DNA of 64,000 nt, taken from contig PAPN01000049.1 of assembly GCA_002708925.1 (NCBI GenBank), positions 1 through 64,000 of the forward strand. Direction: 5' to 3'. A program made the position numbers and the translations under genes. How positions within the stretch are numbered: the stretch's first letter is position 1; every line of letters starts with the position of its first letter. Source of the DNA: Paracoccaceae bacterium (lineage in GTDB: Bacteria; Pseudomonadota; Alphaproteobacteria; Rhodobacterales; Rhodobacteraceae). Under the pieces are notes generated by a model that was given only the letters and a program-made list of their open reading frames with translations, was not told where the DNA came from and did no database searches. This document shows, piece by piece, positions 1-64,000 of the stretch.

Positions 1-711
1 ATCGCCATCGGGGTCCAGCCCCAGCCGGTCACGCTTGGGCCCGCCACGTTTAAGAAATTCCGTCTGCGCCAGATCGGGCGAGGGATATTTCGCACAGTTC
101 CGCGTCGCCCGCGCCGCCGTGCTCAGCGGCGAGCGCTTGTACATCTGCGTGCCCACCGGATGCGAGGTTTCCAGCGCATAGGCCACGATATTGGGCCCGC
201 CCGCGCCCGTCCGACTGGGCACGTTTGTGGGCTGAACCACCTGATATTGCGCGCGGTTTTGCGCCAGACGTTCGGCATCGGATTCGATGCTGCGCTCGGC
301 CGAGACCGCACCGAAATCATTTTCCGAGGAAATACCCGGCGAATTGGGCTGCGCCGGCGCAGGGTTCTGCGGGCTGGCCTGCACAGGCGTCTGGCCCGAA
401 TTCAGCGCGGCGGCTGTGGCGGCGGCGATGCGCTCGGCCTCATTTTCGCGGGTCTTGTTTTCGCCGGTCTTGTTTTCGCCGGGCGCGGGCGCGGCAGGCA
501 CGGTGCCCGACACGCCGGTGCGGCTGGGCTCCAGCTGCTCTTCGGAAACAGCCAGAGGCGCCGGCAACGGGTTCCCGGCAAGAGCAGCCTCACGCGCGGC
601 CTGCTGACGGCGGTAATCGGCGTAATCGCCAAATCCCACGCCGCTTTCAGGAATGCTTGCCTCGCACGCCGCCAGCCCGATCAGGGCCAAACCACCAAGA
701 AAATACCGCAT
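1..711 (-). CDS. Lipoprotein with C-terminal excalibur-like motif, 3' end cut by window edge
   Basis: The reading frame is open from an ATG at 711 down to base 1 without a stop, so at least 237 residues are coded and the C terminus lies outside the window. The N terminus is a short hydrophobic signal ending in the lipobox LAAC (Cys about residue 16), so the product is expected to be a lipid-anchored envelope protein. A low-complexity linker rich in A, P, E and N follows, including a short repeat ENKTGENKTREN. The last visible residues, with Cys, Tyr-Pro-Ser and LDPDGD, resemble an excalibur-type Ca-binding motif that normally continues into a GxxC stretch; the rest is off the edge. It lies downstream of gatCA on the same strand after a 36-nt gap and may be cotranscribed. 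Function is unknown. Confidence 0.75.
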   Translation of the reverse strand, partial: MRYFLGGLALIGLAACEASIPESGVGFGDYADYRRQQAAREAALAGNPLPAPLAVSEEQLEPSRTGVSGTVPAAPAPGENKTGENKTRENEAERIAAATAAALNSGQTPVQASPQNPAPAQPNSPGISSENDFGAVSAERSIESDAERLAQNRAQYQVVQPTNVPSRTGAGGPNIVAYALETSHPVGTQMYKRSPLSTAARATRNCAKYPSPDLAQTEFLKRGGPKRDRLGLDPDGD

Positions 712-747
712 GAGACCGTCCTGCCTGCTCTCTTTATACCTGCCTGT

Positions 748-2235
748 TTACCACCACTGGCCGGGCTTGGCTACAAATCCGGCGGCTTGCTCCAGCGCGT
801 AGGCAGTATTCAGCAGATCGCCCTCTTCCCAAGGACGCCCGATCAGTTGCAGCCCCAGCGGCAGGCCCTGCGCGTCCAGCCCGGTGGGCACGCTGACGCC
901 GGGCAGACCGGCCAGATTCACCGTCACGGTGAACACGTCATTGAGGTACATTTTCACCGGATCTTCCTCGCTCATTTCGCCCAGGCCAAAAGCGGCCGAG
1001 GGCGTCGCGGGCGTCAGGATCGCATCCACACCGGCGGCAAACACATCATCAAAATCCTTCTTGATCAATGCGCGCACGCGGCGGGCCCGGTTGTAATAAG
1101 CGTCATAGAAGCCCGCCGACAGCACATAGGTGCCCACCATCACGCGGCGCTGGACCTCGTGGCCGAACCCCTCGGCGCGGGTTTTTTCATACATCTCGGT
1201 GATGCCATCGCCGGCGGCCAGCGTGGCGCGGTGGCCATAGCGCACCCCGTCATAGCGCGCCAGGTTGCTGGAGGCCTCGGCCGGGGCAATCACATAGTAC
1301 GCAGGCAGCGCGTATTTGGTGTGCGGCAGGCTGATCTCGACGATCTGGGCGCCTGCATCCTTCAGCATCGCGGTGCCGTCATCCCACAGTTTCACGATCT
1401 CATCGGGGGTGCCGTCCAGGCGGTATTCCTTGGGGATGCCGATCTTCTTGCCACGGATGTCGCCGGTCAGCATGGCTTCGAAATTCGGGACGGCCAGATC
1501 GGCGCTGGTGGAATCCTTCGGGTCATGGCCCGACATCGCCTCAAGCATGATCGCAGCGTCGCGCACGGTTTTCGTCATCGGCCCGGCCTGATCCAGGGAC
1601 GAAGCAAAGGCCACAACCCCCCAGCGCGAGCAACGCCCATAGGTGGGTTTGATCCCCACGGTGCCGGTAAAGGCGCAGGGCTGGCGGATCGACCCGCCGG
1701 TATCGGTGCCGGTGGCGGCCAGACACAGATCAGCGGCCACAGCGGACGCGGACCCACCGGACGAGCCACCGGGCGTCAGCGGCGTGTCGTCATTGCCACG
1801 GCGCCACGGGTTCACCGCATTGCCATAAACCGAGGTTTCGTTCGAGCTGCCCATGGCGAACTCGTCCATGTTCAGCTTGCCCAGCATGACCGAGCCTGCG
1901 TCGAACAGTTTCGAGGTCACGGTGGATTCGTATTCGGGCTTGAACCCTTCCAGAATGCCGCTGGCCGCCTGGCTGGGCACACCCTTGGTGCAGAACAGAT
2001 CCTTGATGCCCACGGGCAGGCCGCACATGGCGGGCGCATCCCCGGCGGCCAGGCGCGCATCAGCGGCCTTGGCCTGCTCCAGCGCGATCTCGGGCGTTTT
2101 ATGCACAAAGGCGTTCAGGGCGCCCGCGGCCTCGATGGCGGACAGGCTGGATTCGGTCAGCTCGACCGAGGTCACATCCTTGGCGCGCAGTTTATCGCGG
2201 GCCTCGGCCAGGGTCAGTTTGTTCAGATCGGACAT
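748..2235 (-). CDS. gatA: Asp-tRNA(Asn)/Glu-tRNA(Gln) amidotransferase subunit A
   Basis: GatA releases ammonia from glutamine, which the GatCAB complex uses to turn mischarged Glu-tRNA(Gln) or Asp-tRNA(Asn) into the correct amide form. The 495-residue protein is full length and carries the amidase-signature Ser-cisSer-Lys triad: Lys78 in VGIKDLF, the Gly/Ser loop GGSSGGS (Ser158) and nucleophile Ser182 in TDTGGS. The spacing matches known GatA enzymes. The start codon overlaps the stop of gatC by one base (TAATG), so the two are translationally coupled. gatB is not adjacent, which is common in this group. Cytosolic. Confidence 0.97.
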
Positions 2236-2522
2236 TATTCCACCACCTTCGGCACCGCGAAAAAGCCCTCGCGCGCATCGGGGGCGTTTTTCAGGATCTT
2301 GTCTTGCATGTCACCGTCCGTCACCACGTCCTGGCGGCGTTTCAGACGCATCGGCGTGACCGAGGTCATCGGCTCCACGCCCTCGACATCCACCTCATTG
2401 AGCTGCTCGATGAAGCCCAGGATGGTGTTGAATTCATTCGCCAGCGCGGGCAATGCGTCGTCTTCCACCTTGATGCGGGCCAGCTTGGCCACCTTTGCGG
2501 CGGTCTGCGTGTCGATCGACAT
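2235..2522 (-). CDS. gatC: Asp-tRNA(Asn)/Glu-tRNA(Gln) amidotransferase subunit C
   Basis: GatC is the small belt-like subunit that wraps and stabilises GatA and GatB. The 95-residue product starts [17 protein letters not shown], the usual GatC N-terminal helix, and contains the [15 protein letters not shown] segment typical of the family. The ATG at 2522 is chosen over a TTG two codons upstream because a GGAGA ribosome site lies at a suitable distance before it. The gene is the first of gatC-gatA. The 190-nt gap to the divergent hydrolase gene should hold both promoters. Confidence 0.95.
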
Positions 2523-2713
2523 CGGCAAGTCTCCGGTTTTTCAGTCTTTGATGCGTTTAACGCGCGGTCCCGCCGTCCGCAAGCATCGCCCCGCGCCCAG
2601 CCCGCCTGAGCCGCGAAAAATGCGCTGACAGGTGGCAAAACCCAATTCCTAGCTGGTACAGAGCGCGACCCGTGCTAGGCTTTGATCAAACGCGCCGCAG
2701 AGGAGGAACAACA

Positions 2714-3406
2714 ATGAAAATAACCTGGCTGGGTCATTCCGGATTCCGAATCGAAATCGAAGACCAGATTCTGCTGCTGGACCCGTGGCTGACCGGCAAC
2801 CCGATGTTCCCCGAGGACAGCCGCGAAACCGCCCTGAAAGGGGCCACCGCGATCGTGCTGACCCACGGGCATGGCGATCATTCCGGTGACACGCTGGCCA
2901 TCGCCAAAGAGCTGAGCATCCCCGTCATCGGCATCTATGACCTGATGAGCCATTGGGAAACCACCGAGAACATCCAGACCGTCGGCTTCAACAAGGGCGG
3001 CACAATCAGCCTGGGCGACGTGCGCATCACCATGGTGAACGCGGTGCATTCGTCCTCAATGGGTGGGGAAAATGGCCCGATCTATTGCGGCGCCGAGGCC
3101 GGCTTCATGATCGCGGGCGAAGGCCACACGATCTATGTCAGCGGCGACACGGATGTGATGGCCGATATGAAGATCTTCAACGACCTGCACAAACCCGACA
3201 TCGGCATCCTGAGCGCGGGCGGGCATTTCACCATGGACATGAGGCGCGCCTCTTATGCGGCCAAGACGTTTTTCAACTTTGCAACGGTGATCCCCTGCCA
3301 TTACCGCACCTTCCCCCTGCTGGAGCAATCGGCGGATCTGATGAAAGAAGAGCTGCAGGGCGTGAACGTGATCGAGCCCCAGGTGATGGTGCCGATCGCG
3401 CTGTGA
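2714..3406 (+). CDS. UPF0173-type metal-dependent hydrolase
   Basis: A 230-residue metallo-beta-lactamase-fold protein. The metal-binding motif HGHGDH is at residues 51-56, with further ligands suggested by VSGDTDVMADM and by HFTMDM near the C terminus. The length and N terminus (MKITWLGHSGFRIE) match the UPF0173 family, for which the physiological substrate is unknown. The ATG at 2714 is favoured over an in-frame ATG at 2672 because an excellent GAGGAGG ribosome site precedes it and family members start here. It is convergent with tadA, with only 3 nt between the two stops. Confidence 0.9.
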   Translation: MKITWLGHSGFRIEIEDQILLLDPWLTGNPMFPEDSRETALKGATAIVLTHGHGDHSGDTLAIAKELSIPVIGIYDLMSHWETTENIQTVGFNKGGTISLGDVRITMVNAVHSSSMGGENGPIYCGAEAGFMIAGEGHTIYVSGDTDVMADMKIFNDLHKPDIGILSAGGHFTMDMRRASYAAKTFFNFATVIPCHYRTFPLLEQSADLMKEELQGVNVIEPQVMVPIAL

Positions 3407-3409
3407 TGC

Positions 3410-3859
3410 TCAGCGCCTTTGGGCAAAGAAGTCCTTCAGCAGCGCCTCGGATTCCGGGGCGCTGATCCCGTCATAGACCTCGGGGACGTGATGGCATTGC
3501 GGATGGCTGAAAATGCGCGGCCCCTGCGCCACCCCGCCGCTTTTGGGATCGGCCGCGCCGTAATACACCCGCGCGATCCGGGCGGCGGAAATGGCCGTGG
3601 CGCACATCGGGCACGGTTCCAGCGTGACATACAGGTCATACCCCGGCAGGCGCTCTGATTCCAGCGCGGCGCAGGCCTCTCGGATCGCCAGAACCTCGGC
3701 ATGAGCCGTCGGATCGGACAGCTCGCGCGTGCGATTGCCCGCCCGCGCCACCACCGCACCGTCCGGAGACACCAGAACAGCCCCCACCGGCACCTCTCCG
3801 CGGGCGGCGGCGGCGCGCGCCTCGGTCAGCGCCTGATCCATATAGCTGCGAAATACCAT
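3410..3859 (-). CDS. tadA: tRNA-specific adenosine deaminase TadA
   Basis: TadA deaminates A34 to inosine in the anticodon of tRNA-Arg(ACG), which is needed to read CGN codons. The 149-residue product has the zinc-binding and catalytic motifs of the cytidine/deoxycytidylate deaminase fold: HAE (His53, Glu55) and PCPMC (Cys83, Cys86). The frame is open further upstream, but [11 protein letters not shown] matches the usual N terminus of relatives. The start codon lies inside an inverted repeat shared with the divergent rluB promoter region. The ribosome site is weak. Confidence 0.93.
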
Positions 3860-3910
3860 TCCCCGTCTTTGCCCCGCATTGACAGCTTTCGCAATGGGGG
3901 GAAATGGTAT
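3853..3910. promoter_or_regulatory. Nested inverted repeats between tadA and rluB
   Basis: Two nested inverted repeats fill the divergent intergenic region. The outer pair is ATACCATT (3853-3860) and AATGGTAT (3903-3910), a perfect 8-bp match. The inner pair is CCCCGCATTG (3872-3881) and CAATGGGGGG (3892-3901), with one internal mismatch. The outer left arm contains the tadA start codon. It could be a shared operator or an RNA hairpin in either leader; which of these is not decided by the sequence. Confidence 0.45.
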
Positions 3911-3944
3911 AGGCGACAGGCTTGCCCTATCAACGGAGCCCGCA

Positions 3945-4955
3945 ATGACCCAGAAAACGCCCCCCAAGACGCCAGAAGGCGACCGGATCGCCAAGGTCAT
4001 CGCCCGCGCGGGCCGCGCCAGCCGCCGCGAGGCCGAGCGCCTGATCGCCGAGGGCCGCGTCACCGTGAATGGCCGCAAAATCGACAGCCCCGCGCTGAAT
4101 GTCACCGTGCGCGACCAGATCGCCGTGGATGGCCAGCCCCTGGCCGAGCCCGAACCCGCGCGGCTGTGGCTCTATCACAAACCCACCGGCCTGGTGACCA
4201 CCACCAGCGACGAACAGGGCCGCCAGACGATCTTTGACGCTTTGCCCAAGACCCTGCCGCGCGTGATGTCCGTGGGCCGGCTGGATTTGAACTCCGAAGG
4301 GCTGCTTTTGCTGACAAACGATGGCGAGCTGAAGCGCAAGCTGGAGCTGCCCAGCACCGGCTGGCTGCGCAAATACCGCGTGCGGGTCAAGGGCCGCGTC
4401 TCCGAAGACCTGCTGGAACCGCTGCGCAAGGGGCTGACCCACGAAGGCGTCAAATACCAGCCGATGGACATCACCCTGGACCGTCAACAGGGTGCCAACG
4501 CCTGGCTGACCGTCGGCCTGCGCGAGGGCAAAAACCGCGAAATCCGCCGCACGATGGAGGCCGTGGGCCTGTCGGTAAACCGGCTGATCCGGGTGTCCTA
4601 TGGCCCCTTCCAGCTGGGCCAGTTGAAACAGGGCGAGGTCGAGGAAATCCGCCGCAAGGTGCTGCGCGATCAACTGGGCCTGCCCGCCGTGGATGAAACC
4701 GGAGAAGCCCGCAAAGCCGCCGGGAAACGCGCCTTGCAGCGCAAACCGCGCCCTGGAAAGCCTGGAAAGTTCGGCAAATCCAGCGGCTTTGGCGGCCCCG
4801 GCCAGCCTGGCCGCCCTCAGCCCAAAGGCACCCCCGAGGCGAAACCCACCCGTCGCGGCAAACCCAATGCAGCGGACCCTTCGGCCAAACTGGGCCCCCG
4901 GCGCAGGGGCGATCAGGGCAAACGGGGCCAAAAACCGCCAAACCGGCAGAAGTGA
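3945..4955 (+). CDS. rluB: Ribosomal large subunit pseudouridine synthase (RluB family)
   Basis: An enzyme of the RsuA/RluB/RluE family that isomerises uridine in 23S rRNA (position 2605 in E. coli for RluB). An S4 RNA-binding domain occupies about residues 10-60. The catalytic Asp is D114 in GRLDLNSEG, and [13 protein letters not shown] is the later conserved motif. The start at 3945 has a CGGAG ribosome site; the track of open frame extends further 5' without similarity. The last roughly 90 residues form a Gly/Pro/Lys/Arg-rich tail common in alphaproteobacterial RluB and probably disordered, RNA-binding. Confidence 0.92.
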
Positions 4956-5036
4956 CGCACCGCGCGCAATTCTCCCCCTAGTATCACAGCCGCCGATCCC
5001 CTAACTTTCCAGTGTACACAAACACTTGGGGAACGG

Positions 5037-5120
5037 ATGTCGGAAACCGGTCTGCAAAAGCTGGCCTTTGTCCTGCTTGTCATACTCATTCTCTACGTCT
5101 CGATTGCAGGAGGCGTATGA
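5037..5120 (+). CDS. 27-residue single-pass membrane peptide
   Basis: A very short open frame coding MSETGLQKLAFVLLVILILY and then VSIAGGV. It has a charged N terminus followed by an uninterrupted hydrophobic stretch of about 16 residues, so a single transmembrane helix is expected. Its TGA at 5118-5120 overlaps the ATG of the XpaC-like gene, and its last codons contain the AGGAGG ribosome site (5108-5113) for that gene, which suggests translational coupling. It may be a leader peptide, a true small membrane protein, or chance. It has a weak GGGGAACGG ribosome site of its own. Confidence 0.55.
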   Translation: MSETGLQKLAFVLLVILILYVSIAGGV

Positions 5121-6004
5121 TGTCGCAACGCTATGGTGGGAAATACAGTCCGCAAGGCGAAAGCCCGGCCCCGCAGGGCACGGCCAAGGAATTCCGGACC
5201 GCGCGCCGCACCCGCGCGGGCGGTCGCGTGAACCTGCTGTTTCTGGCCCCCCTGCCGCTGATCTGGTCGGCCTTTGGCAACGGGCCGACGGCCTTGGCGC
5301 TGAATCTGGCCGCGCTTGGCCTGCTGATCCTGGCCGCCTGGCTGACCCGCGAAGGGCTGATCGCGCAAGAGGCCTATGAGGCCCGCACCGTCGCCCGCCG
5401 CCCTGCCTTTCCGCGTAAAATCACCGGGTCTTTGCTGACCGGGCTGGGGCTGGGGCTGGCCGGGTTCGCCGCGACGGGCGATCTGATCGCGCCGGTGATT
5501 TACCTGATCGTTGGCACCGCGCTGCATCTGATGGCCTTTGGCCCAGACCCGTTGAAAAACAAGGGCCTAGAGGGCATCGACACCTTCCAGACAGACCGCG
5601 TGGCCCGCGCCGTGGACGAAGCCGAAGCCCACCTGACCGCCATGACCGATGCGATGAAACGTGCCAGCGACCGGCAGATGATGGCCCGGCTGGAGCAATT
5701 CCAGACCACCGCCCGCGATCTGTTCCGCACCGTTGAAAACGACCCGCGCGATCTGACGGCGGCGCGCAAATTCCTGTCGGTCTATCTGATGGGCGCGCGC
5801 GATGCGACGATCAAATTCGCCGACATCTATGGCCGCACCGGCGATGCTCAGGCGCGCACCGACTATGCCGCGCTTTTGGACGATCTTGAGCAAAACTTCG
5901 CCGCCCGCACGCAAAAACTGTTGCTGGACGACCGCAGCGATCTGAATATCGAGATCGACGTGCTGCGCGACCGGCTGAAACGCGAAGGCCTGACCTCGCA
6001 CTAA
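5120..6004 (+). CDS. XpaC-like membrane protein (5-bromo-4-chloroindolyl phosphate hydrolysis family)
   Basis: 294 residues. Two hydrophobic hairpins lie at roughly residues 35-80 and 95-135 (VNLLFLAPLPLIW..., SLLTGLGLGLAGF...), followed by a long charged helical cytoplasmic domain. This layout and the position directly before a TelA gene match the XpaC (Halogen_Hydrol) family, which is named from a Bacillus phenotype; the true role is unknown but genomic partners are tellurite/toxic-anion resistance proteins. The start at 5120 is preferred over ATG 5117 because the AGGAGG box gives 6 nt spacing. First full-size gene of the operon running to 10803. Confidence 0.8.
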   Translation: MSQRYGGKYSPQGESPAPQGTAKEFRTARRTRAGGRVNLLFLAPLPLIWSAFGNGPTALALNLAALGLLILAAWLTREGLIAQEAYEARTVARRPAFPRKITGSLLTGLGLGLAGFAATGDLIAPVIYLIVGTALHLMAFGPDPLKNKGLEGIDTFQTDRVARAVDEAEAHLTAMTDAMKRASDRQMMARLEQFQTTARDLFRTVENDPRDLTAARKFLSVYLMGARDATIKFADIYGRTGDAQARTDYAALLDDLEQNFAARTQKLLLDDRSDLNIEIDVLRDRLKREGLTSH

Positions 6005-6033
6005 CGAAATAACGGATACTGAAAGGGAACCCC

Positions 6034-7233
6034 ATGTCCGCAACGATTCAGCAAAAAGCGCAGGACACCCTGGCCCTGGTCGAGGAAGTTAACGCCGTCA
6101 TCCTGCCCGACCCCACCAAAGCCGAAGAGATCGTGCCGCTGGAACAGGCCGATCCCGCCGCCTCGGAGGAAATCCGCACCCGCATCGCCGAACTGGACAT
6201 GTCCGACACCGGCTCGATCGTGCATTTCGGATCCGCCGCGCAGGCGGAATTGCAGGAAATCAGCCAAGCCATGTTGCAGGACGTGCGCAACAAGGACGTC
6301 GGCCCCGCCGGCGACAGCCTGCGCCAGATCGTCACCACGATCCGTGGGTTTTCCGTCAGCGAGCTGGACGTGCGCCGCAAACGCAGCTGGTGGGAAAAAC
6401 TGATCGGCCGCGCCGCGCCCTTTGCCAAATTCACCGCCCGGTTCGAAACCGTGCAGGGCCAGATCGACAAGGTGACCGACGATCTGCTGCATCACGAACA
6501 CACGCTGCTGAAAGACATCAAATCGCTGGACCTGCTGTACCAGAAAACCCTGGCGTTTTATGACGAGCTGGCGCTCTATATCGCCGCGGGTGAGGCCAAG
6601 CTGGCCGAGCTGGACGCCACCGACATCCCCGCCAAAGAGGCCGAAGTTCAGGCCGCCCCTGAGGGCGAGCAGGTGATGAAGGCGCAGGAATTGCGCGACC
6701 TGCGCGCCGCGCGCGACGATCTGGAACGCCGTGTGCACGATCTGAAACTGACTCGCCAGGTCACCATGCAGTCGCTGCCCTCGATCCGGCTGGTGCAGGA
6801 AAACGACAAATCGCTGGTGACGAAAATCAACTCGACCCTGGTGAACACCGTGCCGCTGTGGGAAACCCAGCTGGCTCAGGCCGTCACCATCCAGCGCTCG
6901 GCCGAGGCGGCCAGCGCCGTGCGCGACGCCAACGACCTGACGAACGAACTGCTGAAGGCCAACGCCGAAAACCTGCGGTCCAGCAACAAGATGATCCGCG
7001 AGGAAATGGAGCGTGGCGTCTTTGACATCGAAGCCGTCAAAGACGCCAACGCCAACCTGATCGCCACGATCAACGAAAGCCTTCAGATCGCCGACGAAGG
7101 CAAGGCCAAACGCGCCGCCGCCGAAGAGGATCTGAAGAAAATGGAAACCGAACTGCGCGACACGCTGGCCGCCGCCAAAGCCCGGAAAACCGGGCTGGGT
7201 GACACTGCGGGCACCGCCGTTCCTCAGACCTAA
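6034..7233 (+). CDS. TelA-family toxic anion resistance protein
   Basis: A 399-residue, almost entirely alpha-helical protein with long coiled-coil-like stretches and no membrane segment. Conserved TelA features include the RRSWWEKLIGRAAPF segment (about residue 115), the central KDIKSLDLLYQKTL region and LWETQLAQAVTIQRSAEAA. TelA/KlaA proteins are linked to tellurite, colicin and antibiotic tolerance, and in Bacillus YceH to envelope stress; the mechanism is unresolved. It follows the XpaC-like gene after 29 nt with a GAAAGGGA ribosome site. A peripheral cytoplasmic-membrane role with XpaC is inferred. Confidence 0.88.
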   Translation: MSATIQQKAQDTLALVEEVNAVILPDPTKAEEIVPLEQADPAASEEIRTRIAELDMSDTGSIVHFGSAAQAELQEISQAMLQDVRNKDVGPAGDSLRQIVTTIRGFSVSELDVRRKRSWWEKLIGRAAPFAKFTARFETVQGQIDKVTDDLLHHEHTLLKDIKSLDLLYQKTLAFYDELALYIAAGEAKLAELDATDIPAKEAEVQAAPEGEQVMKAQELRDLRAARDDLERRVHDLKLTRQVTMQSLPSIRLVQENDKSLVTKINSTLVNTVPLWETQLAQAVTIQRSAEAASAVRDANDLTNELLKANAENLRSSNKMIREEMERGVFDIEAVKDANANLIATINESLQIADEGKAKRAAAEEDLKKMETELRDTLAAAKARKTGLGDTAGTAVPQT

Positions 7234-7248
7234 GCACAGGGTAAGTCC

Positions 7249-8187
7249 TTGAAACGACTGTCTGGCCTAACCAAAATCGCATCCGTCGGGGCCGTGCTGG
7301 CCCTGACGGGCTGCATTGAGCTTACGCCCCCCCCCCCGCCGCAGGCACGCCCGGCGACGCTGCATCCCAGCCAGCCCTCGGCGCAGTCCCGCGCGCTGGC
7401 CACCTATTATGGCCGGCTACAGGCCGATCTGGTGGCCCAGGGGCTGCTGCGCACGGATGGGGGCGGGCCGGACACGCCCTTCAGCGCCGATATTCTGGCG
7501 CGCAATTTCGAACGGATCGCGTTTTTTGACGAATACGAACGCGGTGCCGGATTGCGGGTGTCCCGGGGCACCTCGGGTGTGCTGCGGCGCTGGTCGGGGC
7601 CTGTGCGGTTCTCGGTTGAGTTCGGCCAATTCACCCCGGCCGAGATCCGCAACAAGGACCGCGCCGCCATCACCAAATACGCGCAGCGCCTGAACCGGCT
7701 GACAGAGCACGCCATTTCCGTCCGTGATCAGGGGGCCAATTTCCATGTCCTGATCGCCTCTGAGGACGACCGCGCCCAGACCCTGACGCGGGTCAGGCAG
7801 ATCGTGCCGAATATCAACCCGGCCTCTTTGCAGATCATCCAGAATATCCCGCGCTCGATTCACTGTATGGTGCTGGCGTTTTCGGATGTGGATAACGATC
7901 ACGACTATGCCAAGGCCATCGCTATCATCCGGGCCGAACACCCCGATCTGGTGCGCCTGTCCTGCATTCACGAGGAACTGGCCCAGGGGCTGGGCCTGGC
8001 CAATGACAGCCCGAACGCGCGGCCCTCGATCTTCAATGACGATGACGAGTTCGCCCTGCTGACAACACATGACGAAATGCTGCTGCGGATGCTCTATGAT
8101 CCGCGTTTGCGCGCGGGTATGACGGTGGACGAAGCCCGCCCCATCATCCGCCAGATCGCGATTGAACTGACCGGCGGCAGCAGCTGA
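7249..8187 (+). CDS. DUF2927 lipoprotein
   Basis: A 312-residue envelope lipoprotein with TTG start, signal peptide and lipobox LTGC (Cys about residue 22), then a proline run. The C-terminal two thirds match DUF2927, with the signature HEELAQGLGLANDS followed by RPSIFNDDDEFALL. The HExxQ-like motif gives the family a putative metalloprotease-like look, but activity is not established. It starts 15 nt after telA and belongs to the same operon. The TTG start is supported by the absence of an upstream ATG and the immediate signal peptide. Confidence 0.82.
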   Translation: MKRLSGLTKIASVGAVLALTGCIELTPPPPPQARPATLHPSQPSAQSRALATYYGRLQADLVAQGLLRTDGGGPDTPFSADILARNFERIAFFDEYERGAGLRVSRGTSGVLRRWSGPVRFSVEFGQFTPAEIRNKDRAAITKYAQRLNRLTEHAISVRDQGANFHVLIASEDDRAQTLTRVRQIVPNINPASLQIIQNIPRSIHCMVLAFSDVDNDHDYAKAIAIIRAEHPDLVRLSCIHEELAQGLGLANDSPNARPSIFNDDDEFALLTTHDEMLLRMLYDPRLRAGMTVDEARPIIRQIAIELTGGSS

Positions 8188-8204
8188 CTAATACGGAGGC
8201 CCTC

Positions 8205-9332
8205 ATGGGTATTTTCGATTTCCTGACCGGAGAATTCATTGACGTCATCCATTGGGTGGATGACACGCGCGACACCATGGTCTGGCGGTTCGAGCGCGAA
8301 GACCACGAGATCAAATACGGTGCCAAGCTGACCGTCCGCGAGGGCCAGGCCGCCGTGTTCATCCACGAAGGCCAGCTGGCCGATGTCTTTACCCCCGGAT
8401 TGTACATGTTGGAAACCAACAACATGCCGATCCTGACCACGCTAAACCATTGGGATCATGGGTTTAAATCCCCCTTTAAATCCGAGATCTACTTCGTCAG
8501 CACCACCCGGTTCAACGATCTGAAATGGGGCACGAAGAACCCCATCATGCTGCGCGATCCGGAATTCGGCCCCACCCGTATCCGCGCCTATGGCACCTAT
8601 TCGGTGCGCGTCTCGGATCCGGCCCGTTTCCTGACCGAAATCGTCGGTACGGACGGCGAATTCACCATGGACGAGATCAGTTTTCAGGTGCGCAACATCA
8701 TCGTGCAGGAGTTTTCCCGCGCGATTTCCGCCTCGGGGATTCCGGTGCTGGACATGGCAGCGAACACCGCCGATCTGGGCCGTCTGATCGCGGCTGAAAT
8801 CTCGGGTACGATTGCTGAATACGGCCTGTCTATCCCTGAATTGTACATTGAAAACATCAGCTTGCCCCCCGCAGTCGAGGCGGCTTTGGATAAGCGGACC
8901 TCGATGGGGCTGGCCGGGGATCTGGGTAAATTCACCCAATATTCCGCCGCCGAGGCCATGACCGCCGCCGCGCAAACCCCCAATTCTGGAATGGGTGCGG
9001 GCCTTGGGATGGGAATGGGCATGGCGATGGCCCAAAACATGGCCAATACAGGCGCCAACGTAGGCCCCTGGGGCGCACGCCCCGCGCCTGCTGCGGCCCC
9101 CGTCGCGCCTCCGCCCCCGCCGGTGGAAAAAGTCTGGCACATCGCCAAGGACGGCCAGACGCAAGGCCCGTTTTCGCGCGCAACCCTGGGCCGGATGGCC
9201 TCGGACGGTAGCCTGACGCGCGAAACCCACGTCTGGACCGCCGGTCAGGACGGTTGGAAACATGCCGAGGACGTGCAGGAACTGGCACAGCTGTTTACCA
9301 TTCTGCCGCCGCCCCCGCCGCCTGCGGGCTGA
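8205..9332 (+). CDS. SPFH-domain protein with C-terminal GYF_2 domain (YdjI / virion-core-like)
   Basis: 375 residues. The N-terminal domain (about 20-230) resembles the SPFH/band-7-like 'virion core' YdjI family, with the GFKSPFKSEIYFVSTTRF segment. A Gly/Met/Ala-rich linker and a PAPAAAPVAPPPPP hinge follow, then a GYF_2-type module (about 310-365: VWHIAKDGQTQGPFSRATL and VWTAGQDGW) that usually binds proline-rich ligands. No signal or membrane helix is evident. In Bacillus, YdjI is encoded with PspA and the zinc-ribbon YdjG in a membrane-stress operon; here the partners are TelA, XpaC and a zinc-ribbon protein. Confidence 0.85.
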   Translation: MGIFDFLTGEFIDVIHWVDDTRDTMVWRFEREDHEIKYGAKLTVREGQAAVFIHEGQLADVFTPGLYMLETNNMPILTTLNHWDHGFKSPFKSEIYFVSTTRFNDLKWGTKNPIMLRDPEFGPTRIRAYGTYSVRVSDPARFLTEIVGTDGEFTMDEISFQVRNIIVQEFSRAISASGIPVLDMAANTADLGRLIAAEISGTIAEYGLSIPELYIENISLPPAVEAALDKRTSMGLAGDLGKFTQYSAAEAMTAAAQTPNSGMGAGLGMGMGMAMAQNMANTGANVGPWGARPAPAAAPVAPPPPPVEKVWHIAKDGQTQGPFSRATLGRMASDGSLTRETHVWTAGQDGWKHAEDVQELAQLFTILPPPPPPAG

Positions 9333-9335
9333 CAC

Positions 9336-9716
9336 ATGACGCAAGTGACCCGCAGCCCGGACTGCGCAAACTCGGCGCAGAATCGCCGGATCGAAAACAT
9401 CGCCCTTGCCCTGATGGGTGAGGGCGATCTGCCCGATGCCGCCCTGTCCGAGGGCGCGGTCTGGGATCGCTCGGGCGGGGCTGTTCTGGGCCGTCCGGCA
9501 ATCCAGCAGGCCCGCGAAAACCAGCCCACCTGCAAATCCATCCGCATTGAACAAGTGGTCAGCCATGGCAAGGCGGGCACGGCCTCGGGGGTGTTGACGC
9601 GGCCCGATGGCAGCACACGCTTGTTTTGCCATGTGATCCGCTTTACCCGTTCCGAAAATGGTGAAATCGCGCAAATGGTTAGTTTCGAACATGCCCACGG
9701 ACGGAAAAATGGCTGA
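9336..9716 (+). CDS. NTF2/SnoaL-like small protein
   Basis: A 126-residue cytosolic protein. The order of helices and strands, with VWDRSGGAVLGRPAIQQ followed by RPDGSTRLFCHVIRFTRSENGEIAQM, suggests the NTF2-like cone fold, but catalytic residues cannot be named. It begins 3 nt after the SPFH gene and its stop overlaps the zinc-ribbon gene by 8 nt, so it is part of the operon. A ligand-binding or scaffold role is inferred only from the fold. Confidence 0.65.
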   Translation: MTQVTRSPDCANSAQNRRIENIALALMGEGDLPDAALSEGAVWDRSGGAVLGRPAIQQARENQPTCKSIRIEQVVSHGKAGTASGVLTRPDGSTRLFCHVIRFTRSENGEIAQMVSFEHAHGRKNG

Positions 9717-10803
9717 GCCTCAGGAACACCGCTTTCCCTGCGATCAATGCGGCGCGGACATGCGGTTTGACCCGGACGCCGGCCAGCTGATGTGCGATCA
9801 TTGCGGCCATGTTCAGGAGGTCTCCGAGGCCAGCCCCTGGGGCGGCGGCGCCATCCGCGAGCTGGATTTCCAGCAGGCCCTGAACAACCTGCTGCCCGCC
9901 CAGGAAATCGAGGAAACCCGCGTCACCAAATGCCCCAATTGCGGCGCGCAGGTCGAATTTTCGCAGGTCGATCACGCGCTGGAATGCCCGTTTTGCGCCA
10001 CGCCCGTCGTCACCGATACCGGCACGCATCGGCATATCAAACCGCGCGGCGTGCTGCCCTTTGCGCTGACCGAACAGCAGGCCCGCACGGCGATGACAGA
10101 CTGGCTGGGCCGTCTGTGGTTTGCGCCCAATGGATTGCAGGAATACGCACGCAAAGGCCGCCGGATGGAGGGCATCTATGTCCCCTACTGGACCTTCGAC
10201 GCCGATACGAAAACCAAATATCGCGGCGAGCGTGGCACGGTTTACCACGAAACCCGCACGGTCACCCGCAATGGCAAACGCACACAGCAGCGCGTCACCA
10301 AAGTCCGCTGGAGCCCCAAATCCGGCCGGGTTGCGCGGTTCTTCGATGATGTGCTGGTGCTGGCCTCGCGCAGCCTGCCCAAACGCTTCACCGATGCGCT
10401 GGAACCCTGGGATCTGTCCGGCCTGGCCCCCTATCAGCCCGAGTTTCTGGCCGGCTTCCGCGCCGAGGGCTATGCGGTGGAACTGGACGAGGGCTATGAT
10501 CAGGCCCGCGCCAAAATGAACCGCGTGATCGCGCGCGACGTGCGCTTTGACATCGGCGGAGACCGGCAGCGCATCCACGATATTCAGACACAGATCAGCG
10601 ATGTCACCTTTAAACATGTGCTGCTGCCGGTCTGGCTGGCGGCCTATAAATATCGCGGGAAAACCTATCGTTTCGTGGTGAACGGCCAGACGGGCCGGGT
10701 GCAGGGCGAACGGCCCTGGTCGGCCTGGAAAATCGCTATTGCGGTGGTTCTGGGCCTGATCGTCGCGGGGACAGCAGGGTATTTCATCGCACAAAATCAA
10801 TAA
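9709..10803 (+). CDS. Zinc-ribbon membrane protein (TFIIB-type ribbon, YdjG-like)
   Basis: 364 residues from the ATG at 9709; ATG 9691 is an alternative. Four CxxC pairs near the N terminus (CDQC, CDHC, CPNC, CPFC) form two zinc ribbons. A globular middle region follows, including YVPYWTFDADTKTKYRGERG, and a single C-terminal transmembrane helix (about 338-360). Such proteins are often mis-annotated as primosomal protein N' because of the ribbon. It is the last gene of the operon starting at 5037. By analogy with Bacillus YdjG it may anchor partner proteins at the membrane; that is inference. Confidence 0.8.
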   Translation: MAEPQEHRFPCDQCGADMRFDPDAGQLMCDHCGHVQEVSEASPWGGGAIRELDFQQALNNLLPAQEIEETRVTKCPNCGAQVEFSQVDHALECPFCATPVVTDTGTHRHIKPRGVLPFALTEQQARTAMTDWLGRLWFAPNGLQEYARKGRRMEGIYVPYWTFDADTKTKYRGERGTVYHETRTVTRNGKRTQQRVTKVRWSPKSGRVARFFDDVLVLASRSLPKRFTDALEPWDLSGLAPYQPEFLAGFRAEGYAVELDEGYDQARAKMNRVIARDVRFDIGGDRQRIHDIQTQISDVTFKHVLLPVWLAAYKYRGKTYRFVVNGQTGRVQGERPWSAWKIAIAVVLGLIVAGTAGYFIAQNQ

Positions 10804-10824
10804 CATGTCCTGGGGGAGGGGCAC

Positions 10825-11499
10825 ATGACCGACGATTTTCAAACCTTTGACCGCGTGATGCGCGCGCGTCATTCGTGCCGCGGCTTTCGCCCCGACCCGG
10901 TTCCATCCACGACCATCCAGCAGATCGTGCAAACCGCCCAACGCGTGCCCACCTGGTGCAACGCGCAGCCCTGGCAGATCATTGTCACCAGCGGCGCTCA
11001 GACCGATGCCTTCCGAAACGCGATGACACAGGCGGCTGAGACTCAGACCGCCCAGCCCGATCTGGACTGGCCGCAGCAATACACCGGCGTGTACCAAGAG
11101 CGGCGCCGGACCTGCGGATTGCAGCTTTATCAGGCCGTGGGGGTGACGCGCGGGGATCGGGTGGGCTCGGCCCGGCAAATGAGCGAAAACTACCGCCTGT
11201 TCGGCGCGCCGCATGTGGCCATCATCACCTCGGACTCCGATCTGGGCCCTTATGGCGTAATGGATTGCGGCGGGTTTGTCGCGGCCTTTGCGGCAGCCGC
11301 GCAGGCGGCGGGCGTGGCCAGCATCGCCCAGGCGGCCATCGCCGCTTTTGCCCCCACCGTGCGGGCGCATTTCGATATTCCGCAGACGCGCCTGATCCTC
11401 TGCGCGATCTCATTCGGATACGAAGATCCCGCCCATCCCGCCAACCAGTTTCGCACCGAGCGCGCCCCCCTGTCTCAGGTTCTGGATCTGCGCGAGTAA
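10825..11499 (+). CDS. Nitroreductase-family oxidoreductase
   Basis: A 224-residue FMN-dependent nitroreductase-like enzyme. The N-terminal RARHSCRGFRPDPVP motif and the RVPTWCNAQPWQIIV segment are the FMN-binding signature, and YGVMDCGGFVAAFAAAA belongs to the dimer interface region. Substrate unknown. It follows the zinc-ribbon gene after 21 nt with GGGGGAGGG as ribosome site, so it might be read from the same transcript although it is unrelated in function. Confidence 0.88.
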   Translation: MTDDFQTFDRVMRARHSCRGFRPDPVPSTTIQQIVQTAQRVPTWCNAQPWQIIVTSGAQTDAFRNAMTQAAETQTAQPDLDWPQQYTGVYQERRRTCGLQLYQAVGVTRGDRVGSARQMSENYRLFGAPHVAIITSDSDLGPYGVMDCGGFVAAFAAAAQAAGVASIAQAAIAAFAPTVRAHFDIPQTRLILCAISFGYEDPAHPANQFRTERAPLSQVLDLRE

Positions 11500-11538
11500 C
11501 ATCGGCATCCCCCGCAAACTTCAGCCCACGGAGCCCCC

Positions 11539-11985
11539 ATGCGCGCCCTTTTACAACGTGTCACCCAAGCCTCGGTTTCGGTCGAGGGAACGACAGTCGG
11601 CCAATGCGGTGCCGGGCTGCTGATCCTGGTCTGCGCCATGCAGGGCGATACCGAATCCCAGGCCGATCATCTGGCCTCCAAAATCGCCAAGCTGCGGGTT
11701 TTCAAGGACGAAAACGGCAAAATGAACCGCTCGGTTCGCGATATTGAGGGCAGCGCGCTGGTGGTCAGCCAGTTCACGCTGGCCGCCGATACCTCACGCG
11801 GGAACCGGCCCGGATTTTCCGCCGCCGCGCCGCCCGATCAGGGCAAGGCGCTGTATGATTATTTCGCCGCGCAACTGGCCGCGCAGGGCGTGCCCGTTCA
11901 GACAGGGGTGTTCGGCGCGGACATGTCTGTGGCGCTGGTCAATGACGGGCCGGTGACCATCTGGATGGACAGCGCGCCAGAGTAG
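11539..11985 (+). CDS. dtd: D-aminoacyl-tRNA deacylase
   Basis: Dtd hydrolyses D-amino acids (and glycine mis-attached to tRNA-Ala) from tRNA, a proofreading step. The 148-residue protein starts [15 protein letters not shown], and has both active-site motifs, SQFTLAAD and [10 protein letters not shown] (the GP-containing cross-subunit motif). It is preceded by a CACGGAG ribosome site 39 nt after the nitroreductase. Confidence 0.96.
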
Positions 11986-12322
11986 ACCCCGCAAATCTGC
12001 ATCGGAAAATTCAGAAAAATCCAGGCAGGGCGCTAAGTTAGGGACTGCACGCCCTGCCTGTGAAAAACCGGGCGCAGGGCCGCGCGTTCCGTTCGAAGAT
12101 CCCTCTTATCCGGCAATCGGAACGCCCCCTCCTGCGTTCGTCGGCCTGGCTCTCCCTCTCTTCGTGGGAACGGGCCCCTGCGTCTGACCCCTCCGTCAAA
12201 CGCCCGCCCGGCTATGATCGTCAAACGATCATAGCACCCCGAGTCGATCAAGCCCCATCAGGCGAAATCGTCAGACCAAACGGAAAAGTGACGTAACGAC
12301 ACTTGGGGTGCGGCACGGCAGG
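11986..12322. other. 337-bp non-coding gap with a perfect hairpin
   Basis: No convincing gene is seen; open frames on both strands here lack recognisable domains. The only clear structure is a perfect 11-bp hairpin at 12211-12235 (GCTATGATCGT, loop CAA, ACGATCATAGC). It lacks a T-tract on either strand, so it is more like an operator-type palindrome or a structured RNA than a classical terminator. dtd and the GFA gene converge here, so termination is expected. Confidence 0.5.
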
Positions 12323-12688
12323 TCAGGTGCGATCCTTCGGATGATTCACCCCGTCCGCCCAGGGAATCTCGCCCAGATCGCGCGGGTTCACCCCTTCGAT
12401 CGCGGCGGCATTCACCCCGTATTCATTCGGGTTCGAGCGCCGCTGATGATGCGTGTAAATCCCGCAGACCGAGCAAAAATAGTGTTTCGCCGTCCTGGTG
12501 CCCCATTGATACAGGGTCAGCTTATCCGCGCCGCGTATGATCTCGATCCCGTCCAGGGGTGCGGACACGGCAATCGCTCCGCGCCGGCGACAGAAGGAAC
12601 AATCGCAGCGCCGCGCGGTGTTGAAACCGTCGCTTAGCTGCACGGACAATTCGACAGCGCCACAATGGCAGGTCAGTTTATGGGTCAT
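12323..12688 (-). CDS. GFA / CENP-V domain protein
   Basis: A 121-residue zinc-binding protein of the glutathione-dependent formaldehyde-activating (GFA) fold. Visible zinc ligands are CHCGAVE (Cys8, Cys10), CDCSFCRRRG and CSVCGIYTHH. Substrate is unknown; most small GFA proteins are not true formaldehyde-activating enzymes. Its ATG overlaps the stop of the rhomboid gene by 4 nt (ATGA), so it is translated in the same operon. Confidence 0.9.
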   Translation of the reverse strand: MTHKLTCHCGAVELSVQLSDGFNTARRCDCSFCRRRGAIAVSAPLDGIEIIRGADKLTLYQWGTRTAKHYFCSVCGIYTHHQRRSNPNEYGVNAAAIEGVNPRDLGEIPWADGVNHPKDRT

Positions 12689-13434
12689 TTACGGCGCCTT
12701 TTCACAGTCGGGATTGAGGAACGGGACAAAGGATAGCTGCTCTCGGGATTGGGGGGCTGGCCATGGGTGCGTTCCCAAAACCCCACACCGCCCTGACGCA
12801 TCCAATAGGGCAAAGCCAGCACGAATCCGGCCAGAAACCCACCCGCATGAGCCCAATAGGCCACGCCTCCGCCGCTGGCATCCACGGTACTGCCCGAAAA
12901 CAGTTGCAGCACGAACCACACCCCCAGCATCGCCCAGGCCGGCACCGGAAAGATGCGGAAAAACACAAAGAAAATGAACAAGATGTCGATCCGCGCCTTA
13001 GGAAACAGCAACAGATAGCCCCCCATCACCCCGGCAATCGCCCCCGAGGCCCCCACCGTCGGGATCACCGAGCCCGGATCGGCCGCCACATGCGCAAAGG
13101 CCGCCGCCAACCCCGAGGCCAGATAGAACAGCAAGAACCCGACATGGCCAAAGGCGTCCTCCATATTGTCGCCAAAGATCCATAAAAACAGCATGTTACC
13201 GGCCAGATGCATCCAGCCTCCGTGCATGAACATGGTGGTGAACAGGGTCTCATACCCCGCCCCCTGAGCGACACGGGCGGGGATCAGGCTCCAGTCAAAA
13301 AAGAACGCGTTCAGCGCACGCGGATCATCGAACAGCTCCACGTAGCTTAGAAACACCGCCACATTCACCGCAATCAGCGCATAGGTGACAAAGGGCGTGC
13401 GGTCGGACGGGTTGTGATCTCGGATCGGAAACAT
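12685..13434 (-). CDS. Rhomboid-family intramembrane serine protease
   Basis: 249 residues with at least six hydrophobic helices. The catalytic Ser is S130 in GASGAIAG and the catalytic His is H196 in AYWAHAGGF; HLAGN (Asn80) provides the usual oxyanion-hole side chain. The N-terminal MFPIRDHNPSDRTPFVTYALI is the common start of alphaproteobacterial rhomboids. It cleaves transmembrane substrates in the inner membrane; its target is unknown. First gene of the rhomboid-GFA pair. Confidence 0.93.
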   Translation of the reverse strand: MFPIRDHNPSDRTPFVTYALIAVNVAVFLSYVELFDDPRALNAFFFDWSLIPARVAQGAGYETLFTTMFMHGGWMHLAGNMLFLWIFGDNMEDAFGHVGFLLFYLASGLAAAFAHVAADPGSVIPTVGASGAIAGVMGGYLLLFPKARIDILFIFFVFFRIFPVPAWAMLGVWFVLQLFSGSTVDASGGGVAYWAHAGGFLAGFVLALPYWMRQGGVGFWERTHGQPPNPESSYPLSRSSIPTVKRRRK

Positions 13435-13514
13435 GGGCGCACGATCCGGCCTTTTGCCGGTAAGGTCAAGTAACCGTGACTTGACCCGCCCGCGCGATGC
13501 GTCACCATTGGGCC

Positions 13515-14087
13515 ATGCTGAAACCTTGGATCATAGCGCTGACACTGGCCGGATCACAGGCGGTATCGCAGGGTGAATTGCAGGATGAATTTCAGGCCGC
13601 AACCTGCCCTGCGCCGCCCGATCACTCCGCCGCGCTGAATCGCCTGCTGGATCGGGTCCAGGCGGCCGGATCAGAATCCCAGGCCCGGCAGATTTCGGAT
13701 CAGATGTGGGCGCTGTGGGCCAGCGCCCCCGATGAGATCGCCCAAGAGATCCTGAACGCCGGCATGGCCAAACGCGCAAGCTATGACCTGCTGGGCGCCC
13801 GGCAGGCGTTCGACCGGCTGATCGCCTACTGCCCCGACTATGCCGAGGGCTATAACCAGCGCGCCTTTGTCAATTTCATCCGCCAGGATTACAGCGCCTC
13901 TCTGACCGATCTGGAGCGCACTCTGGCCCTGTCGCCCCGGCACCTGGGCGCGATGACGGGCAAGGCTTTGGCGTTGATGGGGCTGGGCCGCATGGACGAG
14001 GGCCAGCAGGTGCTGCGCGCCGCGCTGGCACTGAACCCCTGGCTGCCCGAACGCCACCTGCTGACCCCCGGCGGCGAAGAGCTCTGA
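13515..14087 (+). CDS. TPR-repeat periplasmic protein
   Basis: 190 residues. A signal peptide-like N terminus (MLKPWIIALTLAGSQAVSQ) suggests export. Tetratricopeptide-like helices cover about residues 85-180 (NQRAFVNFIRQDYSASLTDLERTLALSPRHLGAMTGKALA spans two of them). The ATG at 13515 is preferred over 13497 because it places the signal peptide correctly. Role unknown; probably a protein-protein interaction scaffold. It is followed within 70 nt by the TPP riboswitch. Confidence 0.78.
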   Translation: MLKPWIIALTLAGSQAVSQGELQDEFQAATCPAPPDHSAALNRLLDRVQAAGSESQARQISDQMWALWASAPDEIAQEILNAGMAKRASYDLLGARQAFDRLIAYCPDYAEGYNQRAFVNFIRQDYSASLTDLERTLALSPRHLGAMTGKALALMGLGRMDEGQQVLRAALALNPWLPERHLLTPGGEEL

Positions 14088-14156
14088 GCCCCGAAAATCC
14101 GGCCATCTGAAATTTTCCGGTGACGCGCGCGCCGTCATGCTGTATGCCCATCGCAT

Positions 14157-14237
14157 CTGTTGGGGTGCCCCGAGGGGCTGAGATGCAATCCGCAAACCCA
14201 TTGAACCTGAACCGGTTAGGACCGGCGGAGGGAACAG
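14157..14237 (+). promoter_or_regulatory. TPP riboswitch (Thi-box)
   Basis: The conserved aptamer pieces are all present in order: GGGGTGCC, GGGCTGAGATG, then ACCCATTGAACCTGAACC, GGTTAGGACCGGCGGAGGGAACA. The closing stem P1 is CTGTT (14157-14161) with AACAG (14233-14237). It lies upstream of thiD and should shut down the whole operon when thiamine diphosphate is bound. Confidence 0.97.
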
Positions 14238-14238
14238 A

Positions 14239-14275
14239 CTTTGGGATTTTGCACGCCCAAAGACCCGTTTCTTTC
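14239..14275 (+). terminator. Candidate riboswitch expression-platform hairpin
   Basis: Just after the aptamer, CTTTGGG (14239-14245) and CCCAAAG (14256-14262) form a perfect 7-bp stem, followed by a pyrimidine-rich stretch containing GTTTCTTTCT. This fits an attenuator-type terminator, though the T-tract is interrupted. Alternatively the switch may act by hiding the AAAGGAAG ribosome site of thiD at 14296-14303. Confidence 0.5.
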
Positions 14276-14309
14276 TGTCGATCCGTCCATTGATCAAAGG
14301 AAGAAACCC

Positions 14310-15107
14310 TTGGCCTCTATCGCATTGACCATCGCCGGATCTGACAGCGGAGGCGGCGCCGGTATTCAAGCGGATCTGAAGACTTTCTCGGCACTGGGGG
14401 TTTATGGCGCCAGCGTGATCACCGCCGTCACCGCGCAGAACACCCAGGACGTGACCGCCGTGCATCCGATCCCTCTGGATGTGGTGCGCGCGCAGATCGC
14501 GGCAGTGCTGGAGGATCTGGACGTGGCCGCGATCAAGATCGGCATGTTGGGATCGCCCCAGCTGGTGACATGCGTGGCCCAGGCCCTGGCCGATTTCGAC
14601 GGCCCCATCGTGCTGGACCCGGTGATGGTGGCCAAATCCGGCGCGGTGCTGCTGCCCCCCGAGGCAATCGCCCCCCTGCGCACAGAGCTGCTGCCGCGCG
14701 CCACCGTCCTGACCCCGAATATCCCCGAGGCCGCCCTGCTGCTGGACCAGCCCGAAACCCTGACCGCCGAGGCGCTCAGGCAGCAGGGGCAAAACCTGCT
14801 GGCGCTGGGGCCCCAGGCGGTCCTGATGAAGGGCGGGCATGGGCTGGGCAATATCTGCACCGACTGGCTGATCAATGAACGCGGCGCGCTGGGGCTGGAA
14901 TCTGACCGTATCCATACGCGCAACACCCATGGGACCGGCTGCACCCTGTCCTCGGGTATCGCGGCGGGGCTGGCGCGCGGGCAATCTGTGGAAACCGCCG
15001 TGCGCGCCGCGCATGGCTGGCTGCATCGGGCCATTCTGCGCGCCGATGACCTGAGCATCGGCCACGGGCACGGCCCGGTTCACCACTTTCACGAGGTCTG
15101 GACATGA
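14310..15107 (+). CDS. thiD: Hydroxymethylpyrimidine / phosphomethylpyrimidine kinase
   Basis: ThiD phosphorylates HMP and then HMP-P to give HMP-PP for thiamine synthesis. The 265-residue protein begins with the ATP/substrate motif ASIALTIAGSDSGGGAGIQ and has the anion-hole motif THGTGCTLSSGIAAG. The TTG at 14310 is chosen as start because AAAGGAAG lies 6 nt before it and the family starts exactly here; an open frame to 14241 adds residues with no similarity and runs into the riboswitch leader. First gene of the thiamine operon. Confidence 0.95.
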   Translation: MASIALTIAGSDSGGGAGIQADLKTFSALGVYGASVITAVTAQNTQDVTAVHPIPLDVVRAQIAAVLEDLDVAAIKIGMLGSPQLVTCVAQALADFDGPIVLDPVMVAKSGAVLLPPEAIAPLRTELLPRATVLTPNIPEAALLLDQPETLTAEALRQQGQNLLALGPQAVLMKGGHGLGNICTDWLINERGALGLESDRIHTRNTHGTGCTLSSGIAAGLARGQSVETAVRAAHGWLHRAILRADDLSIGHGHGPVHHFHEVWT

Positions 15108-16084
15108 GCCCCGATTTCACCGTTCTGGGCAGCGGCGTTGTGGGCCTGTGCGTCGCCTCGGAACTGTCCCGGCGCGGCCAGTCCGTCACCGTCTGCGACC
15201 CCGCGCTTGGCCCCGGTCCGCAGGGCTGTTCGTGGTGGGCCGGCGGGATGCTGGCCCCCGATTGCGAGGGCGAAAGCGCCGAGCCCCCCGTCATCCGCCA
15301 TGGCCGCAAAGCCGCCGACTGGTGGCGCGCGCGCGGCGCCGAGGTCACGCAAATGGGCTCGGTCGTGGTGGCGCTTAGCCGCGATCACGCCGAGCTGACC
15401 CGCTTTGCCCAGCGCACCGAAAACCACCGCGCCCTGACAGCGGACGCGCTAACCGATCTAGAACCGCACCTGTCCGGCAGGTTCCCCCACGCGCTGCATA
15501 TGACATTGGAATCACACATTAATCCACGCCAAACCCTGTCCGGTCTGCGCGATGCTCTGCAAGCAGAGGACGTGCATTTCACCGCCGACACCACCCGTCA
15601 GGGGCAGGTCATCGACTGCCGCGGGCTGGCCGCCAAAGACAGCCTGCCCGACCTGCGCGGCGTCAAGGGCGAGATGGTGATCCTGCATACGCCCGACATC
15701 GTGCTCGCCCGTCCGGTGCGGCTGCTGCACCCGCGCTATCCGCTGTATATCGTGCCGCGTGGCGACGGGGTGTTCATGCTGGGCGCCACCCAGATCGAGC
15801 GCGAGGACGGCGCGCGCGCCTCGGTCCGGTCGGTGCTGGAACTGCTCAGCGCCGCCTATGCGCTGAACCCCGCCTTCGCCGAGGCCGAAATTCTGGAAAT
15901 CGGCACCGGCGCGCGCCCGGCCTTTGCCGACAACATGCCCCGCATCAGGCACCTGCCGGACGCGCTGCATGTGAACGGGCTGTTCCGCCACGGATACCTG
16001 CTGGCCCCCGCGCTGGCGCAGATGGTGGGCGCCCTGCTGCTGGACGGAACAACACCGGAGGATTGGTATGAAGATCATCGTTAA
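15104..16084 (+). CDS. thiO: Glycine oxidase ThiO
   Basis: A FAD-dependent glycine oxidase that makes dehydroglycine for thiazole synthesis. 326 residues: the dinucleotide-binding GSGVVGLCVASELSRRG is at the N terminus, SWWAGGMLAP is the conserved FAD-site region, and the C-terminal NGLFRHGYLLAPALA is the family's final FAD motif. It overlaps thiD by 4 nt (ATGA) and thiS by 17 nt. Cytosolic. Confidence 0.93.
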   Translation: MSPDFTVLGSGVVGLCVASELSRRGQSVTVCDPALGPGPQGCSWWAGGMLAPDCEGESAEPPVIRHGRKAADWWRARGAEVTQMGSVVVALSRDHAELTRFAQRTENHRALTADALTDLEPHLSGRFPHALHMTLESHINPRQTLSGLRDALQAEDVHFTADTTRQGQVIDCRGLAAKDSLPDLRGVKGEMVILHTPDIVLARPVRLLHPRYPLYIVPRGDGVFMLGATQIEREDGARASVRSVLELLSAAYALNPAFAEAEILEIGTGARPAFADNMPRIRHLPDALHVNGLFRHGYLLAPALAQMVGALLLDGTTPEDWYEDHR

Positions 16085-16265
16085 CGGGCAAGACACCGAT
16101 ACGGACGCAACCACGCTGGAGCAGTTGCTGGATCAGCAGGGCCACAGCGGCGCCAAGCTGGCCACCGCCGTGAATGAGGTCTTCGTGCCTGCCACGCTGC
16201 GCCCGTCTCATACGCTGAAACCGGGGGATCGGGTGGAAATCCTGGCCCCCATGCAAGGAGGCTGA
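16068..16265 (+). CDS. thiS: Sulfur carrier protein ThiS
   Basis: A 65-residue beta-grasp sulfur carrier that ends in the required Gly-Gly (MQGG), which is adenylated and thiocarboxylated by ThiF. It begins inside the 3' end of thiO and is followed after 1 nt by thiG. The middle segment [12 protein letters not shown] is the typical ThiS core strand. Confidence 0.95.
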
Positions 16266-16266
16266 C

Positions 16267-17040
16267 ATGCCCACGTTCTATGACACTCGGATCGAGTCCG
16301 CGATGATGCTGGGCACCGCGCAATACCCCTCGCCCGCCATTCTGGCGCAGGCCTTTCAACGCTCGGGCGCGGGCATTGCCACCGTGTCCATCCGGCGCGA
16401 GGGCGGCGCGGAAAAGGCCGGGCAGGCCTTCTGGCAATTGATTCAGGATCTGGGCGTGGCCGTCCTGCCCAACACCGCCGGCTGCCACTCTGTCCGCGAG
16501 GCCGTGACCACCGCCCACATGGCCCGCGAGCTGTTCGACACGCCCTGGATCAAGCTTGAGGTCATCGGCAATGCGGACACACTGCAGCCGGACCCATTCG
16601 GCCTGATCGAGGCTGCACGCATCCTGTCCGAAGACGGGTTTCAGGTGTTCCCCTATTGCACCGAGGATCTGGTCCTGTGTGACCGTCTGCTGGACGCGGG
16701 CTGCAAGGTTCTGATGCCCTGGGGCGCGCCGATTGGCACCGGGCTGGGGCTGAATAACCTCTACGGTCTGCGCAGCCTGCGCGCGCATTTCCCAGACGTG
16801 CCGCTGGTGGTGGATGCGGGGCTGGGCCTGCCCAGCCAGGCCGCGCAGGCGATGGAGCTGGGCTATGATGCGGTGTTGCTGAACACCGCCGTCGCCAAAG
16901 CCGGAGACCCCGCCGCCATGGCCGAGGCCTTTGCCGGGGCGGTCGCCGCGGGCGCGCAGGCCTATCGCGCCCAGCCGATGATGCCACGCGACATGGCTGC
17001 CCCCTCTACCCCTCTGATTGGAAAGGCTTTTCTATCATGA
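16267..17040 (+). CDS. thiG: Thiazole synthase ThiG
   Basis: ThiG builds the thiazole phosphate from DXP, dehydroglycine and ThiS thiocarboxylate. 257 residues in a TIM-barrel fold: the Schiff-base lysine is in WIKLEVIGN, and [13 protein letters not shown] and [28 protein letters not shown] split across the phosphate-binding region are typical. It overlaps thiE by 4 nt. Confidence 0.97.
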
Positions 17041-17633
17041 TCCCGCATCCGTTCTATCCTATCTTCGATAGCAGCGACTGGCTGGAACGGCTGCTGCCGC
17101 TGGGGGTGAAATTCGTCCAGCTGCGGATCAAGGATCAGCCGCAGGACGTGCTGCGCGCCGAAATCGCGCGCGCGCAGCAGCTGTGCCAGACCCACGGGGC
17201 CACGCTGGTGGTGAACGATCATTGGCAGCTGGCGATTGATCTGGGCTGCGACTGGATTCACCTGGGCCAAGAGGATCTGGATACCGCTGATCTGCCCGCC
17301 ATCCGTGCCGCGGGGCTGAAACTGGGCCTGTCCACACATGACCGCGCCGAACTGGATCGCGCCCTAGCGATCAACCCCGATTACATCGCGCTTGGCCCCG
17401 TTTACCCAACCATTCTGAAGAAAATGAAATGGCACCAGCAGGGTCTGGAGAAACTGACCGAATGGAAGGCCCTGATCGGGGACATCCCGCTGATCGCCAT
17501 CGGCGGAATGTCCGTGGAACGCGCGGCGGGGGCGATGCGGGCGGGGGCCGATTGTGTCTCGGCCGTGACCGACATCACGCTAAATCCCGCCCCCGAGGAC
17601 CGCGTGCGCGCCTGGCTGAAAGAGCTGTCATGA
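17037..17633 (+). CDS. thiE: Thiamine phosphate synthase
   Basis: ThiE joins HMP-PP and thiazole phosphate. 198 residues with the motifs [29 protein letters not shown] and ALGPVYPT. After GPVYPT the sequence is [11 protein letters not shown] rather than the textbook T-T-K-x-x-A-P-x-G loop, a variation seen in some alphaproteobacterial ThiE branches; activity is likely but this loop touches the substrate. Overlaps thiF by 4 nt. Confidence 0.9.
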
Positions 17634-18634
17634 CCCGTTATGCCCGTCAGATCGCCGTGCCGGCCCTTGGCCCGGCAGGGCAGGCCCGTCTGGCCCAGGC
17701 GCATGTTCTGGTGATCGGTGCCGGAGGGCTGGCCGCGCCCGTGCTGCAATATCTGGTGGGCGCGGGCGTGGGGGCGATCCGCCTGGTCGATCCAGACCGG
17801 GTGGAGCTAAGCAACCTGCATCGCCAGACCCTGTTCCGCCACACCGACATCGGGACATCCAAGGCCCAGGCCGCCTCCGCCCATATGCAGGCGCTGAACC
17901 CGGACTGCCGGATCACCCCGCATCAAACGGCCTTTGACCCCGGCAACGGGGCCGCATTGCTAGAGGACATCACCCTGGTGCTGGATTGCGCCGACAGTTT
18001 CGCCGCCAGCTATGTGGCCAGCGATCTGTGCCTGCGCCTTGGCCTGCCGTTGATCAGTGCCTCGGTGGTCGGCACTCAGGGGTATGCGGGCGGTTTTTGC
18101 GCCGGTGCCCCCGGTCTGCGCGCCGTGTTCCCCGACCTGCCCAACCGGCTGGGCAGCTGCGCCGAAGATGGCGTTCTTGGCCCCTCGGTCGGGGTGATCG
18201 GCGCGCTACAGGCGCAGATGGCCGTGGCGGTTGTGGCCGGGATCTGCCCCAGCCCGCTGGGCCAGCTGCTCAGCTATGACGCGCTGAATTTCCGCTTTGG
18301 GGGGTTCCGTTTCGATGGCGCGCCCGACCCGCAGGACGGCCACCATTTCATCGCCCCTTGTGAGATCCGGCAGACCGACAGCGTGATCGACCTGCGCGCA
18401 GCAGAAGAGCCCGGCCCCGCCCTGCCCGGCGCCACCCGGCTGACTGTCGCCGATTTCGAAACCCGCCCCCCCGTGCCAGACGCGCCCCGCGTGGTGCTGG
18501 CCTGCCGCTCCGGCCTGCGCGCCTGGCAGGCGGCCGACCATCTGCGCCGCGTCAGCCGCACCGATATCGTTCTGATCGCCCTGGGCGCGCAGAGCCACCC
18601 CACCCCAAAGACCCCACGAAAGGACTCTCTATGA
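17630..18634 (+). CDS. thiF: ThiF/MoeB-type adenylyltransferase with C-terminal rhodanese domain
   Basis: 334 residues. The N-terminal two thirds form an E1-like domain: [19 protein letters not shown] (nucleotide loop), [13 protein letters not shown], and [11 protein letters not shown]. The last third is rhodanese-like with active-site loop CRSGLRAW. It should adenylate the ThiS C terminus and pass on sulfur. The usual zinc-holding CxxC pairs of MoeB/ThiF are not seen (LRAVFPDLP stands where the first pair lies). The start at 17630 overlaps thiE; the open frame reaching to 17429 upstream is a shadow. Confidence 0.88.
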
Positions 18635-19566
18635 AACACCTTGCCCTTGCTGCCGCGTTGCTGACGGCCACCCCGGCCATGGCGGCCGATAAAATGACTC
18701 TGCTGTTGGATTGGTTCGTCAATCCCGATCACGGGCCGATCATCGTTGCCCAGGAAAAAGGGTTCTTTGCGGACCAAGGGCTTGAGGTGGAGATCATCGC
18801 GCCGGCCGATCCCTCGGACCCGCCCAAACTGGTGGCGGCGGGCAAGGCCGAGCTGGCGATCTCCTACCAGCCGCAGCTGCATCTGCAAGTCGCCCAGGGC
18901 CTGCCGCTGACCCGCGTCGGCACCCTGGTGGCCACACCGCTGAACTGCCTGCTGGTGCTGAAGGACGGCCTGATCAAGGACATCGCAGACCTGAAGGGCG
19001 GTAAGATCGGCTATTCCGTTGCCGGTGTCGAAGAGGCCCTGCTGACCGCCATTCTGGGCAAACACGGGCTAAGCGTGGACGATATCGAACTGGTCAATGT
19101 GAACTGGTCTCTGTCGCCCTCGCTGATGTCGGGCCAGGTGGATGCCGTGCTGGGCGCCTACCGCAATTTCGAACTGAACCAGATGGAAATCGAAGGCGTT
19201 GAGGGCAAGTGTTTCTACGTCGAAGAGGAAGGCGTGCCCACCTATGACGAGCTGATCTACGTCGCCAACACCGATCAGATGGACGCCGACAAACTGACCC
19301 GTTTCCTGCGCGCGACGGAACTGGCGACGCAGTATATCGTCAACCATCCGCAAGAAAGCTGGCAGATCTTCTCGGGCACCTCGGCCGAATTGCAGGACCA
19401 GTTGAATGAAATGGCCTGGGCCGACACGCTGCCGCGTTTTGCGCTGCGTCCCGCGGCGCTGGATTCGGCCCGCTATGCCCGCTTTGAAAGCTTTCTGGCC
19501 AAGGCCGGGCTGATCGAGGGCACCCGCCCTGTCTCGGATCTGGCGATCGAGCTGAACACCCAATGA
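18631..19566 (+). CDS. thiY: ABC transporter substrate-binding protein for HMP precursor (ThiY)
   Basis: 311 residues. It starts with a Sec signal peptide ([18 protein letters not shown]) and then the NMT1/THI5-like fold: [33 protein letters not shown] and [14 protein letters not shown]. ThiY proteins bind N-formyl-aminomethyl pyrimidine, a thiamine breakdown product, in the periplasm. Its partners thiZ and thiX lie just downstream, interleaved with two tenA-type genes. Overlaps thiF by 4 nt. Confidence 0.92.
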
Positions 19567-20234
19567 GCTATGGCAAAACATTCGCGCTCTGGCGCGCGGC
19601 GGCGGGCCTGGAATGGCCCGCCTATACCGAACATGCGTTCGTAAAGGGGCTGGCCGATGGCAGCCTGCCCCGCGCAGCGTTTTTGCACTATCTGGTGCAG
19701 GATTACGTGTTCCTGATCCACTTTTCCCGCGCCTGGGCACTGGCTGTCACCAAGGCCGAAACCATCGAGGAAATGCGCCTGTGCGCGGGCACGGTGAATG
19801 CGCTGATCGACGATGAAATGTCCCTGCATGTGCAGCTGTGCGCCAAAGCCGGAATTTCCGAGACCCAGCTGTTTGCCGCCACCGAGCGGACCGAGAACCT
19901 GGCCTATACCCGCTATGTTCTGGACGCCGGCCACAGCGGGGATTTCCTGGATCTGATGGCCGCGCTGGCCCCTTGCGTGATGGGCTATGGCGAGATCGGC
20001 GCGCGGCTTCTGGCCGATCGCAGCTCGGACCTCTATGCCGAGTGGATCCAGACCTATGGCGGCCCCGAGTACCAATCGGTCTGTGCCGATGTGGGCGCGC
20101 TGATCGACGGGGCTGTGGCGCTTCGGATCGGGGAAACCCCGGCGCAATCGCCCCGGTGGCAGGCCCTGTGCGACCGTTTCACCATGGCCACCCGGCTTGA
20201 GGTCGGGTTCTGGGATATGGGGCTGCGCCCGTGA
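19563..20234 (+). CDS. tenA: Aminopyrimidine aminohydrolase, TenA with catalytic Cys
   Basis: 223 residues, all helical. The N-terminal WPAYTEHAFVKGLADGSLPRAAFLHYLVQDY block is typical, and ALAPCVMGYGEIG carries the catalytic Cys that marks the TenA_C class, which turns aminomethyl-HMP into HMP. The C-terminal ATRLEVGFWDMG is the usual end. It overlaps thiY and thiZ by 4 nt each. Confidence 0.93.
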   Translation: MSYGKTFALWRAAAGLEWPAYTEHAFVKGLADGSLPRAAFLHYLVQDYVFLIHFSRAWALAVTKAETIEEMRLCAGTVNALIDDEMSLHVQLCAKAGISETQLFAATERTENLAYTRYVLDAGHSGDFLDLMAALAPCVMGYGEIGARLLADRSSDLYAEWIQTYGGPEYQSVCADVGALIDGAVALRIGETPAQSPRWQALCDRFTMATRLEVGFWDMGLRP

Positions 20235-20989
20235 CATCTGTGCCCGTGACATCTGCGCCCGATCTGACCCTGCGCGGCGATGCCTTTTACGGCAGTAGCC
20301 CGGTGTTTCAGAACGCCGATCTACACGTGCCCGCCGGGCAATGGACCTGCTTGCTGGGCGGCTCGGGCGTGGGGAAATCCACGGTGTTGAACCTGTTTGC
20401 CGGGCTGGCCAGCGGGGTCACGTTTCGCGGAACCTGCGCGGCCAGCGATGGCCCGCTGGCGGGGCGGGTGGCGCTGATGGCGCAGGACGATCTGCTGCTG
20501 CCCTGGCGCGATGTGGCCGCGAATGTCGGGCTGGGCGCGTCCCTGCGTGGGCACGCGCCCGATCACGCGCGCATCCTGCGGGTGCTGGAGCGGGTCGGGC
20601 TGGCAGACAAGGCCACGGCCAAGCCCGCACAGCTGTCGGGCGGGCAGCGCCAGCGCGTCGCCCTGGCCCGCACCTTGATCGAGGACCGCCCCATCGTGCT
20701 GCTGGACGAGCCTTTCTCGGCGCTGGACGCGCGCACCCGCGCACAGATGCAGGATTTGGCCGCCGAATTGCTGCACGGACGCACCGTCTTGCTGGTCACT
20801 CACGACCCGGCCGAGGCCGCGCGCCTGGGTCATGTCATCACCCTGATGACCGCTGGCGGGCTCAGCACCGTCGCTCCGCCCGCCGGCCCCGTCCCCCGGC
20901 CCTTTGACGCGCCCGATGTGCTGCGCGTTCAGGCCACGCTTCTTACCCTGTTACGAGAGGACAGCTCATGCGACCAACCGACCTACTAA
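20231..20989 (+). CDS. thiZ: ABC transporter ATP-binding protein (ThiZ)
   Basis: 252 residues, GTG start overlapping the tenA stop (GTGA). Walker A is GGSGVGKST, the Q-loop region MAQDDLLLPW, the signature LSGGQRQRV and Walker B IVLLDEPFSALD. It belongs to the nitrate/sulfonate/taurine-like importer ATPases. With ThiY and ThiX it powers uptake of a pyrimidine thiamine precursor. Its last 22 nt overlap the following tenA-like gene. Confidence 0.92.
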   Translation: MTSVPVTSAPDLTLRGDAFYGSSPVFQNADLHVPAGQWTCLLGGSGVGKSTVLNLFAGLASGVTFRGTCAASDGPLAGRVALMAQDDLLLPWRDVAANVGLGASLRGHAPDHARILRVLERVGLADKATAKPAQLSGGQRQRVALARTLIEDRPIVLLDEPFSALDARTRAQMQDLAAELLHGRTVLLVTHDPAEAARLGHVITLMTAGGLSTVAPPAGPVPRPFDAPDVLRVQATLLTLLREDSSCDQPTY

Positions 20990-21621
20990 GGCAACAATCC
21001 CAAGCCGACTGGACCGCCGCCACCACGCATGAATTTACCGATGCTTTGGGCGCGGGCACCTTGCCGCCGGAAAAAATGGCCGGCTATCTGCAACAGGATT
21101 ACCTGTTTGTGGATGGGTTTGTGCGGCTGCTGGCCTCGGCTATTGCCCATGCGCCCACCCTGGCCGATGGCGTGCCCGCCGCGCAGTTTCTGGGCCTGGT
21201 GACAAGCGACGAAAACACCTATTTCCTGCGCAGCCTTGACGCGCTGGGATACCCTGCACAGGCAGAGCCGGCCCCGCAAACCCTTGCATTCCAAGAGCTT
21301 ATGACAATGGCCCGCCACTCGGGCCGGTACGAGCTGATGCTGGCTGTGCTGGTGGTTGCCGAATGGGTGTATCTGGACTGGGCCGCCCCGATGGAACAAC
21401 GCGCCGCGGATCTGCCGTTTTGGCTGGGCGAGTGGATCACCCTGCATTCCGGCCCCGGTTTCGAAGGGGTGGTTGCCTATTTGCGCGGACAGTTGGATCA
21501 GATCTGGCCGCACCTAGCCCCCTCCGCGCAAGACGACGTGCAACGGCTGTTTGCGCAGACCGTCGCGGCCGAGCGCGCGTTCTTTGATGCCGCCTGGGCC
21601 GGCTTCGCGGTGGCCACATGA
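20968..21621 (+). CDS. Second TenA-family protein without the catalytic Cys
   Basis: 217 residues with the TenA helical fold: MAGYLQQDYLFVDGFVRLLA and VAEWVYLDWAAPM are clear family segments. The position of the Cys found in the first TenA is not a Cys here (LAVLVVAEWVYLDW), and Glu-rich surroundings fit the TenA_E class, which is thought to deformylate or process formylaminomethyl-pyrimidine before TenA_C acts. Role as an upstream salvage enzyme is inferred from this and from the operon. Confidence 0.82.
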   Translation: MRPTDLLRQQSQADWTAATTHEFTDALGAGTLPPEKMAGYLQQDYLFVDGFVRLLASAIAHAPTLADGVPAAQFLGLVTSDENTYFLRSLDALGYPAQAEPAPQTLAFQELMTMARHSGRYELMLAVLVVAEWVYLDWAAPMEQRAADLPFWLGEWITLHSGPGFEGVVAYLRGQLDQIWPHLAPSAQDDVQRLFAQTVAAERAFFDAAWAGFAVAT

Positions 21622-22373
21622 AAATCACCCAGCTAAAGGCCTGGCAGGCTGGGCTGGCCTCGGCCGGGCTGGCGTTGCTGATCTGGCAACTGGTGGTCTG
21701 GCTGGGGGATATGCCTCGTTTTATCCTGCCCGGCCCGGCCCTGGTGGCCGAGACCCTGTGGACCAGCCGCGCGCTGATCGCCCAGCACGCAGCCATCACC
21801 CTGTCCGAGGTTCTGCTGGGCCTGACCCTGGGCGCCATCCTGGGCGGGATAACGGCGATCGGTCTGGCGGTTTCACCGGTGGCGCGGGCCCTGATCCGCC
21901 CGATGCTGGTGTTCAGCCAGGCGGTGCCGGTGTTCGCGCTGGCCCCGTTGCTGACACTGTGGTTTGGCTATGGGCTGTGGTCCAAGGTGCTGATGGCGCT
22001 GATCATCATCTATTTCCCGGTTACCTCATCGTTTTTCGATGCGTTGATGCGGCCTCATCCCGGCTGGCTGGGTCTGGGGCAGGTCATGGGCGGCACCCCG
22101 GCGCGGCTGCTGTGGCATATCCGGATTCCGGCGGCCCTGCCGGGGCTGGCCTCGGGGTTGCGGCTGGCGGCGGTCTATGCCCCCATCGGCGCGATCATCG
22201 GCGAATGGGTGGGCGCCAGCAAAGGCCTGGGCTATCTGATGCTGCTGGCCAACGGACGCGCGAAAATCGACCTGATGTTTGCGGCCTTGCTGGTGCTGGC
22301 GGTGATGACAGTGGCCCTGCACGCAGCCGTGAACGCCCTGGCGCGCCGGTTTCTGGATGGCCCGGACGCGTGA
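21618..22373 (+). CDS. thiX: ABC transporter permease (ThiX)
   Basis: 251 residues with about six membrane helices and the BPD-transporter EAA-like loop (LGLGQVMGGTPARLLWHIRIPAALPGLASG split over the coupling helix). It starts 4 nt inside the previous tenA-like gene. With ThiY and ThiZ it forms the inner-membrane importer. Last gene of the riboswitch operon. Confidence 0.93.
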   Translation: MKITQLKAWQAGLASAGLALLIWQLVVWLGDMPRFILPGPALVAETLWTSRALIAQHAAITLSEVLLGLTLGAILGGITAIGLAVSPVARALIRPMLVFSQAVPVFALAPLLTLWFGYGLWSKVLMALIIIYFPVTSSFFDALMRPHPGWLGLGQVMGGTPARLLWHIRIPAALPGLASGLRLAAVYAPIGAIIGEWVGASKGLGYLMLLANGRAKIDLMFAALLVLAVMTVALHAAVNALARRFLDGPDA

Positions 22374-22438
22374 CAGGCTGAATTTAGGCCAAGCTGGGTT
22401 TAGATAAGGCTGAATTCACACAAGGCCGGTAGGATCGT

Positions 22439-22727
22439 TGGTACGGGCGGGGGGACTTGAACCCCCACGGGCATATGCCCCACGGATTTTCATACCATCT
22501 ACGGTTTTCACCGCCGCCCGGATGGGCGTTTGTGGTCTGGACTATCCCTTCACCCTAGCCGAAGCCTTAGGCGCTGCCCGTCTAGTCTCTACACCTTCCC
22601 CTTTCGGGGCTTGGCTCGGGATTGCCATTTCACAGGTTTCCCCGAATTTGAGCAGTTCTACACCAGAGTTTCCAACCGGCGCACTCAATCTATAAGTCCG
22701 ATGCGTCTACCATTCCGCCACGCCCGC
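22439..22727 (-). tRNA. tRNA-Leu(UAA), split by a group I intron
   Basis: Read on the minus strand, the 5' exon (22727-22694, 34 nt) begins GCGGGCGTGGCGGAATGG and ends ...GGACTT at U34. The 3' exon (22490-22439) begins AAAATCCG, has a long variable arm (GGGGCATATGCCC), a T arm GGGGGTTCAAGTCCCCC, acceptor CGCCCGT, discriminator A and an encoded CCA. Joined exons give loop CTTAAAA, anticodon UAA. The G1-U72 wobble is also found in E. coli tRNA-Leu(UAA). Pair 27-43 is U-U, a small oddity. Confidence 0.93.
22491..22693 (-). ncRNA. Group I self-splicing intron in tRNA-Leu anticodon loop
   Basis: 203 nt between U34 and A35. The 5' exon ACTT pairs with GAGT shortly inside the intron (P1 with a U-G wobble at the splice site). 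The core elements are recognisable: AAATTCGGGGAAACCT and GGCAATCCCGAGCCAAGCC (P4-P6), GAGACTAGACGGG and GGGATAGTCC (P7 strands), and a terminal G. These match the layout of the cyanobacterial/plastid tRNA-Leu intron. No homing endonuclease frame is present. Confidence 0.92.
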
Positions 22728-22826
22728 ACGAAGCCTTTCTATAGTCTGCGCTGATCCTGAGGCCAAGCCATTTATTCGCCCCCGAACGCAACGCGAGGTT
22801 GCGATGCGCCGGATCCCGCCGGGCCG

Positions 22827-23621
22827 TCAGTCGCGGCTGCGGATCACCTTGGCGAAACGGTCAAAGATGTCCCCATTGGCGACGATGATGTCGCCGTGCT
22901 CCAGCGGGTCATGGCCCTCGCGGATGGGGCCCAGCATGCCGCCTGCCTCGGTTACGATCAGCGTGCCGGCGGCGATGTCCCAGATGTTCAGCTCGCGTTC
23001 CCAATAGCCATCATAGCGCCCCGCGGCGACATAGGCCAAATCCAGCGCGGCCGAGCCAAACCGGCGCACGCCCGCGCATTCGGGCATGATGCGCGCCAGA
23101 TCCTGCAAGGTGGCCGGAAGGGTGCGTTTGGCGGCAAAGGGAATGCCGGTGGCAAAGATCGCCTCGATCATCCGGTTGCGACCCGACACACGCAGACGGT
23201 TGGAATCGTTCAGCCAGGCGCCCATGCCCTTTTCGGCATAGAACATTTCATCCTTGGCCGCGTCATAGATCACGGCGGAAACGATCTGGCCCTTATGTTC
23301 CAGCGCGATCGAGATCGCCCAATGCGGCAGCCCGTGCAGGAAATTGGTGGTGCCGTCCAGCGGGTCCACGATCCAGCGGCGGGTGGGATCCTGGCCCGCG
23401 ATCTCGCCGCCCTCTTCGCCCAGCCAGCCATAGGTGGGACGCGCGCCCAGCAGCTCCTCTTTGAGGATGTTTTCCGCGGCGATGTCGGCCTTTGAAACGA
23501 AATCCCCCGCGCCCTTCATCGAGACCTGCAAATTCTCAACTTCGCGGAAATCCTTGACCAGCGAACGGCCCGCCTTGCGCGCGGCCTTGATCATGATGTT
23601 GAGATTTGCACTGCCTTGCAT
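22827..23621 (-). CDS. Inositol monophosphatase family protein
   Basis: 264 residues. Metal-binding motifs are GEEGGE (about 68-73), DPLDGTTNF (86-94) and WDIAAGTLIVTEAGG near the C terminus. These are the Li-sensitive phosphatase motifs shared by SuhB/IMPase. The ATG at 23621 follows an AGGAG ribosome site; an upstream extension of the frame has no similarity. It may hydrolyse inositol phosphate or similar sugar phosphates; SuhB-type roles in rRNA synthesis are also possible. Confidence 0.94.
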   Translation of the reverse strand: MQGSANLNIMIKAARKAGRSLVKDFREVENLQVSMKGAGDFVSKADIAAENILKEELLGARPTYGWLGEEGGEIAGQDPTRRWIVDPLDGTTNFLHGLPHWAISIALEHKGQIVSAVIYDAAKDEMFYAEKGMGAWLNDSNRLRVSGRNRMIEAIFATGIPFAAKRTLPATLQDLARIMPECAGVRRFGSAALDLAYVAAGRYDGYWERELNIWDIAAGTLIVTEAGGMLGPIREGHDPLEHGDIIVANGDIFDRFAKVIRSRD

Positions 23622-23767
23622 CGGTCGGCTCCTGATTGTCCAAGCCGCGCCTATAGCGCCCACGGCCCTGTTTGCCAAGGGATAAGACGGCAAAACCGCT
23701 TTGCCAACCGTCAAGCACGGGGATGCACCCCCTGCCCCCCGAAATTCCGGCCGATTTTCGGTAAATC

Positions 23768-24673
23768 TTACTGGCGTTGCAGCTTTACCGCCTCGGTCCG
23801 GGCCAGCCGGGTGAAATGGGCGAAATAAGGCCGCGTGGCATCGTCCTGTCGCACCGCCGCATAGAGCCTGCGCGTCAGCCCGCCCTTGGTCAGCGGGCGG
23901 GTGACGTAATCCGAGTTATACTTGACCTCGCGCACCACCCAATCGGGCATCACCGCCACCCCCCGGTTCGAGGCCACCAGCAGCAGGATCATCGCCGTCA
24001 GCTCAACCCGGCGGATATTGGCGGGCTCGACCCCGGCCGGTTTCAGCAGCATTTTGAACACATCCAGCCGCGAGCGATCCACCGGATAGGCAAACAGCGT
24101 CTCACCGCGGAAATCCTCGGCCTCTATATAGTCCTTCTGCGCCAGCGGATGCTGGGACGAGGCCACAAAAACGGGCGAATAATCGAACAGGGGCAGGAAT
24201 TCGACGCCCGGAATATCCTCGGGGTCCGAGGAAATCACCAGGTCCACCTCCTCCTTGGCCAGGGCGGGCAGCGCGTCAAAGGCCAGGTTCGGGCGGATGT
24301 CCACATCCACGTCGGGCCAGGCCTTGCGGAATTGTTCCAGCACCGGGAACAGCCATTCGAAACAGGCGTGGCATTCGATGGCGATATGCAGCCGCCCGGC
24401 CTTGCCGGTGACGATTCCCTTGAATTCTTCCTCCAGCGCGGCGATCTCGGGCAGGATTTTATCCGCCGCGCGCAGCAGCCGCATCCCCGCCGCCGACAGT
24501 TTCAACGGTTTCGAGCGCCGGATGAACAGCTCAACCCCGGTCTGATCCTCCAAGTGTTTGATCTGATGCGACAAAGCCGATTGCGTGATGTTCAACACAT
24601 CCGCAGCGCGCGCCATGCCCCCGGCCTCGTGGATTGCCTTGATCGTCCGCAAATGGCGGAATTCGATGTGCAT
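23768..24673 (-). CDS. metR: LysR-family regulator MetR
   Basis: 301 residues. The N-terminal winged HTH (FRHLRTIKAIHEAGGMARAA, then LNITQSALSHQIKHLE) and the effector domain (HIAIECHACFEWLFPVLEQFR) match MetR, the homocysteine-sensing activator of methionine genes. The divergent neighbour is metF, a classical MetR target. The ATG at 24673 is chosen because it starts the conserved MHIEFRHL; the frame extends upstream through the shared promoter. Confidence 0.94.
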   Translation of the reverse strand: MHIEFRHLRTIKAIHEAGGMARAADVLNITQSALSHQIKHLEDQTGVELFIRRSKPLKLSAAGMRLLRAADKILPEIAALEEEFKGIVTGKAGRLHIAIECHACFEWLFPVLEQFRKAWPDVDVDIRPNLAFDALPALAKEEVDLVISSDPEDIPGVEFLPLFDYSPVFVASSQHPLAQKDYIEAEDFRGETLFAYPVDRSRLDVFKMLLKPAGVEPANIRRVELTAMILLLVASNRGVAVMPDWVVREVKYNSDYVTRPLTKGGLTRRLYAAVRQDDATRPYFAHFTRLARTEAVKLQRQ

Positions 24674-24676
24674 ATG

Positions 24677-24720
24677 TGAGCGCGCCTCATGTTGGTGTTT
24701 AGTTTTATGAAGTTGTCTCA
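24677..24720. promoter_or_regulatory. Paired MetR-like operators between metR and metF
   Basis: Two 13-bp sites of form TGAR-N5-YTCA lie in the divergent gap: TGAGCGCGCCTCA (24677-24689, a perfect dyad) and TGAAGTTGTCTCA (24708-24720, one mismatch from TGAA-N5-TTCA). Their starts are 31 bp apart, about three helical turns, so both would lie on the same DNA face. This fits MetR autoregulation and metF activation. Confidence 0.65.
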
Positions 24721-24757
24721 CAAAGCGAAATCTGCGACAAGAGGAACCAACCTAAAT

Positions 24758-25636
24758 ATGGATAGACCGATGACCGTGCCTGCGATTTCTTTCGAATTCT
24801 TCCCGCCTCAGAACTTGGAGGCGTCGTTCCGCCTGTGGGATACTGTGCAGGTTCTGGCGCCGATGGCCCCGCGTTTCGTGTCCGTGACTTACGGTGCGGG
24901 CGGCACCACCCGTGATCTGACCCGCGATGCCGTGGCCACGATCCACAAACACTCGGGCCTGAACGTGGCCGCGCATCTGACCTGCGTGAACGCCACGCGC
25001 GCCGAAACTCTGGCGATTGCCGATCAATTCGCCGAGGCCGGCGTGACCGACATCGTGGCCCTGCGGGGCGATCCGCCCAAGGGCACCGGCGCGTTCCAGC
25101 CCCATGCCGATGGGTTCGCCAGCTCGGTCGCGCTGATCGAGTCGCTGGCCGAAACCGGCAAATTCAACATCCGCGTAGGCGCCTACCCTGAAAAGCACCC
25201 CGAGGCCGCAAGCAGCGCCGCCGATGTGAACTATCTGAAACGCAAATTCGACGCCGGCGCGGATGAGGCCCTGACCCAGTTCTTCTTTGAAGCCGAGACG
25301 TTTTTCCGGTTCCGCGATGCCTGTGAAAAGGCCGGGATCGACAAGCCGATCATCCCCGGCATCATGCCGATCGCCAATTGGAAAGGGGCGCGCAACTTTG
25401 CCCGCCGCTGCGGTGCCACCGTGCCCGCCTGGATGGACGAGGCCTTTGACAAGGCCGCGCGCGACGGGCGCGAGGATCTGCTGGCCACCGCCCTGGCCAC
25501 CGAACTGTGCAGCGAGCTGATCGACGGCGGCGTGGACAGCCTGCATTTCTATACGCTGAACCGGCCCGAACTGACGCGCGATGTGTGCCACGCGCTGGGG
25601 GTCACCCCCAAAACGACCCTGGAAAACGTCGCGTAA
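24758..25636 (+). CDS. metF: Methylenetetrahydrofolate reductase
   Basis: 292 residues. MetF reduces 5,10-methylene-THF to 5-methyl-THF for methionine synthesis, using FAD. SFEFFPPQ at the start holds the catalytic Glu, followed by VTYGAGGTTRD, AHLTCVNATR, ALRGDPPKG and FFFEAETFFRFRDAC. The ATG at 24758 has an AAGAGGAA ribosome site 11 nt upstream; ATG 24770 is also possible. Controlled most likely by the divergent metR. Confidence 0.95.
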   Translation: MDRPMTVPAISFEFFPPQNLEASFRLWDTVQVLAPMAPRFVSVTYGAGGTTRDLTRDAVATIHKHSGLNVAAHLTCVNATRAETLAIADQFAEAGVTDIVALRGDPPKGTGAFQPHADGFASSVALIESLAETGKFNIRVGAYPEKHPEAASSAADVNYLKRKFDAGADEALTQFFFEAETFFRFRDACEKAGIDKPIIPGIMPIANWKGARNFARRCGATVPAWMDEAFDKAARDGREDLLATALATELCSELIDGGVDSLHFYTLNRPELTRDVCHALGVTPKTTLENVA

Positions 25637-25702
25637 CGGGCTCTTGCCTGTCGGGCCGGACCGCGCCACCATTCGCATACGAATGATAAAGGGAGGCGCG
25701 GA

Positions 25703-26191
25703 ATGACCGTTCGCAAGGTGGCGCAATCACCTCTGGATTTGCCGACACAGGATGAGATGCTGTCCATGTCGGGGCTGGAGGCCATGCAGAAAATGGCACG
25801 CGGGGACATCGCGGGCCCGCCCATCGCACATTTGCTGGGCTATCACCTGTCCGAGGTAAGCGAAGGCCGCGCCGTGTTCACCGGCACCCCCGAATTCGGG
25901 TTTACGAACCCGATGGGCACCGTGCACGGAGGCTGGTACGGGACGCTTCTGGACAGTTGCATGGCCTGCGCGGTGATGACCAAAGTCCCCAGGGGCAGCG
26001 TTTATACCACGTTGGAATACAAGATAAATATCCTGCGCCCCATTCCTTTGGGCACCGAAATCGAAGCGGTGGGGATCGTGCAGCATGTTGGCCGGTCAAC
26101 CGGCATCGCGCATGGGGACATTCGCGGGGTAAGCGATGGCAAGCTCTATGCCACCGGCTCTACCACCTGTATTGTGATGAAGCTGCGGTAG
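25703..26191 (+). CDS. PaaI-type hotdog thioesterase
   Basis: 162 residues with a single hotdog fold. NPMGTVHGGWYGTLLDSCMACA contains the PaaI-family HGG active-site loop with a following Asp, and TTLEYKINILRPIP is the core strand. It probably hydrolyses an aromatic or acyl-CoA thioester; substrate unknown. A good AAAGGGAGG ribosome site precedes the ATG. The stop codon touches a GC hairpin that starts the dispersed repeat at 26191. Confidence 0.88.
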   Translation: MTVRKVAQSPLDLPTQDEMLSMSGLEAMQKMARGDIAGPPIAHLLGYHLSEVSEGRAVFTGTPEFGFTNPMGTVHGGWYGTLLDSCMACAVMTKVPRGSVYTTLEYKINILRPIPLGTEIEAVGIVQHVGRSTGIAHGDIRGVSDGKLYATGSTTCIVMKLR

Positions 26192-26250
26192 GGGGCGCTG
26201 CCCCCCGGCCTGCGGCCTTCCCCCCGGAGTATTTCTGTCAAAAAGAAGCC
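26191..26250. repeat. Extragenic repeat: GC hairpins plus GGAGTATTT..AAGAAG element
   Basis: Directly at the thioesterase stop, GGGGGC-GCT-GCCCCC (26191-26205) forms one hairpin and GGCC-TGC-GGCC (26207-26217) a second; then GGAGTATTTCTGTCAAAAAG continues to AAGCC at 26250. The same AGTATTT...AGAAAGAAG word recurs at 31365 and inverted at 31441, and the GGCCTGCGGCC hairpin recurs at 34816. It probably acts in transcript 3'-end formation. Confidence 0.6.
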
Positions 26251-26283
26251 CGATCCGTCTGTCGGCTGTTCTGAACGGGGAGG

Positions 26284-27339
26284 CTAAACGGGGCGCCACA
26301 GGGCCAGGCCGGTTTCGCGGTGCACGGCGGTTTCGTGCAGTCTTTCGCAGGGGGTGCGCCCGACCACGCGGCGGCGGCGTAGCAGGAACATTTTGCCCCA
26401 GTCCCGCCATGTTCCGACCGAGGGGGCCTGGGGATCGCAGGGAAAGCGCGCGTGCCAGTCTTTGGGCAAAGGCAGGCCGCAGGTTTCAGCGCGTTCCAGC
26501 ATCCAGACCAGCGGAATGTTCGACAGCGGGCGGGCGGCATGGAAGCCGCCCAACTGCCCGCCGATATCGCCATGGGCGCCGGGGAACCAGACTTGCTCGA
26601 CCTGTTTGGTTGCCGGGTCGGGACAATCCCACATCACCGGCTCGAATACTTGTCGGGTTTCGTCCAGCGCGAGGGCATGGAACCCGTGTCTGACCGAGGG
26701 CCCCAGCGCATGGCTGTGGAACGCGTGCTGGGGCTCGGACCATTTCCACAGGACCGGCAGGCGCAGGCCCAGAGATTTGACCGTATCCCAGACCCCGATC
26801 ATCTGGATTTCGACCTTATCGTGACAATATTCGCGCGTGAACACCCGCACCGAGGGGCTGCCCGAGATGGTCTGATAGTGCCGGTAAGCCAGGGTTATCT
26901 GCCGCTCGGTCGCGTGTTCGGGGCGCAGCAGGCCGACCTGATCGATCACCCCCGCCAAAGAGCGCACCGCATAGGCCCCGCGTGAATAGCCCATCAGGAA
27001 AATCCGGTCTCCGGGGCGATAGCGGCTGGCCAGATAGCCATAGGCGCGGCGGATTTGCCGGTTGATTCCGCGCCCGATCATCACGTCATAGCCGCGCCGC
27101 CAGTCGTGAAACTGCAAGCCGGCCTCGTAATAAACAGAGACCTGCGCGCCCATTTCCGACAGCAACCGATAGGTCAGCCCGGCGTTAGTCTCGCGGCCCG
27201 GTTCCAGCGTGGACATGGTGCCGTCCAGAATGATCACATGGGTCAGGGGCCCGCGCGTGGTGGGCTGAGGGGCCGAGTGCCTGGCCCTCAGCCCCGGCCA
27301 GAGCCTGGCGAATATGCGTTTACCCAGTCGTTTCAGCAT
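26284..27339 (-). CDS. DUF2235 alpha/beta-hydrolase-like protein
   Basis: 351 residues. The nucleophile-elbow motif GYSRGAYAVRSLAG (about 118-131) and WFPGAHGDIGGQ are characteristic of DUF2235, a family that includes type VI secretion phospholipase effectors (Tle1-like) but also many housekeeping proteins. No secretion-system genes are nearby, so an intracellular hydrolase role is as likely. The N terminus is basic and not a clear signal peptide. Its start overlaps the 3' end of the molybdopterin-subunit gene by 20 nt, suggesting cotranscription. Confidence 0.85.
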   Translation of the reverse strand: MLKRLGKRIFARLWPGLRARHSAPQPTTRGPLTHVIILDGTMSTLEPGRETNAGLTYRLLSEMGAQVSVYYEAGLQFHDWRRGYDVMIGRGINRQIRRAYGYLASRYRPGDRIFLMGYSRGAYAVRSLAGVIDQVGLLRPEHATERQITLAYRHYQTISGSPSVRVFTREYCHDKVEIQMIGVWDTVKSLGLRLPVLWKWSEPQHAFHSHALGPSVRHGFHALALDETRQVFEPVMWDCPDPATKQVEQVWFPGAHGDIGGQLGGFHAARPLSNIPLVWMLERAETCGLPLPKDWHARFPCDPQAPSVGTWRDWGKMFLLRRRRVVGRTPCERLHETAVHRETGLALWRPV

Positions 27340-29614
27340 CTTGCAGGTATTCCCAAACGCGCATCGGAGTCAGCGGCATATCCACCTGCCGCACGCCGCG
27401 ATCCCACAGCGCATCCTGCACCGCATTGGTGGCGGCGGCCATGGCGCCGACGGTGCCTGCCTCGCCACAGCCCTTCATGCCCATCGGGTTTGCGGTCGAG
27501 GGCACGGGTTCCGTTTCGAACCGGATGAACGGCAGATCGGCGGCGCGCGGCATGGCGTAATCCATGAAGGTCGCGGTCAGAAGCTGGCCGTCTTCGTCAT
27601 AGACCGTGTGCTCCATCAAGGCCTGACCGATACCCTGAGCGACGCCGCCATGAACCTGCCCCTCGGCCAGCAAGGGATTGATCAGATTGCCAAAATCATC
27701 CACGACCGAGTAGCGCAGCAGAGCGACCTGTCCGGTGTCCGGGTCTACCTCGACCTCGGCCACATGAGCGCCATTGGGGAAAGAGCGCGCGGGCAAGGTG
27801 GCGGATTGTTCATGCGTCAGCAGATCGGCCCGCCCATCCTGGCGGGCCATCCGGGCCACCTCCAAAATTGTGGGGGTCAGGTTCGATCCGGGCGCGCGGA
27901 AGGTTTCATCGTCAAAGCGGACATCCCCCGCCGCGACGCCCATTTTTTCGGCCACATAGGGTGTCAGCGCCTGCACCATCGCGGCCACCGTCGCCAGCGT
28001 GGCATTGGCCTGCACCGTCACAGACCGAGACCCCCCGGTGCCGCCGCCCGTCCGGATCCGATCGCTATCGCCCTGCACCACCCTGATCGCATCAAAGGGA
28101 ATGCCGGTCTGGTCGGACAGGAACTTGGCATAGACCGTTTCATGGCCCTGCCCGTTCGATTGCGTTCCGACATAGATGGTCACGGTGCCGTCCTCATTGA
28201 ATTCAACCTTCGCCGTTTCCGAAGGATCGCCCAAAATACTTTCGATATAGTAACACAGGCCCAGCCCACGCAGTTTTCCGCGCGCTTCACTTTCGCGTTT
28301 GCGGGCGGCAAAGCCCGGCTGATCGGCAAATTCGCTGGCATGATCCAGCACGCGGGCAAAGGCGCCCACATCATAGGTTTCGCCCGTGGCGGATTTGTAG
28401 GGGAACTGATGCGGCGCGATAAAGTTGATGCGGTGCAGATCCCAGGTATCCACCCCCAGCTCGCGCGCGGCGCGGTCCATCATGCGCTCCAGCAGATAGT
28501 TCGCCTCGGGGCGGCCGGCACCGCGATAGGCATCGGTGTAGACGGTATTCGTATAAATACCCTGCGCGCGAATATAGGTGTCCTGCACGTCGTAAACCCC
28601 CATCAACACGCGTGAAAACAGCTGAGTCTGAATGATCTGCCCGAAATTCGAGTTATAGGCCCCGATATTGTTCACCGTGTCCACGCGGTAACCGATGATG
28701 CGGTAATCGGCGTCAAAGGCCAGCGCGGCGGTGCTGATCAGATCGCGCCCGTGGTGATCGGACAGCATCGCCTCGGTCCGGTCGGACATCCAGCGCACGG
28801 GGCGGCCCAGTGTCATCGCGGCATGGGCCACGGCATAATATTCCGGATAGGGCGGCGCCTTCATACCAAACCCGCCGCCCACATCGGGCATCGTCACGCG
28901 CACATTTTCAGGATCCAGATTCAGCACCTTGGCCATCTGCGCCTTGGGGGCCCAGACACCCTGCCCGTTATAGCACATATGCAGCCGCGCCCCGTCCCAT
29001 TCGGCATAGCAGCCCCGCGGCTCCAGCGCGTTCACGATGACCCGGTTGTCATCCACCTGCATCCGCACCACATGCGCTGCGCGATCAAAGGCGGCCTGGC
29101 AGGCGGCCTCGTCCCCCAGGGCCCAGTCATAGGCGATATTGTCGGGCACATCGTCATGCACGGCCGGGCCGCCCGGCGCGCGATCCATCTTGGCAGGGAG
29201 TTCGTCATAGTCCAGCTCGATCAGTTCGGCGGCATCCTTGGCCTGCGCCAGGGTGTCGGCCAGGATCATCGCCACCGGCTCGCCGACATAGCGCAGCTTG
29301 CCCTGCGCCAGGATGGGCCGGTAGGGGCTGGCCCCTTTTGAGCCGTCCCGGTTCTTCACGGTGACGCCAAACAGGCTGCGTGTGATGCCTGCGGCCTGCA
29401 AGTCCTCGGCGGTCAGCACCAGATGCACGCCCTCGGCCTGGGCGGCTTCGGTCACGTCCAGCGTTGTGATCACCCCATGTGCCACGGGCGAGCGAAAGAC
29501 ATAGGCATAAAGCGCATCCTCGGGCGCTACATCATCCACATAGCGCCCCTGCCCGGTCAGAAACCGCAGATCCTCGACCCGTGTGACCGGCTGACTTTTC
29601 CCGAACTTCTCCAT
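27320..29614 (-). CDS. Xanthine dehydrogenase-family molybdopterin-binding large subunit (form II CoxL-like)
   Basis: 764 residues. DVGGGFGMKAPPYPEYYAV is the molybdopterin Q-loop region, and GCGEAGTVGAM holds the conserved active-site Glu. The motif AYRGAGRPEA, instead of AYxCSFR, marks the form II / putative group rather than true CO dehydrogenase, so the substrate is unknown (an aldehyde, purine or N-heterocycle are possibilities). The ATG at 29614 has a GGGGCGAG ribosome site. The FAD and FeS subunits normally needed are not adjacent, so it must pair with subunits coded elsewhere. Confidence 0.9.
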   Translation of the reverse strand: MEKFGKSQPVTRVEDLRFLTGQGRYVDDVAPEDALYAYVFRSPVAHGVITTLDVTEAAQAEGVHLVLTAEDLQAAGITRSLFGVTVKNRDGSKGASPYRPILAQGKLRYVGEPVAMILADTLAQAKDAAELIELDYDELPAKMDRAPGGPAVHDDVPDNIAYDWALGDEAACQAAFDRAAHVVRMQVDDNRVIVNALEPRGCYAEWDGARLHMCYNGQGVWAPKAQMAKVLNLDPENVRVTMPDVGGGFGMKAPPYPEYYAVAHAAMTLGRPVRWMSDRTEAMLSDHHGRDLISTAALAFDADYRIIGYRVDTVNNIGAYNSNFGQIIQTQLFSRVLMGVYDVQDTYIRAQGIYTNTVYTDAYRGAGRPEANYLLERMMDRAARELGVDTWDLHRINFIAPHQFPYKSATGETYDVGAFARVLDHASEFADQPGFAARKRESEARGKLRGLGLCYYIESILGDPSETAKVEFNEDGTVTIYVGTQSNGQGHETVYAKFLSDQTGIPFDAIRVVQGDSDRIRTGGGTGGSRSVTVQANATLATVAAMVQALTPYVAEKMGVAAGDVRFDDETFRAPGSNLTPTILEVARMARQDGRADLLTHEQSATLPARSFPNGAHVAEVEVDPDTGQVALLRYSVVDDFGNLINPLLAEGQVHGGVAQGIGQALMEHTVYDEDGQLLTATFMDYAMPRAADLPFIRFETEPVPSTANPMGMKGCGEAGTVGAMAAATNAVQDALWDRGVRQVDMPLTPMRVWEYLQDAETTG

Positions 29615-29681
29615 CCGCTCGCCCCTCTGTTTCCCTAAGGTCGAGCTTAGCGGGACAATGCGCCCTGTCCAGAGCCCCCCG

Positions 29682-30803
29682 CTATAATGACGCAACGGTG
29701 ACGGGATCCCCCACACCATAGCCATTGAACCGGGTCGAGATAGACAGCGAATAGGCCCCCATCCCCGAGAACAGCACATAATCGCCCTCTTGCACCTCGG
29801 CCGGGAAGGCCACCGGATCGGGCAGCCGGTCCAGGCTGTCACAGGTCGGGCCGAACACCACGCGTCTGATCATCGCGCCCCCGCGCGGCTGGCCCTGCGG
29901 GTCGAACACATGCACCCGGTCACTGGCGCTGATGTCGCGCATTTCCGACAATGCGCCGTAAATCCCGTCATTCAGAAACACCGCCCCGTTGGGCCGCAGA
30001 GCCTTGATCCGCGTGGCCAGCGTAAAGGCCTCGGCCACCATGGCGCGGCCGGGCTCGCATACCAGTTCCGGCATCGTGGAAAAAGACGCCCGCGTCACCT
30101 GCCCGATCCGGTCAAAGACACGTTCCAAATCCGGGGCCTCGCCCAATCGGTGCGCGGCAAACCCGCCCCCCACGTTCAGCCGCTTCAACGCCACCCCGGC
30201 GCGCGCGGCCACATCTGCCGCCACGCGGATATAGCTGACCCAGGCCTCAGGGTCCGAGCATTGCGTCCCCGGATGGAAGGTCATCGCCGGGCTGTGCCCA
30301 CGCGCGGCCACCTCGCGCAGCAGATCCACCGCCGCCTCGGGCCCGACGCCGAATTTTTCGCCGAAATCGTAAACAGCCCCCGCCACCGGAAGCGCCAGCC
30401 GCACCGACACTTCGATCGGCCCCAGCGGGGCCAGCTTCTCCAGCTCGCTCAGGCTGTCCACCGAGGCCGAGCACACCCCAAACCGCACCGCCTGCGCCAC
30501 CTCGTCAGGGGTGCGCACCGGATTGTTGTAATGCAAAGCCGCCTGCGGGTTGGCCTGCCGCGCCGCCTCCATTTCTGCGGGCGAGGCCACATCGAACCCC
30601 TCGATCCCCGCTGCGGCCAGATTGACCAGCACCTCGGGGCGGGCGTTGGCCTTAACCGCATAGGTCACCATCCCCGGAAAACCCTGCAAAAACCGCGCGG
30701 CCTGACGCTGCAACACCATCGGACTGAAATACATCACCGCATGATCCGGCCTTTGCCGCCGCAAATGAGTCAAAGGATCCAACCAATAGGGTTCCGCGCG
30801 CAT
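29682..30803 (-). CDS. Group IV-fold PLP decarboxylase (ornithine/lysine decarboxylase)
   Basis: 373 residues of the alanine-racemase-fold ODC/DapDC family. Lys51 in TYAVKAN binds PLP; HPGTQC, NVGGGF and CEPGRAMVAEA are further PLP-site motifs; GPTCDSLD provides the active-site Cys from the second subunit. It should make putrescine (or cadaverine). The ATG at 30803 follows a GGAGG box. It diverges from an Lrp/AsnC regulator 110 nt away, which is the likely controller. Confidence 0.92.
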   Translation of the reverse strand: MRAEPYWLDPLTHLRRQRPDHAVMYFSPMVLQRQAARFLQGFPGMVTYAVKANARPEVLVNLAAAGIEGFDVASPAEMEAARQANPQAALHYNNPVRTPDEVAQAVRFGVCSASVDSLSELEKLAPLGPIEVSVRLALPVAGAVYDFGEKFGVGPEAAVDLLREVAARGHSPAMTFHPGTQCSDPEAWVSYIRVAADVAARAGVALKRLNVGGGFAAHRLGEAPDLERVFDRIGQVTRASFSTMPELVCEPGRAMVAEAFTLATRIKALRPNGAVFLNDGIYGALSEMRDISASDRVHVFDPQGQPRGGAMIRRVVFGPTCDSLDRLPDPVAFPAEVQEGDYVLFSGMGAYSLSISTRFNGYGVGDPVTVASL

Positions 30804-30913
30804 AAATGTAGCCTCCACATGCTGTTTCCCCCAGCCTGACCCAGTTTTCAGTCGATCCGAAGCGGCACACCGCCTATACTGACGAAAAATTCCGTCACAT
30901 TGCAGGGAAAACC

Positions 30914-31348
30914 ATGCCAATCGACGAAACAGACCGCGCCCTTCTGACCCTTCTGGCTGAAAACGCCCGAATGCCCGTCGCCACCTTGGCGCGCCGCCTG
31001 GGCCTGGCGCGTACCACGGTGCAGGCCCGCCTGGACAAGCTGGAAACCAACGGCACCATCGCCGGCTACACGCTGAAACTGGGTGCCGCCCACCGCCCCA
31101 GCCTGCGCGCCACCGTCCTGCTCAGCATCGAGGCCGCCGCCAGCCCGAAAATCCTCGCCCGGCTCAGATCCCAGCCCCAGGTGGACACCGTGCACACTGC
31201 CTCGGGCCGCTTCGATCTGGTCGTCACCCTCAGCGCCGACACCACCGAGGAACTGGACACCGTTCTGGATCGCATCTGCGAAACCTCGGGCGTGCGCAGC
31301 TCTGAAAGCCTGATCCACCTGACCACCAAACTCGACCGTCGCCTCTAA
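30914..31348 (+). CDS. Lrp/AsnC-family transcriptional regulator
   Basis: 144 residues: an N-terminal HTH (LLTLLAENARMPVATLARRLGLARTTVQARLDKLE split over about 8-42) and a C-terminal RAM/ligand domain. It is divergent from the ODC-like gene, so amino-acid or polyamine-responsive control of that gene is a reasonable inference. Confidence 0.92.
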   Translation: MPIDETDRALLTLLAENARMPVATLARRLGLARTTVQARLDKLETNGTIAGYTLKLGAAHRPSLRATVLLSIEAAASPKILARLRSQPQVDTVHTASGRFDLVVTLSADTTEELDTVLDRICETSGVRSSESLIHLTTKLDRRL

Positions 31349-31647
31349 CTCATGCCCCCGCAATTGAGTATTTTTATCAGAAAGAAGCCGCATTCCGTCA
31401 TCTTCCCACCCCGCGCATCCGAAAATCACAAACTGCGCGTTTCTTTCTGATGCAAATACTCACAGCGCCCCGGTCCCGCACAGACAAACCGATGACAAGC
31501 GCGCCAAACCCGAGGACGCGGCCGCAGGCCAAGGACGAGACATCCTGCGCGCGCACCAGCGCGCTCAATCGGATCAAGCCGCTTTCCCTTCGCCCGGCAA
31601 TTCGCTAGACGGGTGCGCAACTGATGATATGACGCGAGATCTGGATC
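31349..31647. repeat. Gap with long inverted repeat of the AGTATTT element
   Basis: No gene is seen in these 299 bases. A 22-bp inverted repeat, TGAGTATTTTTATCAGAAAG through 31386 and its partner at 31441-31462, matches at 20 of 22 positions with a 54-base loop. It is two copies of the dispersed AGTATTT..AGAAAGAA element facing each other, and could form a strong RNA stem ending the Lrp transcript. The valS promoter should lie right of 31462. Confidence 0.7.
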
Positions 31648-34782
<3,135 letters not shown>

Positions 34783-34815
34783 TCATAGATCAGCCTCGCC
34801 TGCGGCGGGCGGGGG

Positions 34816-34836
34816 GGGCCGGCCTGCGGCCGGCCC
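34816..34836. terminator. GC-rich hairpin between valS and crotonase gene
   Basis: GGGCCGGCC-TGC-GGCCGGCCC is a perfect 9-bp stem with a 3-base loop, between the convergent valS and crotonase genes. It shares the GGCCTGCGGCC core with the repeat at 26207. No T-tract follows. Confidence 0.5.
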
Positions 34837-34872
34837 GGCATCACATGACGCGAGGAGGTCGTTCAGTTTCGC

Positions 34873-35661
34873 TCAGCGGAATTTGGGCGCGCGGTTTTGC
34901 ATGTTGGCCATGATGACCTCGACCTGATCGGGCTTGCCGATCAAATCGGCCTGGGCGCGGCTTTCTTCGGCCAGAACAGCAACGTCATCCGCACCGCTTT
35001 CGGCAAAGGCGATCAGGCGCTTGGCGGCGCGCAGCCCTGACGGGCTCTGGCGCGTCATCCGATCGGCCAGAGCCATCGCGGAGGCCAGCGGATCGTCGGC
35101 CAATTCGGTGACCAGCCCCATTTGCGCGGCCTCTTTGGCACCGATCTGATCCGCCGTGTAGATCAGTTTGCGCATCACATCCGAGCGCAGCAGGCGCGGC
35201 AGCAGAACCATGCCGCCCATATCCGGCACGATACCCCATTTCATCTCCATCACCGACAGGCGCGTTTCGGGATGCGCGATGCGGATATCGGCGCCCAAGG
35301 CCAGTTGCAGACCGCCCCCATAGGCCACCCCATGCAGCGCGGCAATCACCGGCACGGGCACCTGCCGCCAGACCATGCTGACCTGTTGGAACAGGTTACA
35401 ATCGCCATGGGTGCGCGGCATCAGCAGTTCGACCGGGTCGGCCCCGGCAAATTTTGTAAAGTTTGACGTATCCAGCCCCGCGCAGAACCCCGGCCCCTCG
35501 CCGGACAAGACCACCGCGCGCACATCCGAGCTGCCTCGCAGGCTTTCGCCAGCGGCGACGATGGCCTCCATCATGTCAGTGTCCAGAGCGTTCATCTTAT
35601 CACCACGCGTCAGCGTGACACGGGCGATGTGGTTCTCGGTTTCAATGGATACGCGGGCCAT
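34873..35661 (-). CDS. Enoyl-CoA hydratase/isomerase (crotonase) family protein
   Basis: 262 residues. The oxyanion-hole segments are LSGEGPGFCAGLD and ALHGVAYGGGLQLALGADIRIA. KWGIVPDMGGMVLLPRL shows an Asp at one catalytic position and Met/Gly where a typical hydratase has Glu, so an isomerase or other CoA reaction is possible. The ATG at 35661 has a GGAGGA ribosome site. Substrate unknown. Confidence 0.9.
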   Translation of the reverse strand: MARVSIETENHIARVTLTRGDKMNALDTDMMEAIVAAGESLRGSSDVRAVVLSGEGPGFCAGLDTSNFTKFAGADPVELLMPRTHGDCNLFQQVSMVWRQVPVPVIAALHGVAYGGGLQLALGADIRIAHPETRLSVMEMKWGIVPDMGGMVLLPRLLRSDVMRKLIYTADQIGAKEAAQMGLVTELADDPLASAMALADRMTRQSPSGLRAAKRLIAFAESGADDVAVLAEESRAQADLIGKPDQVEVIMANMQNRAPKFR

Positions 35662-35784
35662 GGTGTCTCCTCCGGTTTTGCGGTCAGTATCGGGCAAAGC
35701 TCGCTGAAATCTACCGAAACGTGGGGGCAGTTTGACGGCCGGCTATGGCTTGCCTCGGGGTGGGGCTTGCGATTATCTGGGCCC

Positions 35785-36894
35785 ATGACCGGACCACGCT
35801 ACACCCCGCTTTGCGACTCTTTGCCCGCCACCGTGCCCTTTGTCGGCCCCGAAGCGCAGGAGCGCGCCAATGGGCGGCCGTTTCAGGCCCGCCTGGGCGC
35901 GAATGAGAACGTCTTTGGCCCCTCGCCCCGTGCGATTGCCGCCATGTCGGACGCCGCAGCAGAGCAGTGGATGTATGGCGATCCCGAATCCTATGATCTG
36001 CGGCAGGCCCTGGCCGCGCAGCACGGCATCCGGCCCGAAAACATCGTCGTGGGCGAGGGAATCGACGGGCTGCTGGGCTATCTGGTGCGGCTGCTGGTGG
36101 CGCAGGGCGATTCTGTTGTGACCTCAGAGGGGGCCTATCCCACGTTCAACTATCACGTCGCGGGGTTTGGCGGCGTGCTGCACAAGGTGCCGTATCGCGG
36201 CGACCACGAAGACCCCGCCGCCCTGTTCGCCAAAGCCGCAGAGGTTAACGCGAAAATCGTTTACCTGGCGAATCCGGACAATCCGATGGGCACCTGGCAC
36301 ACGGGGGCCGATATTGTGGCCGCGATGGCCGAGCTGCCCGAGGATACGCTGTTCATTCTGGACGAGGCCTATGTGGAATTCGCCCCGAAAGACACCGCCG
36401 CGCAGGTGGAGATCGAAGACCCTCGACTGATCAGAATGCGTACGTTCTCAAAGGCTTATGGGATGGCTGGCGCGCGTGTCGGCTATGCCCTGGGGGCGCA
36501 GCCGCTGATCACCGCCTTCAATAAGATCCGCAATCATTTTGGCATGAACCGCGCGGCGCAGATCGGGGCGCTGGCCGCTTTGGCCGATCAGCAATATCTA
36601 CAGCAGACCGTTCAGAATGTGGAACAGGCGCGGGCCCGGATTAACCAAATCGCCACCGCAAACGGCCTGACCACCCTGCCCTCGGCCACCAATTTCGTGG
36701 CGGTGGATTGCGGCCAGGACGGGGATTTCGCCCGCAAAGTGCTGGCCGAACTGGTGAAACGCGGGGTCTTTGTGCGGATGCCCTTTGTTGCGCCGCAAGA
36801 TCGCTGCATCCGCGTCAGTGCCGGCCGCCCCGAAGATCTGAACCTGCTGGAGGTGACGCTTCCGCAGGCACTGACGGCGGCGCGGGCGCTCTGA
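35785..36894 (+). CDS. PLP-dependent aminotransferase, HisC-like
   Basis: 369 residues of the class I/II fold. LGANENVFGPSP is the N-terminal signature of histidinol-phosphate aminotransferase relatives; NPDNPMGT and LDEAYVEF bind PLP; the Schiff-base Lys is in TFSKAYGMAGARVGY. It may act on histidinol phosphate or on aromatic/other amino acids; it is not in a his cluster. Start at 35785 chosen by family length; the frame remains open upstream to 35629. Confidence 0.88.
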   Translation: MTGPRYTPLCDSLPATVPFVGPEAQERANGRPFQARLGANENVFGPSPRAIAAMSDAAAEQWMYGDPESYDLRQALAAQHGIRPENIVVGEGIDGLLGYLVRLLVAQGDSVVTSEGAYPTFNYHVAGFGGVLHKVPYRGDHEDPAALFAKAAEVNAKIVYLANPDNPMGTWHTGADIVAAMAELPEDTLFILDEAYVEFAPKDTAAQVEIEDPRLIRMRTFSKAYGMAGARVGYALGAQPLITAFNKIRNHFGMNRAAQIGALAALADQQYLQQTVQNVEQARARINQIATANGLTTLPSATNFVAVDCGQDGDFARKVLAELVKRGVFVRMPFVAPQDRCIRVSAGRPEDLNLLEVTLPQALTAARAL

Positions 36895-36956
36895 TCACAG
36901 GGTTTTCATAGGTCGTTTACCCGATCCGCGCTATGATCCTGTGCAAAGAGGCCCTC

Positions 36957-37118
36957 ATGCGCGAAGCACCCAACTACACCAACGCCGCCCTGATCATGGG
37001 GCTTGTGAACCTGCTATGGATTTTCGGCCTGGTCTGGAGCCTTTGGGGACTGCCGGTCGTGCTACTGCTGGCGGCAGGCCTGAACGCGCTGATCGACCGG
37101 GCCGGACGCGGGGCCTAG
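36957..37118 (+). CDS. Small two-helix membrane protein
   Basis: 53 residues from the ATG at 36957, which has an AAAGAGG ribosome site. Two hydrophobic stretches (ALIMGLVNLLWIFGLVWSLWG and LPVVLLLAAGLNALI overlapping as a hairpin) indicate a membrane protein. Function unknown, but the compact conserved-looking sequence suggests a real gene. It is convergent with the class-V aminotransferase gene, overlapping tail-to-tail by 4 nt. Confidence 0.72.
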   Translation: MREAPNYTNAALIMGLVNLLWIFGLVWSLWGLPVVLLLAAGLNALIDRAGRGA

Positions 37119-38311
37119 CGGGCCGCGATGACCCTGGCCGCGGCCTCCAGCGCGCCGGGGCCATGCGGGATCTCCAGCGCGGCAAACCCGGCCTGAATCG
37201 TGCCCAGCAACCCCATCACCATCTGCGCATTCAGATGCCCCATATGGCCGATCCGGAAGAAGCCGTCGCCCTTGGGATCGCCCGGCTCGTCCATGCCCAG
37301 ACCGATGCCCAGGGTCAGGCCGGCCTCGTGTTCTGTCCAGCGGCGCAGAGCCGTCCCGTTCGGCGCGCCTAAACGCAGAGCCGTCACCGCATGGCTGCGC
37401 TGCGCGGGATCGGCGACGTTCAGCGTCAGCGGGCCGCCCGCCCCCCAGGCCTCGGCTGCGGCCCAGATCGCGCGGGCCAGCGTGGCGTGACGGGCCCAGA
37501 CATTCGCAAGGCCTTCGTCCTGTAGCATCTGCAACGCAATGCGCAGACCATACAGGTGATGCGTTGGCGCAGTGCCGCCGAAATAGTGATAGAACATCTC
37601 GGGCTGATAGCGCGGCACCCAATCCCAATAGCGGCTGACACGCGCCATCCCCGCACGCGCCTGGGCGGCACGCTCGTTGAAAAACACAAAGCTGATCCCC
37701 GGAGGCACCATCAGCCCCTTTTGCGACGCCGCAACCATCACATCGACGCCCCAGCCATCCATTTCAAACGGATCGCACCCCAGCGAGGCAATGCAATCGG
37801 CCATCAACAGGGCCGGATGCCCCGCCGCGTCCAGCGCCGCGCGCAGCCCGGCAATGTCATTGCGCACCGAGCTGGACGTATCCACATGCGTGGCCAGAAC
37901 CGCCTTGATCCGATGGGCGGTATCGGCGCGCAGGGCGTCCTCGATCCGGGTCAGATCAAAAGGAGCGTTGCGGCCGAAATCCAGAATCTCTGTCTCGACC
38001 CCCAGCCCCTGCGCCATGTCGGCCCAGCCATGGCCGAACCGGCCCGTTGCGGGCACCAGCACCCGATCGCCGGGGGCCAGCACATTGGACAGCGCGGCCT
38101 CCCATGCGCCATGCCCATTGGCGATATAGATGGCCACATGATGATCCGTCCGGGCCACATGTTTCAGCCCCTGAATCAGCGTGCCCATCATATCGATCAG
38201 CTCGCCCTCATAGATATTGGGCGCGGCGCGGTGCATCTCGCGCAGTACCGCGTCAGGCATGACGGAAGGGCCGGGAATGGCCAGATAGGAACGACCGTTG
38301 GACAGGTTCAT
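37115..38311 (-). CDS. Class V aminotransferase (alanine/serine-glyoxylate type)
   Basis: 398 residues. The PLP lysine is in AASQKGLMVPPG; ANGHGAWEAALSNVL and DTSSSVRNDI are further family motifs. The C-terminal RIGHMGHLN is typical for serine-glyoxylate or alanine-glyoxylate aminotransferases. It may belong to glyoxylate or serine metabolism. Predicted cytosolic. Confidence 0.9.
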   Translation of the reverse strand: MNLSNGRSYLAIPGPSVMPDAVLREMHRAAPNIYEGELIDMMGTLIQGLKHVARTDHHVAIYIANGHGAWEAALSNVLAPGDRVLVPATGRFGHGWADMAQGLGVETEILDFGRNAPFDLTRIEDALRADTAHRIKAVLATHVDTSSSVRNDIAGLRAALDAAGHPALLMADCIASLGCDPFEMDGWGVDVMVAASQKGLMVPPGISFVFFNERAAQARAGMARVSRYWDWVPRYQPEMFYHYFGGTAPTHHLYGLRIALQMLQDEGLANVWARHATLARAIWAAAEAWGAGGPLTLNVADPAQRSHAVTALRLGAPNGTALRRWTEHEAGLTLGIGLGMDEPGDPKGDGFFRIGHMGHLNAQMVMGLLGTIQAGFAALEIPHGPGALEAAARVIAAR

Positions 38312-38398
38312 AAGGCAGGCTCCGTTACACGAGAGGCCGAGAGTATCCCCCCCGCGCCCGCCGTCAATGCCGCAATTCTACGGGCCCCGGCCCGCGCG

Positions 38399-39028
38399 TC
38401 ACTCTGCGGCCTCCAGCGCTGCATTCAGCTGCGCCTCGATGGCGGCGATCTGGGGTTCGCCCCCGTCGGGCATCGCGCCGCGCACGGAATTGAGATCGCT
38501 GATATAACCTCGGATCTGCTCGCGGATCGACGCCAGATTGCCATCGGGGATCACGCCCGCCGCCCGCATCTGCGCCTCGGTCGCGGGCTGTTTTTCCGGC
38601 AAAGTGTTGATGTCGGCCACACGGTATCCGGCGGTAAAAGTCTGCCCGCGCGAAAACCACGCACGGTAATTCGGCACCACCACCAGCCCCTGCGGCTGCG
38701 GCCCCAGACCCGCCGCATAAAGCCGCTGCAAACAGACATAGTTTTCCGCCACCCGGCGCGTCACGGGTTTTGTCAGTGCGGCGCGCCAGACCTCTACAGG
38801 TGTCTTGCTGGGCTTGTTCAGATAGCCGGCCAGGATGGCCTCGCGTTTTGGGGATTTGTAATAGATGCAATGCACCTGCCCGCCAACCGAATGCAGCAGT
38901 TTCAGCCGCTCTGCGGGCACATAGATGGCCCAGGCGCCCCAATACAGCTTGCGCCAGCGCCGTCCGATCGTGCCACGGAAAAACCGCAGCCGGACACGAG
39001 GAATGACATCTATCTGGATCTCTGCCAT
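38399..39028 (-). CDS. Hypothetical basic protein
   Basis: 209 residues from the ATG at 39028. The N-terminal part is very basic (RVRLRFFRGTIGRRWRKLYWG) and contains CIYYKSPKREAILAGY; the C terminus is acidic and helical. There is no signal peptide or clear membrane segment. I do not recognise the family. It lies on the minus strand between the class V aminotransferase and the divergent phosphatase-ABC exporter pair. Confidence 0.7.
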   Translation of the reverse strand: MAEIQIDVIPRVRLRFFRGTIGRRWRKLYWGAWAIYVPAERLKLLHSVGGQVHCIYYKSPKREAILAGYLNKPSKTPVEVWRAALTKPVTRRVAENYVCLQRLYAAGLGPQPQGLVVVPNYRAWFSRGQTFTAGYRVADINTLPEKQPATEAQMRAAGVIPDGNLASIREQIRGYISDLNSVRGAMPDGGEPQIAAIEAQLNAALEAAE

Positions 39029-39167
39029 TTCCGGCCTCTTTACTTTGCGCAATGCCCTGCACATATGGCGTGCCTGCGCGGGTGTCAAAGCCCCGGCGCT
39101 TTTGCCTGCGCTTGCCAGTCCGACGCCCAAACACTACAAGACCCGACGAAACAGCCACAGGATGCGC

Positions 39168-39851
39168 ATGAAACCGCTGGCCAAATTCAAGCAATGGGAA
39201 CGCAGCCTGCGGCTGAAAACGGATTACGACATCTCCGATCCGGCCCAACGCGCCCGCGCGATGCGCGACTATCACTGGCTGGATCATGCGATCCTGCGCT
39301 ATAACTGGCACAATTTTTTCCAGATCGCGCCGGGGGTGTATCGGTCAAACCAGCCGGTCCATGCGCGGTTTGTCAAATATGCGCAAATGGGCATCAAAAC
39401 CGTGATCAACCTGCGCGGCGAGGCAACCCACGCCCGCTACCTGTTCGAGCGCGAAAGCTGCGACGCCCTGGGCCTGAAACTGGTCAGCGTTCCGTTGAAG
39501 GCACGCAAAGCCCCCCCGGTGCAAAGCCTGCTGGATCTGATCGCGGTCTTTCGCGCCGCCGATAAACCCTTGATGATGCACTGCAAATCCGGGGCAGACC
39601 GCGCCGGGCTGGCCGCAACCATCTATCTGCTGGTGATCGAGGGCCAACCCGTGGCGCAGGCCCGCCGGATGCTGTCACCCCGCTATATCCACTTCAAATG
39701 GACGAAAACCGGCGTGCTGGATCATTTTCTGGACAGCTATGCTGCGGCCAATGCCGTCCAGCCGATTGACTTTGAAACCTGGGTCGCCACGCAATACGAT
39801 CCGGTGCAGATTCAAGCGGAATTCGACGCCCACAGAAAGGGCCGCGCATGA
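39168..39851 (+). CDS. Dual-specificity / tyrosine phosphatase-like protein
   Basis: 227 residues with the Cys-phosphatase signature HCKSGADRAGL (CX5R), preceded by GIKTVINLRGE and APGVYRSNQP typical of bacterial DSP-like enzymes. ATG 39168 is favoured by ACAGG 6 nt upstream; ATG 39162 is possible. It overlaps the MsbA-like exporter by 4 nt, which suggests that it modifies a lipid or polysaccharide phosphate or regulates the exporter. Confidence 0.87.
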   Translation: MKPLAKFKQWERSLRLKTDYDISDPAQRARAMRDYHWLDHAILRYNWHNFFQIAPGVYRSNQPVHARFVKYAQMGIKTVINLRGEATHARYLFERESCDALGLKLVSVPLKARKAPPVQSLLDLIAVFRAADKPLMMHCKSGADRAGLAATIYLLVIEGQPVAQARRMLSPRYIHFKWTKTGVLDHFLDSYAAANAVQPIDFETWVATQYDPVQIQAEFDAHRKGRA

Positions 39852-41731
39852 GCAACCCGAACGATTCCTCGGTTCACCTGCTGGGCTGGCTGTGGCGCAA
39901 GTATCTGCATAAACACCTGTGGCTGTTGCTGGCCGCGCTGGGGTTCATGGCTTTGGAAGGGTCGATGCTGGGCGCGCTCAGCTGGATGATGGGCCCGATG
40001 TTCGATCAGGTGTTCGTTGCCGGGGATCACGGCGCGATCTGGTGGGTCGGCGGGGCGATTCTGACGATTTTCATCGTCCGTGCGCTGGCCTCGGTGGGGC
40101 AAAAGGTGCTGCTGGCGTTGATCTCGCAACGCTCGGCCGCCGATATGCGCACCGAACTGCTGGACCACATGATGGAGCAGGACAGCGCCTTTCACCAAAC
40201 CCACCCGCCCGGTTTCCTGATCCAACGCGTGCAAGCGGATGTCGAGGCCGTGGGCCAGGTCTGGAACGCGATCATCACCGGCGCCGGGCGCGATCTGGTG
40301 TCGCTGATCATCCTGATGGGCGTGGCCCTGTCAGTGGATTGGCAATGGACGCTGGTCGCCTGTATCGGCACGCCGATCATGGTGCTGCCCTCGGCCATCG
40401 TGCAGAAATTCGTCCGCCGCCGCGCCCGCGAGGCCCGCGATTCCGGTGCCAAACTGGCCACCCGCCTGGACGAGGTGTTCCACGGCATCATCCCCGTGAA
40501 ACTCAATCGGCTGGAGGGGTATCAATCCAAACGCTACCGCGACCTGACCGGCGATCTGGTCCGGGCTGAGGTGAAGGCCAAACTGGGCGCTGCCTCGATC
40601 CCCGGTCTGATCGACATCATGGCCGGGCTGGGCTTTCTGGGGGTGCTGGTGTTTGGTGGGGCCGAGATCATCGCGGGTGAAAAAACCATCGGCGAATTCA
40701 TGTCCTTCTTCACCGCCATCGGCTTTGCGTTTGAACCGCTGCGCCGTCTGGGCTCGGTCACTGGGATCTGGCAAAACGCCGCCGCCGCGATCGAGCGCAT
40801 CAAGGAATTGCTGGACACGCAGCCCAGCCTGACCAGCCCTGCCCTGCCCAAACCCGCCCCCAAGGGCACGCCGGAAATTCGGCTGGAAAACGTCCACCTG
40901 TCCTACGGTGACACCAAGGTTCTGAACGGCGCGACCCTGCTGGCCCCGGCGGGCAAGACCACCGCGCTGGTGGGGGCCTCGGGCGCGGGGAAATCCACTG
41001 TTTTCAACCTGCTGACCCGGCTGGTGGACCCGCAGATGGGCAAGGTGCTGATCGGCGGCACCCAGGCGCGCGATCTGTCTCTGCCGGACCTGCGCGGGCT
41101 GTTTTCCGTGGTCTCGCAGGACGCCGCGCTGTTTGACGAAACCCTGCGCGAAAACATCCTGCTGGGCCGTACGGATGTGACCGAGGACCAGCTGGCAAAG
41201 GTGCTGACGGCCGCCCATGTGCAGGACTTCCTGCCCAAACTGGCGAGCGGGCTGGACACGCCCGTGGGCCCGCGCGGTTCGGCCCTGTCGGGGGGGCAGC
41301 GCCAGCGCGTCGCCATCGCCCGCGCCCTGCTGCGCAACACCCCCGTGCTGCTGCTGGACGAGGCCACCTCGGCCCTCGATGCCCAATCCGAACAGGTCGT
41401 CCAAGAGGCGCTGGATCAACTGGCGCGCGGCCGCACCACGCTGGTCATCGCCCACCGTCTGAGCACCGTGCGCAACGCCGACAAGATCGTCGTGATGGAC
41501 AAGGGCCGCGTGGTGGACGAAGGCACCCATGACGACTTGCTGGCGCGCGGCGGCATCTATGCCGACCTGCACGCCCTGCAATTCAAGACCGACGGCCCGA
41601 CCGCCGATAGTCTTGCTCAAGCCGCGCAGGATCAGCGCCGCAAAGGTAACGGCAAAGCAGCCAGAGGTTCCGGCGACCCCGGCGAAACCAGCCTTCTGTC
41701 TCGTATCTCTCGGCGCTTGTTCGGGCGGTGA
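39848..41731 (+). CDS. MsbA-like ABC exporter (fused permease-ATPase)
   Basis: 627 residues. Six membrane helices cover about 15-320, then an ATPase domain: Walker A GASGAGKST, signature LSGGQRQRV, Walker B VLLLDEATSALD, H-loop VIAHRLSTV. The layout fits lipid/lipopolysaccharide or drug exporters. After the normal end (LHALQFKT) there is a 45-residue tail coded on the strand opposite the glycosyltransferase; the tail may be non-essential. Cotranscribed with the phosphatase gene. Confidence 0.92.
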   Translation: MSNPNDSSVHLLGWLWRKYLHKHLWLLLAALGFMALEGSMLGALSWMMGPMFDQVFVAGDHGAIWWVGGAILTIFIVRALASVGQKVLLALISQRSAADMRTELLDHMMEQDSAFHQTHPPGFLIQRVQADVEAVGQVWNAIITGAGRDLVSLIILMGVALSVDWQWTLVACIGTPIMVLPSAIVQKFVRRRAREARDSGAKLATRLDEVFHGIIPVKLNRLEGYQSKRYRDLTGDLVRAEVKAKLGAASIPGLIDIMAGLGFLGVLVFGGAEIIAGEKTIGEFMSFFTAIGFAFEPLRRLGSVTGIWQNAAAAIERIKELLDTQPSLTSPALPKPAPKGTPEIRLENVHLSYGDTKVLNGATLLAPAGKTTALVGASGAGKSTVFNLLTRLVDPQMGKVLIGGTQARDLSLPDLRGLFSVVSQDAALFDETLRENILLGRTDVTEDQLAKVLTAAHVQDFLPKLASGLDTPVGPRGSALSGGQRQRVAIARALLRNTPVLLLDEATSALDAQSEQVVQEALDQLARGRTTLVIAHRLSTVRNADKIVVMDKGRVVDEGTHDDLLARGGIYADLHALQFKTDGPTADSLAQAAQDQRRKGNGKAARGSGDPGETSLLSRISRRLFGR

Positions 41732-42275
41732 CGGGCAGCGCGCGCAATTGCCCGCGCAAGGCCCGCACCAGGGCCACGTCCTCCATCAGGGGGATGTCCG
41801 GCACGCCGCCTGCGGCCTCCAGCACTGCGCGCGGCACCACCAGCCCCTGATCGCCATAGGGCAGGCCAAACCAGCGCGCCCGCCGATTGGCCCAGCCGGC
41901 CACCCATGTTGCGGCCAGTCCCTGCGCGCGGAATCCCAGCCGGAAATACCCTGCCCCGCCCGTCTGCATATGCGCGATCACGGCCTCGGACCAGCCGGGC
42001 TCCAGCACCGTATCGGCGTGCAACAGCATCACCCAGTCGCCCTGCGCCGCCGCCACCCCGCACCGCAACTGCCCCCCGCGCGAGGCCGGGCCGCGCAGCA
42101 CAATCGCGCCCACTTCCTCGGCGATGCGCACCGTCGCATCCCCCGATCCCCCGTCCGACACCACCAATTCACGGATCAGCCCGGCCTCCAGCCCCTCCAT
42201 CAGGGCGGCCAGACAGGCGGGCAACGCCTTTTCCGCGTTCAAGGCCGGTATCACCACGCTGAGTGCTGCGCGCAT
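41583..42275 (-). CDS. Family 2 glycosyltransferase (TIGR04283-type)
   Basis: 230 residues: VVIPALNAEKALPACLAAL at the N terminus, VVSDGGSGDAT and the DxD-like LLHADTVL, then GGVPDIPLMEDVALVRAL. These match the GT-A family called arsenosugar-biosynthesis glycosyltransferase, although no other arsenosugar genes are here. The C-terminal GWFRRGRRNLWLLCRYLCGADP is typical, so the gene is full length. Its last 149 nt overlap the 3' end of the ABC exporter on the other strand. Confidence 0.9.
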   Translation of the reverse strand: MRAALSVVIPALNAEKALPACLAALMEGLEAGLIRELVVSDGGSGDATVRIAEEVGAIVLRGPASRGGQLRCGVAAAQGDWVMLLHADTVLEPGWSEAVIAHMQTGGAGYFRLGFRAQGLAATWVAGWANRRARWFGLPYGDQGLVVPRAVLEAAGGVPDIPLMEDVALVRALRGQLRALPVTARTSAERYETEGWFRRGRRNLWLLCRYLCGADPARLEQDYRRSGRRS

Positions 42276-42343
42276 TTTCGCATCCCCTGTTGTCCTCGCG
42301 TTCCCAGCCTATATTAAACTCTGGCGCAGGACGGGAGAGTAAA

Positions 42344-43075
42344 ATGTCACGCAAGATCATCCGCATATCGGGCAGCGACACGCAGCATTTTCTACAAGGG
42401 CTGGTGACGAATGATGTCAGCCGCTTGGCCGATGGGCCGGTTTACGCGGCGCTGCTGACGCCTCAGGGCAAGTATATGGCCGATTTTTTCCTGGTGCAGG
42501 ACGGGGCGGACGTGCTGCTGGACATGGACGCGGCGCTGGTGCCGGCAGTGTTGCCCCGGCTGAACATGTACAAACTGCGCGCGGATGTCAGCCTGGCGGA
42601 AACCGATCTGAAGGTGTCCCGCGGCACCGGAGAAATGCCGCAGGGGGCCGTGATGGACCCGCGCCACGATGCGCTTGGCTGGCGGCTCTATGGGCCCGAG
42701 GGCGGCGATGACGGCACCGATTTTCAGGCGCTGCGCGTGGCCCATTGCATCCCCGAAACCGGGATCGAGCTGACACCGGACACGTTCATCCTTGAGGCCG
42801 GGTTTGAGCGTCTGCACGGCGTGGATTTCCGCAAGGGCTGCTATGTCGGCCAAGAGGTAACCGCCCGGATGAAACACAAGACCGAGCTGCGCAAAGGCCT
42901 GGCAGTGGTCGAGATCCAGGGCGCGGCCCCCGTGGGCACCCCGATCATGGCTGGCGCAAAAGAGGCCGGCACCCTGTTCACCCAATCGGGCGGCCGCGCC
43001 ATCGCCCACCTGCGTTTCGACCGCGCCAAGGGGCCGATGACGGCAGGCGATGCGACGCTCAGCTGGCCCGGCTGA
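42344..43075 (+). CDS. ygfZ: Folate-binding YgfZ-like protein
   Basis: 243 residues, related to GcvT. The hallmark KGCYVGQEVTARMKHK (Cys-containing K-G-C-Y-x-G-Q-E) is present, and the N-terminal ISGSDTQHFLQGLVTNDV is typical. YgfZ supports repair or maturation of Fe-S enzymes. The ATG at 42344 follows GGGAGAG. Confidence 0.92.
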   Translation: MSRKIIRISGSDTQHFLQGLVTNDVSRLADGPVYAALLTPQGKYMADFFLVQDGADVLLDMDAALVPAVLPRLNMYKLRADVSLAETDLKVSRGTGEMPQGAVMDPRHDALGWRLYGPEGGDDGTDFQALRVAHCIPETGIELTPDTFILEAGFERLHGVDFRKGCYVGQEVTARMKHKTELRKGLAVVEIQGAAPVGTPIMAGAKEAGTLFTQSGGRAIAHLRFDRAKGPMTAGDATLSWPG

Positions 43076-43090
43076 CATCACAATAGCAAA

Positions 43091-43113
43091 AAGCCGGGCA
43101 ATCACCCGGCTTT
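43091..43113. terminator. Bidirectional terminator between ygfZ and efp
   Basis: GCCGGG-loop-CCCGGC hairpin (AAGCCGGG 43091-43098, CCCGGCTT 43105-43112) flanked by A and T runs on both sides, between two convergent genes. Confidence 0.85.
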
Positions 43114-43157
43114 CGCTCGACCTCCTCCCAGAGGTTCGGCCAATGTCTGGCCTTCAA

Positions 43158-43721
43158 TCAGGCGCGTTCGGAATATTCCATGGTCTCGGTGTTGACCACG
43201 ATGTCTTCGTCCTGGCCCACGAACGGCGGCACCATCACGCGCACGCCATTGTCCAGAACCGCCGGTTTGAACGAGTTCGCAGCCGTCTGGCCTTTGACCA
43301 CCGGCTCGGTCTCGACGATCTTGCAGGTCACTTTTTGCGGCAGGGTGACGTTCAGCGCCTCGGTCTCATAATATTCGATGACCACGGTCATGCCGTCCTG
43401 CAAAAACGGGCGGCGATCGCCCAGCAGATCGGCGGGCAGTTCGACCTGATCGAAGGTTTCGGTGTCCATGAACACCAGCATCCCGTCGTTTTCATACAGG
43501 AATTGCTGGTCTTTTTGTTCCAGGCGCACACGCTCGACCTTATCGGCGCTGCGGAAACGCTCGTTCAGCTTGGACCCGTTGCGCAGGTTCTTCATTTCGA
43601 CCTGAGCGAACGCACCGCCCTTGCCGGGTTTGACATGATCCACCTTGACCGCGACCCACAGGCCCTTGTCATGTTCCAGCACATTGCCGGGGCGGATTTC
43701 GTTACCGTTGATTTTAGGCAT
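43158..43721 (-). CDS. efp: Elongation factor P
   Basis: 187 residues. EF-P relieves ribosome stalling at proline runs. The N-terminal KOW-like domain starts [18 protein letters not shown], with the tip loop VKPGKGGAF carrying Lys34, the residue lysylated in many bacteria, although no epmAB genes are in the window. ATG at 43721 chosen by family start; the open frame extends 72 nt upstream. Confidence 0.96.
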
Positions 43722-43937
43722 ATTGGCAAAACCTTGCTCAAAGGTTGATCGGAATTTGCTCGTTCCTATATCTTGTGTCGGCCCCCGGCGCAAGAAGACG
43801 AGATTTAGAAGGTGTTCGCGTAGAGTTATGCAAAATTTGCATGATAGCCATGCATCAAGAGCCTATCCGAATCACATTCAATCCGTCATAAGGAGCGCCA
43901 CGCCTAAAAACGCAAGAGCAATAACAAAGGACGGATC

Positions 43938-44258
43938 ATGAAAGATTTCGTTGACGGCACCGCCTTCAATAATGAGCAAGGTAACCGTGCCCGCAAACTG
44001 TTCGCAGCCGTTGTGTTGGCTGCTCTGGACGATGCCATTGCAGATGATAAAAAATATGGCAACGGGCCGGAACAAATCGCTCGCTGGGCGCGTTCGCGCG
44101 ACGGCCGCGAAGTGCTGAGCTGCGCCGGCATTGACCCCAACGAACGCGTTGTCGAGGGGCTGATGGAATTCGTTGGCAAGGGAATCCGGACCTCGGTTGC
44201 CCTGTCGCGCGAAGAAAGCGAACGGCGCAATGCCGCTCAGCAGGCCGAGGCCGCCTGA
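43938..44258 (+). CDS. Small conserved Rhodobacterales protein (DUF6280-like)
   Basis: 106 residues, acidic and helical: MKDFVDGTAFNNEQGNRARK, then KKYGNGPEQIARWARSRDGRE and a C-terminal REESERRNAAQQ tail. I believe it is the family called DUF6280, but cannot confirm it. AAAGGA lies 8 nt before the ATG and a strong terminator follows, so it is a single-gene transcript. Function unknown. Confidence 0.82.
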   Translation: MKDFVDGTAFNNEQGNRARKLFAAVVLAALDDAIADDKKYGNGPEQIARWARSRDGREVLSCAGIDPNERVVEGLMEFVGKGIRTSVALSREESERRNAAQQAEAA

Positions 44259-44281
44259 GGCCCCGCCGCAAAACCTGACGA

Positions 44282-44317
44282 AAAACGCGCTCCGTGAATC
44301 CGGGGCGCGTTTTCTTT
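44282..44317 (+). terminator. Rho-independent terminator after the DUF6280-like gene
   Basis: AAAACGCGC(TCCG...CGGG)GCGCGTTTT stem followed by TTTTCTTTT. Confidence 0.88.
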
Positions 44318-44378
44318 TGCCCTTTCGCCCGCCCCGCGCAGGCCCTACACCCAGATGGCATTGCAATCGGAGACAGCC

Positions 44379-45866
44379 ATGGCGCGCGCGATCATGATCC
44401 AGGGGGCGGGGTCGAATGTAGGGAAATCTCTGTTTGTGGCCGGGCTGGCCCGCGCCCTGGCCAATCGGGGGCTGACCGTCCGCCCCTTCAAGCCGCAGAA
44501 CATGTCCAATAACGCGGCCGTCACCGCGGATGGGGGCGAAATCGGGCGCGCTCAGGCGTTGCAAGCACGGGCCGCACGCGTTGCCCCGCACACAGACATG
44601 AACCCGGTCCTGCTGAAACCGGAAACCACCACCGGCGCGCAGGTTATCGTACAAGGTCAACGGGTTGGCACACAGAAAGCCCGCGAATTCGGACAGAAAA
44701 AGCCACAGCTCATGCCCTATGTCCTGCAAAGCTTTCAGCGGCTTTGCGCCCAATCGGACATCGTGGTGATTGAGGGCGCGGGCAGCCCGGCCGAGGTAAA
44801 CCTGCGCGCCGGCGACATCGCCAACATGGGCTTTGCCGAGGCCACAAATGTGCCCGTGATCCTGCTGGGCGACATTGACCGAGGCGGCGTGATCGCGCAG
44901 CTGGTTGGCACTCAGGCGGTGCTGGCGCCGCAGGATGCAGCGCGGATTTGCGGCTTTGCCGTGAACAAATTCCGCGGCGATGTGCGGCTGTTTGACGACG
45001 GCGTTCGCTTTACCGAACAGCGCACGGGCTGGCCCAGTCTGGGGGTTCTGCCGTGGTTTGACGATGCCTGGAAACTGCCCGCCGAGGACGTGATGGACAT
45101 TGCCTCGGGCGGGGGCGCGGGCGGGAATGAGACGCTGAAAATCGCCGTACCCCGCCTGCCCCGGATCGCGAATTTCGACGATCTGGATCCGCTCTCGGCC
45201 GAGCCAGACGTCAGCGTGCGGATCATCGAACCCGGTCGCCCCCTGCCCGGCGATGCGGCGATGGTGCTGATCCCCGGCTCGAAATCCACCATCGCAGACC
45301 TGGCCTTTTTCCGCGCCCAGGGGTGGGATGTGGATCTACAGGCGCATCTGCGGCGCGGCGGGCATGTTTTGGGAATTTGCGGGGGATATCAGATGCTTGG
45401 CCGCGAAATTCGCGACCCCGAAGGGCTGGAGGGGCCCGCGGGCAGCCATCCCGGCCTGGGCCTTCTGGATGTCGTGACCACCATGCAGCCGGAAAAGCAG
45501 CTTGCGCTGCGCACGGCCACATATCTGCCGACGGGCGATCCGCTGCAAGGCTATGAAATCCATCTGGGACGGACCGAGGGCCCCGATTGCGCCCTGCCCT
45601 GGCTGCAATTGCACGACAGCCCCCGCAACAGGCCCGAAGGCGCCAGCAGCCCGGACGGGCAAGTGCGCGGCTGCTATCTGCACGGGTTGTTCAGCGCCGA
45701 TGGATTCCGGCGGGCCTTCTTGGCCGACCTGGGCGTGCACAGCGCCCTAAACTACGACGATACGGTCGAGGACACACTGGACGCGCTGGCCGCGCATCTA
45801 GAGCAACACCTTGATATTGATCGGATTTTAACCCTGTCGCGCGCGCCGGATCATTCCAGTTCCTGA
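44379..45866 (+). CDS. cobQ: Cobyric acid synthase
   Basis: 495 residues. CobQ amidates four side chains of adenosyl-cobyrinic a,c-diamide in B12 synthesis. N-terminal dethiobiotin-synthetase-like domain: [18 protein letters not shown] and [13 protein letters not shown]-terminal type I glutaminase: [10 protein letters not shown] (nucleophile Cys) and GCYLHGLF (His). The ATG at 44379 has a GGAGA box. Other cob genes are not nearby. Overlaps the PopZ-like gene tail-to-tail by 16 nt. Confidence 0.95.
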
Positions 45867-46678
45867 CTGGCCAGGGCGCGGTGAATCTCGCGTCGGACCA
45901 GTTTGCGCACGTTTCGGGTGATCCGCTCACCCAGTGCGCCTTGCAGTTCCTGACGCACGATCTGAGCCACCAGATCACGCAGCATTTCTTCGTCCACGAT
46001 GAAATCCGTTCCGGTGTATTCGGCGGTTGTGTCCGAGGGGGCATCTGCCTCAGGGGCGGGCGCCTCTTGGGGCGCGTCCTCGTGCACTGTCTCGACCGGC
46101 ATCTCGATCTGGTCCGAAATCGGCGAGACCGTCGCCTCTGGCGCGTCATGCTCTTCAAGATGAACGAACTCTGCCTCGGGGACGCTGTTCATGTCAGAGG
46201 TCTGCTCCAGCAGTTCTTCGGCGATCGCGTCAACGGCGGCGTCGGTCACGGCGTCTTCCCAATCCAGGGCATTCACCGGCCCACCCGCATTGGCACCGCC
46301 CTCTTCGCCATCCTGTTCCCACTGCCCGCCGGTGTCGGAAATCACGGCTTCCAGCTCGGCGATGCGGGCCTCAAGATTGCGGCGGCCGGTCTCGTCCATT
46401 TCGACGCCGGCCAATTCGGCACTTTCCAAAAGCTCGGGCGGGGGCAGATCCTGTGCGGTGTCTTCTGCGGGGGCGGCCTCGGCTGTGCCGGGCTCACCGG
46501 ACAGGATTTCCTCGGGCTGGACGGCATCCATCACGCGCAAGGCGGGCGTCAGCACCAAACGCTCGGGCGCGGACATGGGCGCCGCGGGGCGGTCCTCTTC
46601 GGAAACAAGACGACGGATCGAGGACAGCACGTCCTCAATATCTGCGTTGGTTACTGGATTCGACATAATTTCATCCAC
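45851..46678 (-). CDS. PopZ-like (DUF2497) polar organising protein
   Basis: 275 residues. The short N-terminal helix [18 protein letters not shown], a long acidic, Pro/Ala/Glu-rich disordered middle, and the C-terminal helices [20 protein letters not shown] and [13 protein letters not shown] match the PopZ layout (scaffold forming polar condensates in alphaproteobacteria). The evidence is architecture; sequence identity to PopZ would need checking. ATG at 46678 is used; 46666 is possible. Confidence 0.7.
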
Positions 46679-46736
46679 TCAGCCTCGGAGGAAGTGTACC
46701 CCCGAGCGCGCCCTCGCTCAACCGATGCGAAAAGTT

Positions 46737-48161
46737 TTATTTTTTCCCCAGACCTTGCAGCACGCGATCCAGTTTTCGGCCCTGCGGGCTGTTGGCGGCC
46801 GGCGCGCGTTTCACCTGGTTATAGTAGGCAACCGGATCATAGCGCTGCACGTTCAGCTTCAGGTGCTCGGTGGTCAGCAGCCCCATCGCCTGCAACAGCG
46901 CATAGGCGGCCACATATTCGTTATTGCGCGCCGCGATCAGGCTGGCCTGCGCGTCCAGCAGCTCTTGCTCGGCGTTCAGCACGTCCAGCGTGGTGCGCGC
47001 GCCCAGGGTGGCCTCTTCTCGGACGCCGCGGAAGGCGACGGTGGCGGCCCGGACCTGTTGTTCAAATGCCGCACGGGCCGCGCCGGTGACGCGCATGTTC
47101 GAAAACGCGGTGCCGACCTCGCGCTCGGCATTCTGCGTCGTGACCAGCAGATTCGAGCGCGCCGCATCGCGATTCGCGATGGCCTTGCGATAGAGCGCCG
47201 AGATTTTGCCGCCCGAATAAATCGGACCGCTGACATCAATCCCAACCGAGCCGGTCTTGGCAAAATGCGTGCTGTCGAAATTCTCGACCATTCCCAGACT
47301 CGAACTGAGCGACACGCTGGGCCCGGCCGAAGCCGCTGCGATCCGGACGCCCAGTTCGGTGGCGCTGACCTCGTGCTGGGCCTGCGCGATGTCGGGGTGA
47401 TTGCGCACGGCGATGGCCTTGGCCTCGGACATGGTTTTCGCGGTGGCGGGCACCATCGGCGGCGGGGTCAGCGCACCGGGATTGCGGCCCACGGCGGCTT
47501 TGAAATACTCACGCGCGGTGACCAGATCACCCTGCGCCTGCGCATAGGAACTGCGGGCAGCGGCCAGGCGGGCCTCGGCCTGGGCAACGTCGGTGCGGGT
47601 CACTTCGCCCACATCGAAGCGGTCTTTGGCGGCGCGCAATTCTTCGGTGATCACCCGCACGTTGTTTTCCCGCAAGGCCACCGTTTCCGAGGCACTGCGC
47701 ACGCTCATATAGGCATCCACGGCCTGGATCAGCACGTTCTGTTCAACCCCGACCAACGCGGCGCGCGTGGACAGAACGGCCTCTTTCTGGGCCTCGACAG
47801 ACAGTTTGGTTTTGCCGCCATCCCACAGCAGCCATTCCATGCCCAGCCCGACGGTGACGCTGGTGCCGTCATTGGTGGAGGTCGAGGTGCCAAAAAGCGA
47901 GCTGGAGCGGCTGCGCGTCCGGCTATACGTCATATCCGCCGTCCAGCCGATCACCGGACGCAAATCCGCAACGGCAGCGGCAACATCCTCGTCCGCGGCA
48001 CGCAGAACGGCGCGGTACTGGTTCAGCAACCCGCTGTTATTATAGGCAGACACCAGCGCATCGGCCAAAGTCTCGGCGCTGGCCGCAACCGGAGCCACAG
48101 CCCCCATGACAACGGCCAACCCACCGGCCGCCAAACGCTTGCGGAAATTCGAAATCCCCAT
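46737..48161 (-). CDS. tolC: TolC-family outer-membrane channel
   Basis: 474 residues with a signal peptide (RLAAGGLAVVMGAVAPVAASA). Two TolC repeats with long helices: VTRTDVAQAEARLAAARSSYAQ and GARTTLDVLNAEQELLDAQASL are the paired helical hairpin motifs, WLLWDGGK and PIYSGGK the strand turns. It is the export duct for type I secretion or RND pumps. ATG 48161 has a CAGGAG box. A terminator separates it from pcm upstream. Confidence 0.93.
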   Translation of the reverse strand: MGISNFRKRLAAGGLAVVMGAVAPVAASAETLADALVSAYNNSGLLNQYRAVLRAADEDVAAAVADLRPVIGWTADMTYSRTRSRSSSLFGTSTSTNDGTSVTVGLGMEWLLWDGGKTKLSVEAQKEAVLSTRAALVGVEQNVLIQAVDAYMSVRSASETVALRENNVRVITEELRAAKDRFDVGEVTRTDVAQAEARLAAARSSYAQAQGDLVTAREYFKAAVGRNPGALTPPPMVPATAKTMSEAKAIAVRNHPDIAQAQHEVSATELGVRIAAASAGPSVSLSSSLGMVENFDSTHFAKTGSVGIDVSGPIYSGGKISALYRKAIANRDAARSNLLVTTQNAEREVGTAFSNMRVTGAARAAFEQQVRAATVAFRGVREEATLGARTTLDVLNAEQELLDAQASLIAARNNEYVAAYALLQAMGLLTTEHLKLNVQRYDPVAYYNQVKRAPAANSPQGRKLDRVLQGLGKK

Positions 48162-48222
48162 CTTTCGCTCCTGCTCGCCCCTTTCGCGGGCTCTTCGTTG
48201 TCTCAAACCAGGTCTCAAACCA

Positions 48223-48254
48223 AAACCGCGCCCCTTTTGCAGCGGGCGCGGTTT
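48223..48254 (-). terminator. Rho-independent terminator after pcm
   Basis: On the minus strand AAACCGCGCCC pairs with GGGCGCGGTTT (48244-48254 and 48223-48233), followed by TTGGTTTG. It ends the pcm transcript before tolC. Confidence 0.8.
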
Positions 48255-48266
48255 GAAATCGCTTGC

Positions 48267-48920
48267 TTACAGGGTGAACGCCCGGTGACGTTCGAAACCG
48301 GGTAAGACCGGCGCGCCCGCATTGAAGGCAAATCTCCAGTTCATCTCGCCATCGATCTTATAGCCAATCCGGACAACACCCAGCTCGCCCTCGGCGAACA
48401 AAGCCGCGATCCGCCCGCCCTCTTTCAATTGGGCCAGGATCGCGTCGGGCATATGCTCGACCGCGCCTTGCAGCAAGATCACGTCATAGGGGCCATGTTC
48501 GGCCGCACCATCGCACAAAGCGCCGGTGTGCAGGATCACATTGTCGGCCCCCGCGTCAGCCAGCGCCGTCTGCGCCTCTGCGGCCAGTGTCTCATCTTCT
48601 TCGACGGCCACAACCGCCGCGGCCATCTTGGCCACCACAGCCGAGGAATAGCCCAGCCCGCAGGCCACATCCAGAACCAGCTCGTCTGCGGTCACGTCCA
48701 GCGCGTCCAGCATCTTGGCCAGGGTCCGCGGCTCCAGCACCACGCGCGCCCCGCCCAGGCCGACATTGTCACCGACATAGGCAGCCTCAACCTTGTCCGA
48801 CGGCACGAAATCTTCGCGCGGGACAGACAGCATGGCATCGATGATCGGGAACTTGGTCACATCCGACGGGCGGATCTGGGTATCAACCATCATGGTGCGG
48901 CGGGCGGTATAGTCGGTCAT
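48267..48920 (-). CDS. pcm: Protein-L-isoaspartate O-methyltransferase-like protein
   Basis: 217 residues. The SAM site is LVLDVACGLGYSSAVVAKM; in classical PIMT it reads VLEIGTGSGY, so this is a divergent branch. RTMMVDTQIRPSDV and PREDFVPSDK are shared with the Rhodobacterales PIMT-like proteins found beside tolC. Repair of isoaspartate is plausible but not certain. Confidence 0.82.
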   Translation of the reverse strand: MTDYTARRTMMVDTQIRPSDVTKFPIIDAMLSVPREDFVPSDKVEAAYVGDNVGLGGARVVLEPRTLAKMLDALDVTADELVLDVACGLGYSSAVVAKMAAAVVAVEEDETLAAEAQTALADAGADNVILHTGALCDGAAEHGPYDVILLQGAVEHMPDAILAQLKEGGRIAALFAEGELGVVRIGYKIDGEMNWRFAFNAGAPVLPGFERHRAFTL

Positions 48921-49075
48921 CAGCTAAACTCGTTCGTTCAGAATCCTTGAGTCCGTTGTGTCATATTCTCAGCCAGGCAGCAACGGGCATGTCACCCGAT
49001 GAAAACGTCAAATCGCCGCGACCAGCCCCTTGCAGAGCCCGAAATTATCCTTTAATCCGCCCCTACCACTACGGC

Positions 49076-49149
49076 GGCGAGTTGGCGGAGTGGTGACGCA
49101 GCGGATTGCAAATCCGTGTACACCGGTTCGATTCCGGTACTCGCCTCCA
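49076..49149 (+). tRNA. tRNA-Cys(GCA)
   Basis: 74 nt with acceptor GGCGAGT/ACTCGCC, anticodon loop TTGCAAA (GCA), T arm ACCGG-TTCGATT-CCGGT, discriminator T and encoded CCA. It borders the prophage; its 3' half is the probable attachment site. Confidence 0.96.
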
Positions 49150-49217
49150 ATAAAATCAATGACTTGCGTCATCCTTCTTCTCCTTCACTGCCATTTTTGA
49201 AACAACCGTTGAAACTT

Positions 49218-49442
49218 TCACGTTTCGGTCTTGCTTCGTTCCATTTGATTTCTTGCCTCTTGAGCACGCTTCGCGAGCTCTCTTTGCCGGATAGGTCCAC
49301 CGTATTTTTTTAGCATCTCAACACCTGAGTGGCCGGTGACGGCCTTGACCATCTCGTCATCACATCCAGCCAGATAAAGTTCGATCGTCGCGTTTTTCCT
49401 GAGCCCGTATAGCGGCGCGCCAGCTTTCGGACGGTGATACAC
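49218..49442 (-). pseudogene. Tyrosine recombinase (integrase), C-terminal remnant
   Basis: Only about 74 residues remain: GLRKNATIELYLAGC, then VTGHSGVEMLKKYGG, which are the catalytic-domain end with Arg, His and the Tyr nucleophile region. The expected His before GLR is Tyr (LYGLRK). A TAG stop lies just upstream in frame, and the whole N-terminal part is absent. An 11-bp direct repeat, AGCTTTCGGAC at 49423-49433 and 49445-49455, sits at the break. It lies 68 nt from tRNA-Cys, as an integrase should. Confidence 0.85.
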
Positions 49443-49514
49443 TAGCTTTCGGACAGAAATTTTCTACATGTTAGCCCTGCGAGCAAATTGAGTTCGCTCG
49501 CAGGTTCCGGTTGG

Positions 49515-49880
49515 TCACACTTGTGGCCTAAAAAGAGCTGCCGCCTGAACCAGCTTCAACACCCGTTGAACACCCTCCTCACATGGCATTGCAGTGCCAA
49601 CCGCAAGATTGGCCTCGCCGTTTCGGGCGGCGTCGGCTGCGGCTTCTATATCGGCAATCATGGCCGTCAGAAGGTCAGCCGCCTGATCGTATAAATCGGC
49701 CATCGTATTGGTCTCGGCCTTTTGACATCCCAAGGCGTAGGCATCTTTCAATGCCGCTTCGAGTTGCCACACCGCGATGTCGCCATAGTCCAGTTGATCT
49801 GAGTTCCGGGTTTCCAATGTTTCAAAAGCGGTGTGGCGCTGAGCAATCTGGGTGAGTTTCTGGGTCATTGTCATCGTCAT
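49515..49880 (-). CDS. Phage hypothetical protein, helical
   Basis: About 121 residues from the second or third Met; AGAGGAAC lies just before. It is alanine-rich and helical (ETNTMADLYDQAADLLTAMI, DIEAAADAARN). No family recognised. It sits between the integrase remnant and the methylase in the same orientation. Confidence 0.6.
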   Translation of the reverse strand: MTMTMTQKLTQIAQRHTAFETLETRNSDQLDYGDIAVWQLEAALKDAYALGCQKAETNTMADLYDQAADLLTAMIADIEAAADAARNGEANLAVGTAMPCEEGVQRVLKLVQAAALFRPQV

Positions 49881-49949
49881 TGTTCCTCTGTTTGATGACA
49901 TGACATAGGTACTTTCCGGCGGATTGGAGCGCCTCGAAGACTGCTCTTT

Positions 49950-50765
49950 TCAGGCTGTTTCGATCACAAAGTTGCTCACGAAAAGCTCGCACCGTTCGCC
50001 CCGGCTTTTCGCCTGTTTGCCTATTGTATAAGTGGTTTCGACCCCTCGAATATGAAACTGCGCGAAACACTCCCGGATCTCTGGCACGTCATTGATGGAC
50101 ATCAGGAAACGGCCTTTCAACCTGGCCATCTGTTCCGCTAGGCACTCAAAGTCCGTAGCCGAGAACATCGCCTTTCCATAGTCGTCCTCGCAGCCCCAAT
50201 ATGGCGGGTCCAGGTAGAACAGCGTGCCAGGGCGGTCATATCTGCGGATGAACTCGGCATAGTCCAGGCACTCGATCACGACGCCTGACAGGCGCGCATG
50301 CACGTCCTCGAGCATGGGCTCCAACGTGGAAAGATTGAAGCGACCAGGACGATCCGGAGACACCCCAAAATTCCGCCCCGACACCTTGCCCCCAAAGGCG
50401 GTGCGCTGCAGGTACAGGAAGCGGGCGGCGCGCTCCAGGTCGGTCAGGGTTTCGGGACGCGTGGCCACCAGGCGGTCAAATTCGACCCGCGTTGTCAGCT
50501 GAAACCGCAGGGTGTCGATGAACTGCGGGTAATGACGCTGCAGGATGCGGAACAGGTTGGCGATATCCCGGCCAAGGTCGTTGATGACCTCAGCGCGGGG
50601 GCGCATCGAGCGGCGCAGGAAAATGCCGCCCATACCCACGAAAGGCTCAGCATAGGTGCTATGCGGTGTTGCGTCCAGAATCGACGTGATCCGCTTGGCC
50701 AGGTTGCGCTTGCCGCCGAGCCACGGGGCGACGGGGGCTGCGGGTTGAACCGGCGTTAAACTCAT
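49950..50765 (-). CDS. Dam-type DNA adenine methylase (D12 class)
   Basis: 271 residues. The SAM motif is AEPFVGMGG, the N-terminal motif X is PWLGGKRNL, the catalytic motif DPPY is in LFYLDPPYWG, and CELFVSNF closes the fold. This is an alpha-class N6-adenine methyltransferase without restriction partner, typically used by phages to escape host restriction. It overlaps the com-like gene by 4 nt (ATGA), so its translation is tied to com. Confidence 0.93.
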   Translation of the reverse strand: MSLTPVQPAAPVAPWLGGKRNLAKRITSILDATPHSTYAEPFVGMGGIFLRRSMRPRAEVINDLGRDIANLFRILQRHYPQFIDTLRFQLTTRVEFDRLVATRPETLTDLERAARFLYLQRTAFGGKVSGRNFGVSPDRPGRFNLSTLEPMLEDVHARLSGVVIECLDYAEFIRRYDRPGTLFYLDPPYWGCEDDYGKAMFSATDFECLAEQMARLKGRFLMSINDVPEIRECFAQFHIRGVETTYTIGKQAKSRGERCELFVSNFVIETA

Positions 50766-50938
50766 CTTGAAAGCTCCTTTCCGTCACGCTCGGGGCGTTT
50801 GGGTTGGGGGCTCTGGGGCCTCAGAATGTTGATTGTTTTGCAGCGCGGGCACTTGATCGAAAGGGTGCCTATCAGCGCGCCATTGTCCATTTTGAATAGC
50901 AGGCGGGCACATTTCCCGCAACGCTGTTCATCCTTCAT
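50762..50938 (-). CDS. Com-like zinc-finger regulator
   Basis: 58 residues; two Cys pairs, RCGKCARLLFK and IKCPRCKTINILRPQ, match the Mu Com family, which in Mu binds mRNA to activate translation of the DNA-modification gene mom. Here the following gene is the adenine methylase, with overlapping ATGA. ATG at 50938 has little ribosome site. Short length makes it easy to miss. Confidence 0.85.
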   Translation of the reverse strand: MKDEQRCGKCARLLFKMDNGALIGTLSIKCPRCKTINILRPQSPQPKRPERDGKELSR

Positions 50939-51078
50939 TTATGCGACTCAGCTCAGTGTGGTGCCGCCCCTTTGGGGCAGGAGCGGCCTTGAGCTTTCTG
51001 GGGTCGGCGGGGGTGATTTGCACATCACTGTCCCCCGTGCGGAGACGTGTTGGCGCACGTCCCCGCCTCCTCTTCCCT

Positions 51079-51864
51079 TTAGAACTGCCCCTGCCGGACG
51101 GCCAGATCGTCGGCAAAGAACTTGGCCGCTGAGCGCTTGCTCAGATCACAGCCGTGCCAGCGATAGACGGCCATCCCCGGCGGTGCCGCCCAAATATCGC
51201 TGAAGCCAATGCGCGCCGCAGCCTCATTGCCTGCAGAAACCATCGGACCTTCCTTCGTATGCGCGCCGATCTGCACGCCATCCATCCAGAGACCACAATC
51301 ATAATTGGCCCCGTTTTTCTCAATGGAGACGCCCAGCTGATAGACCTGATCTTCGACCAGAACGGGGTGCGGATTGGCCTGAACCGAAGCGCCGCAGACC
51401 GCCCAACGCAGATCGGACAGGTTGCTGTAGATCATGTATTGAACGGTGGTGAACGCGCCGCCCGAGCTGTCACCAGCGGTCAGGACGCTTTCGTTTGCGC
51501 CCGACAGGTCCGCGAATTTAACCCAGACAGACGCTGCATATTTGTCCACATCCGGTGCCAGGACAGACGCGGATGGCAGGAAAATGCGGGCGTCATCGCC
51601 CGTGGTGAAGATCAGGCCAGCGTCCCATTCAAGGACCTGTGTCCCCGGCGCCAGCCCGAAGTCCCCGGCAATGTCCGAGGTCACGGCGCTTTCGTTCAGA
51701 TCGGCCAGTTGAGCGCCCACGCCGCCCGGCCCCTGGCTGGGCCAGCTATTGGGGTCCAGCGCATCGAACAAAAACAGCGTGTCGTCGTCGATGGCCTCAT
51801 CCAGACGGTAGGGAATCGAGCGTTCTTCTGGAAAGTTTCCGCCGGTATTGAGATTAAGGGACAT
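51079..51864 (-). CDS. Phage LamG-like carbohydrate-binding tail protein
   Basis: 261 residues with alternating strands in the style of a concanavalin/LamG sandwich: YAASVWVKFADLSG, YQLGVSIEKNGANYDCGLWM, and RIGFSDIWAAPPGMAVYRWHG. It directly follows the tail fibre gene, so it is probably a receptor-binding accessory. GAGAGGAAAT precedes the ATG. The family is inferred from pattern, not certain. Confidence 0.6.
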   Translation of the reverse strand: MSLNLNTGGNFPEERSIPYRLDEAIDDDTLFLFDALDPNSWPSQGPGGVGAQLADLNESAVTSDIAGDFGLAPGTQVLEWDAGLIFTTGDDARIFLPSASVLAPDVDKYAASVWVKFADLSGANESVLTAGDSSGGAFTTVQYMIYSNLSDLRWAVCGASVQANPHPVLVEDQVYQLGVSIEKNGANYDCGLWMDGVQIGAHTKEGPMVSAGNEAAARIGFSDIWAAPPGMAVYRWHGCDLSKRSAAKFFADDLAVRQGQF

Positions 51865-51885
51865 GTGATTTCCTCTCTTTTGGTG

Positions 51886-53922
51886 TCAGACCCAGGTGTC
51901 GTTGGTTTCGTTTTCGGTGATGCGGTCCACGCCAACGGTGGCCGCGATGCCATAGCCCGCGTCATTTAGGTGAATGCGGTCGGCAGCGGTCAGACTGGTT
52001 GGCAGGACACCATTCGCGATGTCCGCGTTGTCCGTGGCCGAGCCGTCGCCGCTGGCGCGCAGGATCGCATCAAGGTCGATGGCTGATCTCGGCCAGCGGC
52101 TGGCCATTGCGGCCCACAGATCGCGCTTGGCTGCGTAGTTGGCCGTACCGACATACTCATCCGGGCTGTCACGCGACGTGACCCCGTACAAAATGATGCG
52201 CGGGGCCTCGTTGGGGCGCGCTGCAATCCGGTCATCGAACACTTCCTGGATGGCATCCAGAATCCGCTCGTTGATTGCTGCCAGCTCAGCCGGGTCGGTG
52301 ACCCCGCTGTAATCGTTCCGACCAACCCACAGCATCAGAATCCCCCCAGGTACCGGATTGGTGGGAATGAAGGGTGTGTCGGGCAGGCAGCGCACAGCAG
52401 TTCCTGCAGTGTCACGCGTGAACGTCTCGCTCTCTTCTGTCGAGGCCCCTCCCGAAACCGTTTCCCGGCGATAGACACCTGGCACCCCAGCCAGCGTGCC
52501 GGGGATTGTGACCACTTCTCCAGCATAGTAGCCGATATTCACCGACGCGCTGGTGATATCCACCGAACCGGACGCGGGGATTTCGTCGCCGGTGACTGTC
52601 AGCAGGCTGACACTTGCCCCAATGCGGGCTGCAATTTGTTCAGTATTCTGGCCTCCCCAGGCAAGTTTGGTAACCTGACGCCCTGTCAGAGCGGCCACCT
52701 GAGCAGGGTAAGTGGTAGCCAAGCTGGACGCTCCCGCGCCCTCCGTCAGGCTGTCGCCGGCGCACAAGATAGACAAGTCCCGCACATTGTTGGCCTCCAG
52801 AGCCGCGACCCGGTCAGCCAGCGTCCCGTCCAGCGCCTCGGTCACGTCCTTGCCCGCAAGAATCATCCGCGCCTTTTTCGTGATCCCAAAGCCGACCCGC
52901 CCGGCCGGGTCCCGCAGCGTCAGCGCATAGCCGCTGCGATCATTGGTCAGCTCCAGCCGTGCCATCCGGTCCAGCGCCGATTGCGTCAGCATGTCCGAGA
53001 CATCTACGCCTCGGAAAATCATCTGGGCCTGCCAGTCGATGCCAAAGGGCGTGCGCGCCGGATCGCCACCCGTCAGGGCCATCGCCCACCGCCGATTGCT
53101 AACGATCTGTGCCGCTGCGCGCGCCTCAGCCTCTGCGATAGATTGCATGGTCGCGATCCGCCCGCCCGGCGCGTCAGGCGCTGGCGTGGGGGCCGTGGGC
53201 GCGCCGGTCAGATTGGGGCTGGCCAGCGGGGCCTTGCTCGCTACGACATCCGCCAGGATCGACACGGCTGCCTGTACAAAGGCGGTGGAAGCCGCCGTGG
53301 TACTGTTGGTCCCAGCCGCTGCGGTCGGCACTTTCACATTGCCTGTAAACGAGGGCGCGTCCAGCGGGGCCTTGGCCGCCAGCGCAGTGGTCATCGTCGC
53401 CGCAAAATCAGGATCGTCATTCAGCGCAGACGCCAGCTCGTTCAGCGTGTCCAGAGTGCCGGGGGCATTCTCAATCAAAGCGTCCAGAGCGGTCTTGATA
53501 AACGCAGTCGTCGCAAGTTGATCATTGTTGGTTCCAGGCGCTGGCGTGGGCGCGGTCGGCACCCCGGTCAGATCGGGGCTGACCAGCGGGGCCTTGGCTG
53601 CCAACGCCGCCGCCGTGGCCACGGACATCGGCAAATCGCCAATCCGGCTCCAGGTGCCGGCACCGGCCGCCCCGCTCTTTTTATAGACGCCGTTCAGGGC
53701 AGTATTCGCATCGCCCCAGACCGCGCCCAGGGTCGGCTCGTCCCAGTTCAGATCGGCCAGCAGCTCGGCCTGGGTGGTCAGGTTCGGCCCCGGAATGGAC
53801 TGCGCGATGATCGCGGCCACCAGCTCAATGGCGATGCGCACGGTGCCCGCCTCGCCGTTGCCCAGCAGCTCATACACATTCGCCGCAGGGTCCAGATATT
53901 TAGTCGTTACGCCGTTGGGCAT
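51886..53922 (-). CDS. Phage tail fibre with SGNH hydrolase domain
   Basis: 678 residues. About residues 90-260 contain three copies of a collar-type repeat beginning KAPL.SP.LTG.PTAPTPAP..TN. From about 385 there is an SGNH/GDSL esterase: ILCAGDSLTEGAG (nucleophile Ser), LAWGGQNT (Gly), LWVGRNDYSG (Asn), and ADRIHLNDAGYG (Asp/His). It probably deacetylates or cleaves an ester on the host surface polysaccharide. Start has a GGAGA box. Confidence 0.88.
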   Translation of the reverse strand: MPNGVTTKYLDPAANVYELLGNGEAGTVRIAIELVAAIIAQSIPGPNLTTQAELLADLNWDEPTLGAVWGDANTALNGVYKKSGAAGAGTWSRIGDLPMSVATAAALAAKAPLVSPDLTGVPTAPTPAPGTNNDQLATTAFIKTALDALIENAPGTLDTLNELASALNDDPDFAATMTTALAAKAPLDAPSFTGNVKVPTAAAGTNSTTAASTAFVQAAVSILADVVASKAPLASPNLTGAPTAPTPAPDAPGGRIATMQSIAEAEARAAAQIVSNRRWAMALTGGDPARTPFGIDWQAQMIFRGVDVSDMLTQSALDRMARLELTNDRSGYALTLRDPAGRVGFGITKKARMILAGKDVTEALDGTLADRVAALEANNVRDLSILCAGDSLTEGAGASSLATTYPAQVAALTGRQVTKLAWGGQNTEQIAARIGASVSLLTVTGDEIPASGSVDITSASVNIGYYAGEVVTIPGTLAGVPGVYRRETVSGGASTEESETFTRDTAGTAVRCLPDTPFIPTNPVPGGILMLWVGRNDYSGVTDPAELAAINERILDAIQEVFDDRIAARPNEAPRIILYGVTSRDSPDEYVGTANYAAKRDLWAAMASRWPRSAIDLDAILRASGDGSATDNADIANGVLPTSLTAADRIHLNDAGYGIAATVGVDRITENETNDTWV

Positions 53923-53934
53923 CTCGTGTCTCCG

Positions 53935-56900
53935 TTAGGTGATGGTGATTGTGAAAGGACCGGCCAGAGGCCCCGGAACGCCGTCGTCGTTCTGCGGCTC
54001 CAGCCAGAGATAGTGGGTGCCTTGCGCCAGGCAGGCGGCGGTTTCGAGATAGGCGATCACGTCATCGACCGCGCCGTCGAAATCGGCGCTGGCCAGCAGC
54101 TCGATCGTGTCGTTTCCGGTCACGGCCTGGATGCGGTCGCGATGATCGCCATCCACCGCGATATCCACGCCGGGCCGGTCTGATCCGCCCGTCAGGCGCG
54201 GGGTCACCGTGCCCGCCGTACGGCCTGAGACAGAGAGTGCCACCCGGTAATATTTGCCTGCCTCTGCAGACAGGGCCTGGCCGATCGCATCGGCGCTGCC
54301 GGCAGTGTGCTGAGCCACACCGCCCCCAATGGCCCAGCCCGCGCCCAGCGTCCAGGGCAAGGCATCCTCCATCTGCCCGCCTGCTATCAGATCGGTGCGG
54401 CCGGTATCCCCCACCGTCAGCGAATGGCTCTGCTGCGGGGCCACGGACAGCGCCGCGCCGACGGCGTCGGTCTCACGGTCCAGCACGGCCGAGGTCGACC
54501 GATAGAGCTGGACCTGCGCGGTATTCGCGTCCAGCCCGGTGGCAAACTGGATCAGCGCGCCGCCAAGAAGCGTGGTGACATTGATCGCATCCGCGTCCAG
54601 CGCGGCCGGGATACCCGCATCATCCGCGCCAACCGTGAGTGTCAGGATCGCGCTATTTGGCCCGGCCACGCCGGTGGCGCTGATCCCGCGCAATTGCAGC
54701 TCGACCAGGTCATCTGTGGCATAGTCATCCAGGCTGCCGCCGCCATTGGCCGCCGGGATCGAGACCGTTGTCCAGGACGGCGCGCCCTGAAGCCGATGAT
54801 CAAGCTCATAGCTGGCCGTGGTGATAGCGCCGGCACCCGGCTCGATAAGGAAGGTAATCAGGCCCTCTTCGTCCGTGCCGTCCAGCCCCGACACGACTGA
54901 AACAAAGCGCGGGGCCGAGGGCTGCAGCAGGTTGTCGTCCAGCTCATCGCCCACGCGGCTCGACCATGCCGGGATGTCGGTGGCGTCCAAAATGGTGTCG
55001 ATCTGGGGCGCGGCATCGACCAGGTGCAGGATCGAGCACATATCCTCGGTCGCCTCGACCGCGCGGACGATCTGGTGATAGCTCTCGCTGGTCGCAGGCC
55101 CAAAATGGACCAGATCACCGGCGCGCGGCATGTCCCCGGAGCCCTGGACTGTCAGCAATTGCGTCTCGCCGGGCGCTGTCTGAACGATCCTGACAACCGA
55201 GGTGCCGATCGCGTCCTCGGCGTCCGCATAGACACGGAACCGAATCGCGTAGCTTTCGCCTTCGGTCATAGTGACCAGCTCGTCCAGTTCGACCAGCCGC
55301 CCGGTGACCGATCGCACCCGGCCGACCGCTTGGGTGCGGATCAGCACATCATGGTTGAGCATCACATCATCGCCGCGCGTGGTGACCCGGACAGCCCCAT
55401 CCTGCGTGGCCTGATAGGTATCGGGACGATGGATGGTCTCAAGCTGCCGCCGGCGCGTCTCACGCCAGACCTCATCGGCATAGACCTTGCCCGGCATCGG
55501 CAGGGCCTCTGTCAGCTCGATGTCGCCCTCATAGCCCGGCCAGCGGACGATACGCTGGGTCTCTTTGTAGTCATTGCCCGCGTCATTGAAGGTCACAATG
55601 AAAGCATGAGGCGGGTCGGTATAGGCTCGGTTCCATTTGAAGGCCCAGGAATTGCGCGGGTTGATATGATCGACGATCAGCGCGTCCTGGTCGGGCCGGT
55701 CGATCACCACGCCCCATTTGCGGCCGTCATGGCGCGGGGTCGCCCGGCCGGCGGCGGCGATCTCTGTCAGCACGTCGCGCAAGGTGGTGCCCTTGTCCTG
55801 CAGGACGCGATTATAGGTCAGCCCCTTTGCGATGCAGAACTCCGCAAAATCCTCAATTTGCGCGAAGTCCATGCCAGCATCCGTCGCCGGTTTGGGATTG
55901 GCCGGGCTTTGCAGAACGTAGCGATACAGGCTGGCCGGGCTTTGCGTTGCCCGGCTGATCCAGCTTTGCGTCGTCTCATCCCAATCGGGGCAGATCCGGC
56001 TGGCCAGCACGTTGAAATCGTCCAGCGCCCCGTTGAGCTGGTGGGTCGCTTTGATCCTGACAGCCACCAGGGCCAGCGGGCGCGGATAGGCCAGAGGATA
56101 TTCGGGCCGGATGGTCTGGAGCGCCGCCCAGGAAACGCGCTGCTGGGCGCGGCTGTCGTCGCGCTCATCGGTCAGCATGGTCAGGCGCACCTGCCAGCGC
56201 GCGCGGCTGGGGAAGCTCCAGGAATGCTGACGGTAAAAGCCTTCAGCCTTTTTGGCTGACAGTTCCAGCTCCTCGACCATCTGCCATTCGGTGGCCTCGA
56301 TCAGGCGCTGCTCGATGCGGACGCGGACAGAATGTGTCCGCTTGCGGCCCGATTTGGTGAATCGGATCAGACCGGCCGGAAAGGCCAGGATCACACTGGC
56401 CCCTGAGGCATCCGCGCCCGTCGTGCGCACAACCGGCGTTTCGATGGCTGGATCGTCCTCGATGACCTCGCCCAGATCGTCACGGGGCAAGGGCCGCGTC
56501 AGCTCGACGCCGATCTGTTCCTCGACCACCTGTCTGGGCATGAGGCTGATCGGCAATTCGCCCTCGATGCCGTAGCGGACCTCGGTTTCCACCTCGCCAA
56601 ATTCTGACAGGCTGGTCTCGCCGATCCGCATGTCGGTAATGCTGAGTTCACCCTCGCCCAGCAAAAACAGGGCGCGCAGATACTGATCGTCACCCACGAT
56701 CTCGGTGTAGGGCCGCGCGGCAAAGGGCGGCGCAAACCGGACGGTGCCCAGGACCACTGGCACCGCGCCATCCGGGTCGAGCCGGTTTTTCCAGCCGCTG
56801 ATCGAATAGCTCGGGGCCGGGTCGTCTTGCTTGGGCGGCGGGATCAGCGCGTTCAGCAGAAGCTGACCCAGAATGGTGACGCCAAGCTGCACCAATGCGC

Positions 56901-57273
56901 CACCAGCCGTGGCCCCGATGCCTAAAGAAGATCCGACGGTTGCGCCAAATGTGCCGCCAAGGGCCACGGCGGCAACCGTGATCACGATCTGAAGAACAGA
57001 GCGCAGCGCGTCCTTGGCGGGGACAAGCCGAATGACAACCTGAACGCCAGGCTTCGGCCTCGCCTTGGACCAGTATTCGCGCGCCAGCAGGGCGGTGCCC
57101 TTTGCCGTGGTCAGCGAAACGCGCAACTGGCCCCATTGATCTTCGGGAACAGCCGGCAGCGCCTGGCGAATGATCTGCTCCACGCTCAGCCCGCAAGGCA
57201 TATCCAGATTGAGGCGATACTGACCGGGGTCAATCGCCGTGGTGGCCAGAACATGAATCGGGACATCTTTCAT
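53935..57273 (-). CDS. Tail tip protein J (host specificity)
   Basis: 1112 residues. The N-terminal 85 residues look like a small beta-grasp-type domain, then a Gly/Ala-rich hydrophobic segment (VLQIVITVAAVALGGTFGAT) precedes GWKNRLDPDGAVPVVLGTVRF, the usual J start region. Later parts include fibronectin-like strands and a jelly-roll-like end. In lambda the separate gpI has the first two features; no gpI gene is seen here, so this may be a fused gpI-gpJ. Overlaps the NlpC/P60 gene by 4 nt. Confidence 0.88.
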   Translation of the reverse strand: MKDVPIHVLATTAIDPGQYRLNLDMPCGLSVEQIIRQALPAVPEDQWGQLRVSLTTAKGTALLAREYWSKARPKPGVQVVIRLVPAKDALRSVLQIVITVAAVALGGTFGATVGSSLGIGATAGGALVQLGVTILGQLLLNALIPPPKQDDPAPSYSISGWKNRLDPDGAVPVVLGTVRFAPPFAARPYTEIVGDDQYLRALFLLGEGELSITDMRIGETSLSEFGEVETEVRYGIEGELPISLMPRQVVEEQIGVELTRPLPRDDLGEVIEDDPAIETPVVRTTGADASGASVILAFPAGLIRFTKSGRKRTHSVRVRIEQRLIEATEWQMVEELELSAKKAEGFYRQHSWSFPSRARWQVRLTMLTDERDDSRAQQRVSWAALQTIRPEYPLAYPRPLALVAVRIKATHQLNGALDDFNVLASRICPDWDETTQSWISRATQSPASLYRYVLQSPANPKPATDAGMDFAQIEDFAEFCIAKGLTYNRVLQDKGTTLRDVLTEIAAAGRATPRHDGRKWGVVIDRPDQDALIVDHINPRNSWAFKWNRAYTDPPHAFIVTFNDAGNDYKETQRIVRWPGYEGDIELTEALPMPGKVYADEVWRETRRRQLETIHRPDTYQATQDGAVRVTTRGDDVMLNHDVLIRTQAVGRVRSVTGRLVELDELVTMTEGESYAIRFRVYADAEDAIGTSVVRIVQTAPGETQLLTVQGSGDMPRAGDLVHFGPATSESYHQIVRAVEATEDMCSILHLVDAAPQIDTILDATDIPAWSSRVGDELDDNLLQPSAPRFVSVVSGLDGTDEEGLITFLIEPGAGAITTASYELDHRLQGAPSWTTVSIPAANGGGSLDDYATDDLVELQLRGISATGVAGPNSAILTLTVGADDAGIPAALDADAINVTTLLGGALIQFATGLDANTAQVQLYRSTSAVLDRETDAVGAALSVAPQQSHSLTVGDTGRTDLIAGGQMEDALPWTLGAGWAIGGGVAQHTAGSADAIGQALSAEAGKYYRVALSVSGRTAGTVTPRLTGGSDRPGVDIAVDGDHRDRIQAVTGNDTIELLASADFDGAVDDVIAYLETAACLAQGTHYLWLEPQNDDGVPGPLAGPFTITIT

Positions 57274-57713
57274 CGCGCGGCCTCCGAGACGATTTGAACG
57301 GGGCGTTCAACAGCCCTTAAACGGTGCCGAAAATGCCCCGCGAAGCGATTGGACCAGGGGCCGTGGCGATAGTCCTGGTGTTTGGCCGCGTCCTCTGCGG
57401 CCATGTGGATCATGATCCCGTGACGCACCACGACGCCCAGATGCGTCGGCAGCCTGCCGCGCCGAAACACCGCGATGTCAAACGCGATGGCCGGGCCTTC
57501 GATTGGCACCCACAAGGGCGAAACCTGCGCCCCCTCGATCAGCGCCGCGATCTCGCCATGCTCCTCGGCCGAGCCATAACCAAGATAATCCGGCAAGGTG
57601 ATGCCCAGCTCTTCAGCATAGATGATGCAGGCCAGGCCCCAGCAATCCGCGCCCTCGCGGGTGCGACCTAGATCCTCGTGGGGGATGCCGACAAAACGGT
57701 TGGACCAGGTCAT
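57270..57713 (-). CDS. NlpC/P60 tail peptidase (gpK-like)
   Basis: 147 residues. GADCWGLACIIYAEEL contains the catalytic Cys, RLPTHLGVVVRHG the His; the third residue is probably the later His (MIHMAAED). In lambda gpK this domain opens peptidoglycan during tail entry. Start MTWSNRFVGIPHEDLG. It sits just before J. Confidence 0.88.
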   Translation of the reverse strand: MTWSNRFVGIPHEDLGRTREGADCWGLACIIYAEELGITLPDYLGYGSAEEHGEIAALIEGAQVSPLWVPIEGPAIAFDIAVFRRGRLPTHLGVVVRHGIMIHMAAEDAAKHQDYRHGPWSNRFAGHFRHRLRAVERPVQIVSEAAR

Positions 57714-57790
57714 GAGAACGAATCCTTGCGGCTAGGCGTAACTTCGGCCCCACTCGGAAGCATTCGAATCGAGAAAAATAGGAATGCGGT

Positions 57791-58207
57791 ATGAAAGAAA
57801 AACGAGCGCCATACATTGATGACATCCGGCTTCACCTTGCCGATGACGCTGGCCATGCCATCCTTGCTGTTAAGCACGGCACTAAGACCACTGAACTCGC
57901 TGTGGCACCGGATACATTGATGCTGCTTATTGGCAAACTTCAGCACTTGAACGCGGAAATGGAAACACGTCGCAAACAAATCGACCCGAGCGCTGGAAAA
58001 GCTGGAGATAGCAGGCCTTTGACCGCCATTCGTCCCACATCTGTGCAAACCGCCAGCGTTCCTGGCACCGACGAGGCCGCAATCATTTTTGAGACCCGAC
58101 AGGGGCCTCAGGCTTTTGCAATTCCGAGGGCTGCAATGACAGAGGTGGCTCAAAAATTGCTGCGCGAGGCAAAACGCACTCCGCAAAAACCGCCACTGAG
58201 CAGTTGA
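57791..58207 (+). CDS. Opposite-strand 'moron' gene in tail operon, unknown
   Basis: 138 residues: MKEKRAPYIDDIRLHLADD, then TLMLLIGKLQHLNAEMETRRK and AIIFETRQGPQAFAIPRAAM. It is preceded by AGGA. It is coded on the plus strand, against every other gene in the tail cluster, and its region 57714-58281 is AT-richer. No family is recognised. It likely has its own promoter and may be expressed in the lysogen. Confidence 0.7.
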   Translation: MKEKRAPYIDDIRLHLADDAGHAILAVKHGTKTTELAVAPDTLMLLIGKLQHLNAEMETRRKQIDPSAGKAGDSRPLTAIRPTSVQTASVPGTDEAAIIFETRQGPQAFAIPRAAMTEVAQKLLREAKRTPQKPPLSS

Positions 58208-58281
58208 TCCGCGCCCCCAATATAAACTCCCCTTGGAGATACTCGTCGGCCAATATGTTTTGGTATTGCATTTCGTTTTCC

Positions 58282-58809
58282 TCATAAGTGCAGCCCCGGA
58301 AATTTGGCGCGGGTCATCCTGCCGGAGGGGAAACGCTCAAGCTCGATCTCTTCACGGGACAGGGACAAGACGATCTGCGAGGCATCGCCCTCGGCCGATA
58401 TCAGGCGCAGGTCCAGCCACTCGCCCTCGACCAGATCGGGCGAGGACGCCAGGACAACCGCCATGTTCACCGTGGCCTGATCGGTGAAGCTGCGCAGCAC
58501 TTCGGTGATGCGGGCGTCCAGGTTTTCCAACACGATCTGGGAGGATGCCGGCGCGTCCTCATTGTCGTCGGGCACCACTGCGCTGGCGATGATCCAAAGG
58601 TACGGGTCACTCAGCGGGTCCGCCCCGCGCCAAGCTGATCGGGTTCCATAGGTCAGCGGGTCCGAGCTGAGGCGCTCGGTGTTGTCTGTGGAGAGCCGGA
58701 TCGGGCCTTCAAGGGCCGGGTGGGCGATCTCGAACAGCACCACCTCGATCTCGGCCGAGGCCTGCTCGTCATGCGCCATCCGCGCGTTCAGGGAGACATG
58801 GCGGCTCAT
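58282..58809 (-). CDS. Phage minor tail protein (DUF1833-like)
   Basis: 175 residues. EVVLFEIAHPALEGPIRLSTDN is the DUF1833 opening, and IVLENLDARITEVLRSF with a VELVLASSPDLVEGEW-like strand match. In lambda-like tails it takes the place of gpL. It overlaps the preceding gene by 4 nt. Confidence 0.8.
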   Translation of the reverse strand: MSRHVSLNARMAHDEQASAEIEVVLFEIAHPALEGPIRLSTDNTERLSSDPLTYGTRSAWRGADPLSDPYLWIIASAVVPDDNEDAPASSQIVLENLDARITEVLRSFTDQATVNMAVVLASSPDLVEGEWLDLRLISAEGDASQIVLSLSREEIELERFPSGRMTRAKFPGLHL

Positions 58810-59228
58810 GGCATCACCACAACGGAGAATGTTTTGCGAAACTCGACTTGCCCCGCGATGCTTTCCTGCGGCGGCTCATCGCCCCAAGCACAGAGCCATG
58901 TCGCCGAGATCAGCAGCGGCGTGCTGTCATCCACCATCAAGGGCTGCCCGTCGCCATCGAGGAGCGGCCAACCGTCGGTGGTCGGGTCCGGCATCCAGAA
59001 GAGATGCGCGCCTTGTGCGCATTCCAGCCGATAGAACTGGTCAAAGACGGCCTTTTCCGCACGGGTCAGAACAACGGACAGGGTGACAAACTCAGCCACC
59101 GACGAAAAGCGGCGACGATAGCCCGGAGGGCCGGTTTCGTGCTGACGTTTGCGGCGCGCGTCCTGGGGCTGGGCATTCCAGGTCTTGCGCTCGGGGCGCG
59201 GGAGGGTATCGGGCCAGGTAGCAATCAT
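58806..59228 (-). CDS. Phage minor tail protein (gpM position)
   Basis: 140 residues; RRFSSVAEFVTLSVVLTRAE and FDQFYRLECAQGAHLFWMPD are typical for the small protein between tape measure and L-like protein. Exact family not named. Overlaps the tape measure gene by 4 nt and the DUF1833-like gene by 4 nt. Confidence 0.75.
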   Translation of the reverse strand: MIATWPDTLPRPERKTWNAQPQDARRKRQHETGPPGYRRRFSSVAEFVTLSVVLTRAEKAVFDQFYRLECAQGAHLFWMPDPTTDGWPLLDGDGQPLMVDDSTPLLISATWLCAWGDEPPQESIAGQVEFRKTFSVVVMP

Positions 59229-62200
59229 CCGCGATCGATCCCCCTCTGTTTGAGACCATAGCGGCTGCCCATGACCTTGGCTGCCTTCCCGCCACGCGCG
59301 CCGGTGCCGGTCGCCACCGCATCGGACAGGACCAGATCATAGCGGCGCTGACCGCGCGCATCGGTGCTTTCCTGAATATGCATATCCAGCGCCGCCGAGC
59401 TGTTGTTGATCGGCGCGATGACCGGCGCAAAGGTGATGTTTGCGGGGGCGGCCGTCATCATTGGCCCCTGACGGGCGGTCAGTATCTGGCGTGTCAAGTC
59501 GGCGGGAATGATCGTGCTGGGGCCGGTATATTCAAGCTCGGGACCTTCTTCCCCGACGATCCTGACGCCTCCAGCATGATTGCCACCTTTGGCGAACCCC
59601 GGAATTTTGAACGCCTTGAATGCCGCACCCAAAAGGCTTGTAAGGAAAGAGCCGCTTCCGCCACCTCCTGACAAATTCTGCATCAAGGCTTGCCCGAATG
59701 TATCGAATCCCGAACCCAAAGTTCCCAGGCCCTGTGACGCCGTCCCAGTCGTTGCAGTGAACTTGGCCATGGCCGCCTCAGCGGCAGCCAGGCGCTGGTC
59801 CCAACCCAGACCGCCCTGTGGATTGCCGGGGCTCCACCCCGAGGGGCGCTCGAACCCGATAAACGCCTGGTTCGCCTCATAGACATTCTCGGAGGCCATC
59901 AAGCGCTTAAGTACCCCATTCTCGGAGGTCAGCAGCTCTTGCCAGGCGAACTCCAACTGAGCCTGCACATTGCCCAGGTTCTGCCGGCCGCCGATAAACT
60001 CAAACAGCTTTTCCGCCCGATCATTGTGCTGAAACAGGCCGAACGCATTTCCCCCATCGCCCACCGCCAGCGGGTTGAAACCGCTCTCGGCCGAGACGTT
60101 CCCAACGATCGCGGCGACCTGGTGTGGCGCGAGCCCTTTGGCTGAGTAAAAATCCCAGACTTGTTGCTGGATCGCGCCCGATCCCATCAACCCGGCGCGT
60201 GCCCCCATACCAGCACCACCAAGGCCCGCAGACGGTCCAGAAACTGCACCTGCGTTTAGCGTCACCATGGGGGTGGTGATCGACATTGCCGCCGCGGACA
60301 TGGCGTTTGCCTTCAGCCCCGTGATCTCATTTTGATCGGCCCGGCCGGTCAGCCGCCCCCAAATTCCTTGCAGGCCGCCAACGTCACTCAAGGTGCCGTA
60401 GTTCGTCCCCAGGATGGCGTTTTTCAGGGGGTTCTTGATCGCAAGCTCGGCAAAGAGCCCCTTGATCTCGTCCCCAAAGCTATCCAGAGCGCCGGACAAA
60501 TCCCCGTCCAGCAAAGCGTCGGTCGCGCCGTCAATCGCGCCTTCCGCCGCCGAGTGAACGCCATCCCAAGATTGGGCCTGGCGGGCCAGTTCGGCGCGCA
60601 GCTCTTCAGACGCGACCGCCTGCTCGCGAATCTGATCCGCATAGGAGCTGCCCGCATCAATTCCACGCTCGAGGATCGCCACCTCGGCCTCATAGAGCGC
60701 CAGGACACGCCGCCGCACCGTCTCGCTTTGACCGACTAGCGCGACCTCCAGTTTCAGCCGCTCGATACTCGCGGTCTGGTTTTTCAGAATCTGCTGAGCG
60801 GCGGCTGCCCGACCAAAGGGATCGGCGCTGTTCTGACCGTGGGTGGCCTCCCATTGACTGCGCAAAATACCTTTGGTTGCCTCAGAGACTTTCAGGGATT
60901 TTAGCTGCAGCTCGAATTCTTCGCGCGCGGCCTGTATCTGCAGGCGCTTGACCTGCAGACTTTCGCGGCCATGCTTCAGAATGGCCTGCGCGATCTGCGC
61001 CTCGCGTTGCAGGTCACCCAGCATGTCAGACGCCTGCTTTTTCGCCTGAACCGCCTCTACTTCGCGACGGCGTTCCCGCTCCAGCGTCAGCAGCCGGACG
61101 GCCTTCTCGATCTGATCGTGCGCAACCCCGGCCTCTTTCATCCTGGTACGCAGGGCGTTCTTGGCGTGTTCCGTCCGCAGCCGCTCAACTTTTACATGCC
61201 CCTCACCATGACGCAGGATCGCTTCTGAGATCGCCAGTTCCTGGTAAAGTGTGGTCATGTTGTCCTGGACTAGGCGTGCGCGCTCTGCAGCGGCCTCGCG
61301 CGATTTGGCCGCCTGTTGCGCTTCGAGCGCCGCAATTGCCTTTTGTGCCTCCGCGCTTTGTTCCTCGATGCCCAATTCATCCAGGCGCAGCATCAGCGCC
61401 TCGCGCGCCTGCCGGTTGCGCAGCGCTTCAACCTCGCGGCTGTTTTCACCATGCTGCAAAATGGTCTGCGACAGCGCCGCCTGTTTTTCATAGTCGGCAG
61501 TCGCCAACTTGATCTCGGCCCTGCCGCTGGCGTTTTCATCTTGGGCCTGCAGCTTGGTCAAATGGTCCAGGAGGGTCTGAACCTGAGAGATAAAAGCATC
61601 CTCTTCTTTCGAGATGCCACCGTGCAGCCCAGCGGCCTCCTGGACCCGTTTGTGCAGAACCTCCAACGCCTTGATCTGGCTTTCCAGCGATTGTGCATCG
61701 GCGGCCCATCGCATGGCGCTTTCGATTCCCCTCGCCGTCTTGTTTTCAGCCCGGCTCAGCCCGAACCGATCCCGGATTGTCCCCAGAGCAGAAGAGGCAA
61801 GGTCAGCTTCTTCGCCAAACCGAACACCCTGACTGGATGCCAATGACTTCAGGCTGTCAGTTGCCGATCGGGCCGCAGCTCGGCGATCCAAGGCGGCAAT
61901 ATCGGTCAACAGGTCCTTGGCAATCTTTGAGGCCGAACCGAACTCGGCCGTCAGATCGGCCGCAGACATCCGCGCGCGATCGCTGCTTTTCGCATAGGCG
62001 TCAACCGTGCTTTCCAGCTCGCCCATCACCTCCTGCAGGCTTTTTGCCTTTGGCGTGATCGAGCCAAAGGCCTGAACACCTGCGGCACCCAGCCCGATGA
62101 TACCAATCGTCGCCAGGCTCATCGGATTGAGCATGGATTTCACGCCGGCAGCCATCGCGGAAAACGCCGCCTGACCACCGCCAAGCTGAGCCGTCATCTG

Positions 62201-62881
62201 GTTCATCTGCGTGCCCTGTTGCAGCGCCAGAACCATCGGATTTTGCCCCATCAAAGCCATCATGCCGATGTCATTGAACTGCGCCAGGTAATAGGCATTT
62301 GCCGCCCCGGCACCCCGCGCAAGCCGGGCATTCTCGGCCAGTTGGTCGTTCATCGGCGCAATGATCTGCGCGGCACTGGCCCGTGCCTGAGCCGCTTCGC
62401 GTTCGGTAATTGCACCCAGCTCCTGCGCCTCGGCAATGCGGCGCAGCTGGGTCTCATACTGCTGCGAGGCCGCAAAGATCGGATTGAACTGCGCGCGCAC
62501 CTGGTTGAGCTGGTTCTGCCAGGCCTCGTTCTCGCGGCTGACTTTCATCAGAGCATCAACCTGTGCCGACAGGCTGGTTGTGAACCTGTCAGAGCTGGTC
62601 CCGGCCTGCCCCCAGGCCGCCGCAATCCCCCGCGCGGACCCGGTCAGGCTGGCCAGCTCCGCCTCCGCAGCGGCGCTGGCTCTCGTTGCCTGGGACAGAT
62701 CACGGGTGACTGTAGACGCAAACCCCGAAAATCCGCTGGTACCGCCTTGGACTGTCAGACGGCTTGCGTCTTCTGCCTTTTTATGCAGGCCAAGGATGGC
62801 CCCCTGGACCTTCGCGATCTCGGCAATCGACTGGCTGGCATCAGCCCGAAAGCTCAGCAGGACATCAATCGGTGCGGTCAC
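59225..62881 (-). CDS. Tape measure protein with lysozyme-like domain
   Basis: 1218 residues. Long helical repeats (AQAILKHGRESLQVKRLQIQ, QTILQHGENSREVEALRNRQ and similar HGE/HGR units) set tail length. A hydrophobic patch around residue 240 (ALMGQNPMVLALQQGTQMNQ) is typical. At about 960-1090 is a phage tail lysozyme-like domain with HQVAAIVGNVSAESGFNPLA and AFGLFQHN (Glu in SAESG). Overlaps the GT reading frame by 4 nt. Confidence 0.93.
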   Translation of the reverse strand: MTAPIDVLLSFRADASQSIAEIAKVQGAILGLHKKAEDASRLTVQGGTSGFSGFASTVTRDLSQATRASAAAEAELASLTGSARGIAAAWGQAGTSSDRFTTSLSAQVDALMKVSRENEAWQNQLNQVRAQFNPIFAASQQYETQLRRIAEAQELGAITEREAAQARASAAQIIAPMNDQLAENARLARGAGAANAYYLAQFNDIGMMALMGQNPMVLALQQGTQMNQMTAQLGGGQAAFSAMAAGVKSMLNPMSLATIGIIGLGAAGVQAFGSITPKAKSLQEVMGELESTVDAYAKSSDRARMSAADLTAEFGSASKIAKDLLTDIAALDRRAAARSATDSLKSLASSQGVRFGEEADLASSALGTIRDRFGLSRAENKTARGIESAMRWAADAQSLESQIKALEVLHKRVQEAAGLHGGISKEEDAFISQVQTLLDHLTKLQAQDENASGRAEIKLATADYEKQAALSQTILQHGENSREVEALRNRQAREALMLRLDELGIEEQSAEAQKAIAALEAQQAAKSREAAAERARLVQDNMTTLYQELAISEAILRHGEGHVKVERLRTEHAKNALRTRMKEAGVAHDQIEKAVRLLTLERERRREVEAVQAKKQASDMLGDLQREAQIAQAILKHGRESLQVKRLQIQAAREEFELQLKSLKVSEATKGILRSQWEATHGQNSADPFGRAAAAQQILKNQTASIERLKLEVALVGQSETVRRRVLALYEAEVAILERGIDAGSSYADQIREQAVASEELRAELARQAQSWDGVHSAAEGAIDGATDALLDGDLSGALDSFGDEIKGLFAELAIKNPLKNAILGTNYGTLSDVGGLQGIWGRLTGRADQNEITGLKANAMSAAAMSITTPMVTLNAGAVSGPSAGLGGAGMGARAGLMGSGAIQQQVWDFYSAKGLAPHQVAAIVGNVSAESGFNPLAVGDGGNAFGLFQHNDRAEKLFEFIGGRQNLGNVQAQLEFAWQELLTSENGVLKRLMASENVYEANQAFIGFERPSGWSPGNPQGGLGWDQRLAAAEAAMAKFTATTGTASQGLGTLGSGFDTFGQALMQNLSGGGGSGSFLTSLLGAAFKAFKIPGFAKGGNHAGGVRIVGEEGPELEYTGPSTIIPADLTRQILTARQGPMMTAAPANITFAPVIAPINNSSAALDMHIQESTDARGQRRYDLVLSDAVATGTGARGGKAAKVMGSRYGLKQRGIDRG

Positions 62882-63255
62882 GATTGCGCCTCCCCAAAGA
62901 CCACCAGAGCCTCCGATTCCATGATCTGAATGTCCGCGAAAGCGGCCTCGTCTGCGCCGCTGCGCCTCAGAACGACATCAACGCCCTGATAGTCCAACCC
63001 CAACCAGATCAGCCCAGCCATGCCCGCAGCGACCCGCCATTGGGTCTCGCAGGCCAGAAAGGCACAGACGCTTTTCCAGTTTGATGGCAACACTTCGAAC
63101 CCTCCTGCATCCTTGTCAGAACATGTCTCCTGCGCGGGCACCTCTGCCCCCATCGCGCGAAACTGTCGGGTGATTTCGTCGTCAATCCTGACAGGTTCGC
63201 GATCGTCAGAGCGGCCAAGCCGGGCCATTGCCCAGGCTCTGGCCGCCTCCTTCAG
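62878..63255 (-). CDS. DUF1799-like tail chaperone part (T of G/GT), reached by -1 frameshift
   Basis: About 125 residues in the frame -1 to the G gene: LKEAARAWAMARLG, then NWKSVCAFLACETQWRV and WLGLDYQGVDVVLRR, the DUF1799 signature. In the lambda pattern it is made as a fusion G-T after -1 slippage at 63255-63261. Starting alone at an internal ATG (MARLGRSDD) is the alternative, though spacing to the AAGGAGG box is poor. Confidence 0.82.
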   Translation of the reverse strand: MKEAARAWAMARLGRSDDREPVRIDDEITRQFRAMGAEVPAQETCSDKDAGGFEVLPSNWKSVCAFLACETQWRVAAGMAGLIWLGLDYQGVDVVLRRSGADEAAFADIQIMESEALVVFGEAQS

Positions 63256-63626
63256 TTTCCCAGGTGAGCGCCGCCCGCCATGCTTTCGTGATAGGCGGTC
63301 CAAACCGCCACGCGCGCCCAGGGCTGACGCAGCATCTGATCGACCTTGGCGGCGTTGAAGGGCACCGGGGTTTTGTCGGTGTCCACGATCTCGTCCCAAT
63401 CCTTGATGACGGCCGCCAGGGACATCCGGTCTTCCTTCAACTGCTCTTCGACATCCAGAATGGCCAGGACACAGGCGCGCTCTGCGGCTTCCGCGTCCTG
63501 GTCACGCGGCTCGAACAGTACCTTGAAGGTCCGTTCAGCGAACTGGCCGGGATTGTCCGTGTCTGGCATGTTGACAACAACAGGCCACCAGTAGCGCGGG
63601 GTATCGGCAAGGATGAATTTCGTCAT
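63252..63626 (-). CDS. Tail assembly chaperone G
   Basis: 124 residues from the ATG at 63626, with GGAGAAG upstream. Sequence MTKFILADTPRYWWPVVVNM, then FKVLFEPRDQDAEAAERACV and AVWTAYHESMAGG. It is in the place of lambda gpG, between tail tube and tape measure, and ends with the slippery GGGAAAC directly before its TGA. Confidence 0.83.
   Translation of the reverse strand: MTKFILADTPRYWWPVVVNMPDTDNPGQFAERTFKVLFEPRDQDAEAAERACVLAILDVEEQLKEDRMSLAAVIKDWDEIVDTDKTPVPFNAAKVDQMLRQPWARVAVWTAYHESMAGGAHLGN
63255..63261 (-). other. Slippery heptamer GGGAAAC for -1 frameshift
   Basis: In the G frame it reads CTG GGA AAC TGA, so G-GGA-AAC has the exact X-XXY-YYZ phasing. Lambda uses GGGAAAG at the same place. 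Slipping back one base gives the DUF1799 frame. AAGGAGG after the stop could further stimulate the slip. Confidence 0.8.
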
Positions 63627-63662
63627 GAGGGTCTTCTCCATATTCCGTTTGTGCGATGGCTG

Positions 63663-63681
63663 GGGCCGCAGACGGCGGCCC
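63663..63681. terminator. GC-rich hairpin between tail tube and G genes
   Basis: GGGCCGC-5 nt-GCGGCCC, 7 bp, in the 155-bp gap between tail tube stop and G. No T-tract, so it may lower rather than stop read-through, giving more tube protein than chaperone. Confidence 0.45.
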
Positions 63682-63781
63682 TCGGGTACTTCTCCTGACC
63701 ATCCACGCCCGCCATCCCGGCGCGATGGTTTGAAATGTTGCGCCCCCTCACAGTGCGCTCATCAATCCCCACGGAATGGCG

Positions 63782-64000
63782 TCAGCGCACCGTGATTGTC
63801 AGCTCGTCACGCCCGTTCTCGGGGCACAGCCCCAAAGGCAGCGAATAATTGACGATGTTGTTTTCCTGCCCTTGCGAGGGAGCGCCGATTTCCACAGCAG
63901 GTGCCGCGATCTCCACGATGTTGCCGGCAGCGGTGCCATGCTGGATGCTCAAAGCACCACGACTGCGCGCGCGGGCGATGCCAAACCAATCCACAGTCGC
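63782..64000 (-). CDS. Major tail tube protein, 5' part beyond window
   Basis: The last 72 residues: DWFGIARARSRGALSIQHGT, AAGNIVEIAAPAVEIGAPS and CPENGRDELTITVR. This end is typical of siphophage tail tube proteins (GNDE-like end, APA-containing strand). The start is off the right edge, so length cannot be given. Confidence 0.78.
   Translation of the reverse strand, partial: ATVDWFGIARARSRGALSIQHGTAAGNIVEIAAPAVEIGAPSQGQENNIVNYSLPLGLCPENGRDELTITVR

Follow-up and report, generated by a model that had tools for sequence, protein, structure and literature searches.

A tRNA-Leu(UAA) gene with an endonuclease-free group I intron, probably acquired as a unit within the Rhodobacteraceae

The tRNA-Leu introns of cyanobacteria are small and usually lack an endonuclease, and their point of insertion in tRNA-Leu(UAA) is after U34, as in the gene described here. 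The Azoarcus tRNA-Ile(CAU) intron, a group I intron of subgroup IC3 and about 200 nt long, interrupts a different tRNA at a different point, and Agrobacterium-type introns in tRNA-Arg(CCU) are known in Alphaproteobacteria. In a review, group I introns in tRNA genes are attributed to cyanobacteria and to a few alpha- and beta-proteobacteria, with tRNA-Leu(UAA) as the host of the cyanobacterial intron (PMC4033280). The same host gene is interrupted in the 64,000-nucleotide stretch of DNA analysed here, referred to as the window, although the host organism is alphaproteobacterial. The titles, abstract openings and passages searched, which cover the literature in part, yielded no report of tRNA-Leu introns from Rhodobacterales or from phages.

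The tRNA-Leu(UAA) gene lies at 22439–22727 on the minus strand, as do all of its parts given below, and is composed of a 34-nt exon, a 203-nt intron and a 52-nt exon. The 5′ exon (22694–22727) ends ...GGACUU, with U34 at 22694, and the 3′ exon (22439–22490) starts AAAAUCC and has CCA encoded at its end; both were delimited from the sequence and with ARAGORN, which reads the joined exons as a tRNA-Leu(taa) of 86 nt with the intron inserted after U34. The resulting cloverleaf presents the UAA anticodon, with a single U–U mismatch at the top of the anticodon stem. Enclosed by the exons is the group I intron (22491–22693), whose terminal G is 22491 and which is supported by the covariance model RF00028 and by covariation over 59 introns. 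No sense-strand open reading frame of 60 or more amino acids within the intron appears in the list of reading frames, which agrees with the preliminary description in leaving it free of an endonuclease frame; two frames listed there, of 85 and 74 amino acids, are on the plus (antisense) strand. Upstream of the gene are promoter-like boxes, TTGGCC (22766–22761) and CTATAG (22744–22739), recognized by eye on the minus strand (22739–22766) and 16 nt apart, and similar boxes precede the gene, again by eye, in the intron-bearing relatives shown. We confirm that the interrupted gene is real and that every one of its coordinates is right.

Left unspliced, the gene is not called by ARAGORN, which gives only a tRNA-Cys in the window, and with introns allowed it is miscalled as Tyr(ata); that such a gene is easily missed, as had been remarked, thus proves correct. 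Because a standard tRNA finder misses the gene, a genome of this kind would be scored as lacking a Leu(UAA) tRNA. By its own account, tRNAscan-SE 2.0 is not designed to detect group I introns in tRNA genes (PMC8450103).

The covariance search proposed in the preliminary description matches RF00028 (Intron_gpI) at 22703..22517 with 63.9 bits (E 6.8e-14, cut-off 50). No other group I match in the window passes the cut-off, and a search of all 61 contigs of the genome at E 0.001 gives none besides it. A tmRNA match over 22439–22574, at 16.4 bits against a cut-off of 47, overlaps the 3′ half of the tRNA and was rejected. For the analysis of covariation, helices P1–P9 were written for the window and their pairs counted across 59 introns, the window's among them, aligned with MAFFT. 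These were drawn from 161 extracted genes by taking introns of up to 235 nt whose similarity to those already chosen stayed below 0.88. Standard pairs occupy 91.6% of the 3378 cells of this alignment, and both sides have changed, in at least one row, in 38 of the 58 proposed pairs. None of 500 shuffles reached any of the five covariation measures, and sliding one partner by 1 to 3 columns, as a control, lowered pairing to 28–45%. The core helices are 85.9–100% paired overall, reaching 100% of cells in P3, P4, P5, P6 and P7, with changes on both sides in P3, P4, P5, P6, P6a, P7 and P8; the alignment counts thereby recover the pseudoknotted core of a group I intron, P3–P8 and P4–P6 with P7.

The first helix, P1 (22683–22697), pairs the exon bases ACUU (22697–22694) with 22686–22683, with an additional pair 22693/22687, and forms a U–G pair at the splice site. 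This U–G is present in 59 of 59 rows, which were chosen in part by a pattern containing ...CTT, and the G preceding the 3′ exon is invariant in rows chosen by a pattern with G before AAAAT; the window has both the U–G at its 5′ splice site and the terminal G at its 3′ end. P2 (22661–22681) is a hairpin with a GAAA loop that has its own pairs in the window and is weakly supported by the counts, because only 57.1% of its alignment cells pair. Enclosing the P4–P6 region is P3 (22574–22655; 22655–22650 with 22579–22574), in which four of six pairs have changed on both sides. P4 (22645–22640/22621–22616), P5 (22636–22635/22626–22625), P6 (22615–22613/22595–22593) and P6a (22609–22606/22601–22598) together span 22593–22645, with 94.9–100% of cells paired and both-side changes in one of six, one of two, one of three and four of four pairs, respectively.

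P7 (22540–22587), the guanosine-binding helix, is formed by 22587–22583 with 22544–22540 and shows both-side changes in two of five pairs, and P8 (22551–22573), a hairpin with a UUCG loop, is 85.9% paired, with such changes in five of seven. Next to the terminal G is P9.0 (22494–22536; 22536–22533 with 22497–22494), 96.1% paired and changed on both sides in three of four pairs, one of which has gaps in 30 of 59 rows. Within 22502–22528 are P9 (22528–22524/22519–22515; 91.9% paired) and P9b (22513–22510/22505–22502; 100% paired), all nine pairs of which have changed on both sides. A P10 with the 3′ exon, for which 4 bp are possible in the window, pairs in 58.5% of cells with covariation absent and is unsupported. 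Folded on its own, the intron does not stand out in energy (z −1.72): 11 of 200 shuffled versions do as well or better. By its predicted fold, the intron is a well-formed group I intron of a known kind, and the earlier reading of a 203-nt intron with P1, P4–P6, P7 and a terminal G holds, as does that of exons joining to a complete tRNA-Leu with anticodon UAA.

The likeness to the cyanobacterial intron claimed at the outset stands for the site, after U34 in both. The core is as close to Azoarcus: over hand-picked core blocks, 70 of 82 positions agree with the Azoarcus tRNA-Ile intron and 67 of 82 with the Anabaena tRNA-Leu intron. The Anabaena intron is also the sole cyanobacterial row of the intron tree, where it is on a very long branch (length 2). 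Introns of alphaproteobacterial tRNA-Arg(CCU) genes have the same core motifs and occur in 6 of 31 intron-bearing genomes of the family (host read by eye), but they are inserted after position 36 (by eye, locus L044) and form a separate starred clade on the intron tree. The introns in other Rhodobacteraceae tRNA-Leu(UAA) genes (L035, L036, L037/L243, L048, L033/L226 and L306) occupy the same site of the same gene, fall into one clade with that of the window and are 202–208 nt long, whereas their flanks and genomic positions differ from the window's.

In the proposed mechanism, the precursor RNA would fold into the P1–P9 ribozyme, a guanosine bound in P7 would attack the U–G step at the 5′ splice site, and the freed U34 would attack after the terminal G, joining the exons into a tRNA predicted to read UUA. 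The structure and the splice sites are established by comparison, and we infer splicing, the guanosine step and expression. The source genome, probably of the Rhodobacteraceae in the wide sense (3.42 Mb in 61 contigs, with 5.0% contamination), has 34 tRNA matches, among them Leu genes UAG, CAA, CAG and GAG and none for Leu(UAA), and neither of two patterns matches an intronless Leu(UAA) copy in this 83.1%-complete assembly; a second copy may be missing from it, because it is only 83.1% complete. The codon UUA, read only by a UAA anticodon, is used rarely (3 times in the 2660 codons of ten nearby genes of the window), and the interrupted gene is probably needed by the cell.

Incompleteness and contamination at these levels give some room to the idea that the gene is a dead or dispensable copy, with an intact gene lying outside what was assembled, or a product of a binning or assembly error, which we regard as very improbable in view of the intact core helices of the window row, conserved in relatives, and of the gene's surroundings. 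Upstream of the gene and on the same strand are an inositol-monophosphatase (suhB-like) gene and a LysR gene, and on its other side is a thiamine transport block (NMT1, two TenA, ABC ATPase and permease; 18631–22373). A TPP riboswitch lies at 14151–14250, some 4 kb from that block. Region 22826–24721 matches all eight congeners searched at 73–84%, whole or in two pieces, so that the contig fits the genus and its contamination is disfavoured. At seven of the eight congener loci (the eighth, L066, ends early at a contig end), tRNA-Leu(UAA) adjoins a TPR-protein gene paired with a rhomboid gene. The homologues of this pair in the window are at 13485–14084 (TPR) and 12688–13530 (rhomboid); the window thus retains the TPR gene that marks the usual slot, no tRNA was found after it, which further argues against a dead copy, and the interrupted gene is 8.4 kb away on the opposite strand. 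The order of the rhomboid, TPR, tRNA-Leu, monophosphatase and lysR genes (12688–14084 and 22439–24721) differs from that in the congeners, and the tRNA-Leu gene is near breakpoints of the changed order.

Among nine genomes of the genus, this is the only one with a group I match; the other eight all have an intact intronless tRNA-Leu(UAA) and no such match. The exons of the window are 100% identical to those of two intron-bearing genes, L036 (genome G397) and L306 (uncultured Rhodobacteraceae), and only 75–82% identical to the tRNA-Leu(UAA) genes of the congeners. Against 40 intronless genes (those of the eight congeners, 30 from the 282 pattern-matched family genomes and two more), identity is at most 88%. 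Beyond the gene, comparison by eye of the flanks with those of intron-bearing relatives finds only the promoter-like boxes alike. These exons, the trees described below and synteny indicate that the exons and the intron were most likely acquired together by horizontal transfer within the Rhodobacteraceae, and that the interrupted gene most likely stands in place of the intronless gene kept by the congeners. Taken as a whole, a tRNA-Leu(UAA) gene with an endonuclease-free self-splicing intron after U34, acquired as a unit within the family and replacing an intronless gene, is the reading that we hold with good, though not full, confidence. The suggestion of intron transfer in the preliminary description is accordingly retained in the form of whole-gene transfer within the Rhodobacteraceae.

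On a 62-row exon tree, the intron label requires 5 changes, against a mean of 18.2 after shuffling (0 of 500 shuffles as low), and 19 of 22 intron-bearing rows group across genera, together with one intronless row. Clade tests were made on the exon tree over 83 columns, with the two rows identical to the window's left out. A clade of the window and all eight congeners is rejected (p-AU 0.0001), as is one of the window and seven congeners, all but L062 (p-AU 0.006). Those seven alone are not rejected (p-AU 0.21), but the own genes of all eight congeners are rejected as one clade (p-AU 0.001), which means that, even among intronless copies, the history of this tRNA gene departs from that of the genus. 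On a quick intron tree, the window's intron is in a 9-row clade from seven genomes (SH-aLRT 96), where the nearest intron is that of L037/L243, at 93%.

That the intron alone moved into the native gene, through homing or reverse splicing and with the short exons co-converted, appears unlikely and is rated below the vertical account considered next. It would accord with the failure to reject a clade of the window and L062 alone (p-AU 0.096) and with the Arg(UCU) genes L045 and L046, which by eye also carry introns after U34; moreover, homing may exist in this intron lineage, because related introns in phage contigs and in a Bacilli bin hold endonuclease frames. The window's intron, however, has no such frame, the position of the gene differs from that in the congeners, and the differences from the eight congeners extend over the whole 83-nt mature gene, beyond the anticodon arm, while that same mature gene equals two intron-bearing genes elsewhere.

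The main rival to acquisition of the whole gene is lineage sorting of an older gene pair, in which an old intron-bearing lineage descended vertically beside an intronless one and was lost from most genomes, the congeners included; we judge it unlikely as well. The grouping of most intron-bearing exons across genera is what such descent would give, and seven intron-bearing genes (L035, L036, L040, L042, L043, L050 and L085) adjoin the TPR gene next to which the family usually has this tRNA. By pattern, both an intron-bearing and an intronless gene are held by two of the 21 Leu-intron genomes (G145 and G397), a coexistence that descent from a gene pair would call for but that is confined to these two. 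Against it, many parallel losses would be required, and identical exons are found in different genera with unlike flanks.

Within the family, a search with stricter filters, which may miss introns, gave a group I match in 31 of 394 genomes, 15 of them above the cut-off. Exons read by eye assign a host in 29 of the 31 genomes: 21 have the intron in Leu(UAA), six in Arg(CCU) and two in Arg(UCU); L040, read by eye as Leu, is absent from the trees. One Leu-intron genome has a second intron in Thr(UGU). Introns in other tRNAs of the family, again by eye, are at L041, L045, L046, L052, L053, L044, L049, L054, L056, L058 and L086, nine of them assigned to Thr(UGU), Arg(UCU) or Arg(CCU) genes. By pattern, 282 of the 394 genomes have an intronless Leu(UAA) gene, 21 have the Leu intron, two have both and 93 fall outside both counts. 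A pattern scan of named genomes found at least 118 genome stretches, of which 108 gave complete genes and ten were dropped before the counts. Among the matches listed, and in a pattern-selected sample that is not representative of all bacteria, these 108 genes comprise 88 from Pseudomonadota (84 Alphaproteobacteria, two Gammaproteobacteria and two without a class), nine from Acidobacteriota, five from Bacteroidota, four from Bacillota and two unplaced. ARAGORN accepts all but one of 131 joined non-viral genes. Genes for tRNA-Leu(UAA) with an intron are frequent in Alphaproteobacteria, and the view that such introns are sparse in proteobacteria has to be given up in the face of at least 118 contigs from one pattern, 84 of 108 extracted genes that are alphaproteobacterial and 21 of 394 family genomes.

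The same pattern finds 45 contigs in IMG/VR, 30 of which give a tRNA-Leu(taa) when joined; the other 15 were dropped for want of an extractable complete gene, and the viral rows L349 and L369 are doubtful. The cyanobacterial-type pattern matches no viral contig. Phage-type loci are L099, L338–L381 (IMG/VR), L414 (LR756501) and L417 (LR756511). In ten open reading frames tested from five viral loci, L338, L366 and L380 show tail or virion genes, L360 matches a head protease weakly and L373 has a member of a DNA methyltransferase family. The phage record LR756501 (735 kb) has a complete gene with a 205-nt intron, and LR756511 (595 kb) has at least the 3′ half of the gene and an HNH-like frame, read by eye from the DNA. 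By eye, a few more viral tRNAs with a CTT end, L339, L350 and L354 among them, also seem to be interrupted. The other phage-collection matches listed, to Pelagibacter phage HTVC120P, Gordonia phage Daredevil and phage KM23-C739, cover 26–43% of the query, and no tRNA host is shown for any of the three; in the marine phages HTVC120P and KM23-C739 (L418 and L420), a stretch resembling the intron core lies between capsid-protein frames.

Long versions of the intron, 677–861 nt in the six measured, also exist, and the long tRNA-Leu introns of L340, L353, L358, L234, L250, L290 and L417 have frames resembling HNH or LAGLIDADG endonucleases. Four of these frames were tested: that of L234, in a Bacilli bin, has an HNH match above the Pfam cut-off; that of L353 passes it with LAGLIDADG_2 (2.5e-26); that of L340 matches HNH families just below their cut-offs; and that of L358 has no family match. 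A 2014 review places all phage introns known to that date in protein-coding genes (PMC3984707), a statement against whose continued validity the phage tRNA-Leu intron sequences speak.

On plasmid pCTX-M3 (L412:6001-6301) is a complete tRNA-Leu(UAA) gene of the alphaproteobacterial type with a 213-nt intron, adjoining an AAA ATPase gene and aac(3)-IId. Copies covering at least 80% of this gene occur in 1257 of the 72,556 plasmid records searched; among complete E. coli genomes, 624 of 5426 have one. In the 25 plasmid and 15 E. coli matches listed, there is no annotation beneath the copies. Three further copies (L421, L422 and L423) have aac(3)-IId within 1.4 kb. The pCTX-M3 intron groups on the intron tree with L059, L060, Aureimonas and Phyllobacterium, near Rhodovulum, and there are hints of an alphaproteobacterial source for the aac(3)-IId resistance segment. 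Close to the trb genes of NZ_CP094524 (L413:4001-4290), a conjugative Bradyrhizobium plasmid, is another complete tRNA-Leu(UAA) gene with an intron, of 78.5% identity. It is conceivable, although we lean slightly against it, that intron-bearing tRNA-Leu(UAA) genes are a mobile class of their own, with the tRNA gene and its ribozyme carried together as a cassette by phages and plasmids, phage copies with HNH or LAGLIDADG frames as a homing-competent reservoir, and small endonuclease-free copies that displace native genes in bacteria, the host of the window included.

The intron itself is of a known kind; what distinguishes it is the evidence for joint movement of the tRNA gene and its intron. 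As this type of gene is frequent in Alphaproteobacteria and is present in phage contigs and on resistance plasmids, two questions can now be tested: do tRNA genes travel together with their ribozymes, and do phages serve as a reservoir for the tRNA introns of bacteria?
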